NCBI GenBank assembly: GCA_024278075.1 | Contig: JAJRTW010000107.1 | Location: 1-46,802, forward strand | Direction of reading: 5' to 3' | From: Bacteroidota bacterium | GTDB taxonomy: Bacteria > Bacteroidota > Ignavibacteria > Kapaibacteriales > UBA2268 | DNA length: 46,802 nucleotides | The notes under the pieces: model-generated | What the model was told of the DNA's origin: nothing | The model's database searches: none | Seen by the model: the letters and a program-made list of their open reading frames with translations, nothing else | Shown here: positions 1 to 46,802 of the stretch, piece by piece | Position numbering within the stretch: position 1 is the first letter of the stretch | Layout of the letters: the number at the start of each line of letters is the position of its first letter | Made by a program: the position numbers and the translations under genes

Positions 1-248
1 AGACTTGTCATTCCTGCCCTTCGGCTTCGCTCAGGATAAACTCCAGCAGGAATCCAGTGTTCATGGGCTGTTTGGCTATATTAAGATGGATGCCGGATCG
101 GGGTCCGGCATGACAGCTTTAGTATTATTTTTTCGCTATATTTTTTCGCTATATCTATAATCGCATCCAAATCAGCACAATATAGGTCAAAATGGAGATT
201 GCTACCGCGAATATCACTTATTATCCGTATTTTAACCGGACACTACTG
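1..248. mobile_element. Partial non-autonomous element, right end with CCGGACACTACTG terminus
   Basis: No gene is seen here. The right end, 230-248, reads TTTTAACCGGACACTACTG, the same terminus as the complete elements at 3661-3925 and 12229-12494. Inside lie a GTCATTCC...GGCATGACA inverted core (about 8-115) and a stretch containing GCACAATATAGGTCAA (about 173-188) that recurs at about 3074-3090. The left terminus would lie before the window, so no target duplication can be tested. No transposase is encoded. Confidence 0.6.
127..152. repeat. 13-bp tandem duplication (2 units)
   Basis: The unit ATTTTTTCGCTAT occurs twice head to tail inside the element relic upstream of the lpxC stop codon. 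It is one of many short tandem duplications in this window. Confidence 0.75.
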
Positions 249-265
249 ATGTCAATTGCAATATA

Positions 266-1666
266 TCATAATTCCCTGTCTACCAAAGCCGCTTTTAATT
301 CCGCCTGGGCCACAAGCTTGCCATTCACATAAGCCTTCGCCTCGAACGAATAAGCATTAAACCTTTTTGCTACCTGGCGGACATCGAATACGAGCTGGTC
401 GCCGGGGATAACGGGGACGCGAAACTTCGCATTGTCGATTGCCATGAACATTGCGAGCTTCCCGCTCATATCTTCGAGTGAATTCAGCAGAAGCAATCCG
501 CCGGTTTGTGCCATTCCCTCTAATATCAACACGCCCGGCATTACCGGATTTTCGGGGAAATGGCCTGTGAAGAAAGGCTCATTGATGGTAACATTTTTAT
601 AGCCGATTATCCTGTTCGTCTCTTTATCCAATTCCGTTATCCGGTCTATCATCAGGAAAGGGTAGCGGTGCGGCATCACTTTCATTAATTCATATATATC
701 AAAGATATAGCCGTCTTTTTTATTTACTTTATATTTATTCAGTTCTTTATCTTTCAGGTATAGGGCGCGGATTTTCTTAGCAAATTCGAAATTGCTGGCA
801 TGGCCCGGCCGTGCGGCAAGAATTTGAGCTTTGATTGGCACACCGATTAATGCCAGGTCGCCAAGCATATCTAATAATTTATGCCTTGCCGGCTCGTTTT
901 TATATCTTAATTCCGTATTATTCAGGATGCCGCTATCGCCGCGTTTCGGGGCCTGCGCCAGATTAAATATCTTCTTCAAATACTCCAGCGATTCATCCGA
1001 AATTTCCTTGTCTTCTATTACTATGGCACTGTCGAGATTGCCGCCCTTGATCAGGCCGTTTTCGTAGAGCATTTCAACTTCGGTGAGAAAGCAAAAAGTG
1101 CGGGCTGGTGCAAATTCGGACACGAATTCCTTATCAAGGTCAAACAGGCCGGTGTGCTGGCTGCCGAGGGCGGGATTGTAATAATCAACCATTACGGTCA
1201 GCCTGTAATCATCGGTGGGGAGTGCAACTAAATCAACTCCCTTCTCTTCGTTGGTATATCTGGCAGTCTCTTTTAAATAAAAATACTCTCGTTCGGCCTC
1301 TTGCTCGACGATTCCGGCATCCATTATTGCTTCGACATAAGGCAGCGAACTGCCGTCGATTACCGGCGGCTCGTTAGCCGATAGCTCTATCCTGCAATTA
1401 TCAATCCGCATTCCGGCCAAAGCTGCCAGTACGTGTTCAACCGTATGCACCCGTACATCACCAATGCCAAGAGTCGTTCCTCTCGACAGGTCGACAACAT
1501 AATCAGTCAAAGCAGGTATTTCAATGGATTCGGCCAGGTCGGTACGCACAAATTTATAACCATAATCTTCCGGTGAGGGGTTAAAGGTTATCGTTGAAGA
1601 GTTGCCCGTGTGAAGCCCTATTCCGGAGAATGATACCGATTTTTTCAGAGTTCTTTGTTTCGCCAT
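266..1666 (-). CDS. lpxC-fabZ: Bifunctional LpxC/FabZ fusion: UDP-3-O-acyl-GlcNAc deacetylase and 3-hydroxyacyl-ACP dehydratase
   Basis: The 466-residue protein joins two enzymes that are separate in most bacteria. The N-terminal part (about 1-305) is LpxC, the zinc deacetylase that commits UDP-3-O-acyl-GlcNAc to lipid A. Its metal-binding histidines sit in HTVEHVLAAL (about residues 74-83), with a second motif HKLLDMLGDLALIG near 260-275. The C-terminal part (about 325-466) is FabZ, with the catalytic His in HRYPFLMIDRI and the GHFPENPVMPGV motif. The fusion is characteristic of Bacteroidota and relatives and supports a Gram-negative cell with lipid A. The ATG at 1666 gives the typical MAKQRTLKKSVSFSGIGLH start. 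Repeat-rich spacers on both sides suggest it is transcribed on its own. Confidence 0.97.
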   Translation of the reverse strand: MAKQRTLKKSVSFSGIGLHTGNSSTITFNPSPEDYGYKFVRTDLAESIEIPALTDYVVDLSRGTTLGIGDVRVHTVEHVLAALAGMRIDNCRIELSANEPPVIDGSSLPYVEAIMDAGIVEQEAEREYFYLKETARYTNEEKGVDLVALPTDDYRLTVMVDYYNPALGSQHTGLFDLDKEFVSEFAPARTFCFLTEVEMLYENGLIKGGNLDSAIVIEDKEISDESLEYLKKIFNLAQAPKRGDSGILNNTELRYKNEPARHKLLDMLGDLALIGVPIKAQILAARPGHASNFEFAKKIRALYLKDKELNKYKVNKKDGYIFDIYELMKVMPHRYPFLMIDRITELDKETNRIIGYKNVTINEPFFTGHFPENPVMPGVLILEGMAQTGGLLLLNSLEDMSGKLAMFMAIDNAKFRVPVIPGDQLVFDVRQVAKRFNAYSFEAKAYVNGKLVAQAELKAALVDREL

Positions 1667-1855
1667 TATATCTTATGGTTTCTTATAAATACTGCGATTT
1701 ACGATTTTCGAATTGTTTAAAATCACAAATAACATAAGATACAAATTTAAGAATTATTATTTAGATAGGGAACTAATTTTGTAATTTGGGATTTGCTATT
1801 GGAAACAATAACTTGCTGTACCACGAGCTAAAACTCGCGGCTATTTATTTTATTC

Positions 1856-2845
1856 TCAGTTATTGGGGGCGCCGTCGTCTATCCAAATGCTAATCAACCG
1901 CAGATAGCATTCGGGCATAGTGATATCCTCACGGGGCATAGGCACATAGTCCGGGTGGTGGGTAATGCTTCCGTACAACGAGCCGTCGTCGGCCAATTCC
2001 TTCACTTTTGCATAAGTCTCGAGATTAATATCGCCTTGTGGGTCGGCGGTGCTGTGGCAGCCGATGCAGTTATATTGAATGATTGGCATTATGCTGCCGG
2101 AGAAAGTAACGTTGGCCGAATCGCATCCGAATCTCGGCTGATTGGAACATTTCTCATTTTTGCCGCCTTCCTTTATCCAACGGTAAATCAAATCAATTTG
2201 CTCGGCTGAGAGCAGGTTCCTGGGCGGAGGCGGCATACGGTCGTCGTCGTCATAACCGTCTTTGCCAACAATAGTTTCGAATATTTCCGAGTCCTCCGGA
2301 TTGCCGGGCTTAAAATCTTTTTTGATAATGCCTTCGTAATTGGACAGGTCGAAGCCATCTTCTTTGGTTTCCGAATCGTGGCATTCGGCCAGCGCACAAT
2401 TAGAATTGAAAATTGGCAGTATGTCTCTTGTGAAGCAAATGCCCGTATCGAGTTCGAACCGGTTTTTAATTGTAACGGTAATAATCTCCTCATATCGCAT
2501 GTCCATCTTTGGGAATACGGAGATCATTGCCTGGATTTGCTCGAAGGCCGGCGGGATGGAGTCAGGAGCAAAATATATTGTCTCTTTGCCTTTAATACCG
2601 GAAAGCGAACCGCCGCCGGTAATCAATTGCCAGACAATAGAATAATCCGGCAGTTCCTCATTTGATTTGCTGGGATTGTCTTCAAGGACTGCCGATAGAA
2701 ATACTGTATCGCCAACAAAGACCGTAGTATCGCCCTCGACTACATAGAATTTAGCATGATATTCGGTGTTGTCGGGAGATTCGATATCCTCGCCGCAACC
2801 GATGATAATCAATACACAGAGAAATATATTTATTAGGTTCTTCAT
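1856..2845 (-). CDS. Lipoprotein with two c-type cytochrome haem-binding domains
   Basis: The 329-residue product begins with a lipoprotein signal ending in LIIIGC (Cys17), so it should be exported and membrane-anchored. About 110 residues of beta-rich, domain-like sequence follow. Then come two cytochrome-like modules: the first has an expanded haem site CALAECH (CxxxxCH) with a downstream RMPPPP likely to supply the distal Met, and the second has CIGCH (CxxCH) with MPREDITMP. Each module ends in an IYRWI/ISIWIDDGAP helix, as in cytochrome domains of FCB and Planctomycetes proteins. The likely role is periplasmic or surface electron transfer; the partner is unknown. It faces away from the redox cluster downstream, with the repeat-filled interval 2846-3315 between. 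Confidence 0.8.
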   Translation of the reverse strand: MKNLINIFLCVLIIIGCGEDIESPDNTEYHAKFYVVEGDTTVFVGDTVFLSAVLEDNPSKSNEELPDYSIVWQLITGGGSLSGIKGKETIYFAPDSIPPAFEQIQAMISVFPKMDMRYEEIITVTIKNRFELDTGICFTRDILPIFNSNCALAECHDSETKEDGFDLSNYEGIIKKDFKPGNPEDSEIFETIVGKDGYDDDDRMPPPPRNLLSAEQIDLIYRWIKEGGKNEKCSNQPRFGCDSANVTFSGSIMPIIQYNCIGCHSTADPQGDINLETYAKVKELADDGSLYGSITHHPDYVPMPREDITMPECYLRLISIWIDDGAPNN

Positions 2846-2869
2846 TTATGAACTTACGTTATTTGATAT

Positions 2870-3147
2870 ATGCTACACGAAGTGAAAAAATATACTTCAT
2901 GTCTCAATTTAGCGAAATATTGTTCGAACCGCAGTCATTCAGAGCCGAAGGTGAAGAATCCATCTTGTTTTTACAATCATATATTTCCGGTATTTTTTCT
3001 GGATTCTTCGCTTCACTCAGAATGACACTCTTTAATATTATATTCCACTAATTTATAAATCACATCCATAATGGCACAATATAGGTCAATATGCAGAAAA
3101 AATCAATGGTTTAAAGTTGTTCAATGCTTTTTAACCGGACACTTCTG
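2870..3147. mobile_element. Probable degenerate copy of the CCGGACAC-terminated element
   Basis: The right end, 3128-3147, reads TTTTTAACCGGACACTTCTG, one mismatch from the terminus of the complete copies. The core has GTCATTCAGAGCC...GAATCCATCTT and CTGGATTC...GAATGACA arms in the same order as 12229-12494. AATTGATAT follows the right end, and ATTTGATAT lies at 2861-2869, an 8/9 match that could be the target duplication. The implied left terminus is not recognisably like the other copies, so the left boundary is tentative. It fills most of the 470-bp space between the two haem-protein genes. Confidence 0.5.
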
Positions 3148-3315
3148 AATTGATATATTTCCTGAACGAAATAGCTTCCGTTCTATTTTGCAATATGCCG
3201 GCCACAAGTAAAATCATAACCGGCAGAGCCTGGCTTTCAAGTGGCAATATAATTTATTTGCCGGATTAACGTAAATATCTTATTTTCTTATAATCGCAAT
3301 AATCAATACCTGGAA

Positions 3316-3645
3316 ATGAAAAAAATATTATTCATAGCTTTCCTGTCTTTTATCGCATTTTGTGCCTGTGAAGAGACCTGGCCGCCGCAGGTGAAGCCAA
3401 CGATTCCCGCAGACCATACCGAGGAAGAGGGAGGTGTTTACCATAAACCCGGGCTGGATTTCCCTTATGGCTATAATGAGGCCACCAACGACAAGAATTG
3501 TGCCGGTGCGACTTGCCACCATAGCGACCTTCGCGGCGGGCTGGCCAAAAAAAGCGTCCGGGGCAAGGTTGAGGCCGTATCGCCCTCGTGCTATCAGTGC
3601 CATGGCAAAGTGTGGGAAGATATTTCGAGTGCTGGCGGGGATTAA
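3316..3645 (+). CDS. Small di-haem c-type lipoprotein
   Basis: The 109-residue protein opens with a lipoprotein-type signal ending in FCAC (Cys18). The mature part has two haem-attachment motifs: CAGATCHH (CxxxxCH) and CYQCHG (CxxCH) near the C terminus. The rest is short and polar with no other fold I recognise. It probably serves as a periplasm-facing electron carrier. The expanded CxxxxCH spacing matches the first haem site of the larger lipoprotein at 1856-2845, so both may use the same maturation system and may be partners. It lies 318 bp upstream of the thioredoxin-led cluster, separated by an inserted element. Whether it once belonged to that operon is open. Confidence 0.75.
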   Translation: MKKILFIAFLSFIAFCACEETWPPQVKPTIPADHTEEEGGVYHKPGLDFPYGYNEATNDKNCAGATCHHSDLRGGLAKKSVRGKVEAVSPSCYQCHGKVWEDISSAGGD

Positions 3646-3660
3646 TTTGAATGAATAATT

Positions 3661-3925
3661 CTTAAGTGTCCGGTTCACGATGCGGACAATTAGTGAAAAT
3701 CGTGATACAAGCTCCATTTAGCCCAATATTGTGCAATAATTGATACAATTTTGGATTTAGTGAGATTCAATATCAAAGCGTGTCATTCCGGACTTGATCC
3801 GGAATCCATCTCAATATGGCCACATAGCCTGTGAATACTGGATTCTGAAACGAGTTCTGCAATGACAAGTCATAATATTCAGGTACATATTATGAGTGTT
3901 TCTCTTTTTTTACCGGACACTACTG
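3661..3925. mobile_element. MITE-like element (265 bp) with 9-bp target duplication, copy 2
   Basis: The left end has AGTGTCCGG (about 3665-3673) and the right end TTTTTTACCGGACACTACTG finishes at 3925. The interior aligns with 12229-12494: TGTCATTCCGGAC, TCCGGAATCCATCT, GGCCACATAG, ACTGGATTCTGAAA and GCAATGACAA occur in the same order. It is flanked by TGAATAATT (3652-3660) and TAAATAATT (3926-3934), an 8/9 match fitting a 9-bp target duplication. There is no coding sequence. It accounts for nearly all of the 318 bp between the small haem lipoprotein and the thioredoxin gene. Confidence 0.85.
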
Positions 3926-3963
3926 TAAATAATTATATAATATAATCTGGAGTTAATATATTT

Positions 3964-4461
3964 ATGCTGAAAACATTAATTATAGTTATCGTATTTTTCT
4001 CCGGGCTGCCGGCGGCTTTCTCAATCGAATCCGGCACTAAAGCTCCGGCATTCAAAGGCAATACACTCGATGGCGGCACAATAAAGCTCGAGGATTATAG
4101 GGGCAAGGTTGTCCTGCTTGACTTTTGGGCCAGCTGGTGCGGGCCATGCCGAAAGGAAATGCCGTTCCTCGCCGAACTTTATAAGGAATTCGAAGGCCAT
4201 GATTTTGAAATACTGGCAGTGAATATAGATAAAAAGAAAAAGAATGCCGAGAAGTTCTTGAAGAAACTTGATGTGAAAATAAAATTCCCCGTAATTTGGG
4301 ACAAGAAGAAAGAAATCCCGCCGCTCTATGGCATAAAGACTATGCCGACAACTGTGCTTATCGACAAAAAAGGCAATGTCCGCTATATCCACGACGGCTT
4401 TAGCGAAAGCCTGAAAAATCAATTCAGAAAAGAAGTAAGGGAGCTGTGCGGTGAAAAGTAA
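3964..4461 (+). CDS. TlpA/ResA-like exported thioredoxin
   Basis: The 165-residue protein has an N-terminal signal segment (about 1-20, ending PAAFS) and a full thioredoxin fold with the active-site motif WASWCGPC (Cys59, Cys62) and the cis-proline loop MPTT. It is predicted to be a periplasmic thiol-disulfide reductase of the TlpA/ResA type, which often keeps cysteines reduced for haem attachment or metal insertion. It is the first gene of a tight plus-strand run. Its last codons overlap the GTG of the DUF4266 gene by 11 bp, indicating translational coupling. Likely substrates are cysteine-rich neighbours such as the CGCG tail of the DUF4266 protein or the three-cysteine NusG_II protein; this is inference from context. 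Confidence 0.9.
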   Translation: MLKTLIIVIVFFSGLPAAFSIESGTKAPAFKGNTLDGGTIKLEDYRGKVVLLDFWASWCGPCRKEMPFLAELYKEFEGHDFEILAVNIDKKKKNAEKFLKKLDVKIKFPVIWDKKKEIPPLYGIKTMPTTVLIDKKGNVRYIHDGFSESLKNQFRKEVRELCGEK

Positions 4462-4696
4462 ATCTAAGAATAAATCCAAGAAAGCAATATTATTAATATT
4501 TTCTCTGTTTTCAATTGGCATTATTCCCCAAAGCTGCGTGACGGTTCAGCCCTGGGAGCGCGAGGAATTAATATCACCCATTATGATGTTCGATGAAAAC
4601 CCGATTGACAAAGGGATTCAGCTTCATCATATCGACCACAGGGAAGGTTCTTCGGGCGCAACCGGGTCGCAAAGCGGGGGCTGCGGTTGTGGTTAA
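4451..4696 (+). CDS. DUF4266 small lipoprotein with SGAT motif and CGCG tail
   Basis: The 81-residue product starts at a GTG inside the end of the thioredoxin gene. It has a basic N terminus, a hydrophobic segment (about 11-25) and a Cys at 29 that probably becomes lipidated. The VQPWERE motif and terminal GGCGCG are typical of DUF4266. Residues 68-71 read SGAT, preceded by Asp62 and several small residues. This resembles the D-x-x-SGAT/S threonine acceptor that ApbE flavin transferases modify, and an apbE gene lies in the same run. No function is known for the family. Flavinylation of this protein is a hypothesis from motif and context. Confidence 0.8.
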   Translation: MKSKSKNKSKKAILLIFSLFSIGIIPQSCVTVQPWEREELISPIMMFDENPIDKGIQLHHIDHREGSSGATGSQSGGCGCG

Positions 4697-5885
4697 ATCA
4701 AAGCCGTTAATATATCTTATTGCCTCTCTTTTTGGTGTATTGCAGGTAATTGCCGCCGAACTCCCCGAAGATGAAATCCAGATGAATATGAACGGCTACT
4801 TCGATAATTTCGGAGTCAAGATTGTTTACCCTGATTTGTCCGTCAGGAAATCTATCTCCGCCACCACAAGTATCAACGGAAGATACCTGATTGACATTAT
4901 AACCGCCGCATCAACAAGAAGCCAGTTCAATAATGTGTATTCCTATCAAAATGTCGAATCCGGAATCGATGCCTTCACTTCAGCCACACGGAAGGACACG
5001 GCGCTTGGCCACGGCGGAGGGGACGACTTCCCCGATGAAACAAGGCATGAAGTTGCCTTTGGCATAACCCAATTGATAGGAGAGACAACCGTTTCTATCA
5101 ACAATATTTTCAGCACAGAAAACGACTATGATTCCAAGACAATAGCGGCGTCGGTTTCAATCCCGTTTGCCAAAAAGAACACTATCGTTAATGCCGGAAT
5201 AGTAAAAAGCTGGGATAGGTCGTTCCCGCAAACCCGGGCATGGACAGCCGGCAAGGACGTGTTGTCACTGTCTTTGGGCATGTCCCAGATATTCAGCGTC
5301 AAGTTCCTGGCCCAGGCCGAAGTATTCTATAGCAATATGAGCGGATTTCTGCCCGACCCGTACCAGGTTGTTACCGTTGCTAATTTCGACAGCAACAGTT
5401 TAGCATATTTCGAACCGAGGTATCCCGATGACAGAAAAAGATATGCCGCAGGAATGCGAGGCATTTACAAGACCGGCGAGCCATCATCACTTCAACTTGG
5501 CTACAGGTATTATGGGGATTCATGGGATATTAATTCGCATACGCTATCGGGGCTATTCCAATATTCGTTCTACGAAGACGACCTGATACTCGGATTGGGA
5601 ATTAGATACTACACGCAGGCCGCTGCCAGCTTCTTCAAAGAGAATTACACCGCCGAAGAAGAGTACATGGCCGTCGACCCCAAGCTGAAGGAAATGTATT
5701 CCAGCGAGTTTCAGCTGAATGCCACAATTAACGGCGGCATAATTCCGCTTATTAACAATGAGGACATTAAACTCTCCACACGTGTGCATTTCTTCCATAG
5801 ATACACCGATGCTCCAGACTGGCATTCGAGGAACACAGACCTGCGGGCATTTATTTTTAGTCTCGGCTTCAGGTATTTGTATTAA
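4689..5885 (+). CDS. DUF3570 exported beta-rich protein, probably outer membrane
   Basis: I place the start at the GTG at 4689, which overlaps the stop of the DUF4266 gene by 8 bp and gives MVKSKPLIYLIASLFGVLQVIAA, a clear signal peptide. An upstream ATG at 4593 only extends into the DUF4266 coding region. The mature protein (about 375 residues) shows alternating aromatic/polar strands such as LQLGYRYYGDSW and ends in LGFRYLY, an outer-membrane-barrel-like terminus. Family DUF3570 has no established function but travels with DUF4266, thioredoxin and apbE genes. The likely role is an outer-membrane partner or conduit of the cluster, which is inferred. Confidence 0.85.
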   Translation: MVKSKPLIYLIASLFGVLQVIAAELPEDEIQMNMNGYFDNFGVKIVYPDLSVRKSISATTSINGRYLIDIITAASTRSQFNNVYSYQNVESGIDAFTSATRKDTALGHGGGDDFPDETRHEVAFGITQLIGETTVSINNIFSTENDYDSKTIAASVSIPFAKKNTIVNAGIVKSWDRSFPQTRAWTAGKDVLSLSLGMSQIFSVKFLAQAEVFYSNMSGFLPDPYQVVTVANFDSNSLAYFEPRYPDDRKRYAAGMRGIYKTGEPSSLQLGYRYYGDSWDINSHTLSGLFQYSFYEDDLILGLGIRYYTQAAASFFKENYTAEEEYMAVDPKLKEMYSSEFQLNATINGGIIPLINNEDIKLSTRVHFFHRYTDAPDWHSRNTDLRAFIFSLGFRYLY

Positions 5886-5945
5886 ATTTGCAAGCGAAGT
5901 ATTTTTGTATATTTTCATTAAGTTTTATTATCAAGTTATCTTATT

Positions 5946-6626
5946 ATGAACAGAAGAACATTTTTGAAATCAGGTGCGTCGGCAATCGGAGGGATGGCAT
6001 TATTCAGCCTCCCGGGCCGCAGGCAGGTTATAGCATATAGCGGGCAGGTGGCCGAAACCGGCTTTACCATTGAAGTATTAACAGGTGATGCCGATAAAGC
6101 GGTTGAACTATTATCCGGTATAATCCCCGGAATATCGGCAAGCCCAATTCATTTTTCGGAGCATATTCTGCCGGGCAAATATGTTGGCGATCTTATTTTC
6201 GTCAATAATAATTCGCTTGTTAATTACAGACAGCGCCGCGATGAGATTTCCCGTAAACTGGCCAAAATATCGGAGCAGCTTAGGCTCCCGTCAAATGTTA
6301 CCGGCCCGAAGCTGCTTGTTTTCTCGGCCGGAAATAATAATATAAAACCTAAGGCCGCAAGCCTGTTTATTGACAATCAACTTGTTGAAAGGTTTGAACT
6401 TAATGATAATATTAAAGAGTATATAATCAAAACCAATTCCGGCGAAATGGCCATGGCCATAGAGGATGATTCCGCAAGAATTCTAAGCTCTTCGTGCAGG
6501 CATGGGACATGCGTCCGTACGGGGCCTGTCCGCCGGGCGGGGCAGAATATTGTCTGCATTCCAAATCGCGTCAGGCTCTCAATCGAAGGCTATCGAAGGG
6601 ATGGAATTGATGCGGTTTCCCAATAG
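5946..6626 (+). CDS. Tat-exported protein with C-terminal NusG domain II
   Basis: The 226-residue protein begins MNRRTFLKSG, a twin-arginine signal followed by a hydrophobic stretch, so it is probably exported folded, perhaps with a cofactor. Residues about 40-150 are unassigned. Residues about 160-215 match NusG domain II as found beside ApbE/Rnf-type genes: SSSCRHGTCVRTG then VCIPNRVRLSIEG. It has three conserved cysteines (Cys184, Cys189, Cys204) that could bind a metal or cluster. The end of the gene lies in the first unit of the 24-bp repeat that carries the apbE start codons, so the two were originally overlapping and coupled. Its function is not established. Confidence 0.75.
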   Translation: MNRRTFLKSGASAIGGMALFSLPGRRQVIAYSGQVAETGFTIEVLTGDADKAVELLSGIIPGISASPIHFSEHILPGKYVGDLIFVNNNSLVNYRQRRDEISRKLAKISEQLRLPSNVTGPKLLVFSAGNNNIKPKAASLFIDNQLVERFELNDNIKEYIIKTNSGEMAMAIEDDSARILSSSCRHGTCVRTGPVRRAGQNIVCIPNRVRLSIEGYRRDGIDAVSQ

Positions 6627-6729
6627 AATCATTATGCGGTTTCCCAATTGAATCATTATGCGGTTTCCCAATAGAATCATTATGCGGTTTCCCAATAGAA
6701 TCATTATGCGGTTTCCCAATAGAATCATT
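6610..6729 (+). repeat. 24-bp tandem repeat, five units, multiplying the apbE start site
   Basis: Five head-to-tail copies begin at 6610, 6634, 6658, 6682 and 6706, each starting ATGCGGTTTCCCAAT. All units keep the apbE frame. Unit 1 also carries the TAG stop of the upstream gene. Unit 2 has AATTGA instead of AATAGA, placing TGA in the apbE frame, so initiation for full-length ApbE is only possible from units 3, 4 or 5. The original gene probably started at 6610 and overlapped its neighbour. Confidence 0.95.
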
Positions 6730-7725
6730 ATCCTGTTTATTTTTGCATTTGGCACGTGCGGGGCGCTGCCGGACACCACCGCTCTATATGAAATTGATGT
6801 CTCCAAGTATTTGCTCGGCACTGTTATCGACGCAAAAGTCGTTCATCACGACATCAATTATGCCCGGGAATCACTCTATCTTGCCTTCAGGGAAATCGAA
6901 CGCATCGAGCATAAATTCAGTACGAAATTCGATGAAAGTGTTATTAACAGTATTAATTCAAATTCGGGCATCAGGCCGGTGGAGATAGACAAGGAGACAT
7001 TTGCACTGCTTGCCCGTTCGGTCAGTTTCTCTGCCGATTATGAGGCTTTATTCGATATTACCGTGGGGCCGCTGACAGAGCTTTGGGGCTTTAATTCCGA
7101 CGATGATATTATTATTCCCACAGAAAATGAGATTTCAGCCCTTCTGCCGCTTGTTGGCTATAAGCATATCGTTCTGGACTCATCGAAAGGCACGGTTTTT
7201 CTTGCGGGAAAGGGAATGAAGATTGACCTGGGCGGTGTGGCCAAAGGTTATGCTGTGGATAGGGCGGCGGATATATTGAAGAGGCGAGGTGTGCGGAATT
7301 TTATGGTAAATGCCGGCGGGGACATTGTTTGCGCCGGCACAAACAGCGAAGGCAGGCCATGGGGAATCGGAGTGAAGCACCCCAGGGAGTCGGGCGAGCT
7401 TCTCGTTAGATTCAGGGCCTCCGACATTGCTATATCCACAAGCGGCGATTACGAGCGGTTTATTGATGTCGGCAACAATCGCTATCACCATATATTATTG
7501 CCGCAGACCGGCTGGCCGGGCGATCTATGCCGGAGCGTTACCGTGCTGAGCGATAATTCGGAACTTGGGACAGTAATTGCTAAGTACATATTCCTGAAAG
7601 GATACGAAGAATTCTCGAAGACAGAACTATCGAAAACCATTAAATATTTTATAGTCGAAAAAGGCGGGCAGGTTAAATTCAGCCCCGCTTTGGTAACTGA
7701 GAACGAATTATTCTTTGTGGAATGA
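6658..7725 (+). CDS. apbE: FAD:protein FMN transferase (ApbE family)
   Basis: The 355-residue protein shows the ApbE signatures: GGVAKGYAVD (residues 192-201), NAGGDIVCAG, and ISTSGDYERF followed by the HHILLPQTGWP region. ApbE enzymes transfer FMN from FAD to a Thr/Ser in extracytoplasmic redox proteins using Mg. The N terminus is unusual: three repeats of MRFPNRII precede a hydrophobic export segment ending near FGTC. Starts at 6682 or 6706 would give a more normal signal peptide; the one at 6658 is the furthest upstream allowed by the TGA in repeat unit 2. It closes the TlpA-DUF4266-DUF3570-NusG_II run, so its substrate is probably encoded there. A CACACTTCGTGTG hairpin lies just after the stop. 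Confidence 0.93.
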   Translation: MRFPNRIIMRFPNRIIMRFPNRIIILFIFAFGTCGALPDTTALYEIDVSKYLLGTVIDAKVVHHDINYARESLYLAFREIERIEHKFSTKFDESVINSINSNSGIRPVEIDKETFALLARSVSFSADYEALFDITVGPLTELWGFNSDDDIIIPTENEISALLPLVGYKHIVLDSSKGTVFLAGKGMKIDLGGVAKGYAVDRAADILKRRGVRNFMVNAGGDIVCAGTNSEGRPWGIGVKHPRESGELLVRFRASDIAISTSGDYERFIDVGNNRYHHILLPQTGWPGDLCRSVTVLSDNSELGTVIAKYIFLKGYEEFSKTELSKTIKYFIVEKGGQVKFSPALVTENELFFVE

Positions 7726-7815
7726 CACACTTCGTGTGCTTAATAAGCACTTATTCCCGCGTATCAAACTCATGGCTATTGCAGCTATTCACTATTACAC
7801 TCAGCTTGCTCAACT

Positions 7816-7841
7816 CATTCCCAAATTCCGGTTTGGGAATG
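7816..7841. terminator. Perfect 10-bp hairpin between convergent genes
   Basis: CATTCCCAAA and TTTGGGAATG flank a 6-nt loop between apbE (plus) and the M24 peptidase gene (minus). It could end transcription from both sides, but it lacks a clear T tract, so it may instead be a dispersed palindromic repeat. Confidence 0.45.
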
Positions 7842-7866
7842 TAATTTCCCCGTAGATCTCTGTCTT

Positions 7867-7899
7867 GCAATGGATTAGCAATGGATTAGCAATGGATTA
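7867..7899. repeat. 11-bp tandem repeat (3 units)
   Basis: GCAATGGATTA occurs three times in a row in the intergenic space between apbE and the M24 peptidase gene. It is non-coding. Confidence 0.85.
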
Positions 7900-7981
7900 G
7901 CAATTAATATTAACGCAAGTTAATAAACATCGGGTTCACCAATATAATGCTTTTAAGTGAATGGACGATTAGTCAGGATTG

Positions 7982-9169
7982 CTAAAGGCTCAATATCGGG
8001 ACTATCGACTTCTGTACCTCGCCGGAGGGCTGCACGTCGCCAACATCATTAATATATACATCAATTTCCGTCCGGTAGCCCACGTTTTTCTCCGGAATGT
8101 AAATTCCGGGTTCGATGGAGAAGCAAGTCCCTTTGATTAGCGCCCTGTCGTCCCTTGTTTCCAGGTTGTCGATATGAACGCCCGTCCCATGGACTTCAAC
8201 GCCAATATTATGACCGGTCCTATGGATAAAATACTCACCATATCCGGCATCGTTAACCACTTTTCTGCTGGCATCATCCACATCACACCCACGCACAATC
8301 ATGTCCCGTGCAAAACTCTTTTTGACAAGCCTGACAGCCGCATCTCTTGCTTTGCAGCAAATCTGGAATATTTCCTCATGTTTTGCCGGTACTTTTTCGC
8401 CCACATAGCCCATCCATGTAATATCGGCATAAATACTACCGAAGGCTTTCTTCTTGGCCCATACATCAATAAGAACCACATCACCCTTATTAATAAAATA
8501 GCTATTTTCCGGATTTGGTGTGAAATGCGGGTCGGCATTATGGCCATTAATGGAAACAATAGGCCCCATGTCCCAAATCAGCTGATTTTTATACATAAAA
8601 TCTATCATTACCTGCTGAATTTCAAATTCCTTGGGCCTATCGCCGGCTTTTATCCTTGTGGCAATCTTTTTAAAAGCAATATCCTTTGCCTTGCTGACAA
8701 GTTTATAAGCATCTATATGGCTATTGATTTCACGAGTGGATAATCGTGATTCGAATCGGGTAATCAGATTGGCACTGGTAATAATCTCTATCCCAAGGCT
8801 GCGGATATACTCGGCTGTGCCGGCATCGACAATAGAAACATAAGGGATGGCATTGTTGGGCGAGTACTGCATAGCAATACGCTTATAGCCGCGGAGGGTA
8901 TTCTTGATGTGATCGTTGAGTTGCTGCCAGGGAAGATAAATCAATTTACTGCCGGGCAGGTGGTCCAGATTGTCCGGTTCCATCTTATGGCAGATCTTAA
9001 TTGGCGTGTCATCGGCAGGAATAAAATAAAGCCACCTGCGCGAAAATATCTTATTCTCGTCCAGCCCAAGAATCCTAACGGCACTCTGGTCGCGGCTATG
9101 AAAATCGTAAAACAGCCAGCCTTCAATATTTGATCTTTTTAATTCCTCCTGAATTTTCTTAATTTCCAT
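7982..9169 (-). CDS. Xaa-Pro aminopeptidase-like M24 metallopeptidase
   Basis: The product from the ATG at 9169 is 395 residues; a TTG at 9184 would add five. The N-terminal half is a creatinase/prolidase N-domain. The C-terminal half has the M24 pita-bread metal ligands: Asp in VVLIDVW and YADITWMG, His in HRTGHNIGVEVH, Glu in SIEPGIYIP and Glu in RTEIDVYI. The family removes N-terminal residues next to proline or cleaves X-Pro dipeptides. No signal peptide is seen, so it is cytoplasmic. It is divergent from aroC with a 269-bp AT-rich gap that should hold both promoters. The substrate (aminopeptidase P or dipeptidase) cannot be settled from sequence alone. Confidence 0.88.
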   Translation of the reverse strand: MEIKKIQEELKRSNIEGWLFYDFHSRDQSAVRILGLDENKIFSRRWLYFIPADDTPIKICHKMEPDNLDHLPGSKLIYLPWQQLNDHIKNTLRGYKRIAMQYSPNNAIPYVSIVDAGTAEYIRSLGIEIITSANLITRFESRLSTREINSHIDAYKLVSKAKDIAFKKIATRIKAGDRPKEFEIQQVMIDFMYKNQLIWDMGPIVSINGHNADPHFTPNPENSYFINKGDVVLIDVWAKKKAFGSIYADITWMGYVGEKVPAKHEEIFQICCKARDAAVRLVKKSFARDMIVRGCDVDDASRKVVNDAGYGEYFIHRTGHNIGVEVHGTGVHIDNLETRDDRALIKGTCFSIEPGIYIPEKNVGYRTEIDVYINDVGDVQPSGEVQKSIVPILSL

Positions 9170-9438
9170 GAATATCCAAAGCAAATTAATAATGTGTGTA
9201 GGGATTAAAAGAATTAATTGTTATTCAACTTAAGAAAAAAATGAATAATTAAAAAATTATAATATTTATTTTGTCCCCAAATCGGATTATAAGTGTAAGG
9301 TTTGGGAGTAGTTTTTCAGAATCTCCCGGGCAGATCGGGATTAGGAAACTCTAATAATATTTTTTTCCTCTTTGAATAGGGTTTTAATAAATGATAGCTA
9401 ACATTCTTTCTCAATATAATAACTAATAACTTAAAGAT

Positions 9439-10452
9439 ATGAACTCTTTCGGCAGATTATTCAGACTCAGCATAGTCGGTGAATCCCATTCCGGCAGTGT
9501 TGGAATTATTATCGACGGCTGCCCGCCGGGAATTGCACTGATTGACAAAGATTTCGATGCAGACTTATCGAGACGAAAAAGCGGCCCGATAGGCACAAGC
9601 GCAAGGATGGAAACAGATTTGCCTGTGATTAAGAACGGTGTGCTTAATTCAACAACTACGGGGGCGCCATTATATATCGAATTCCAAAATTCTGATAAAA
9701 GGCCAGATGATTATGACAATATAAAGCATACTCCCCGCCCCGGCCATGCCGATTTCACCGCCTATAAAAAATATTCCGGCTTTAATGATTATCGCGGCGG
9801 CGGGCATTTCTCCGGCAGATTGACAGTTGGAATAGTTGCTGCCGGAGTGGTAGCTAAAAAAATCATGCCGGGCATTGAATTCACTACCAAACTTATCGAG
9901 GCCGGCGGCTTTAACGACATTGACAAAAACGACATTGACAAAAACGACATTGACAAAACAGTAGAAAGTGCAATCCGGGCTAACGACTCCATTGGCGGGA
10001 TTATAGAATGCAGGGTGGTTAATATACCGGCTGGCTTGGGCGAGCCGTATTTCGATAGCATTGAATCCGCGCTGGCTCATGCTGTGTTCTCTATACCGGG
10101 GATTAAAGGGATTGAGTTCGGAGCCGGTTTCGCGGCAGCAACAATGACCGGCAGCCAGCATAATGACTCTATCATTGACGCTGACGGCAGCACTTCAACC
10201 AATAATTCCGGCGGTATTAACGGCGGTATCTCTAATGGCAATGAGCTGGTATTCCGGGTGGCAGTCAAGCCGGCTTCGAGTATCCCGCAGCAGCAAGGCA
10301 CCATCGACTTAAGAACCGGCAATAGGGTTAATATCGAAATTACAGGCCGTCATGATGCTTGCTTTGCTTTGCGTGTGCCGGTAATAGTTGAGGCGGCTGC
10401 GGCGATTGTACTGGCCGACTTCCAATTAATTCGGAATGCTTATTTGGCTTAG
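9439..10452 (+). CDS. aroC: Chorismate synthase
   Basis: The 337-residue protein catalyses the last step of the shikimate pathway (EPSP to chorismate) and needs reduced FMN. Diagnostic stretches include GRLFRLSIVGESHSGSVG at the N terminus, RPGHADFTAYKKY and GGGHFSGRLTVG in the middle, the PASSIPQQQGTIDL segment, and GRHDACFALRVPVIVEAA near the end. Residues 159-173 (NDIDK three times) come from a 15-bp tandem repeat and sit in a variable loop after KLIEAGGF. A second Gly/Ser/Asn-rich stretch, STNNSGGINGGISNGNE, precedes the C-terminal domain. It appears to be a single-gene transcription unit. Confidence 0.96.
   Translation: MNSFGRLFRLSIVGESHSGSVGIIIDGCPPGIALIDKDFDADLSRRKSGPIGTSARMETDLPVIKNGVLNSTTTGAPLYIEFQNSDKRPDDYDNIKHTPRPGHADFTAYKKYSGFNDYRGGGHFSGRLTVGIVAAGVVAKKIMPGIEFTTKLIEAGGFNDIDKNDIDKNDIDKTVESAIRANDSIGGIIECRVVNIPAGLGEPYFDSIESALAHAVFSIPGIKGIEFGAGFAAATMTGSQHNDSIIDADGSTSTNNSGGINGGISNGNELVFRVAVKPASSIPQQQGTIDLRTGNRVNIEITGRHDACFALRVPVIVEAAAAIVLADFQLIRNAYLA
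9913..9957 (+). repeat. 15-bp in-frame tandem repeat in aroC (3 units)
   Basis: AACGACATTGACAAA is repeated three times and encodes NDIDK NDIDK NDIDK. The length is a multiple of three, so the frame survives. The added residues are acidic/basic and likely surface-exposed. Confidence 0.95.
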
Positions 10453-10635
10453 TTATATAGGAAAGCATTGCTTCAATTTAAGCATCGGCAACAAATGAAA
10501 TTGAATATTAAATAGCAATTAAAAACAAAACATTTATTATTTCGTACATAATTACAGAATTAATATCTTAAGTGAAATATCTTATTGCTTCCTATTTAGT
10601 ATGTACAACACACACGGAGGGAAATAACCCGGAAT

Positions 10636-11679
10636 ATGGAAATAATTATCCTACTGCTTTTATTATTAACAGGCTCGTACAGCGCCTTTCTCTCAGCTGT
10701 TTTGTCTTCGTTGTCTCAGGATCGATTGAATGAAATTATTCTTGATGACGCAAAGAGGAACAGAACTTTGCACAATTTAAAGCTGCATTTCGAAGAAACC
10801 CACACCTCATTTAATATATTCGAAATGTTCTTTTATACAATAGCGGCCGTTGCCACCGGCTCCATTGTCCACGATATGTCCAACAGTTCAGTATACCTGG
10901 TATTATCCATACTGGCCTTCTTCCTAATAACAATTGTCATTCGCAGTTTTATTTATTCCCTCGGCATACGATTTGCCGATGGATTGGCTGTGAAGCTAAC
11001 CCCTTCGATGACATTTATTAATACTATTTGCAGGCCATTGACTTATGTGCGAAAAAGCCTCTATACAACAATTGGCGGCAATAGCGGCGAAGACGTATCG
11101 AGAGACGAAATCGCAGCTCTTGTCGATTCGGCACGCGAGGAAGGCTCGCTGGATGCCGACGAACACAGGATATTCAAAAACATCATTCATTTCAGCAACG
11201 TATACGTCTCCGATGTAATGACACCCAGGACCGTAATATTCAGCTGCAACGCAGACAAAACCGTTGACGAGGCAGCCCACCTGCCGGAGCTTAAAATGTA
11301 CTCGCGGTTCCCGATTTGGGAAGGCGAATCTCTCGACGATGGCGTTATTGGGTACGTGATGTCCAGAGATATTCTCCTGGCAGCCCTTGAAGGGAAAACA
11401 ACCCGGCAGCTGCGACAACTCTCCCGCGAAGTATATATCATACCTGAAAATGCCGAACTTGACAATGCACTTGACCAATTCCTGGAGCGCCGCCAGCACT
11501 TGTTCATTGCAGTGGATGAATATGGCGGAGTGGAAGGATTAATCACTATGGAGGATGTTCTGGAAACTATTCTCGGCGTGGAGATAGTGGATGAAGCCGA
11601 TAAGGTTATCGACCTGAGGGAGCTTGCTAATAAACGCAGGGATGAAAGGATTGCCCGCCTCGGCACCCTGGGGAAGTAG
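10636..11679 (+). CDS. CNNM-domain / CBS-pair membrane protein (hemolysin C/CorC-like family)
   Basis: The 347-residue protein starts with a transmembrane helix (MEIIILLLLLLTGSYSAF) typical of the DUF21/CNNM domain, with further membrane segments at about 55-75 and 80-115. Two CBS motifs follow: one from VSDVMTPRTVIF and one ending in DEYGGVEGLITMEDVLETILG. The family is linked to Mg/Co efflux or tolerance; the old name hemolysin is not supported functionally. The C-terminal CorC_HlyC domain of longer homologues is absent, and the protein ends about 30 residues after the second CBS domain. A GGAGGG at 10616-10621 lies rather far (14 nt) from the ATG. Confidence 0.85.
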   Translation: MEIIILLLLLLTGSYSAFLSAVLSSLSQDRLNEIILDDAKRNRTLHNLKLHFEETHTSFNIFEMFFYTIAAVATGSIVHDMSNSSVYLVLSILAFFLITIVIRSFIYSLGIRFADGLAVKLTPSMTFINTICRPLTYVRKSLYTTIGGNSGEDVSRDEIAALVDSAREEGSLDADEHRIFKNIIHFSNVYVSDVMTPRTVIFSCNADKTVDEAAHLPELKMYSRFPIWEGESLDDGVIGYVMSRDILLAALEGKTTRQLRQLSREVYIIPENAELDNALDQFLERRQHLFIAVDEYGGVEGLITMEDVLETILGVEIVDEADKVIDLRELANKRRDERIARLGTLGK

Positions 11680-11689
11680 GGGTTTAGGA

Positions 11690-11717
11690 AATTAAGAATT
11701 AAGAATTAAGAATTAAG
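11690..11717. repeat. 7-bp tandem repeat AATTAAG (4 units)
   Basis: Four perfect units follow the stop of the CNNM gene and precede tRNA-Pro. They are non-coding. Confidence 0.85.
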
Positions 11718-11816
11718 GGGTCGTAGGAGTTTAGGGAGTAAGGTATTGGACATCTCTACAATTTATTATTCTCTTGTTTATAATAATAAAACTCCATAAA
11801 TTTGTTATTCTTTCAT

Positions 11817-11891
11817 CGGGGCGTAGCGCAGCCCGGTTAGCGCGTCTGGTTTGGGACCAGAAGGCCGGAGGTTCGAATCCTCTCGCCCCGA
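11817..11891 (+). tRNA. tRNA-Pro (anticodon UGG)
   Basis: The acceptor arms CGGGGCG and CGCCCCG pair perfectly and are followed by discriminator A. The anticodon stem TCTGG/CCAGA encloses the loop TTTGGGA, giving anticodon TGG for proline CCN codons. The T arm has GGAGG-TTCGAAT-CCTCT. CCA is not encoded. It stands alone between the CNNM gene and the repeat-rich region upstream of ileS. Confidence 0.96.
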
Positions 11892-12123
11892 CAACTATGG
11901 GGTTGTTTGAAACAGCATGATACAGGTTCGGAAATCATAATTATCCTAATATTATTATCTTCGACATATCTGGCTATGCTTTTTTATGCAGCCCCTAATC
12001 TATTAGTGCTAAATAATCATTAGTACCTAATCTGCTTTAATTTCAATGTCAAGGAAGGTGTTTCATCCGACGTGGAGGGACTGATACATAACTTCGTAAC
12101 AATTGATTTAGTATAGTTTTGTT

Positions 12124-12202
12124 GAACAAGAAGTTGCAACACCTTGTTCTAAACTTGTTGGCAGCAGTTTGGTATGAAGCATTTCGTCAGTTGTAACAAC
12201 TG
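12124..12202. repeat. Palindromic repeat (GTTGTAACAAC type)
   Basis: It contains GAACAAG...CTTGTTC (12124-12149) and the palindrome CAGTTGTAACAACTG (12188-12202). A related arrangement occurs at 23511-23582 between rpsK and rpsM. The surrounding interval 11892-12228 has no open reading frame worth reporting and no recognised RNA. Confidence 0.7.
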
Positions 12203-12228
12203 GCTGAACAGGTTTTTATATTATATCT

Positions 12229-12494
12229 CAGTAGTGTCCGGTTAAAAAGCAGTGAATAATTGGTAATCACAGTTATAGCCTTTATTTTGCCCTATATAAC
12301 GCTGGTTTAGATACAATTTCGTATCATAGCAATTATTATAATATTACTTGTCATTCCGGACCCCGTCCGGAATCCATCTTAAATATAGCCACATAGTACG
12401 TAAATACTGGATTCTGAAATGAGTTCCGCAATGACAAATCATAATTATTAGGTATAAATTAGGAACGTCTCTCTTTTTTAACCGGACACTACTG
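12229..12494. mobile_element. MITE-like element (266 bp) with perfect 9-bp target duplication, copy 1
   Basis: The left terminus CAGTAGTGTCCGGTTAAAAA (12229-12248) is matched base for base by its inverse at 12475-12494. ATTATATCT flanks both sides exactly (12220-12228 and 12495-12503), the signature of a transposition event with a 9-bp staggered cut. The interior has a second inverted core (GTCATTCCGGA...GCAATGACAA) and no gene, so it must be mobilised in trans. It lies just upstream of ileS and may carry or disrupt its promoter. Confidence 0.95.
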
Positions 12495-12579
12495 ATTATA
12501 TCTATGACTTGAATATTACAGAAAAAAATGATAATATTACACGTTGGTTTTTGCAATAACTATTCGGACAATAACGAGA

Positions 12580-15500
12580 ATGTTTAAGCCTCTGCCAGAT
12601 AAATTCAAATATCCCAAATTGGAAAATGACATCCTGAAATATTGGGACGAAAATGATATATTCTCTAAATCGATGGATATTCGTAAGGGTAACGACGAGT
12701 ATACTTTCTATGAAGGGCCGCCAACGGTAAATGGCAAACCCGGCCTTCATCACCTTATGGCCAGAACTATCAAAGATACTTTCTGCCGCTACAAAACCAT
12801 GCGTGGCTTCTATGTGCGGCGCCAGGCCGGCTGGGATACTCACGGATTGCCCGTCGAAATAGCCATCGAACGTGAATTGGGGCTCAAAGACAAGAACGAT
12901 ATCGAAAGCTATGGTATCGATAAATTTAATAAATATTGCAAAAAATCGGTTTACGAAAATATTGAATCCGACCTCGGATGGCGGTCGCTGACCAGTCGTA
13001 TGGGCTATTGGGTAGACCTGGACTCGGCCTATATTACCTGCACCAACGACTATATCGAATCGGTTTGGTGGGCTTTGAAGCAATTCTTCGACAAGGGGCT
13101 TATCTATAAGGGATTCAAGGTAGTGCCGCAGTCGCCGACAATCGAAACACCGCTGAGCACCCACGAACTATCGCTCGGCTATAAAGACGTCCGCGACCCG
13201 AATTGCTACCTTAAATTGAAAATTGTCAAATCCCCAATCAAGCTAATAGAGGATGCACACATCGTCGTATGGACCACAACCCCATGGACGCTGTTCGCAA
13301 ATGTGGCCCTGGCCGTTGGCGAAGATATTGATTATGTGCTAATAAAAAACACAAGAGAACGCAAGAGGAAATCAGGCGGGAATGAAATAAAAATTGACAA
13401 AACAGTCGATAAGTTGGTGATTGCAAAAGCAAGGCTCGAGGCATTGGACGGTGAATATGAGATAATCGAAGAGTTCAAAGGGGCGGATATCGTAGGCACT
13501 GAGTATGAACAAATCCTGCCTTATGCCAAGATAGGCCGCGATAAATATCCTAATGCGCTAACGGTTCTGGCCGGTGATTTCGTATCGACCGAAGACGGCA
13601 GCGGCATTGTACACATGGCTCCGGCTTTTGGCGAAGACGATTACCAAATGTCGAGGACCCACAATCTTCCGTTCCTGCAACCGGTCACGCCAAACGGCCA
13701 TTTCACCGATGATATGGGGCCATTCGCCGGAAAGGCAATCAAGACGTTTACTTACGAAAACCATACCGAAGAGGGAGCCGACAAAGAGATAATTATCGAA
13801 CTTAAGAAAGCGGGCAAAATATACCGCACGGCAAATGATTATCTCCACAGCTATCCGCATTGCTGGCGCACGGGCAACCCCATAATGTACTATGCCAGGG
13901 ATTCGTGGTTTATTAAATCGCCCGAATACAAACAAACGATGATCGATATTAACAAGCAGATAAACTGGCAGCCGCCCGAAATTGGCTCCGGCAGGTTTGG
14001 CAACTGGTTAGAGGAAGTTAAGGAATGGTCGCTGTCCCGGGACCGATTCTGGGGGACTCCGCTGCCTATCTGGGTTAATGAAGAAAATAAAAAAGATATA
14101 TTTGCGATTGGTTCGATTGAAGAGCTCCGGCAGGGGCTGTATGAAAATGAAGACGGTTCGCTGGTGGCTGTGGATGATTGCGGTGAAGAGATTGACCTGC
14201 ACCGCCCGTTTGTGGATAATGTCATATTTATCAAAAACGGGAAAAAATACCGCAGGGTCCACGAGGTAATTGATGTTTGGTTTGATTCCGGCTCGATGCC
14301 TTTTGCACAGATGCACTATCCGTTCGAGAATAAAGAATTATTCGACAAATCCTTCCCGGGCGATTTCATTGCCGAAGGCATAGACCAAACGCGCGGCTGG
14401 TTCTACACCTTGCATAATATCGCATCGGCACTGTTCAACAAGCCTGCATACAAGAATATCATAGTTAACGAGCTTATCCTCGACAAGGACGGCGTTAAAA
14501 TGTCGAAATCCAAGGGGAATACTATCGACCCGTTTCAAATAATGGAACGCCACGGAGCCGATGCCGTACGGTGGTATTTATATGTTAATAATCCGCCGTG
14601 GAAAGCAACATTGTTCAACGAAGATTTCCTTGTAAGGACTGTTCTATCTGACTTCTTCAGGTCGCTAACCAATACCTACGCCTTCTTCTCCCTCTATGCT
14701 AATATCGACGAGTTCACCGGCAGCGAGCCGGAAATTCCGATTGAGAAACGCCCCGAGATTGACCTTTGGATATTGTCGAGAATTAATTCTCTGCTCAAGG
14801 AATACATCTTGCTAATGGATGAATATGAACCGACAAGGGCCTTCAGGGCTGTCCAGAGTTTTACTATCTACGAGCTGTCCAACTGGTATATCAGGCGCAA
14901 CCGCCGAAGGTTCTGGAAGGGCGAAAAGGATGAAGAAAAAATAGCTGCCTATCAAACCCTGCGAGAAGTGTTGCTTAAGGTAGCCGCCATGATTTCCCCG
15001 GCCGCACCCTTTCTTTCGGAGGTGCTCTACCAGCGGCTAAGGCATGAATCCGACAGCGAATCTATCCATTTAATGTCAATGCCCGAGCCGGACAAAGGCC
15101 TGATTAGCCGCAAACTTGAGCGTAAAATGGCTCTGGCGCAGCAGGTTGTTACCATAGTCCGGTCGCTGAGGGAGAAAGCAAAAATTCGTGTCCGCCAGCC
15201 TTTGTCGCGGATATTAGTGCCGGTATTGTCGAAGAAAAATAGAAAGGATATTAAGTCTGTCAGAAAAATTATTCTCGAAGAATTGAACATCAAAAAGATA
15301 GAATTTGTAAGCGAGGAAACCGAAAAAGTTGTAAATAGAAAAGCCAAGCCCAATTTCAAAATTATTGGTAAAAAATATGGCAAGAATACCCAGGTGGTTG
15401 CAAGTGCTATCCGCGGGCTTAGCAATGAGCAAATTCTTGAGATTGAAAGATCCGGTTCTATCCCATTAAGCCTCGATGGCGATTACGACGTTATTATTGC

Positions 15501-15861
15501 TATCGAAGATATAGAAATGGCTAGCGAAGAAATTGAAGGATGGACTGTGGCAACTGATAATGGAGTGACCGTGGCCCTTGATACAACGCTGAATCAGGAA
15601 TTGATTAACGAGGGAATTGCAAGAGAATTCGTCAATAGAATTCAAAACCTCAGGAAGGATTCGGGATTTGAAGTCACCGACAGGATTAATATTTTTTACT
15701 CCGGGCCGCCGGAGGTGGTTAATGCCGTAGATGCCATGGCCGGCTATATAAAAAATGAAACATTAGCCGATTCGATTGACCCATCATATCCGATGACAGA
15801 TAAAATTATGGTGGACTTGTTGGACTATAAAGTAGAAATTAGTATTTTAAAGCATAATTGA
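12580..15861 (+). CDS. ileS: Isoleucine--tRNA ligase
   Basis: The ATG at 12580 gives 1093 residues beginning MFKPLPDKFKYPKLE; a TTG at 12544 would add an unconvincing 12. It is a class I synthetase: the HIGH-equivalent is in PPTVNGKPGLHHLMA (about 47-61) and KMSKS is at residues 640-644. The GWDTHGLPVE and GIDQTRGWFYT stretches and the editing domain (VVWTTTPWTL) identify IleS. The length and the DYDVIIAIEDIEMASEE-type C terminus match the long FCB/eukaryote-like IleS form that lacks the zinc ribbon of short bacterial IleS and is generally less sensitive to mupirocin; that last point is family knowledge, not tested here. Confidence 0.96.
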   Translation: MFKPLPDKFKYPKLENDILKYWDENDIFSKSMDIRKGNDEYTFYEGPPTVNGKPGLHHLMARTIKDTFCRYKTMRGFYVRRQAGWDTHGLPVEIAIERELGLKDKNDIESYGIDKFNKYCKKSVYENIESDLGWRSLTSRMGYWVDLDSAYITCTNDYIESVWWALKQFFDKGLIYKGFKVVPQSPTIETPLSTHELSLGYKDVRDPNCYLKLKIVKSPIKLIEDAHIVVWTTTPWTLFANVALAVGEDIDYVLIKNTRERKRKSGGNEIKIDKTVDKLVIAKARLEALDGEYEIIEEFKGADIVGTEYEQILPYAKIGRDKYPNALTVLAGDFVSTEDGSGIVHMAPAFGEDDYQMSRTHNLPFLQPVTPNGHFTDDMGPFAGKAIKTFTYENHTEEGADKEIIIELKKAGKIYRTANDYLHSYPHCWRTGNPIMYYARDSWFIKSPEYKQTMIDINKQINWQPPEIGSGRFGNWLEEVKEWSLSRDRFWGTPLPIWVNEENKKDIFAIGSIEELRQGLYENEDGSLVAVDDCGEEIDLHRPFVDNVIFIKNGKKYRRVHEVIDVWFDSGSMPFAQMHYPFENKELFDKSFPGDFIAEGIDQTRGWFYTLHNIASALFNKPAYKNIIVNELILDKDGVKMSKSKGNTIDPFQIMERHGADAVRWYLYVNNPPWKATLFNEDFLVRTVLSDFFRSLTNTYAFFSLYANIDEFTGSEPEIPIEKRPEIDLWILSRINSLLKEYILLMDEYEPTRAFRAVQSFTIYELSNWYIRRNRRRFWKGEKDEEKIAAYQTLREVLLKVAAMISPAAPFLSEVLYQRLRHESDSESIHLMSMPEPDKGLISRKLERKMALAQQVVTIVRSLREKAKIRVRQPLSRILVPVLSKKNRKDIKSVRKIILEELNIKKIEFVSEETEKVVNRKAKPNFKIIGKKYGKNTQVVASAIRGLSNEQILEIERSGSIPLSLDGDYDVIIAIEDIEMASEEIEGWTVATDNGVTVALDTTLNQELINEGIAREFVNRIQNLRKDSGFEVTDRINIFYSGPPEVVNAVDAMAGYIKNETLADSIDPSYPMTDKIMVDLLDYKVEISILKHN

Positions 15862-16082
15862 ATTAACTAATTTCATGTTAAAATCATCACTGTTTTAATA
15901 TTTTCATTTATATTTTAGTAAAAAATTAGTATTTTATCTAAATTATTAAAGCTATTAAATGACAACAGGCTTTAAGTTGTTTATTTTTTATTGCTTACAT
16001 AGTTCTATTCGAGATTATTTATTCTGATTTCATTTCTATTAAATTTGAATAACAATATAAACTTAATATATTAGGGTTTAAT

Positions 16083-17570
16083 ATTGCTAAAGCAAAAGCT
16101 AAAGAAGAAGGGACGAAGAAACCGGCCGCTAAGAAAACAGTTGCAAAAACTACTGCGAAAAAGCCAGCATCAAAGACAACTGTTGCAAAAGCCACTGCGA
16201 AAAAAGCCGCAGCATCAAAAACAGCTAAACCAGCTGCGAAGAAAACAGTTGCAACCAAAAAACCAGCCGCTAAAAAAACAGTTGCGAAATCTACTGCTAA
16301 AAAGGCTACTACAGCAGTCCCTAAAAAACCGGCTGTAACAAAAAAACCGGCTGTAACAAAAAAACCAGCTGCAACCAAAAAACCAGCCGCGAAGAAAATA
16401 GTTGCAAAAACTACTGCTAAAAAGGCTACTACAGCAGCCCCTAAAAAGCCGGCTGTAACAAAAAAACCGGCTGTAACAAAAAAACCGGCTGTAACAAAAA
16501 AACCGGCTGCGAAGAAAACAGTTGCAAAAACTACTGCTAAAAAGCCAGCATCAAAGAAAACTGTTGCAAAAGCCACTGCAAAAAAAGCCGCAGCATCAAA
16601 AACAGCTAAACCGGCTGTAACAAAAAAACCAGATGCAACCAAAAAACCAGCCGCAAAGAAAATAGTTGCAAAAACTACTGCTAAAAAGCCAGCATCAAAG
16701 ACAGCTAAACCAGCTGCGAAGAAAACAGTTGCAAAAACTACTGCTAAAAAGCCAGCATCAAAGACAACTGTTGCAAAAGCCACTGCGAAAAAAGCTGTAG
16801 CATCAAAAACAGCTAAACCGGCTGTAACAAAAAAACCAGATGCAACCAAAAAACCAGCCGCAAAGAAAACAGTTGTAAAAACTACTGCTAAAAAGCCAGC
16901 ATCAAAGACAACTGTTGCAAAAGCCACTGCGAAAAAAGCCGCAGCATCAAAAACAGCTAAACCGGCTGTAACAAAAAAACCAGTTGTGAAGAAAACTACT
17001 GCTAAAAAGGCTACTACAGCAGCCCCTAAGAAACCGGCTGTAAAGAAAACAGTTGTGAAAAAAACAGCTGCAAAGAAAACTGTTGCGAAAAAGAAAGCAC
17101 CCGAAGCGGAAATGAAGCTTCCGGAGCAAAATGTTGTTCACGAAGTAGTGATACCGACTGTGAAGTATTCTGATAAAGACCTCGGGATTTTCCGCGAAGC
17201 AATAGAGGATTCCCGCCAGGAAGCAATCGAAGAACTCAGGATGCTTAAAGAGCGTCTGGATGATTTGACAAACTATGATTTTGCCGAAGAAAGCATGATC
17301 TATTCCATGCACATGGCCGAGCAGGGTTCGGAGGCTATGGAAAAAGAAAAAACCTATGCCCAGATCCAAAGGATTAACGAATATATTAAGAAACTTGACG
17401 AGGCTTTGCAGCGTATTAAGAACAAGACTTATGGTATTTGCAGGGTTTGCGGCTGCCTGATCGCCAAGGAAAGGTTGATAGCCGTGCCGGTTACGACTTT
17501 GTCGGCCTCTTACAAAATTCACCAGAAATGCCCGGAAGATGGCGTTGACCGTATTGAACCGGTAAAATAA
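16083..17570 (+). CDS. DksA/TraR-family protein with long histone-H1-like Lys/Ala repeat tail; apparent ATT start
   Basis: The reading frame is open from 16053 to 17570, but no ATG, GTG or TTG occurs in it before a GTG at 16986. Translation from ATT at 16083, six bases after AGGG, gives (M)AKAKAKEEGTKKPAAKK, exactly how such proteins usually begin, for 495 residues. Residues about 1-341 are repeats of Lys, Ala, Thr, Pro and Val (KKPAVTKKPA, KTVAKTTAKKPAS), resembling histone H1 tails that bind DNA. Residues about 345-495 form the TraR/DksA coiled coil and zinc region: Cys453 and Cys456 are kept, the second pair is degenerate (only Cys483). It likely acts on DNA or RNA polymerase. An automatic start at 16986 would remove 301 residues. 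Confidence 0.8.
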   Translation: MAKAKAKEEGTKKPAAKKTVAKTTAKKPASKTTVAKATAKKAAASKTAKPAAKKTVATKKPAAKKTVAKSTAKKATTAVPKKPAVTKKPAVTKKPAATKKPAAKKIVAKTTAKKATTAAPKKPAVTKKPAVTKKPAVTKKPAAKKTVAKTTAKKPASKKTVAKATAKKAAASKTAKPAVTKKPDATKKPAAKKIVAKTTAKKPASKTAKPAAKKTVAKTTAKKPASKTTVAKATAKKAVASKTAKPAVTKKPDATKKPAAKKTVVKTTAKKPASKTTVAKATAKKAAASKTAKPAVTKKPVVKKTTAKKATTAAPKKPAVKKTVVKKTAAKKTVAKKKAPEAEMKLPEQNVVHEVVIPTVKYSDKDLGIFREAIEDSRQEAIEELRMLKERLDDLTNYDFAEESMIYSMHMAEQGSEAMEKEKTYAQIQRINEYIKKLDEALQRIKNKTYGICRVCGCLIAKERLIAVPVTTLSASYKIHQKCPEDGVDRIEPVK

Positions 17571-17595
17571 TTGGTACAATAAATAATTAACAAAT

Positions 17596-17856
17596 ACTTC
17601 TGAAAAATAGTGGAATTGTCATTCTCATAAAAATTTGTAAAGAAAATAGATAAAAGTTTGTCATTCTGAATCCTTCGGCAGTCTATCCTGAGCGAAGTCG
17701 AAGGACTCAGGATAAACTCTGTGGAGAATCCCGTGTTCATGCGGCTTCTGGATTCTTCAGTTGCTTCGCCACGAGTGGCTTCGCTCCTTCTGAATGACAC
17801 TTTTCGCACATTATATTTCGTTGAAATGACAGTAAAATATCGAATTTTTCAGAAGT
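17596..17856. mobile_element. Dispersed element with ACTTCTGAAAAAT inverted ends and GTCATTC core
   Basis: ACTTCTGAAAAAT at the left and ATTTTTCAGAAGT at the right are perfect inverted repeats. Inside are TGTCATTCTGAATCCTTCGG and CTTCTGAATGACAC arms. A related, shorter copy is at 44049-44213. There is no gene and no convincing target duplication. It sits between the DksA-like gene stop and that gene's apparent terminator. Confidence 0.75.
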
Positions 17857-17884
17857 CTCTAACAAAAATATATTACAATTTTGG

Positions 17885-17919
17885 TGGGCTGTCTCGTGTG
17901 AATAGGCAGCCCAATTTTT
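17885..17919 (+). terminator. Rho-independent terminator downstream of the DksA-like gene
   Basis: TGGGCTGTCT (17885-17894) pairs with AGGCAGCCCA (17904-17913) with one G-U, loop of nine, followed by ATTTTTAT. It is 315 bp from the stop codon because a dispersed element lies between. Confidence 0.8.
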
Positions 17920-17999
17920 ATATAATTAGTGTTTCCTCAAAAAGTAGTCGAAGAAAAAGATTTTTAATGCTTATGCTTTAAGGAGAATAACAACCCCCT

Positions 18000-18123
18000 T
18001 AATCCCCCTTTTTTAAGGGGGAATTTGATTGGCTAATCCCCCTTTATTAAGGGGGAATTTGATTGGCTAATCCACCTTTATTAAGGGGGAATTTGATTGG
18101 CTATTCCCCCTTTAAAAGGGGGA
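18000..18123. repeat. 34-bp tandem repeat of a CCCCCTTT/AAGGGGG hairpin (3.7 units)
   Basis: The units start at 18000, 18034, 18068 and 18102 (partial). Each contains CCCCC (or CCACC), a T/A-rich loop and GGGGGA, then ATTTGATTGGC. Each unit can fold into a small hairpin. It lies in the 765-bp gene-free stretch between the DksA-like gene and lspA. Confidence 0.9.
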
Positions 18124-18146
18124 AGTGAGCTAGGCGAGCAGGGGGC

Positions 18147-18238
18147 TGTCCTACAATATGCAAGGCATAAAAGTCATCCAGTAATTATCACTCTATATTG
18201 ATTCGTAGGGTTGTCCTACAATATGCAAGGCATAAAAG
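18147..18238. repeat. 27-bp direct repeat 38 bp apart
   Basis: TGTCCTACAATATGCAAGGC and the following ATAAAAG occur identically at 18147-18173 and 18212-18238. The function is unknown; it could be a leftover of a duplication or the borders of an excised sequence. It lies upstream of lspA. Confidence 0.75.
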
Positions 18239-18336
18239 CATAATAAATCCATTTCCTTGCACTTTTATAGTTGAATATCTATTGTAGCTACAATACCATA
18301 AGCATTTATTACTTTTTGAGGGTAATATAATTATGA

Positions 18337-19068
18337 ATGCCATCGACATATAATAGCATGACAGAAAAGAAAACAACCAAAGAAACCAGGGCCCTTTTGA
18401 TTGTGGCCGCATTATTGATTGCCCTCGACCAGGCAACGAAAATTGCCGTAAAGGGCTTTTCTTTATTCGGAATTGAGCACCAGGGCATGTACTATGCAGA
18501 GTCCATCAGCGTAATCGGCGACTTGCTGCAAATTACATTCATCGAGAACCCGGGTATGGCACTGGGAATTACTTTCGGCAGCGGCAAGATATTTCTCAGC
18601 CTGTTCTCAATCTTTGCTGGCATTGGCCTGGGATATTATCTAATTAAATTAGAGGGATTTTCCAGATGGGTGCGGATTGGCATTATGCTGATTTTTGCCG
18701 GCGCCATGGGCAATCTGATCGACAGGGTTTTCTATGGAGTGTTCTATGGCGAATCCGCATTATTCTACGGTAAAGTAGTTGATTTCGTTCAGGTAGACAT
18801 ACCCGATATTGATTTTCTCGGATTGAGCTATACCCATTGGCCAGTGTTCAATGTGGCGGATTCCTGTGTTTCTTGCGGCGTGGTGCTTCTGCTTCTGCTT
18901 CACAATAAAATCCCAACATTCAAACAGGTTTTCGGCAATAAGCCCGCACAATCATCTAACAATACTGATAATGGTATTGAGAATAGTAAAGAAAATAGTA
19001 TCGATAAGGCATCGAACAAATCGGACATTTCGGATAATCAAGCAAATGAGCCGGAAGCAAGAATATAA
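18337..19068 (+). CDS. lspA: Lipoprotein signal peptidase (signal peptidase II)
   Basis: The 243-residue inner-membrane aspartyl protease cleaves prolipoprotein signal peptides after lipidation. It serves the several lipoproteins in this window. The two catalytic aspartates are visible in GNLIDR (Asp129) and FNVADS (Asp175), with four hydrophobic segments and the early LDQATK motif. A start at the ATG at 18358 would shorten it by seven residues and is equally plausible. The last about 50 residues (NNTDNGIENSKENSID...) are a polar low-complexity tail unusual for LspA. Its end overlaps the rluD start by 23 bp, so the two are co-transcribed. Confidence 0.93.
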   Translation: MPSTYNSMTEKKTTKETRALLIVAALLIALDQATKIAVKGFSLFGIEHQGMYYAESISVIGDLLQITFIENPGMALGITFGSGKIFLSLFSIFAGIGLGYYLIKLEGFSRWVRIGIMLIFAGAMGNLIDRVFYGVFYGESALFYGKVVDFVQVDIPDIDFLGLSYTHWPVFNVADSCVSCGVVLLLLLHNKIPTFKQVFGNKPAQSSNNTDNGIENSKENSIDKASNKSDISDNQANEPEARI

Positions 19069-20236
19069 TCCCATACCGGATAAGGATAATTACCCCGAGT
19101 ATGTCGAGAAAAAGTACGAATTCAACGTACCGGCCGGCCAATCACTGGTTCGGCTCGACAGGTATCTCACCAATAATATCATCAATGCAACCCGCAATAA
19201 AGTCCAGAAAGCAATTGAAGAAGGCAATGTATTGGTTAACGGGCGGGCGGCCAAAAAGAACAGGAAGATTCACCCGGGCGATGTGGTTATTTGCTCGATA
19301 ATGAAACCGCCGCCCATAGAATTAGTCCCCGAGAGCATCCCGTTAGATATTAAATATGAGGATGATTCTCTGCTTGTAATCAACAAACCTCCGGGCATGT
19401 GCACGCATCCGGGATTCGGGAACCGGTACGGTACATTGGTCAATGCCGTGCTGTTTTACTTGGGATACAGGGAGAATATCCCGGTTGAATATAACGAGCT
19501 TAATGATGCTATCGACAATGATGCTATCGACAATGATGCTATCGACAATGATGCTATCGACAATGATGCTATCGACAATGATGCTATCGACAATGATGCT
19601 ATCGACAATGATGAAGAAGGGCATCAAGGAAATATTTTTGCCGGCGATGGCATCCGCCCCGGCGTAGTGCATAGGTTGGACAAGGATACAAGCGGACTGT
19701 TAGTCATATCAAAAAGCCCGGAAGTAACCGCAATAATGCAGGCTCAATTCGCCGACAGGTCAATTTCGCGGCAGTATCTCGCTATAGTATGGGGCGATGT
19801 GAAGAATGACAGCGGAATAATCGAAGGTGATATTGGCCGCTCGGCCCGCGACAGGAAGCTGTTCGCAATTGTCCGGCGGGGCGGCAAACACGCAATAACC
19901 GAATACAGCGTAGTAGAGCGATTCGGATTATTCACTTTGTTGAAACTGAAATTGCAGACTGGCAGGACTCATCAGATAAGGGTTCATTGCACCTCGATTA
20001 ATCATCCCGTGCTGGGCGATCAATTCTATGGCGGCGATAAAGTCGCATATAGCGGCCAAGACCCGTATAAAAGGAAATTAGCCAGCGATTGCCTTGCCAT
20101 TGCCCATCGGCAGCTTCTTCACGCTAAATCCATTGAGTTCATTCATCCCGTATCTAAAGGAAAGGTGGCCGTTGGTTCCGAACTGCCGGCGGATATGCAA
20201 TCGGTTCTGCAACTGTTAGATGAAAGCCTGAAATAG
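19046..20236 (+). CDS. rluD: RluA/RluD-family 23S rRNA pseudouridine synthase
   Basis: I start it at the ATG at 19046 (MSRKQEYNPIP), giving 396 residues; longer frames upstream run through lspA. An S4-like RNA-binding domain (LVRLDRYLTNNI...NVLVNGRAAKKNRKI) is followed by the synthase domain with catalytic Asp212 in HRLDKDTSGLL, plus LQTGRTHQIRVH and HRQLLHAKSIEFIHP. RluD-type enzymes modify helix 69 of 23S rRNA; the exact target here is inferred. Residues 154-188 are seven DAIDN repeats from a 15-bp tandem array, inserted between the LVNAVLFYL segment and the catalytic loop. Gene order lspA-rluD is common. Confidence 0.93.
   Translation: MSRKQEYNPIPDKDNYPEYVEKKYEFNVPAGQSLVRLDRYLTNNIINATRNKVQKAIEEGNVLVNGRAAKKNRKIHPGDVVICSIMKPPPIELVPESIPLDIKYEDDSLLVINKPPGMCTHPGFGNRYGTLVNAVLFYLGYRENIPVEYNELNDAIDNDAIDNDAIDNDAIDNDAIDNDAIDNDAIDNDEEGHQGNIFAGDGIRPGVVHRLDKDTSGLLVISKSPEVTAIMQAQFADRSISRQYLAIVWGDVKNDSGIIEGDIGRSARDRKLFAIVRRGGKHAITEYSVVERFGLFTLLKLKLQTGRTHQIRVHCTSINHPVLGDQFYGGDKVAYSGQDPYKRKLASDCLAIAHRQLLHAKSIEFIHPVSKGKVAVGSELPADMQSVLQLLDESLK
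19505..19609 (+). repeat. 15-bp in-frame tandem repeat in rluD (7 units)
   Basis: Seven perfect copies of GATGCTATCGACAAT encode DAIDN seven times; an eighth begins and diverges. The lack of sequence divergence among units implies recent expansion or ongoing slippage. Unit length keeps the frame at any copy number. Confidence 0.97.
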
Positions 20237-20257
20237 GATGCTGCCACTCGATTCGCC

Positions 20258-20944
20258 TTAAGCAATCAGGCCATCGCTCATCTTAACAACACGGTCGGCT
20301 CTGGAGGCTATTTCGTTGCTATGGGTGGCCACAACGAATGTAAGATTATAGTCCTTTTGCAATTTTCGGATAAGTTCCATTACCGACTCCGAATTATCCT
20401 TATCGAGATTCCCGGTTGGCTCGTCGGCCAGAACTATTGACGGATTATTAATCAGCGCCCTGGCAATTGCCACTCTTTGCTGTTCGCCTCCGGAGAGTTC
20501 CATTGGCTTGTTATCGCTTTTATTTTCAATCCCAACCTCGTGGAGCAGTGATTTCGCTTTGCCAAGGGCCTGTTTATACGGCAGTCCCGCGATGAATGCC
20601 GGGATCATTATGTTTTCGATTGATGTGAACTCGGGCAGAAGGTGATGGAATTGGAATACGAATCCGATGTGCTTGTTCCGAATTTCGGCTAACTGCTCGG
20701 ATGAGTATGATTTAATATCTGTCCAGATATTTTCAAAATTATAGCTTAGCTCGCCATTTTCGGGAGTGTCCAGCGAGCCGACAATATGCAACAGGGTACT
20801 TTTCCCAACACCCGACGGCCCCACAATAGCAAGAAATTCACCGCGAACAATCTCCAGGGATAATCCTTTCAATACGTGGGTTACGGCCTGATTGGCTATC
20901 CTGTAGGATTTTGTTATATTACTACATTTATAAATATAATCCAT
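20258..20944 (-). CDS. lolD: ABC transporter ATP-binding subunit, LolD-like
   Basis: The 228-residue ATPase has Walker A GPSGVGKST (42-50), the Q-loop region FQFHHLLPEFT, the signature LSGGEQQRVAIARAL, Walker B IVLADEPTGNLD and the switch His in VVATHSNE. The FHHLLPEFT and PTGNLD stretches are typical of LolD, which powers release of lipoproteins from the inner membrane; MacB/FtsE-type relatives are alternatives. The permease LolCE is not adjacent. It is convergent with rluD and downstream of rplQ, separated from it by a hairpin. Confidence 0.87.
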   Translation of the reverse strand: MDYIYKCSNITKSYRIANQAVTHVLKGLSLEIVRGEFLAIVGPSGVGKSTLLHIVGSLDTPENGELSYNFENIWTDIKSYSSEQLAEIRNKHIGFVFQFHHLLPEFTSIENIMIPAFIAGLPYKQALGKAKSLLHEVGIENKSDNKPMELSGGEQQRVAIARALINNPSIVLADEPTGNLDKDNSESVMELIRKLQKDYNLTFVVATHSNEIASRADRVVKMSDGLIA

Positions 20945-20983
20945 AGCTTACGCCAGCAATTTGAAACCAGGATGTTTAGACAA

Positions 20984-21016
20984 AGATGTCCAACACTTAC
21001 CAAGTGTCGGACATCT
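20984..21016. terminator. Hairpin between rplQ and lolD
   Basis: AGATGTCC-A-ACACTT, loop ACC, AAGTGT-C-GGACATCT forms a 14-bp stem with one internal mismatch. It could end the ribosomal transcript, but it has no long T run and may be a dispersed palindrome. Confidence 0.5.
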
Positions 21017-21052
21017 ATTCACAAATTCATTCGATAATATATTCGATTCGAT

Positions 21053-21766
21053 TTAGCTTTCTTTCGCCTTATCATCAGCTTTGTCATCTTCACCTGCCGG
21101 AGCTTGATCCTCCGTAGGAGTGGATGTTTCTTCCGATGCTGTTGCTTCCGCTGATTCCTGCTCTTCTTCCGCCAAAGGTGCTTCCTCTACAACTACAGCA
21201 TCTTCAGTTGTTTCCTCAATTGCATCTTCAGTTATTTCCTCAACTGTTACTTCTTCGGATGTCAATTCTTCTTGCTCTTCAACGACAGGTTTTGCATCAG
21301 GTTTCTTAGCTTGCTTCTTCCTTTTCCTTTTCGATTTAATTGAAGTAGCTCCGTCGACAGGTGCAGCCCAATCGACCAATTCGATAATTGCGGTTCTCCC
21401 GCTATCGCCTCTTCTGAAGCCAGTTTTAATAACGCGGGTGTAGCCGCCTGCACGATCTTCCACAACCGGCGCAATAGCATCGAACAGCTCCTGAAGCACG
21501 GCTTTATTCTGAATATCCCTGGCAACACGCCTTCTGTTATGAATATCAATTGTTTGCCCATCGGGCAGCAATCCCTGCTTTTCTTTAGCAAGAGCATTCT
21601 TTGCTTTGGTAATCAAACGTTCGGCAAAAGACCTTAATTCTTTAGCTTTCGCTTCGGTTGTCTCAATTTTCTTATGCTCGAACAAAGACGTAGCCAAATT
21701 TCTCATCAGAGCCTTTCTATGGGCGCTGGTACGATTTAATTTTCTTCCTTTGCGTAGATGTCTCAT
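21053..21766 (-). CDS. rplQ: Ribosomal protein L17 with long acidic C-terminal tail
   Basis: Residues 1 to about 140 are a normal L17 (MRHLRKGRKLNRTSAHRKAL start; GGYTRVIKTGFRRGD), a large-subunit protein near the exit tunnel. Most L17 proteins stop near 120-140. Here a basic linker (KSKRKRKKQAKK) leads into about 80 residues rich in Glu, Thr, Ala and Val (EETTEDAVVVEEAPLAEEEQ), ending KADDKAKES. The tail is low complexity and probably disordered on the ribosome surface. It is the last gene of the alpha operon, 54 bp after rpoA. Confidence 0.95.
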   Translation of the reverse strand: MRHLRKGRKLNRTSAHRKALMRNLATSLFEHKKIETTEAKAKELRSFAERLITKAKNALAKEKQGLLPDGQTIDIHNRRRVARDIQNKAVLQELFDAIAPVVEDRAGGYTRVIKTGFRRGDSGRTAIIELVDWAAPVDGATSIKSKRKRKKQAKKPDAKPVVEEQEELTSEEVTVEEITEDAIEETTEDAVVVEEAPLAEEEQESAEATASEETSTPTEDQAPAGEDDKADDKAKES

Positions 21767-21820
21767 TTTATAACTCGTTCAAACGGCTGTAAATGTTTCT
21801 AAATTATTAATTTCCGGGAT

Positions 21821-22834
21821 TCAACCCAATTCTAAGGTTTTATTGTCTTCTTTGATGAATTGCTCGACACTCATGCCAAACTCCAAACCAAACTGAACAA
21901 CAACATCGCCAAGCTCGGCAAGCGATTTGCGGCCAAAATTCCTGAATTTAAGCAATTCCGATTCCTGCAGCGAAACCAACTCGGCCAAAGTTTTGATATT
22001 AGCCGCCTTAAGGCAATTGTGCGCCCTGACGGAAAGCTCTAATTCATCAACCGGGGTATTCAGAATTTTCTTAAGCCTGTTGCGCTCGGCAGCTTTTACT
22101 TCTTCCTCGACTATCTCCTGTTGATGCTGCTCTTCTTCGAACTCATCAAAATTAATGAAGAACTTGATATGATCGTTAAGTATTTTTGCAGCATGGTGAA
22201 CAGCTTCCTGCGAAGAAATCGTTCCGTCGGTTTTCACATCAAGCACAAGTTTCTCATAGTCGGTTCTTTGCCCAACTCTATATGGCTCGATTGTATAAAT
22301 AACATTTTTTAATGGCGTATAGATAGCATCAATGGGCAACATGCCAATCGGGAAATCCACTATTTGCTGTTCTTCGGCCGGCACATACCCTTTGCCCCTG
22401 CCAAGCCTGAGCTCAACATCGAATTCGGCATCTTCGGCCAGAGTGCAGATATGATGATTCGGATCGAGAATTTCAATCTGGTCGGAGGCATCCTGGATGT
22501 CTTTGGCAGTCCATGTGCCCGGCCCTTTCAGGGAGAACATAATCCTTTGCGCCTTTTTATCAAGGATTTTCAGTCGTACTTCTTTCAAATTCAATATTAT
22601 TTCAGCAACGTCTTCGATCACACCCGTGATAGTCTGGAATTCGTGCAGGATGTCGCTAATTTTTAATCCGATAATAGCTGACCCCGGAATAGATGACAAC
22701 AACACCCTGCGTATTGAATTGCCAATAGTTACACCATATCCCTGCTCAAGTGGCTGAAGGATAAAACGTCCATGATAATCAGACGACGACTCTTCAATTT
22801 GAACCCGGTCGGGCATTTGCATTTGAGTATTCAT
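21821..22834 (-). CDS. rpoA: RNA polymerase alpha subunit
   Basis: The protein is 337 residues. The N-terminal domain (about 1-235) for dimerisation and beta/beta' assembly includes FILQPLEQGYGVTIGNSIRR and SIPGSAIIGLKI. The C-terminal domain (about 260-325) for UP elements and activators includes VDELELSVRAHNCLKAANI and LLKFRNFGRKSLAEL. Between them is a Glu/Gln-rich linker. In most bacteria rpsD lies just upstream; here rpsK is the next gene after a 241-bp non-coding gap. Confidence 0.98.
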   Translation of the reverse strand: MNTQMQMPDRVQIEESSSDYHGRFILQPLEQGYGVTIGNSIRRVLLSSIPGSAIIGLKISDILHEFQTITGVIEDVAEIILNLKEVRLKILDKKAQRIMFSLKGPGTWTAKDIQDASDQIEILDPNHHICTLAEDAEFDVELRLGRGKGYVPAEEQQIVDFPIGMLPIDAIYTPLKNVIYTIEPYRVGQRTDYEKLVLDVKTDGTISSQEAVHHAAKILNDHIKFFINFDEFEEEQHQQEIVEEEVKAAERNRLKKILNTPVDELELSVRAHNCLKAANIKTLAELVSLQESELLKFRNFGRKSLAELGDVVVQFGLEFGMSVEQFIKEDNKTLELG

Positions 22835-23075
22835 ATATTATCGCTTTTTTAAATAAAACTTTTTGTATTCTTTGAATTTCTTTATTCTTCTGTTAATTTC
22901 TTCACTTCATGGAAAAACGGCTATGCTATCCCAATAACAACATCCGGCTATATCGCCACAATCAACCGATAATCCATATAAATCAATCTTCTATTGCTGC
23001 ATTCTGCCTTCTATATATGCAATCAATGTTTTGCAACCGATAACACAAAATGCGGACAAAAACCGGCAGTACGGA
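22835..23075. other. Non-coding gap where rpsD is expected
   Basis: This 241-bp AT-rich interval between rpsK and rpoA has no reading frame resembling S4, and no repeat or hairpin I can recognise. In the standard alpha operon this is the position of rpsD. Confidence 0.8.
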
Positions 23076-23456
23076 TCAGACTCTTCTTCTTTTTGGCGGA
23101 CGGCAGCCGTTATGCGGAATCGGAGTTCTATCGATGATACTGTGAATTTCCAATCCAGCCTGAGTAAGCGCCCTGATAGCGGCCTCGCGTCCCGAACCCG
23201 GCCCTTTCACAACGCAATCAACCTTGCGAAGTCCCATATCATAGGCCTCTTTCCCTGCTTTTTCGGCAGAAACCTGAGCGGCATAAGGAGTATTTTTCTT
23301 CGAACCCCTGAATCCGTTCCTGCCCGCCGACGACCAGCAAAGGGCGTTGCCATACATGTCGGTGATAGTCACCATCACATTATTGAATGTAGCCTTTACA
23401 AATGCCTTGCCATGAATGTCGGCCACGATTTTCTTTTTAGCTTTTTTCTTTGCCAC
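23076..23456 (-). CDS. rpsK: Ribosomal protein S11
   Basis: The 126-residue S11 forms part of the 30S platform near the E site. Family motifs [25 protein letters not shown] and TPYAAQ are present. The C terminus, [10 protein letters not shown], is canonical. The N terminus is Lys-rich (MAKKKAKKK). It lies downstream of rpsM after a 192-bp spacer filled with repeats. Confidence 0.98.
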
Positions 23457-23510
23457 TTATTAATACCTGATTAAAGTTAAAACAATAAATTTCTATATTG
23501 CACGATTCAT

Positions 23511-23582
23511 TGTTCTGTCAGGTGTTACACCCGACAAACAGCCTCAGCTTCATTAATTGCCAGTTGTAACAACTGGCAGAAC
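23511..23582. repeat. Double palindrome between rpsM and rpsK
   Basis: TGTCAGGTGTTACACCCGACA is an imperfect hairpin, and GCCAGTTGTAACAACTGGC (23559-23577) a perfect palindrome. The arrangement resembles 12124-12202. It sits inside the alpha operon, so it is transcribed and could affect processing. Confidence 0.75.
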
Positions 23583-23599
23583 GTGAATGCAACCGTTAT

Positions 23600-23641
23600 T
23601 ATATTCGTTGCAATTAATACTATATTCGTTGCAATTAATAC
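23600..23641. repeat. 21-bp tandem duplication
   Basis: TATATTCGTTGCAATTAATA plus C occurs twice without mismatch, immediately downstream of rpsM in the operon. Confidence 0.9.
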
Positions 23642-23648
23642 TTAATTA

Positions 23649-24029
23649 TTATTTCTTGCCGGCAGCTTTCTTCTTGCCAGCCACAGTTTTCCTACGGCCT
23701 TTTCTCGACCTGGCATTAGTTCTGGTGCGTTGCCCGCGAACCGGCAACCCTCTTCTGTGGCGCAGGCCCCGATAGCAGCCAATGTCCATAAGTCGCTTGA
23801 TATTCATCTGAACTTCGCCGCGCAACTGACCCTCGACTGCGTACTCCTCCACCGCCTGGCGAATTCTTGCTACCTCTTCGTCGGTCCAATCGTTCACATG
23901 CTTATTCTTGTCAATACCGGTGTCTTCCAATATCTTTCCGGCAGTAGTGTCTCCGATTCCGAAAATATATGTAAGTCCGATAATGCCGCGTTTATTCTTT
24001 GGTAAGTCAATTCCAGCTATACGAGCCAC
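23649..24029 (-). CDS. rpsM: Ribosomal protein S13
   Basis: The 126-residue S13 sits in the 30S head and contacts L5 and the P-site t[18 protein letters not shown] at the start, the LTYIFGIG helix-hairpin region and [22 protein letters not shown] at the end are diagnostic. The C-terminal tail is lysine/alanine-rich (KKKAAGKK). It is 18 bp downstream of rpmJ. Confidence 0.98.
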
Positions 24030-24047
24030 TGTTCACTCCTTTAATAA

Positions 24048-24164
24048 TTATCCCTGCCTCTGCTTGAAACGGGGGTTCTTTTTGTTAATTATATAGATGC
24101 GGCCTTTGCGCCGGACTATTTTGTCGTCCGCATTTCTTTTCTTTACCGATGCCTGTACTTTCAT
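24048..24164 (-). CDS. rpmJ: Ribosomal protein L36, cysteine-free form
   Basis: The short gene encodes 38 residues: it begins [17 protein letters not shown], continues [14 protein letters not shown] and ends RFKQRQG. Classical L36 carries a CxxC...C...H zinc ribbon; here all cysteines are replaced (RNADD and INKKN at those places), so it is the zinc-independent type. It lies between infA and rpsM, the usual place. Confidence 0.95.
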
Positions 24165-24258
24165 AATTCACTCGACTTATTATTTACTCGTTGTATGCTT
24201 TTTCAATCAAAATTCTAATAATACTTCTAATTCAGCTGCACTCAAATAACGGCTGCTG

Positions 24259-24477
24259 CTATTTATACCTGTATACAATTCTGCCCTTCGATAAATCATA
24301 CGGAGAAAGCTCCACTGTCACTTTATCGCCCTGGAGTATCTTGATGAAATTCATCCTCATCTTGCCGGATATGTGTGCAAGCACTTTATGCCCGTTGTCG
24401 AACCTAACAATAAACTGGGTGTTGGGAAGCGTTTCCTCAATTACTCCATCAATTCGTATTAATTCTTGTTTAGCCAT
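24259..24477 (-). CDS. infA: Translation initiation factor IF-1
   Basis: The 72-residue S1-fold protein binds the 30S A site during initiation. [33 protein letters not shown] and [20 protein letters not shown] match the family through its whole length. It lies between map and rpmJ in the usual order. Confidence 0.98.
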
Positions 24478-24532
24478 TTAATTCTTGTTTTTCCTGAATT
24501 ATCATATTTTACGATTAATCTAAATATTATGA

Positions 24533-25333
24533 TTAATCTCTCAATGTCAAAATTACCGGCCTGCCATTGTCAACAATTACGGTATGTTCGAAATGGGCCG
24601 CCGGTTTCCCATCTGCCGTAATAACCGTCCAGCCGTCAGTCTCGGTTATCACTTCTTTAACCCCTGCATGAACCATAGGCTCGATGGCCAGCGCCATGCC
24701 TTTGTGAAGTTTCACGTTCGGATACTTCTGCCGGTGCAGCAGTGGCGGTACAAAATTCGGAATCGCCGGGTCCTCATGCAATTCCCTGCCGATTCCATGG
24801 CCGACCAGTTCCCTTGTTAATGAGAATCCGTTCTGCTCGCAATGCTGCTGAATCGCCCGTGATATATCAAATAACTTATTGCCCGAGATTGCTTTATCCA
24901 GTCCGAGCATCAAGGCCTCTTCGGTGATCTTCATCAGCTTTTGCTTCTCTTCGGACACGCGGCCAACGGCATAAGTAACGGCACTATCGCCAAAATATCC
25001 ATTCTTCTCGGCCCCGCAGTCAATCGAAACAATCTCACCTTCGATTAGCTTTCTACCCGACGGTATCCCATGCACCACTTGCTCGTCGATTGATATGCAA
25101 AGCGTGCCGGGGAATATCAGCTTCCCGACTTTATAGCCTTTGAAAGCCGGTTCGGCATCTTCAGACCTGATGTAGTCTTCTGCTATTTCGTCCAGCTCTA
25201 AGGTTGTTACGCCGGGTTTTATATATTTTATTAAAGAACGTAATGTTTCAGCTACAATTCTGCATGACTTCTCAATTAAATCTATTTCGGATTCCGTTTT
25301 TATATTCGGCTTTGGGAAATTGGATTTTCTCAT
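24533..25333 (-). CDS. map: Methionine aminopeptidase type I
   Basis: The 266-residue enzyme removes initiator Met from nascent proteins. Metal ligands are visible: Asp in SIDCGAEKNGYFGDS, His in VGHGIGRELHEDP, and Glu in LAIEPMV and HFEHTVIV. CISIDEQVVHGIPSGR is a family hallmark. There is no N-terminal zinc-finger extension. It starts 2 nt after secY, so the two are coupled. Confidence 0.97.
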   Translation of the reverse strand: MRKSNFPKPNIKTESEIDLIEKSCRIVAETLRSLIKYIKPGVTTLELDEIAEDYIRSEDAEPAFKGYKVGKLIFPGTLCISIDEQVVHGIPSGRKLIEGEIVSIDCGAEKNGYFGDSAVTYAVGRVSEEKQKLMKITEEALMLGLDKAISGNKLFDISRAIQQHCEQNGFSLTRELVGHGIGRELHEDPAIPNFVPPLLHRQKYPNVKLHKGMALAIEPMVHAGVKEVITETDGWTVITADGKPAAHFEHTVIVDNGRPVILTLRD

Positions 25334-25335
25334 AA

Positions 25336-26685
25336 TCAGAATCCTCCGGAACCGGCTCTCCCTTTTATCTTACCGCTCTTCATAAAGCCGTCATAATGCC
25401 TCATTAGCAGATGAGACTCAATTTGCTGCAAGGTGTCCAGTGCAACGCCGACAATAATCAAAAGGCTTGTTCCGCCAAAGAACGACGCAAATGACGAGGT
25501 TATGCCGAATAAATTGGTAACAAAGGTTGGCATAATAGCCACCAATGCCAAAAATATTGACCCGGGCAAAGTAATCCTTGTCAGCACCGAATCGACATAA
25601 TCCGATGTTGGCTTGCCCGGCCTAATGCCCGGAATAAATCCGCCCTGCTTCTTCATATTCGATGCTATGTCCTTTGGGTTAAACACAATCGCAGTATAGA
25701 AATAAGTAAAGAACACAATCATCGAGCCGTAAATAGCGGCGTAGAAAAATGAGTCGTAATTAAACAGCCTTGCCATACCGATAATAAATGGGCTGTTCGG
25801 GAAAAAACTTAGCACGGTGTTGGGAATAAACATCAATGCCTGTGCAAAAATAATGGGCATAACACCGGCAGTATTCACACGCAACGGAATATATTGCGTG
25901 GTTCCGCCAAAGATCTTTCGGCCAACCTGCCTCTTGGCATATTGCACCGGTATTCGCCGGGCCCCCTGAGTGACCAATATTACGGCTGCTATCACCCCTA
26001 TCAGGAAAGCAATTACTATAATTTCAACTATCCATACCCTGCCGCCGGATGCGATTAATTGATATTCACCCCAAATCGAAGATGGCAGCCTGGCTATAAT
26101 ACCAATAAATATTATTAGTGAAATGCCGTTTCCAATACCCCTTTCGGTAATCTGTTCGCCCAGCCACATCAGAAATACCGTACCGGCGGTAAGAACAAAT
26201 ATTGTGGTAAATGTAAACATGAACCCCGAATCAGGGACAACCGGCAATCCGGCTCCGGCCTGCTGCAGGCCAAGTTTCACACTAATGCCCCAGGATTGCA
26301 AAGCAGCTATCAGAACTGTTCCAACCCTTGTCAACTGATTAATTTTTCTTCTGCCTTCCTCGCCTTCCTTCTGCATTTTCTGGATTTCCGGAATAACAAC
26401 TCCGGCCAACTGGAAAATAATCGAAGAGGTAATATAAGGCATTATGCCAAGTGCGAAAATGGCAGCATTGGAAAACGCTCCGCCCACGAACATATCGAAT
26501 AAGCCGAATAGCGTATTCGAATCCGATGTGGCAATTGAAGCTTTCAATGCAATAACATCGATACCAGGCAGAGTTACGTGCGCCCCAAGGCGTACAACTA
26601 AAAGAATAATCAGAGTAAATCCAATCCGGTTCCTTAGTTCCTCTATCTTGTAAATATTCTGTAATGTTTCTGTGAATTTAGCCAT
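25336..26685 (-). CDS. secY: Preprotein translocase channel subunit SecY
   Basis: The 449-residue inner-membrane protein has about ten hydrophobic helices and forms the Sec channel with SecE and SecG. RIPVQYAKRQVG, FNPKDIASNMKKQGGFIPGIRPG (cytoplasmic loop for SecA and ribosome binding) and the plug region near GLFDMFVGG identify it. Its start overlaps the rplO stop by 8 bp. It serves the many exported proteins encoded in this window. Confidence 0.97.
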   Translation of the reverse strand: MAKFTETLQNIYKIEELRNRIGFTLIILLVVRLGAHVTLPGIDVIALKASIATSDSNTLFGLFDMFVGGAFSNAAIFALGIMPYITSSIIFQLAGVVIPEIQKMQKEGEEGRRKINQLTRVGTVLIAALQSWGISVKLGLQQAGAGLPVVPDSGFMFTFTTIFVLTAGTVFLMWLGEQITERGIGNGISLIIFIGIIARLPSSIWGEYQLIASGGRVWIVEIIVIAFLIGVIAAVILVTQGARRIPVQYAKRQVGRKIFGGTTQYIPLRVNTAGVMPIIFAQALMFIPNTVLSFFPNSPFIIGMARLFNYDSFFYAAIYGSMIVFFTYFYTAIVFNPKDIASNMKKQGGFIPGIRPGKPTSDYVDSVLTRITLPGSIFLALVAIMPTFVTNLFGITSSFASFFGGTSLLIIVGVALDTLQQIESHLLMRHYDGFMKSGKIKGRAGSGGF

Positions 26686-27142
26686 GAATAGTTACTTTAC
26701 CTCCGGCTGATTCAATCTTTTGCCTTGCTGTTTCCGAGAATTTATGTGCTTCAATTTCAATTTCAGCGGTTAGCTCGCCATTGCCAAGAATCTTCACAGG
26801 GCTTCTCAAATTCTTAATTACTTTCAATTGCAATAAGGCATCCAAATCTACTTTGCCGTCCTCTATTTTCTTCTCGTCAATTAATCTTTGGAGAGTGCTT
26901 AGATTCACAATCTGATAAACAGTTCTGAACCTGTTGTGGAATCCGAACTTAGGCACACGCCTGTTCAAAGGCATCTGGCCGCCTTCGAACGCCGCCGGAA
27001 TCCTGGCGCCGGATCGTGATTTTTGGCCATTATGCCCTCTCGTCGATGTTCCGCCATGGCCGGAGCCCTGCCCACGGCCGATCCTTTTTCTTTTTTTCTT
27101 CGCCCCTTCGGCGTATTGAAGATTACCAATATGTTTCATCAA
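26678..27142 (-). CDS. rplO: Ribosomal protein L15
   Basis: The 154-residue 50S assembly protein has the basic glycine-rich N-terminal arm (RIGRGQGSGHGGTSTRGHNG) and the FEGGQMPLNRRVPKFGF motif. Two consecutive Met codons open the frame; the second (27139) may be the real start. It overlaps secY. Confidence 0.97.
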   Translation of the reverse strand: MMKHIGNLQYAEGAKKKRKRIGRGQGSGHGGTSTRGHNGQKSRSGARIPAAFEGGQMPLNRRVPKFGFHNRFRTVYQIVNLSTLQRLIDEKKIEDGKVDLDALLQLKVIKNLRSPVKILGNGELTAEIEIEAHKFSETARQKIESAGGKVTIHG

Positions 27143-27194
27143 TCTTCTACTTTATAATATTTTTAAATTTTGTATATCAATTCGATATTCTGTT

Positions 27195-27380
27195 TCAATT
27201 CGATATTTCTTCTACTGCCACCAAATGCTTAACAACTTCGATCATACCCCTTGTCTGGGGATTATCGGGAAGCAGCCTCGAGTTATTCGGCCTGCCAAGC
27301 CCGAGGGCTTCGATTGTCAGCTTTTGCTTTTTCTTGCGCTTGATTACGCTTCTCAACTGTGTGATTTTTAACTGAGCCAT
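27195..27380 (-). CDS. rpmD: Ribosomal protein L30
   Basis: The start MAQLKITQLRSVI at 27380 gives 61 residues, the family size; an upstream codon at 27392 adds four. IEALGLGRPNNSRLLPDNPQ and RGMIEVVKHLV match L30. It lies between rpsE and rplO. Confidence 0.95.
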   Translation of the reverse strand: MAQLKITQLRSVIKRKKKQKLTIEALGLGRPNNSRLLPDNPQTRGMIEVVKHLVAVEEISN

Positions 27381-27455
27381 TGTTCCACTCAAAATGTTTT
27401 ATTGCAAATTCGCTTATTATTATATAATAAAAATATATCTAATAACTCTTATTTC

Positions 27456-27503
27456 GTCAGTTACCATTATATTGTCAGTTACCATTATATTGTCAGTTAC
27501 CAT
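27456..27503. repeat. 18-bp tandem repeat (2.7 units) in rpsE-rpmD spacer
   Basis: GTCAGTTACCATTATATT is repeated twice and followed by GTCAGTTACCAT. It lies within the spc operon but outside genes. Confidence 0.9.
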
Positions 27504-27527
27504 CTGATAATTTTAATCAAATAAAAA

Positions 27528-28031
27528 CTATCCGAAAATAACTTTCTCGACGCTAATCCCGCGCCTTATGGCAACAGATTGCGCATCTTCCAATTCCGAC
27601 AAACCGGCTATGGCGGCTTTCACCGTATTATGCGGATTCGACGAGCCGAGGCTTTTGGTCAGCACATCCTGCACGCCGGCCAGTTCGAGAATTGCCCGCA
27701 CTCCGCCGGATGCTATAACGCCCGTTCCCTCGGTGGCTGGTTTGATAAGAACCTTAGCGGCTCCGTACCGGCCCAATACGGTATGCGGTATCGTCACGCC
27801 CTGAAGGCGGATTTTAGTTATATTTTTCTTTGCCGCCTCTGTGGCTTTCGTCACCGCATCGACTACTTCGCCGGCTTTCCCGAGGCCGTAGCCAACATGG
27901 CCATTGCCGTCGCCAACGATAACAATTGCTGAGAAATTGAAACGCCGGCCGCCTTTCACAACTTTCGCGGTTCTGCCGACGTAGACTAATTTGTCATTTA
28001 ATTCGAGTTCCGAAGATTTTATTTTGCTCAA
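27528..28031 (-). CDS. rpsE: Ribosomal protein S5
   Basis: The 167-residue 30S protein is important for decoding accuracy. [35 protein letters not shown] and the [17 protein letters not shown] loop are typical. It is followed by rpmD after an unusually long spacer that contains tandem repeats. Confidence 0.98.
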
Positions 28032-28062
28032 CTTATCTCCCTAATGCCGATAATTTACTGAA

Positions 28063-28437
28063 CTAAAACTCTAAGCCGTTCTTGCGGGCAGAATCTGCCA
28101 ATGCTTTAATCCGGCCATGAAACAGGTTGCCGTTACGATCGAACGTTACCTTTTTAATATCTGATTCAACTGCTTTTTTTGCCACTAAAGCTCCGACCAA
28201 TCTGGCCTGGTCCACTTTTGTCATTTTATCTTTAAACTGTTCGATGACTTCTTTGTCAAGCGTCGATGCCGAGCAAAGCGTTTTGCCCTCGACATCATTG
28301 ATTATTTGAGCATATATATGCTTCAAACTGCGATATACCGTAAATCTCAGCCTGTTGTCCGCATCGCCGTGTATAACTTTCCGAATGTATTGTTTCCTGC
28401 GTTTCAGGCGTTTCTTTTTTAATTCTTGTATTCTCAT
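28063..28437 (-). CDS. rplR: Ribosomal protein L18
   Basis: The 124-residue protein binds 5S rRNA with L5. KRRKQYIRKV, RFTVYRSLKHIYAQIINDV and VTFDRNGNLFHGRIKALAD, ending GLEF, identify it. It lies upstream of rpsE. Confidence 0.97.
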   Translation of the reverse strand: MRIQELKKKRLKRRKQYIRKVIHGDADNRLRFTVYRSLKHIYAQIINDVEGKTLCSASTLDKEVIEQFKDKMTKVDQARLVGALVAKKAVESDIKKVTFDRNGNLFHGRIKALADSARKNGLEF

Positions 28438-28521
28438 CTTAACAAACCAAATTTATTTTCTAATTCTTTCGCATTAAATACAACGTTTGAATATATTATC
28501 TATATTACTCATCATTCATTT

Positions 28522-28549
28522 GTATGGGCACGACATGCCGTGTCCCTAC
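28522..28549. repeat. Palindrome GGGCACGACATGCCGTGTCCC between rplF and rplR
   Basis: GTATGGGCACG pairs with CGTGTCCCTAC around CATG. Similar GTAGGGACACGGCATG-type palindromes are common dispersed repeats in several phyla. It lies inside the ribosomal operon. Confidence 0.7.
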
Positions 28550-28565
28550 GATATTCGTCACTCAA

Positions 28566-29132
28566 TTATGCAGCCGTCTTGCCGGCTTTACGCCTAATGT
28601 ACTCGCCTTCGTAACGAATGCCCTTGCCTTTATACGGCTCCGGCTTGCGAATTTTCCTTATTTTAGCGGCCACTTCGCCAACGAGCTGCTTGTCGATTCC
28701 GGATATAATTATATTGTTTGCTTTTGGTATTTCAATTTTAATCCCGTCGGGAGGAATCACAAGCACCGAATGTGAAAAACCAAGAGACAATAATAGTCTA
28801 TTGCCGCTCGAACTATTGCCGCTCGAACTATTGCCACGAATTTCGCTTTTGAAACCAACGCCCTCGATTATCAATGATTTCTTGAATCCTGCCGTCACAC
28901 CTTCAATAGCATTGGCACACAAAGAGCGGCAAAGGCCGTGCAAAGCAGCAGTTTTGCGATGATCATTGCTTCTGGAAAAAACCAGAGTATTATTTTCGAT
29001 TGTGTTATCAATCCCGTCGGGAATATTTACTTTCAATTCACCGAGCGGGCCTTTCGCAGTCATTATCCGGCCGTCGAAATTCACCTGAACCTTATCCGGT
29101 ATGACTATTGGCTTTAAACCTATTCTGGACAC
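28566..29132 (-). CDS. rplF: Ribosomal protein L6 with duplicated loop
   Basis: The 188-residue protein lies near the factor-binding site of the 50S subunit. MSRIGLKPIVIPDKVQV and the C-terminal EPYKGKGIRYEGEYIRRKAGK are canonical. In the loop after KSEIRGN the sequence SSGN is repeated (SSGNSSSGN) owing to a 15-bp duplication at 28798-28827, making the protein slightly longer than the usual about 180. Confidence 0.97.
   Translation of the reverse strand: MSRIGLKPIVIPDKVQVNFDGRIMTAKGPLGELKVNIPDGIDNTIENNTLVFSRSNDHRKTAALHGLCRSLCANAIEGVTAGFKKSLIIEGVGFKSEIRGNSSSGNSSSGNRLLLSLGFSHSVLVIPPDGIKIEIPKANNIIISGIDKQLVGEVAAKIRKIRKPEPYKGKGIRYEGEYIRRKAGKTAA
28798..28827 (-). repeat. 15-bp in-frame duplication in rplF
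   Basis: CTATTGCCGCTCGAA occurs twice in tandem, followed by a third partial unit (CTATTGCC). On the coding strand it adds Ser/Gly/Asn residues in a surface loop of L6. Confidence 0.93.
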
Positions 29133-29220
29133 CTTTAAGCTCCTTAATCTTTATTATTTCCTCAATGAAAAATTATCGCTATGTATAATTATCGTAATGA
29201 AAATTTACTACAACTAATAA

Positions 29221-29616
29221 TTACCATACCGAACAAAGCACCTCGCCGCCAACGTTTAGCTTGCGGGCCATTTTATCAGATACGACACCCTTGGATGTCG
29301 ATATTATTGCAATGCCCAATCCATTTTTAATCCTGGGCAAATCATCGACGGATGCATAAACCCTTCTGCCGGGTTTGCTAATCCGCTTTAATTCCAAAAT
29401 GGCCGGCTTCCGTTTATAATAGCGAAGCGAAACATTTATCGTATCCTGAACTTTATCTTCAACTATTTTATAGTCAGTGATATAACCCTGGTCCTTTAAT
29501 ATTTCTGCTATAGCAAGTTTTATTTTGGAATTGGGCGCATCTACTGTTTTATGCCCGGCGGTGCCGGCATTGCGGATACGAGTTAAAAAATCTGATATTG
29601 AATCTGTAACAGGCAT
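29221..29616 (-). CDS. rpsH: Ribosomal protein S8
   Basis: The 131-residue 30S platform protein binds 16S helix 21. [18 protein letters not shown] and [31 protein letters not shown] match the family over its whole length. In many bacteria S8 binds its own operon mRNA; no such site is evident here. Confidence 0.98.
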
Positions 29617-29637
29617 ATTTATCTACCAATTAATTTA

Positions 29638-29907
29638 TTACCAACTTGCTTTACGAATTCCCGGTATTTTACCTTCTAATGCTAACTTACGGAACATATT
29701 TCTGCACAGTCCGTACTTGCGATATACACTTCTGCCCCTGCCCGTCATCGAGCATCTGTTGCGAACCCTGGTGGGAGCGCTGTTGCGGGGAAGTTTTTGC
29801 AATCCTTCATAATCGCCGGCAGCTTTCAATTCCTTTCTTCTCGCTGCGTATTTCTCTACAAGCCTCTGCCTCTTTTCGTTTCGAGCTATAATACTTTTTT
29901 TTGACAT
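29638..29907 (-). CDS. rpsN: Ribosomal protein S14, zinc-free type
   Basis: The 89-residue S14 is the longer form that lacks the CxxC...CxxC zinc ribbon; only isolated cysteines occur ([20 protein letters not shown]). The end, [15 protein letters not shown], is canonical. Together with the cysteine-free L36 it suggests ribosomes suited to low zinc. Confidence 0.97.
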
Positions 29908-29915
29908 AATCTCTC

Positions 29916-30566
29916 TTAAACACTTTTACGAAATGGAAATCCAAATTCTGATAGCAAGGCAAATGACTCTTCGTCGGAATTAGATTCCATAACGAATGTA
30001 ACGTCCAATCCCGTTATCTTATTCACCTTGTCAACGTCAATTTCAGGAAAAATAATTTGTTCTTTAATCCCCAGGGAATAGTTCCCATGGCCATCGAAAC
30101 TTTTGTCGGGGAATCCCCTAAAGTCGCGTATGCGCGGTGCTGCTATATTGATGAACCTGTCGAGGAATTCATACATCCTTTCGCGCCGCAGCGTAACCAT
30201 CGTGCCAATCGGCATACCCTGGCGAAGTTTAAAATTCGATATAGCTTTCTTGGCTATTCGCACCACCGGCCTTTGCCCTGCTATCAATTCTAACTCATTA
30301 ATTGCATTGCCAAGAAGTTTTTTGTCCTGCGTTGCAAGTCCAACTCCCATGTTAAGGCATATTTTTGTTAATTTTGGCACCTGCATCACAGATTTGTAAT
30401 TATATTTTTTCATCAATGCAGGAACTACTTGCTCGGAGTAAAATGCCTTCAGCCGAGGCGGCGGCGGCGGAGTCTTGCTCTTCGAATCCTCCAGCCTTTT
30501 GCCCACGGGAATATACTCGCTCTTTTTGGGAACGCCAAATGCCTTTGATTGTTTTTGTTTTGCCAT
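29916..30566 (-). CDS. rplE: Ribosomal protein L5 with N-terminal extension
   Basis: The L5 core starts around [19 protein letters not shown] (about residue 40) and ends with the [13 protein letters not shown] helix; it binds 5S rRNA and bridges to S13. About 38 extra residues precede it, including [10 protein letters not shown]. The five-proline run should stall ribosomes without EF-P. The total of 216 is longer than the usual about 180. Confidence 0.96.
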
Positions 30567-30608
30567 GTCTTTATTATTTTACACTTCTTTTATATTTTAC
30601 ACTTAAAA

Positions 30609-30929
30609 CTATAAATCATTTTCATTTGTACGGGCAAATCTTACCGCAACGGTTTTGCCTTCTTTTTCCTCGCGCCTAATGCCAATTCGCGTAGGCTCTT
30701 TGTCCGAATCGAGTATCATCACATTGGAGTAATGAACCGGAAGTTCCTTTTCAATAATCCCGCCTTTTTGATTTTGCTGGCTGGGTTTGGTATGGCGTTT
30801 CCTTATGTTGACGCCTTCGATCAATATCTGCATTTTAGAGGGATATACTTCAAGGACTCTTCCGGTGTCGCCTCTATGGTTTCCGGAAATAACCTGAACT
30901 ACATCGCCTTTACTAATCTTTAATTTCAT
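30609..30929 (-). CDS. rplX: Ribosomal protein L24
   Basis: The 106-residue KOW-fold assembly initiator has GDVVQVISGNHRGDTGRVLEV (KOW motif), GVNIRKRHTKPSQQNQKGGI and the final EKEGKTVAVRFARTNENDL. It lies between rplN and rplE. Confidence 0.97.
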   Translation of the reverse strand: MKLKISKGDVVQVISGNHRGDTGRVLEVYPSKMQILIEGVNIRKRHTKPSQQNQKGGIIEKELPVHYSNVMILDSDKEPTRIGIRREEKEGKTVAVRFARTNENDL

Positions 30930-30958
30930 TTTATTATATCCAATATTATCGTCTACTA

Positions 30959-31327
30959 TTATATTACTTCAGGAGCCAGGGAGATAATTTTCATATATTG
31001 TTTCTCTCGCAGTTCCCTGGCAACAGGGCCGAAAATCCTTGTTCCGCGAGGTTCGCCTTTCAGGTCTAAAATAACCGCCGCATTGTCATCGAATCGAATG
31101 AAAGACCCATCGCGCCGCTGAATTTCTTTCTTCGTCCGGACGATAACCGCCCTGCATACTTCGCCTTTCTTCACATTGGAGTTTGGTATAGCTGCTTTAA
31201 CAGTAACCACTACCAGGTCGCCAATGCCGGCATATTTCTTGCCATGCCCGCCGAGAACTCGAATTATCCTCACTCTGCGAGCGCCCGAATTATCGGCTAC
31301 TACTAAATTTGTTTCTTCTTGAACCAT
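30959..31327 (-). CDS. rplN: Ribosomal protein L14
   Basis: The 122-residue protein lies at the subunit interface. [23 protein letters not shown]-like [17 protein letters not shown], and [20 protein letters not shown] are diagnostic. Its upstream neighbour rpsQ is separated by a 183-bp spacer that is almost entirely an inserted repeat element. Confidence 0.98.
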
Positions 31328-31338
31328 GATTTACCTTA

Positions 31339-31508
31339 TTAACACGCATTATTCGTAAAATAATCAAAATCCTTAATAAGCAAACAATATTAGAAATTAT
31401 CGGATTTTCAGTAATGAGCCAAAATAATTACTGCGATGTTTGCCTAACTTCTATATTCCCAAATAGATACAAAATCTTTGATGAAAAGGCCCGAAATGCC
31501 CGGGTTAA
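31339..31508. mobile_element. TTAA-bounded 170-bp element in the rpsQ-rplN spacer
   Basis: It begins TTAACACGCATTATTCGTAAAA and ends GCCCGGGTTAA. It aligns with 44781-44951 along its whole length (CGCATTATTC, GTAATGAGCCAAA/GTAATAAGCCAAA, TATATTCCC, AGATAC, GGGTTAA). Both copies have TTAA at each end. There is no coding sequence. It fills the gap between two co-transcribed ribosomal genes, leaving 11 bp to the rplN start and 2 bp to the rpsQ stop. Confidence 0.85.
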
Positions 31509-31510
31509 TC

Positions 31511-32101
31511 TTACTTGGCACGCTCTAATATATCTAATAATTCCCAGCGTTTTCTGGCGCTTAAAGGGCGGCATTCTTTTATCCTTACACTATCGCCGGT
31601 ATTGCATTCATTGTTCTCATCGTGAGCCATGAATTTTTTCGATTGATTGTAATATTTCTTATATAACGGATGTGCTACTTTGCGAACGACATTGACTATT
31701 ATAGTCTTATCCGGCTTATTTGAGATTACTCTGCCCTGAAGTATCTTTTTAATCGGCTTCTTTTTTACGACTTTTTCTTCAGTTGCGGCGATATCAACAG
31801 GCGATTCTTCCAAAGAAAACTCTACGATTATTTCCGCCGCCGCCTCTTCTTCGGCCAATTCTTTGGTCTGATCGGAGCCAGTCGTATCTTCCGCAGGTTC
31901 TTCTTCGGCTGTCTCTTCGGCTGTTTCCTCCGCCACTGCATCTTCCGCCGGTTCTTCTTTTGCTATCTCTTCGGCTGCTTCCACCGCCGTTTCTTCTATT
32001 GCAGTCTCTTCGGCTGCTTCTCCGGCCTGTTCGGAAGCAGTATTGCCTTCAGCCGTATTTTCTTCCTTTTCAGGATTGATTGTTTTTTTGTTATCTTCCA
32101 T
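31511..32101 (-). CDS. rpsQ: Ribosomal protein S17 with acidic N-terminal extension
   Basis: The last about 80 residues are a standard S17 ([48 protein letters not shown]), a primary 16S-binding protein. About 115 residues precede it, almost all Glu, Ala, Thr and Asp ([20 protein letters not shown]). The start [12 protein letters not shown] at 32101 follows the rpmC stop by 1 nt; ATGs at 32113 and 32137 would overlap rpmC. A similar tail is on L17 at the other end of the molecule. The region is open in the S17 frame throughout, so a fusion rather than a frameshift. Confidence 0.93.
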
Positions 32102-32102
32102 T

Positions 32103-32318
32103 TTACTTTCCATTTTCCTGCGAACTTTGGCGTTCATTAATTAAAGTTTTAATTCGGGCAATATCTCTCTTCAAAATTGACAGATAAGAAGTATCATGCA
32201 ATTGCTTCAAAGCATGCTGGAAATTCTGTTTTGCCAAAGTCTCGATAGACTCGGCACTCAGCATTTCAAGCTCTTTAGTTGTCAATTCTCTTAAATCATT
32301 TGCTTTGCGAGGCTTCAT
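32103..32318 (-). CDS. rpmC: Ribosomal protein L29
   Basis: The 71-residue protein lies near the tunnel exit. [47 protein letters not shown] follow the family pattern, though the central part is divergent. It ends 1 nt before the most likely rpsQ start. Confidence 0.93.
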
Positions 32319-32333
32319 ATTATTGTGTTAAAT

Positions 32334-32753
32334 TTATTGTGTTAAATCAATACGTGAAACAAACTTAGTTTTAATTGGGAGTTTATGCGAGGCAAGCCGC
32401 ATAGCTTCTCTGGCTCTTTCGATGTCAACTCCGTCCACCTCGAACATAATTCTGCCCGGCCTGACCACTGCAACCCAGCCTTCGGGATTGCCCTTGCCGC
32501 TGCCCATGCGGGTTTCGGCCGCTTTCTTAGTAAATGGCTTATCTGGAAATATTCTTATCCACACCTTTCCATCACGTTTCAGATAACGGTTAATCGCGAT
32601 ACGTGCCGATTCTATCTGGCGATTTGTAATCCAATGCGGTTCCATGGCTTTCAACCCATAAGCACCGAATGTCACCAGCGATCCACGGTATGCCTTTCCC
32701 TTCATTCTCCCGCGATGTGTCTTGCGCCTCTTTACTCTTTTTGGACTTAACAT
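32334..32753 (-). CDS. rplP: Ribosomal protein L16
   Basis: The 139-residue protein organises tRNA sites of the 50S subunit. [40 protein letters not shown] and [19 protein letters not shown] are diagnostic. It lies upstream of rpmC. Confidence 0.98.
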
Positions 32754-32776
32754 TTTCTATAACCGATTGATATTTA

Positions 32777-32824
32777 ACTTCTTCACTTCTTCACTTCTTC
32801 ACTTCTTCACTTCTTCACTTCTTC
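32777..32824. repeat. 8-bp tandem repeat ACTTCTTC (6 units) at the rpsC stop
   Basis: Six perfect units fill the spacer between rplP and rpsC and touch the rpsC stop codon (32823-32825). Copy-number changes here would not alter proteins but would change intergenic spacing. Confidence 0.93.
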
Positions 32825-33461
32825 ATACTTTTTGCTTGCCGATAATCTCGCCCTTGCAGATCCAGACCTTCACGCCAATAGCTCCGTATACAGTCCGTGC
32901 CGTTGCGGTTCCGTAATCAATGTCGGCCCTTAAAGTATGAAGTGGCACCCGGCCTTCCTTGTACTGCTCCGACCTTGCCATTTCGGCACCGCCAAGGCGC
33001 CCGGCACACATCACCCTGATGCCAACGGCTCCCATCCTGATGGCTGCCGATACTGCCTGCTTCATAGCACGGCGGAAAGAAATTCTGCCCTCAAGCTGCT
33101 GAGCTATATTGTCCGCAACAAGCAGAGCATCCAATTCGGGGCGTTTCACCTCGCTGATTAGTATCTTGACATCCTTGCCGGTAACCTTTTTCAACTCTTC
33201 TTCCAGTTGAGTAATATCGCGTCCGGAGCGGCCTATGATAACACCCGGGCGTGAAGTATGGATAGTAATCCTCAGCCTTTTGGCGGTTCTTTCAATAATT
33301 ATTCTCGATATGCCGGCTTTTTTCTTTCGGCTCGATATATATTTTCTAACCTTAATATCTTCCGATAACTTGGTTGCCAGGTTGGTTTCATCGAACCAAT
33401 TAGCATCCCAGCCCCTGATGATTCCAAGCCTTAGCCCTATCGGATTAGTTTTTTGTCCCAA
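32823..33461 (-). CDS. rpsC: Ribosomal protein S3
   Basis: The 212-residue mRNA-entry protein starts [20 protein letters not shown]. It has a KH domain ([18 protein letters not shown]) and the C-terminal domain ([30 protein letters not shown]). Confidence 0.98.
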
Positions 33462-33540
33462 AATTTACTCCTGATTAATCTTTTTCAGATCTAATATTTC
33501 TCAGCTTTATTAATACCCGGCTACTACAATTATTTCGCAA

Positions 33541-33636
33541 CAATTTATTATGCAATTTATTATGCAATTTATTATGCAATTTATTATGCAATTTATTATG
33601 CAATTTATTATGCAATTTATTATGCAACTTATTATG
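33541..33636. repeat. 12-bp tandem repeat (8 units) reaching into the rplV stop codon
   Basis: Eight units of CAATTTATTATG (the last reads CAACTTATTATG) lie between rpsC and rplV. The rplV stop codon (33632-33634) lies in the last unit. Because the unit is a multiple of three and carries the stop, repeats downstream stay untranslated. Confidence 0.96.
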
Positions 33637-33988
33637 CAACCATACTCTCAGCTACAACAATTGTCAAATGATGAGTACGCTTTCTAATGCGGAAGGCGCG
33701 TCCCATCGGAGCAGGGCGAATTCTTTTCATCGTCGGGCCCTGATTCACCCAACACCCCTTCACTATAATATCCACCTCATCAATATATCCGCCTTCATCC
33801 TTAGTTTTAAAGTTCAAGTTGCCAATGGCAGATCTTAAAACCATTTCGGCATCTTTAGCAGCCATTTTATTCGCAAACCTCAGAATCGTTAAGGCCTCAT
33901 CCGCTCTTTTACCACGTATCATGTCAATCACAAGCCGCATTTTCCGCGGAGATGAACGAATATATTTTTTTAATGCCATTGCTTCCAT
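33632..33988 (-). CDS. rplV: Ribosomal protein L22
   Basis: I favour the start MEAMALKKYIRSSPRKMRL at 33988, which fits family alignments; 33994 and 33979 are also possible. VIDMIRGKRADEALTILRF and KGCWVNQGPTMKRIRPAPMGRAFRIRKRTHHLTIVV form the hairpin loop that lines the exit tunnel. The C terminus (ESMVA) is encoded where a tandem repeat begins. Confidence 0.97.
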   Translation of the reverse strand: MEAMALKKYIRSSPRKMRLVIDMIRGKRADEALTILRFANKMAAKDAEMVLRSAIGNLNFKTKDEGGYIDEVDIIVKGCWVNQGPTMKRIRPAPMGRAFRIRKRTHHLTIVVAESMVA

Positions 33989-34002
33989 TTTCATTATCCT
34001 TT

Positions 34003-34287
34003 TTAATTGCCGGAACGCGCTTCTTTTCTATGGCCCGAATGACCTCTATATAATCTGGTTGGTGAAAATTCACCGAATTTATGCCCAACCATATTCTCGG
34101 TAATATAAACCGGTATAAAATTTTTGCCATTATGAACGGCAATCGTATGCCCGACAAAATCGGGTGTTATAGTCGATGCCCGCGACCATGTTTTAATTAC
34201 TTTCTTTTGGCCGGATTCATTCAATGCGTCGATTTTCCGAAGCAATTTATAATGAATGAATACTCCCTTTTTTAATGAGCGAGACAT
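34003..34287 (-). CDS. rpsS: Ribosomal protein S19
   Basis: The 94-residue 30S-head protein carries [42 protein letters not shown] and [16 protein letters not shown]. It lies between rplB and rplV. Confidence 0.98.
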
Positions 34288-34299
34288 AAGTACCCTACA

Positions 34300-35139
34300 C
34301 TATTTTGAATATTTTGTACGAACAATATATTTATCACTTTTATTCCTTTTCTTGCGAGTTCTAAGCCCTTTGGTATATTTCCCCCAGGGAGTCCTCGGAT
34401 GTTGGCGGCCGCCGCCGGATTTGGATGTGCCTTCGCCACCGCCCATCGGGTGGTCTATCGGGTTCATCGCCATTCCCCTTGTCTGAGGCCTGATGCCCAG
34501 CCAGCGGCTTCTGCCCGCTTTGCCAAGCATAATGTTCTCGTGGTCGGAATTGCCTACGCTGCCAAGCGTTGCATAACAATTATTTGGCACCAGCCGGATT
34601 TCGCCACTCGGCATTTTCAATTGAGCAAACTTCTCGTCCAGGGCAACAAGTTGAATAGTTGTGCCGGCACTTCTGGCAAGCTGCCCGCCCTTGCCCGGTT
34701 TCATTTCCACATTATGAACAAACAACCCAACAGGGATATTCTTCAATGGCAGTGCATTGCCGTCATTATATTCGGCATCCGGACCGGAGATTAGCACATC
34801 GCCAACCTTTACCTTGTTCGGCGCCAGTATATACCGGTATTCGCCATCATCATATTTCAGCAAGGCAATCCTTGCCGACCGGTTCGGGTCATATTCGATG
34901 GTTTCGACTCTGGCAGGCATACCAATTTTATTTCTTTTGAAATCGATAATTCTATATCTGCGCTTGTGTCCGCCCCCGCGATGACGCGATGTAATGCGTC
35001 CGGTATTGTTTCTGCCTCCGGTTCTTTTGATTGGAGCCAGCAATTTCTTGTATGGCTTATCAGTTGTGATTTCGTCGAATTCACTGACTGAATAAAATCT
35101 TGTGCCGGGGGTTATGGGTTTTAATATTCGTAATGCCAT
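34300..35139 (-). CDS. rplB: Ribosomal protein L2
   Basis: The 279-residue protein of the peptidyl-transferase area shows [20 protein letters not shown], the [19 protein letters not shown] loop containing the functionally important His region ([12 protein letters not shown]), and a basic C terminus. It is full length. Confidence 0.98.
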
Positions 35140-35185
35140 TTTAAATAATAATTTTTATTTAATAATAGTTTCTAAGTAATAAATA

Positions 35186-35482
35186 TTAGCCTTGCGCTCC
35201 TGATACCAATTCAATGGATTGCCCTTCTTTCAAGGTCACATAGGCCTTTTTGCGCAATTTTGTCCGGCCTGCCTGAGTGCCTGTTTTGGTGAATCTCTTT
35301 TTCAATTTTCCTTTGATCCTTGCCGTTCTAATACTAACTATATTTACTTCGAACATGTCTTCGATGGCTTTTTTAATTTCAATTTTATTAGCATTCGGAG
35401 CAACCTCGAAGATATATTGCCCTTTCTCGGACAACGTCATGGCTTTCTCTGTAATCAAAGGCTTTTTTAATATCTGAAGCAT
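35186..35482 (-). CDS. rplW: Ribosomal protein L23
   Basis: The 98-residue protein at the tunnel exit docks SRP and trigger factor. LKKPLITEKAMTLSEKGQYIF and the Lys-rich loop GKLKKRFTKTGTQAGRTKLRKKAYVTL are typical. Confidence 0.97.
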   Translation of the reverse strand: MLQILKKPLITEKAMTLSEKGQYIFEVAPNANKIEIKKAIEDMFEVNIVSIRTARIKGKLKKRFTKTGTQAGRTKLRKKAYVTLKEGQSIELVSGAQG

Positions 35483-35497
35483 TTTCTCTTCTTAAAT

Positions 35498-36124
35498 TTA
35501 ATTACTAAACGTATTTACAATTTTTTCAACGGCTCCTTTAAAAAGGACGATTTTTTTATGTGATAAAATATCGTAGGTAGTAATTTTATCAGCCTGTGAA
35601 ACGTTTAATTTCTTGATATTCCGCGACGAAAAGAATAATTTTTCATCTACCTCCGGAATCAGCATTAATACTGTCTGGCCATCAAGTTTCAGGTTTTCAA
35701 TAATCTGTGCTATTTCTTTGGTTTTATAATCTCCCACTTTGAAATCTTCAAGCACTATCAAATTCTTTTCCATAGCCCGCACCGAGAGGGCTGATTTCCT
35801 TGCCAGGCGTTTAACTTTTTTCGACAGGTCGATACTGTATTTATGAGGCTTCGGCCCGTGGATAGTCCCGCCGCCAATCCAGATGGGCGAGCGTATTGAG
35901 CCGGCCCTTGCAGTGCCGCGGCCTTTTTGCCTCCAGGGTTTTCTGCCACCGCCTCGCACTTCGCTCTTCACTTTAGTCTTGGCATTTCCCTGGCGCCTGT
36001 GTGCAAGGTACGATACCACTGCCTGGTGCATTGCATTTTCATTCGGTTCAATTGCAAAAACATCGTCTTGCAGTTCAATTTCGCCAGATACCTGGCCGTC
36101 TTTATTATATAATTCAACCTGCAT
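35498..36124 (-). CDS. rplD: Ribosomal protein L4
   Basis: The 208-residue protein has the exit-tunnel loop KSEVRGGGRKPWRQKGRGTAR and SIRSPIWIGGGTIHGPKPHKY. In E. coli L4 represses the S10 operon; no such leader is visible here. Confidence 0.97.
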   Translation of the reverse strand: MQVELYNKDGQVSGEIELQDDVFAIEPNENAMHQAVVSYLAHRRQGNAKTKVKSEVRGGGRKPWRQKGRGTARAGSIRSPIWIGGGTIHGPKPHKYSIDLSKKVKRLARKSALSVRAMEKNLIVLEDFKVGDYKTKEIAQIIENLKLDGQTVLMLIPEVDEKLFFSSRNIKKLNVSQADKITTYDILSHKKIVLFKGAVEKIVNTFSN

Positions 36125-36133
36125 TCTGCTGCC

Positions 36134-36757
36134 TTAATTATTTACTATTTCAACTTGTGTATTTGGCGGCCCGGGGATACATCCTTTTAATACCAGGAGG
36201 TTTCTGTCGGGAATAATATCCACTATTTGAATATTTCTGACCGTCACTCTTTTGCCGCCCATTCTTCCGGCCATTTTGATGCCTTTCATAATCCTCGAAG
36301 GAGAAGAAGACTGGCCAACCGAGCCCGGGTGCCTTTGGCGGTCTTTCTGCCCGTGCGATGCCATGCCAACGCCGCTGAAGTTATAGCGTTTCATTACACC
36401 CTGGAACCCTTTTCCTTTGGAATTGCCCGACACATGCACCAGATCGCCGATTGCAAACTGCTCGACCGTTAGCTTCTGTCCGATTTCATATTCTTTCTTG
36501 GGGTCTCTGAATTCCTTCAATATTCTGGTTGGCTTAACACCTGCCTTATCGAAAGCGCCTTTCCGCGGCTTGGTAATCTTTTTTTCGGAGATTTCTTCAA
36601 AACCAATTTGTATGGCTGCATAACCGTCCTTCTCCATCGTTCTGCGCAGAACCACCGGGCATGGGCCGGCCTCGACCACGGTGCAGGGAATATGCCTGCC
36701 ATCGTCAGAATACAAACTTGTCATGCCTAATTTTCTACCTATAATAGCTGCGTTCAT
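36134..36757 (-). CDS. rplC: Ribosomal protein L3
   Basis: The 207-residue protein starts MNAAIIGRKLGMTSLY. GDLVHVSGNSKGKGFQGVMKRYNFSG is the loop reaching the peptidyl-transferase centre, including the methylated-Gln region; HPGSVGQSSSPSRIMKG follows. It lies 9 bp upstream of rplD. Confidence 0.98.
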   Translation of the reverse strand: MNAAIIGRKLGMTSLYSDDGRHIPCTVVEAGPCPVVLRRTMEKDGYAAIQIGFEEISEKKITKPRKGAFDKAGVKPTRILKEFRDPKKEYEIGQKLTVEQFAIGDLVHVSGNSKGKGFQGVMKRYNFSGVGMASHGQKDRQRHPGSVGQSSSPSRIMKGIKMAGRMGGKRVTVRNIQIVDIIPDRNLLVLKGCIPGPPNTQVEIVNN

Positions 36758-36804
36758 TTTCCCGAAACTCCAATTTAGACTTTAACTTTTCAGACTATAA
36801 CTTG

Positions 36805-37113
36805 TTAGACTTTAACTTCAACATCAACGCCCGCAGGCAGTTCAAGCTTCATAAGGGCATCAACTGTTTTCTGGCTTGAACTAAAAATATCAATTAATCT
36901 TTTATGCACCCTTGTTTCAAACTGCTCGCGTGATTTTTTATCTACGTGCGGCGAACGGTTCACGGTATAGAGCGACCTTCTTGTCGGAAGCGGTATTGGC
37001 CCGGATACCATTGCACCTGTCTGCTTAACAGTTCTCACGATCCTTTCGCCGGATTTGTCGATTAGAATATGATCGTATGATTTTAACTTTATTCTTATTT
37101 TTTGTGTAGCCAC
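36805..37113 (-). CDS. rpsJ: Ribosomal protein S10
   Basis: The 102-residue protein ([51 protein letters not shown]) is a 30S-head component that also binds NusB in antitermination. It is the first gene of the S10 block, directly after tuf. Confidence 0.98.
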
Positions 37114-37133
37114 AACATTTTCCTCATAATAAA

Positions 37134-37161
37134 ACCGGCATCGGTGTTTGCCAATGCCGGT
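37134..37161 (-). promoter_or_regulatory. Hairpin between tuf and rpsJ
   Basis: ACCGGCAT and ATGCCGGT form a perfect 8-bp stem, extended by an inner GG/CC pair, between tuf and rpsJ. With no T tract on the minus strand it is more likely an attenuation or RNA-processing site than a strong terminator. It could let tuf be expressed above the ribosomal genes. Confidence 0.5.
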
Positions 37162-37173
37162 ATTAATATAGAA

Positions 37174-38382
37174 TTATTCATCAATCTTTGTTACAACTCC
37201 CGCTCCAACTGTTCTTCCGCCTTCGCGAATAGCAAAGCGCAGGCCTTCGTCCATTGCAACCGGAGTAATCATCTCAATGGATATATCATCTAAGTTGTCG
37301 CCCGGCATAACCATTTCCACGCCATCGGGAAGAGTCAGCGAGCCAGTCACGTCGGTTGTACGGAAATAGAACTGCGGCCTGTATCCACTAAAGAATGGAG
37401 TATGCCGCCCGCCTTCTTCTTTTTTCAATACGTATACCTGAGCATGGAATTTATGGTGAGGCGTAATCGTACCCGGCTTGGAAATTACCATACCTCGCTC
37501 TAATTCGTTTTTGTCGACACCGCGTAGAAGCAAACCAACATTGTCGCCTGCCTGTCCTTCATCAAGAAGTTTTCTGAACATTTCAACACCGGTACAGACT
37601 GTTTTTTTCTGAAGGCCGAAACCAACGATTTCGATTGTATCGCCAACATGAACAATACCGCGCTCTATCCTGCCCGTGCCGACGGTTCCGCGGCCTGTAA
37701 TCGAGAAAACATCCTCAACCGGCATAAGGAACGGACGATCGACATCGCGCTTGGGTGTTGGAATGTATGTGTCAACTTCATGCATTAATTTATAAACGCA
37801 AGCAAGGCGCTCGTCGTCTGTCGAAGTGCCTTCTTCAGCTCCGGCTTCGAGTGCATTGAGTGCCGAACCGGGTACTATCGGGATATCGTCGCCGGGGAAT
37901 TCATAAGAATCCAACAGCTCACGAAGCTCCATTTCGATTAGCTCGAGGAGTTCGGGGTCGGCAATATCAACTTTATTTAAGAAAACAACGATTCTTGGCA
38001 CACCGACCTGGCGTGCAAGCAAGATGTGTTCGCGGGTTTGTGGCATTGGGCCGTCGTCTGCGGCGCAAACAAGGATGGCACCGTCCATCTGTGCTGCACC
38101 TGTAATCATATTTTTAATATAATCAGCGTGGCCCGGGCAGTCCACGTGCGCATAGTGACGGCTTTCTGTTTCATATTCCACGTGAGCTGTAGCAATGGTT
38201 ATACCCCTTGCTTTTTCTTCCGGGGCGTTGTCAATCGAATCGAATGAACGAACTGATGCGCCGCCTTTTTTGGCAAGTGCCATTGTGATAGCTGCTGTCA
38301 GTGTAGTTTTTCCGTGATCAACGTGGCCAATTGTACCAACATTCACGTGTGGTTTCGTACGATCAAATTTCTCCTTAGCCAT
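37174..38382 (-). CDS. tuf: Elongation factor Tu
   Basis: The 402-residue GTPase delivers aminoacyl-tRNA. G motifs: [21 protein letters not shown], and the SAL-equivalent SALNALE. Domain 2 ([14 protein letters not shown]) and domain 3 ([15 protein letters not shown]) are complete. It lies between an EF-G gene and rpsJ. Confidence 0.98.
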
Positions 38383-38491
38383 TTTTTGCTCCTTTTGTTG
38401 CTAATAGAAATTACTAAATAAAATTAATGCTTTTTTAAATCTATTGTATTTACTATTGTACTAATATCTTTTATCGTATTAATATCATTGT

Positions 38492-40558
38492 TTAATAATT
38501 CGGCTCTTTTAACAAAGCCTGTTCGTAATGAGAAAAAACCATTGTGTAGCTTGCTCTTCCCTGGCTGACGGATCTTAATCTTGTTACATATCCGAACATT
38601 TCAGATAGCGGAGCCGAACTTTTAACCACTTGCAACTGTCCTCGTTGGGTTATCCCTTCTATTTTGCCCCTTCGGGAATTAAGGTCGGCAATAATATCGC
38701 CTACATATTCTTCCGGAGAGACTACTTCAATTTCAAAAAACGGCTCTAACAATACCGGGCCGGCTGCCCTGCAGGCTTCTTTCACAGCGATATTAGCTGC
38801 TATTTGAAAGCCAAGCTCTGTTGATATTTCCGAATCATAATCCGCATAGGTTATGACTGCGGTTACATCTACTGCCGGATAGCCCAAAGGGCCAACCAAT
38901 AGTGCATCGCGAACCCCTTTTTCGATTGCCAAAATTAAGTGCTTGGAGTGCTTGGGGAGATCGCAGTTTTTGATCGCTCTCTGAATTATAATTCCGCTGC
39001 CACGCTCGGATGGAGTAATTTCAATTTCCACTTTGCCGTATTGATTCTTGCCGGCTACCTGGTTGTCAAATTCGCCTGTCCGCTTAATCGTATCGGTTAT
39101 AGTTTCGCGGTAAGCCACTTGCGGCTTGCCCACTTTAACCGGCATATTAAATTCTCTTTTCAGCCTGTCCACGATTATTTCGAGGTGAAGTTCGCCCACT
39201 CCGCTGATTATCGTCTGCCCGCTTTCATCGTCTATTTTGTACTTGAACGTCGGGTCTTCCTCGGTTAGCTTCTGCAGCAAGCCGGACAATTTATCCTGAT
39301 CGGCTAAGGTTTTCGCTTCCACCGCCTGATTGATGACCGGCTCGGCAAATTGAATTTTCTCAAATATTATTTTATGCTTCGGATCGCATAAAGTATCGCC
39401 GGTGCGGGTGAACCTCAAAGATGGCAAAGCAACAATATCACCTGCGAAAGCTTCCCTGATTTCGTCCCTTTTATTGGAGTGCATTTCCAGCACCTTCAAT
39501 ATCTTTTCCTTTTTTCCCACAGCTGGGTTTTCGACTGATTTCCCCACACTCAGTGTTCCTGAATATATCCTGATAAATACTACTTTACCAACATAGGGGT
39601 CGGAAATAATCTTAAAAGCAAGTGCCGAAAACGGCTCGTCGTCTTTGGGTTTTCTTATCAGCTTTTTTTGGCCGTCCTCAATATCATAGCCTTCGTAATA
39701 TTCAATTTCATCGGGCGAAGGCAGATAATCAATCACAGCATCAAGCAATGGCTGAACGCCAATGTTCTTGAGAGATGAACCGCATAGAACCGGAACGATG
39801 CTTAAATCATGAACACCCTTTTTAATTGCATTTTTTATCTCATGGCCTGCTAACGTTTCGCCTTCAAGATATTTTTCGAGCAAATCGTCATCAAGCTCTG
39901 CAACCGATTCGAGCATTTGCGATCGATAGCTTGCGGCTGTTTCTTTGTATTCATCCGGAATTTCTTCCTCTACAAAATTAAATCCCTGTGTTTGCTGATC
40001 GAAAAACAGCGCCTTCATCGTTATCAAATCAATGATTCCAACAAAAGCATCTTCAGCACCCATTGGGATTTGAACAGCCACCGGATTAGCATTCAGTTTG
40101 CTGCGGACCATGGCGAGTACATTTTCAAAATCCGCACCCATCCTGTCCAATTTATTTATAAATGCAATCCTCGGCACATCATACATATCCGCCTGATGCC
40201 ATACTGTTTCGGATTGGGGCTCCACCCCGCCAACACAGCAGAACAACGCAATAGCTCCGTCCAAGACTCTAAGAGACCTCTGAACTTCAGCCGTGAAATC
40301 CACATGGCCCGGGGTGTCGATTATATTAATCCGGTGCTTATTCCATATACATGGAGTGGCAGCGGAGGTAATCGTTATCCCTCGCTCTTTTTCCTGCTCC
40401 ATATAATCCATGAAAGCAGTTCCGTCGTCCACCTGCCCAATTTTGTGCAGATAGCCGGAATAAAAGAGCATCCGTTCCGTCGTGGTTGTCTTGCCGGCAT
40501 CAATGTGAGCCATAATGCCGATATTTCGGATTTTAGATATTGGGACTGACCGTGGCAT
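38492..40558 (-). CDS. fusA: Elongation factor G, spdEFG2/mtEFG2-like
   Basis: The 688-residue five-domain GTPase has G1 [17 protein letters not shown]2 [10 protein letters not shown]3 DTPGHVDF and G4 [10 protein letters not shown]. The N terminus [20 protein letters not shown] with [24 protein letters not shown] resembles the EF-G2 group of spirochaetes, planctomycetes and mitochondria, where the protein is specialised for ribosome recycling. The assignment to that group is from recognised sequence style, not a tree. It is downstream of rpsG and upstream of tuf. A second EF-G gene lies upstream of rpsL. Confidence 0.9.
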
Positions 40559-40600
40559 AATTACACTGTCAGATTTTTTCTATTAACAAAGAACAATATT

Positions 40601-40645
40601 TTATATACTAATTTATTATATACTAATTTATTATATACTAATTTA
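40601..40645. repeat. 15-bp tandem repeat (3 units) upstream of fusA
   Basis: TTATATACTAATTTA occurs three times in a row, with a partial fourth (TTATATACTAA) at 40658-40668, in the rpsG-fusA spacer. Confidence 0.93.
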
Positions 40646-40675
40646 TTTTCTATCATCTTATATACTAACATCTTA

Positions 40676-41143
40676 TCACCATTTAAAATGAGCAAAAGCC
40701 TTATTGGCTTCGGCCATGCGGTGAATATCATCACGTTTCTTCACACTCGACCCCTCGCCTTTGGCAGCAGCCATCAGCTCGGAAGCAAGTTTCATAGTCA
40801 TCGACTTATCACGCCTTTGCTTAGAATAAGTTTTTATCCATCGGATAGCCAGCGCCATACGCCTTTCCTCACGCACTTCTACCGGCACCTGGTATGTGGC
40901 ACCGCCAACACGCCGCGAGCGAACTTCAAGAACGGGCATTACATTGGACAATGCCTTGCGAAACACACTCAATGGTTCTTCTTCGGTTTTGGCATGAATA
41001 ATATCAAAGGCATCATACACAATTTTTCTTGCCGTGCTTTTCTTTCCGTCTAACATTATATTATTAACGAACCGCGAAACAATCTTGTCGTTATATTTCG
41101 GATCCGGTTCTGCGTGGCGCTTCTCTGCTCTTTTTTTTCTCAT
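40676..41143 (-). CDS. rpsG: Ribosomal protein S7
   Basis: The 155-residue 30S-head assembly protein carries MRKKRAEKRHAEPDPKYND, VRSRRVGGATYQVPVEVR, and the C-terminal RMAEANKAFAHFKW. It lies downstream of rpsL with a 98-bp spacer holding a 16-bp duplication. Confidence 0.98.
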   Translation of the reverse strand: MRKKRAEKRHAEPDPKYNDKIVSRFVNNIMLDGKKSTARKIVYDAFDIIHAKTEEEPLSVFRKALSNVMPVLEVRSRRVGGATYQVPVEVREERRMALAIRWIKTYSKQRRDKSMTMKLASELMAAAKGEGSSVKKRDDIHRMAEANKAFAHFKW

Positions 41144-41160
41144 TACAATCGCTGGGTTTT

Positions 41161-41192
41161 ATTTGTCTTTTAAATTATTTGTCTTTTAAATT
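41161..41192. repeat. 16-bp tandem duplication in the rpsL-rpsG spacer
   Basis: ATTTGTCTTTTAAATT occurs twice without mismatch. Confidence 0.9.
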
Positions 41193-41241
41193 ATTTTTTT
41201 GGAAACTTATTCAATGGCTAAAACTATGATTCGAATTTCAA

Positions 41242-41616
41242 CTATTTCTTCGGCCTTTTAGAGCCGTATTTCGACCTGCCCTGGTTGCGGCCTTCAACGC
41301 CCTGCGTGTCGGCGGTTCCGCGAATCACATGATAGCGGACACCCGGAAGGTCTTTAATTCTGCCGCCCCTGACATATACTATGGAGTGTTCCTGAAGGTT
41401 ATGCCCCTCGCCCGGGATATAAGCCGTCACCTCAAAGCCGGATGTAAGCCTGACACGTGCAACCTTACGCATTGCCGAGTTTGGCTTCTTGGGCGTGGTC
41501 GTATATACTCTGGTACATACCCCCCGCCGCTGCGGGCATGAATTCAAAGCAGGCGAACTGCTTTTCTTCTTCGTTACTTTTCGTCCCTTTCGCACTAACT
41601 GATTAATCGTCGGCAC
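41242..41616 (-). CDS. rpsL: Ribosomal protein S12
   Basis: The 124-residue decoding-centre protein carries [20 protein letters not shown] and [21 protein letters not shown] (containing the Lys that is the classic streptomycin site, present as the sensitive Lys), then [28 protein letters not shown]. No resistance substitution is evident. Confidence 0.98.
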
Positions 41617-41714
41617 TCATTTTCTCCATTTAATAGATATTCGTTGTCGAAACGTTAAGAGCTTACAAAATTAGTGAATAATCTCTTAATAGTCAAATAA
41701 TTTAATAATTAATT

Positions 41715-43805
41715 TTATTTATTTAACTTCCTTTCCTTGTATTCCTCAATGATTTCTTCCTGCACACTCTTCGGAACGCGAGAGTAACGCAGAAATTCCA
41801 TTGTGAATTCGCCTTTGCCCTGAGTGCTGCTCCGCAGGTCGGTGGAATACCCAAACATTTCCTTCAGGGGAATTTCCGCATCAATTGTTACATATCCGGA
41901 GTCGACCTGAGTATTAATAATAATCCCACGCCGCTGGTTGATCTGGCCAATTGCCACGCCCTGGAATTCCTCCGGTGCCGATGTTTCAAGCTTCATCACA
42001 GGTTCTAAAATCACAGGGGCGGCCTTGTGCATAATTTCCCTAATCACACTTTTGGCGGCCGTCTTGAAGGCCAAATCCGATGAATCCACCGGATGGTGCT
42101 GCCCGTCGTTAAGCACTACCTTGATGCCAACCACCGGCCTTTCTATCAGTACGCCCTGCCGCAGCTGTTCCTGAAAGCCCTTGTCGCACGAAGGGATATA
42201 TTCCCTCGGTATTGCGCCGCCGGTAATCTTATTCTCGAACTCATAGGGTTCGGCGGCGTCTAATGGCAAGGGTTCGATTGATCCGGCAATTCTGGCAAAT
42301 TGGCCCGAGCCGCCGGTTTGTTTCTTGTGGGTATAATTAAACGATATGCTTTTTGTGATTGCTTCGCGATATGCAACTTTGGGCTGGCCGACTACGACTT
42401 CGCAATTATATTCCCTTGCAATTCTCTCCACATAAATCTCCAAATGAAGCTCGCCCATGCCTTTCATTATCGTATCGCCGGATTCCTCGTCCCGCCCGAC
42501 TCTGAAGGTTGGGTCTTCCTTTTGGAACCGGTTCAGCGCCTTGGAGAAATTCACCCTCGAGGCCTTATCCTTTGGATTAATCGACAGCTCGATCACCGAG
42601 TTTGGCACATAGATAGAAGTCATGGAATAATTCACCCGCCCATCGGTAAACGTATCGCCCGAAGAGCAGTCTACGCCAAACATAGCAACGATGTCGCCTG
42701 CAAGGGCTTCTTCAATATCGTTCATTTCATCGGCGTGCATTCGGACAAGGCGCGGCACTTTTATCTTCTTGCCGGTTTTTACATTTATTATATTATCACC
42801 CTTGCGAAGCCTGCCCTGGTATATCCTCATATATGTAAGTTGTCCGTATTGGCCTTCCTCCAGCTTGAATGCAAGTGCAACGGTCGGCTTGTCGGGGTTG
42901 GTTTCTATTTCAACTTTTTCTTCCGAATTATCACGGTCCAGGGCATGATTCGAGATGTCGGACGGGCAGGGCAGCAAATCGCAAATGCCGTCCAACAGCG
43001 TCTGAATGCCTTTGTTCTGCTTGGCAGTGCCAACGAAAACGGGTGTGATATGTAGATTTTTTGTTTGCTTGCGCAGCACCGGCAGCATTTCGTCTTTTGA
43101 TACTTCGCCGTCTTCAAGGAATTTTTCTGCTATATTGTCGTCAAAATCGGCCAGGGTTTCGACAATCATGAGCCTTCTCTTCCTGGCTTCATCTATCAAA
43201 TGCGCAGGAATATCATCTTTGCGAATAATTTCGCCATTGTCCCCATCATAATAAACAGCCTTCATATCAAGAAGGTCCACCACACCTTTGAAATTATCCT
43301 CGAGGCCAATCGGCATTGTCAGCAGAACCGGACGGTGATAAAGCTTCTCCTCGAGCTGCTTTACTACTTTATCTGGATTGGCGCCCGAGCGGTCAACCTT
43401 ATTAATAAATGCGATTCTCGGCACGCTGTATCTCCGCATCTGGCGTTCCACCGTGATAGACTGGCTCTGCACCCCTGCAACGCCGCACAGCACCAGCACC
43501 GCACCATCAAGGACACGCAATGCACGCTCAACTTCAACAGTGAAGTCAATATGCCCGGGCGTATCGATAAGATTCAGCACATAATCCTTCCATTCGCAAT
43601 AAGTTGCAGCGGATTGAATGGTAATGCCTTTTTCCTTTTCGAGGTCCATCGAATCCATAGTCGGCCCGGAGCCGGTCTTGCTTCGGACTTCAATCATTTG
43701 GTGAATCCGTCCGGTATAGAATAAAATTCGCTCGCTTAGGGTTGTTTTGCCGGAATCGATATGGGCCACTATCCCAATATTTCTGAGTCTCGATATGTCT
43801 GTCAT
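41715..43805 (-). CDS. fusA: Elongation factor G, spdEFG1/mtEFG1-like
   Basis: The 696-residue EF-G paralogue has G1 [16 protein letters not shown], then [44 protein letters not shown]3 DTPGHIDF and G4 [37 protein letters not shown] and domain [13 protein letters not shown] are hallmarks of the EF-G1 group seen in mitochondria, spirochaetes and planctomycetes, which performs translocation. It appears to be the first gene of the translation cluster, upstream of rpsL, so its promoter should lie in 43806-43900. Confidence 0.9.
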
Positions 43806-44314
43806 GATAAAAACATTCTTAAATGTAATGATAAATAATAATTAATAAAAATAATAAGGAATCACTAATATAGTGAAACTAATAATATATGCACATTGAA
43901 TTACACAGAAATAATAAAACGATTATATTTAATCTATATTTTATTACTAAAATAGAATTAATAAAGCTATTACCGGCTATCCTTATTATAATAAGCAGGA
44001 AGTATTTTATGGCAATCGAGACAGGCCATCGGGGAATTATTTATTGAAACTTCTGAAAAATAGGGGAATTGTCATTTTTAACCCTTCGACTGAGTTTATC
44101 CTGTGTTCATGCGGCTTCTAAATTCTTCACTCCACTCGATTACGCTCTGAATGACACTCATCACCCAAACTCTTGTGCAATAATGACAGCTAAACTCGAA
44201 TTTTTCCGCAAGTCTATATATTTATGAAATATTCCTTTTCAATTCCCTTTTTTCGTATATTTAACAATCCGTTAAATAGGTAATTAACTATTTCCCAATA
44301 AATTCTAAAACAAC
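43806..44314. other. 509-bp gene-free divergent region
   Basis: It separates the minus-strand translation cluster from the plus-strand oxidoreductase genes and should contain both promoters. It is very AT-rich with no clear -35/-10 pair that I would defend. One dispersed element (44049-44213) lies in it. No RNA gene is recognised. Confidence 0.6.
44049..44213. mobile_element. Short copy of the ACTTCTGAAAAAT-ended GTCATTC element
   Basis: The left end ACTTCTGAAAAATAG followed by GGAATTGTCATTTTTA, and the right end AATGACAGCTAAACTCGAATTTTTCCGCAAGT, parallel 17596-17856 (left ends identical for 15 bp). The middle keeps GTGTTCATGCGGCTTCT and CTGAATGACAC, also in that copy. It looks like the same family with an internal deletion. 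Confidence 0.75.
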
Positions 44315-44761
44315 ATGATTTTAAACATTAACAACCAGCAGAGAACAGTTGATGTGGACCCATCCATGCCGTTGCTCTGGGTATTGAGGGACGTCCTCAA
44401 TATGACCGGAACAAAGTATAGCTGCGGGATTGGAATCTGCGGAACTTGTGTAGTATTAGTGGATGGGGCGCCCGTGCGTTCCTGCACAGCCCCTGCTTCG
44501 AGTGTGGCGGGCAAGGAAATTATCACAATCGAAGGCTTGTCGCCGGACGGCAGCCACCGGTTGCAAAAAGCCTGGATAGATGTGAGTGTAACGCAATGCG
44601 GCTATTGCCAGCCGGGGCATATTATGACTGCCGCAGGATTGCTCAATTCGAATCCAAGCCCTACAGATACGGAAATTGATGATGCAATGAAGGATTGTAT
44701 CTGCCGGTGCGGTACTTATAAAAGAGTGAAAGAAGCCATTAAATTAGCAGCGGAGGGTTGA
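44315..44761 (+). CDS. iorA: (2Fe-2S)-binding small subunit of a molybdenum hydroxylase, IorA-like
   Basis: The 148-residue protein has two iron-sulfur domains: the plant-ferredoxin-like cluster with Cys37, Cys42, Cys45 and Cys57 (SCGIGICGTC), and the alpha-helical cluster with Cys95, Cys98, Cys130 and Cys132 (QCGYCQPGH, CICRCGTY). It passes electrons from the Mo cofactor subunit encoded 346 bp downstream. IorA of isoquinoline 1-oxidoreductase is the nearest named family; the true substrate is unknown. Confidence 0.92.
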   Translation: MILNINNQQRTVDVDPSMPLLWVLRDVLNMTGTKYSCGIGICGTCVVLVDGAPVRSCTAPASSVAGKEIITIEGLSPDGSHRLQKAWIDVSVTQCGYCQPGHIMTAAGLLNSNPSPTDTEIDDAMKDCICRCGTYKRVKEAIKLAAEG

Positions 44762-44780
44762 CACACGAATGTATGTTTTA

Positions 44781-44951
44781 TTAACCCGCATTATTCATAA
44801 AATATTCAAAACACCTGACAGGCAATGGATAATAGATATTTAAATAACTCTGGTAATAAGCCAAACATAATCACCGTGGAATCGGTCTAACTCGTATATT
44901 CCCTTAGAGATACGAAGCTCTTGAGTGAAAGTCCCGCATTATGCGGGTTAA
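44781..44951. mobile_element. TTAA-bounded 171-bp element between iorA and iorB-like genes
   Basis: It begins TTAACCCGCATTAT and ends with the palindrome CCCGCATTATGCGGG followed by TTAA; the two ends are inverted repeats with 13/14 matches. It aligns with the element at 31339-31508. It accounts for half of the 346 bp separating two genes that are normally adjacent. The remaining bases, 44952-45107, show nothing notable. Confidence 0.85.
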
Positions 44952-45107
44952 ATTACTCCCTGCTCAATCCAAGGGGTATCTCTATTAAGATAATGTTATT
45001 TTCAAAAAAGCGTGGCAAGGGGCGCTGGGAAAATACACACGAGTAGAATCTAACACTCATAATATGATGATTATAAAAGTTTTACTAACATCTGTGGAAA
45101 TTAAAAA

Positions 45108-46709
45108 ATGCAAAAAGAAGAAATAAATATTGAAGAAACATCTGTCAATCTATCGCGCCGGAAATTTATATTCGGTGTTGCAGTTGCCGGAACCGGTGCA
45201 GCGTTTGGCGTGTTCCCGTCGGTATCCGAATCTGCGAAGCTGCCGTTAGATGACGGCTCGGGGCAGATACTGGATTTTACGCCGAGCGTTTGGCTCACAA
45301 TCGATAGTGATAATATTGCTACTATTACGATTTCGAGACAGGAGATGGGCCAGGGCGTAAGAACTGCCCTTGCTATGCTTCTTGCTGACGAACTGGACGC
45401 CGATTGGAGCCAGGTGCGTGTAGTCCAGGCCGAGGCCGATGAAGATAAATACGGCGGCCAAACTACCGGCGGCAGTGCAAGTATTACCGGAAGGCAAAGG
45501 ACCTATAGAGATGCAGGCGCCATAGTGAGAAAAATGTTCATGCAGGCGGCAGCTCAGCAATGGGGCATCAGCGAGGATTCGTGCAGGACTGAATTGGGCA
45601 GCGTAGTCGAGGCCGGCGGCAACAGAACCGCTACGTATGGAGAGTTAATTGATATAGCCGAAACCCTGCCGGTTCCGGGCGAGGGGTCTTTCAGCCGTAA
45701 ATCACCCGAAGAGTTTACCATTATCGGCAAAGATCATGGCCATATTGATGCCCAGGATATTGTTACCGGAAAAGCTGTTTTCGGAACCGACGTCAGAATC
45801 GAGAATATGAAATTTGCCGTGATGGCCCGCCCGCCCGCCCGAAACGCATATATACGCTCCTTCGACGACACCGAAAGCCTGAAGGTTCCCGGAGTTATCG
45901 AGGTTATCAGGGTTGGCAGTAAAATTGCTGTTATCGCCGACAATACATGGGCCGCTATTACAGGCAGAAGCTTGCTGAGTATTGATTGGAACACAGAACG
46001 ATATCAAGACCTTAACTCAGAATCAATCAGAACTGAAATGGTAAGCAAAATTGGCGAACTGGGCGAGCTTTCCGGAAATACCGTTAAATCTATCGAAGTG
46101 CAATACGAAGTCCCGTTCCTTGCTCATGCAACAATGGAACCGATGAACGCTACGGCGAGAATTGAAAACGACGAATGTGAAGTATGGGCCCCGACACAAA
46201 ACCCGGGCGGTGCTTACAACACTGCAAGTTCAACATCGGAAGCCCCGAAAACCACGGTCAACGTCACGCTATTGGGCGGCGGTTTTGGACGCCGGCTGGG
46301 AAATGATTATGTAACGGATTCTGTTGCGGTCTCCAAAGCATTCGGCGGGCCGGTCCAGGTGATGATGACAAGGGATGATGACATAAGAAACGATAATTAT
46401 CGCCCCGCAAGTATTCATGCCATGAAAGGCGGAGTTGACGCCGATGGCAAAATTACCGGATGGATTCATAGGGGAATCTACTCAAGAAGCGGGTCGGTAT
46501 ATGCACCTCCATATAATATCGATAACAAGGAAATTACCGATGACGGGGCAAATATTCCGATACCAACCGGTGCCTGGCGATCTGTTTCGTATACTCAATA
46601 TATATTTGCCAATGAATCATTCATCGACGAACTGGCCTTCCTTGCAGGTAACGACCCATATCAGATGAGGGTGGATTTGTGCAGCGATACGAGATATTAC
46701 CGAACGTAA
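45108..46709 (+). CDS. iorB: Truncated molybdopterin-binding subunit, IorB-like, with Tat signal
   Basis: The product starts with a twin-arginine signal ([19 protein letters not shown]), as expected for periplasmic aldehyde/isoquinoline-type Mo hydroxylases. [20 protein letters not shown] and [17 protein letters not shown] are cofactor-domain motifs; [17 protein letters not shown] and [20 protein letters not shown] are typical IorB. Full-length relatives are about 700-750 residues; this one stops at 533 just after the [16 protein letters not shown] segment, missing the C-terminal part with the catalytic Glu loop. Directly at the break the DNA enters a histidine-kinase reading frame. The gene is therefore broken or the sequence is mis-joined, and the enzyme as written should be inactive. 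Confidence 0.85.
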
Positions 46710-46802
46710 GAAGAGTGAACATGAACTGAAAAGTGCGCGTGATAGCGCAATCAGTGCCTACAACATTAAGTCACAATTTCTTGCCAACATGAGCCATGAG
46801 CT
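46669..46802 (+). pseudogene. Fragment of a sensor histidine kinase (PAS end plus HisKA start)
   Basis: In the frame of 46669 the DNA reads [20 protein letters not shown], then [25 protein letters not shown] and continues past the window. RDITERKK is the usual end of a PAS/PAC domain, and FLANMSHEL is the phosphoacceptor-His motif of HisKA. There is no start codon of its own; a TGA lies just upstream at 46666. It overlaps the end of the iorB-like frame. Confidence 0.8.

Follow-up and report, generated by a model that had tools for sequence, protein, structure and literature searches.

The window, the whole 46,802-nucleotide stretch of DNA analysed here, comes from a Bacteroidota genome of 3.7 Mb in 275 contigs. 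The nearest named relatives of its DUF3570 protein, found in a scan of named genomes, belong to Ignavibacteria and Kapaibacterium. As an initial annotation made from the sequence had proposed, the window carries five genes in one strand, encoding a thioredoxin, a DUF4266 lipoprotein, a DUF3570 protein, a NusG_II protein and ApbE; all five lie on the plus strand, and their families were confirmed by a Pfam scan. The features discussed in this work are the following.

1856-2845, minus strand: larger haem lipoprotein; strong homologue in L074 only
3316..3645, plus strand: small c-type haem lipoprotein that opens the cluster conserved in this lineage; homologues upstream in 10/10 loci
3964..4461, plus strand: exported TlpA/ResA-like thioredoxin, active site WCGPC (Pfam AhpC-TSA/Redoxin, E 4e-33)
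4451..4696, plus strand: DUF4266 lipoprotein with a C-terminal CGC (Pfam DUF4266, E 2e-16)
4652..4663, plus strand: SGAT of DUF4266 (Thr71 codon 4661-4663), proposed FMN site, rejected; motif in 2/149
4689..5885, plus strand: DUF3570, predicted 16-strand outer-membrane barrel and likely FMN acceptor (Pfam DUF3570, E 9e-42; AlphaFold2; barrel matches)
4893..4913, plus strand: predicted FMN site 1, D69-IITAA-S75, where loop L2 begins (conserved acceptor-type motif; model loop 73-114)
4968..4988, plus strand: predicted FMN site 2, D94-AFTSA-T100, within loop L2 (conserved acceptor-type motif; model loop 73-114)
5946..6626, plus strand: Tat-type exported NusG_II protein with conserved C184/H186/C189/C204 (Pfam NusG_II, E 1e-18; weak Tat signal)
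6609..6623, plus strand: DAVSQ end of NusG_II, resembling an ApbE acceptor motif cut short (D[AGS][ILV][ST]x-end)
6610..6738, plus strand: 24-bp tandem repeat, 5.4 copies (Tandem Repeats Finder)
6658..7725, plus strand: ApbE, FAD:protein FMN transferase, Mg-ligand Asp replaced (T305, K309) (Pfam ApbE, E 2.5e-74)

Overlapping ends had been described for the whole set. The thioredoxin and DUF4266 genes do overlap by 11 nt, as do DUF4266 and DUF3570 by 8 nt if the latter starts at GTG 4689, but the later genes are separated by gaps of 60 nt (DUF3570 to NusG_II) and 31 nt (NusG_II to ApbE). This GTG, overlapping the DUF4266 stop, is the most likely start; the earlier ATG given by the ORF finder reads through DUF4266 in another frame.

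Operons of this kind have been described before. Méheust et al. (2021, PMC8238504) list 285 flavinylation clusters that include DsbD, in which DUF3570, DUF4266 and a thioredoxin-like protein are typical companions, and 316 more in which ApbE, DUF3570, thioredoxin and DUF4266 occur without DsbD; the latter they count as the same system. For comparison with the window, 149 loci with DUF4266 beside DUF3570 were gathered from 395 Bacteroidota genomes and the scan of named genomes, although these loci are non-independent and one Bacteroidota family supplies many of them. The scan used a 12-member DUF3570 alignment; a 27-member alignment lacked any stretch of sufficient conservation for genome scanning. 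Among the 395 Bacteroidota genomes, those with DUF4266 also encode DUF3570 (113/113) and ApbE (112/113), compared with 260 genomes that have ApbE overall, which indicates clustering beyond chance. The five genes are a recurrent operon of the described kind, of the cell-envelope redox type and from an uncharacterised family. New in this lineage are a conserved haem lipoprotein and the NusG_II protein as members of the cluster.

Haem and thiol components

The initial annotation had suggested both upstream haem lipoproteins as electron partners, which is supported for only one of them. The small lipoprotein contains one CX4CH and one CXXCH motif, both retained in the alignment, and matches the TIGR01904 CxxxxCH/CxxCH domain below the cut-off. 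Each of the ten other loci whose cluster includes NusG_II has a homologue upstream, in most cases overlapping or abutting the following gene. The L046 version carries 11 CXXCH motifs. In L035 and L037 the haem gene adjoins DUF4266, with thioredoxin not detected there. In the window, the gap between the haem gene and the thioredoxin is lengthened and holds a dispersed repeat with 71 copies genome-wide. The larger haem lipoprotein is excluded from the cluster because its only strong homologue is in L074.

Haem proteins of other kinds can also be found beside these genes. A hydrazine-synthase-alpha-like protein, most often with two or three CXXCH motifs, is encoded upstream on the same strand in 37/149 loci, 10 to 2943 nt from DUF4266. 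The upstream protein of the Sulfurimonas-like and Aquificaceae loci has two CXXCH motifs in roughly 200 residues. A search for HZS_alpha gave no match in the window's genome, nor did it in the control genomes, so that the miss is no sign of absence. Hydrazine synthase goes unmentioned in the main text of PMC8238504, and a literature search on DUF3570 together with hydrazine synthase found no paper.

DUF4266 has a lipobox cysteine, Cys29, that is invariant among 17 aligned sequences, and a C-terminal CxC in 149/149 homologues; in the window the tail reads CGCG. Redox cycling of this CxC protein has been put forward as a possibility (PMC8238504). The thioredoxin has ResA and TlpA as its best NCBIfam matches. 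In two Holophagaceae loci, L145 and L153, thioredoxin and DUF4266 form a single 240-residue protein, and in L057 the thioredoxin is fused to ApbE. The earlier proposal of a thiol site in the CGCG tail, linked to the thioredoxin, is supported by this conservation and by the Holophagaceae fusions. A possible source of electrons, DsbD, is encoded on another contig (C23), away from the cluster.

Alternatively, the CxC of DUF4266 could bind iron or copper, with flavin and haem used at the outer membrane to reduce metals or take them up instead of in a thiol relay. The VIT1 iron transporter occurs in 25 DUF3570 clusters (PMC8238504), and haem proteins are nearby in many loci. However, no transporter was recognised in the window's cluster from its ORF list and Pfam scan, and the thioredoxin-DUF4266 fusions favour thiol exchange. 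We regard this metal-handling explanation as unlikely.

The probable FMN acceptor and the predicted DUF3570 barrel

As FMN acceptor, the initial annotation chose Thr71 of DUF4266, in an SGAT with Asp62 upstream, which would make the lipoprotein itself flavinylated. These residues are present, the motif fits the ApbE consensus, and a threonine is found at the same position in sister loci. The annotation's own check, conservation of SGAT in DUF4266 next to apbE, gave the opposite result: an [ST]GA[ST] motif occupies the aligned position in 2/149 homologues (the window and L075), although 103 of the 149 have ApbE in the fetched locus. That column is chiefly N, A, T, E or S. The sister segments read GSVGGTG, GSEGGTG and GSKGGTG, with VGGT, EGGT or KGGT in place of SGAT, so the threonine is common to the clade and the motif is not. 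The spacing is also wrong, as Asp62 lies at -9 from Thr71, whereas the D-x-x-[ST]-G-A-[ST] pattern of DUF3570 sites puts the aspartate at -6; in DUF4266 this position is Glu65, near-invariant with or without a following threonine. Flavinylation of Thr71 is therefore very improbable, all the more as DUF3570 offers conserved sites and experimental support.

DUF3570 had been listed as having no established function. This overlooks the Chlorobium luteolum homologue, which was found by coexpression and mutagenesis to be flavinylated at two sites (PMC8238504). The window protein has two D-x-x-[ST]-x-A-[ST] sites, DIITAAS and DAFTSAT, whose TAAS and TSAT depart from the classical [ST]GA[ST] at the second residue. 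Among 147 full-length DUF3570 proteins, [ST][GSA]A[ST] occurs in 132 N-terminal halves and 17 C-terminal halves, against a mean of 0.19 per N-terminal half in shuffled sequences; with N or T also accepted as second residue, the counts are 139 and 21. FMN_bind and DUF2271 had no match in the window's own genome, which also has a single ApbE, and DUF3570 is therefore the only recognised acceptor there. If flavinylation occurs in this organism, the acceptor is very probably DUF3570 and not DUF4266.

An AlphaFold2 model built from 76 sequences is a 16-strand barrel (mean pLDDT 88.3, pTM 0.83) that superposes colinearly on PgaA, BcsC, CymA and OmpG, barrels of known topology. It also has the marks of an outer-membrane barrel: an N-terminal helix at residues 7-15 as signal peptide, 16 strands that close, and LY at the C-terminus. 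The suggestion that DUF3570 places the system at the outer membrane is supported by this model and its matches. The longest loop, L2 (residues 73-114), joins strand 3 (60-72) to strand 4 (115-130) and contains both Ser75 and Thr100. As a rule, such barrels have periplasmic N- and C-termini and long loops outside. From this rule and the superpositions, L2 is read as extracellular. The loop is overall poorly conserved, yet Asp69, Ala74, Ser75, Asp94, Ala99 and Thr100 fall within the top 40 positions of DUF3570 by conservation; across the barrel, conservation shows a weak, non-significant trend with strand height and so gives no independent evidence for which barrel face is functional. The pLDDT of L2 is about 50, so its fold is uncertain and the sites could dip into the lumen. 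On the model, a surface position of both FMN sites is the somewhat more probable one. ApbE would then have to modify DUF3570 in the periplasm, ahead of membrane insertion.

ApbE and the NusG_II protein

The single ApbE of this genome raises the main uncertainty. In an alignment to FmnB (7esa), its Asp301, a Mg ligand and triad member, corresponds to Thr305 of the window protein, and Thr305 of FmnB to Lys309. FmnB with alanine in place of this aspartate has little or no activity (PMC8906456). Four Ignavibacteria-type loci (L074, L077, L078 and L089) have T or V plus K at the same two positions. These substitutions, with no second ApbE in the genome, could mean that ApbE here no longer transfers FMN and that the lineage uses the cluster as a thiol-haem system minus the covalent flavin. 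Several features weigh against such a loss. The protein is otherwise well conserved, with H278, S262 and R267 matching the catalytic His273, Ser257 and Arg262 of FmnB, and each of the five loci with an altered Mg site retains both DUF3570 acceptor motifs. Moreover, lysine at the K309 position is found in 15/91 cluster ApbEs, in other lineages alongside a glutamate replacing the aspartate, which suggests a working alternative. An inactive ApbE thus seems distinctly unlikely to us. From the sequence, the enzyme may either work with its changed site or belong to a flavinylation system in decay. With the Mg-site aspartate gone and the neighbouring acceptor sites intact, this ApbE is a natural experiment on the enzyme's mechanism.

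The NusG_II protein may be tied to ApbE more than to any acceptor. Its cysteines C184, C189 and C204 are invariant in 10 homologues and may be thiol or metal ligands, as the initial annotation proposed; a structure search with the whole model returned relatives for the NusG_II domain only. Within the 395 Bacteroidota genomes, NusG_II lies directly upstream of apbE on the same strand in all 16 of 16 genes, found in 14 genomes, and the pairing holds also in genomes without DUF4266. NusG_II would accordingly be an accessory of ApbE whatever the substrate; a literature search on the two together found no paper. Synteny suggests an EetA-like domain, as NusG_II adjoins a Gx transporter on Enterococcus and Treponema plasmids. 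In Listeria, EetB (PF07456) is required for PplA flavinylation, and deletion of eetA, which is adjacent in 3,328 genomes, has no phenotype. The window's own genome has no match to PF07456, and NusG_II pairs directly with ApbE.

The C-terminus of NusG_II resembles an ApbE motif that ends before the acceptor residue. This D[AGS][ILV][ST]x tail is present in 6/11 NusG_II proteins of these clusters, which are related and thus not independent cases, versus 2 of about 1,290 other ORFs. One can speculate that it is a pseudo-substrate or docking element for ApbE. The 24-bp repeat codes for this tail in one frame and for the repeated ApbE start, MRFPNRII, in another.

Proposed electron path and known systems

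The best explanation for these observations, held with moderate confidence, is that the cluster encodes a DUF3570/DUF4266-type flavinylation module for redox chemistry in the envelope. In it, ApbE would place FMN on Ser75 and/or Thr100 of the DUF3570 barrel, as demonstrated for the C. luteolum homologue. By the model and standard topology, DUF3570 would span the outer membrane and hold both FMN sites outside the cell, in L2. With the DsbD of contig C23 as its probable supplier, the exported thioredoxin may exchange electrons with the CxC tail of DUF4266 and, through it, with the DUF3570 flavins, as conservation and the gene fusions suggest. Conservation of the operon suggests that the small haem lipoprotein joins this path, linking haem, thiol and flavin carriers. 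The full haem-thiol-flavin relay is more tentative than the module itself. A bolder joint claim is rather doubtful: that DUF3570 is a cell-surface flavin conduit, receiving FMN in the periplasm before insertion and exchanging electrons with the thioredoxin-DUF4266 relay and haem lipoproteins, and that NusG_II assists ApbE specifically, its tail imitating the acceptor motif.

The envelope redox module occurs in Bacteroidota, Nitrospirota, Campylobacterota, Aquificota and Proteobacteria. With the barrel model, the conserved haem lipoprotein, the thioredoxin-DUF4266 fusions and the hydrazine-synthase-like neighbours, a flavoprotein that had no place becomes part of an envelope redox system open to testing.

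With the DsbD-type system (PMC8238504) the window shares a thioredoxin-like protein, a DUF4266 CxC protein, a two-motif DUF3570 and ApbE, together with a DsbD in the genome. Unlike the system of Méheust et al. (2021), the window cluster includes a haem lipoprotein and NusG_II, its ApbE is without the Mg-site aspartate, and its DsbD is on a separate contig. The window thioredoxin best matches AhpC-TSA/Redoxin, whereas the thioredoxin of that work is PF13899. Barrel topology and flavin placement, absent from the main text of PMC8238504, are modelled here. The Firmicutes extracellular electron transfer locus (ApbE/FmnB, PplA, EetA, EetB) likewise has ApbE and a NusG_II protein, at the EetA position. 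In the window, however, the acceptor would be a predicted outer-membrane barrel in a diderm, and there is no FMN_bind protein. In Mtr-type porin-cytochrome conduits, too, an outer-membrane barrel is paired with redox carriers, there a decahaem chain. The likeness to them is a functional analogy only, and the Mtr barrel 6r2q_B is just one among many weak barrel matches to the DUF3570 model. In place of such a chain, the window would have covalent flavin, thiols and a small haem lipoprotein; if the surface-conduit reading is true, electrons pass the outer membrane by way of thiols and flavins and not along a multihaem chain.

Repeats and ApbE substitutions in the window

6610-6738: 24-bp tandem repeat, 5.4 copies, running from the 3' end of the NusG_II gene into the 5' end of apbE
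7489-7584: variant ApbE residues Leu281, Thr305 and Lys309
3782-3808: dispersed repeat GTCATTCCGGACTTGATCCGGAATCCA, between the small haem lipoprotein gene and the thioredoxin gene

One frame of the tandem repeat encodes the DAVSQ-stop tail of NusG_II, while a second supplies several in-frame ATGs for apbE together with a repeated MRFPNRII. The copy number of the repeat would thus shift the start of the signal peptide in 8-residue steps. Further into ApbE, aligned to FmnB, Thr305 replaces the Mg-site Asp, and position 281 is Leu, as opposed to Asp or Asn in 85 of 91 cluster ApbEs. Lys309 replaces a Thr, a substitution shared by 15 of the 91. The dispersed repeat occurs in 71 copies genome-wide (up to 2 mismatches allowed); its reversed sequence, used as a control in the same genome, gave none.

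Clusters without apbE

L034:6446-7845: DUF4266-DUF3570
L036:5370-6769: DUF4266-DUF3570

In both of these loci, the first predicted FMN-acceptor motif of DUF3570 has degenerated to DQVTVPAV and the second is retained as TAVTGAT. Each genome carries a NusG_II-ApbE pair elsewhere.

Neighbouring genes

1856-2845, minus strand: PSCyt1-type haem lipoprotein with one CX4CH and one CXXCH motif
L100:3072-5807: hydrazine-synthase-alpha-like protein (PF18582)
L034:4163-6436: hydrazine-synthase-alpha-like protein (PF18582)
L100:5714-7185: two barrel-like ORFs, about 220 to 280 residues, with aromatic C-terminal residues

A strong homologue of the minus-strand haem lipoprotein adjoins the cluster only in L074. 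The barrel-like pair of L100, which resembles ORF pairs in L095 and L119, is flanked by the hydrazine-synthase-like gene and a thioredoxin. Hydrazine-synthase-alpha-like proteins lie upstream of DUF4266-DUF3570 on the same strand in 37 of 149 loci, with a gap of only 10 nt in L034 and L036.
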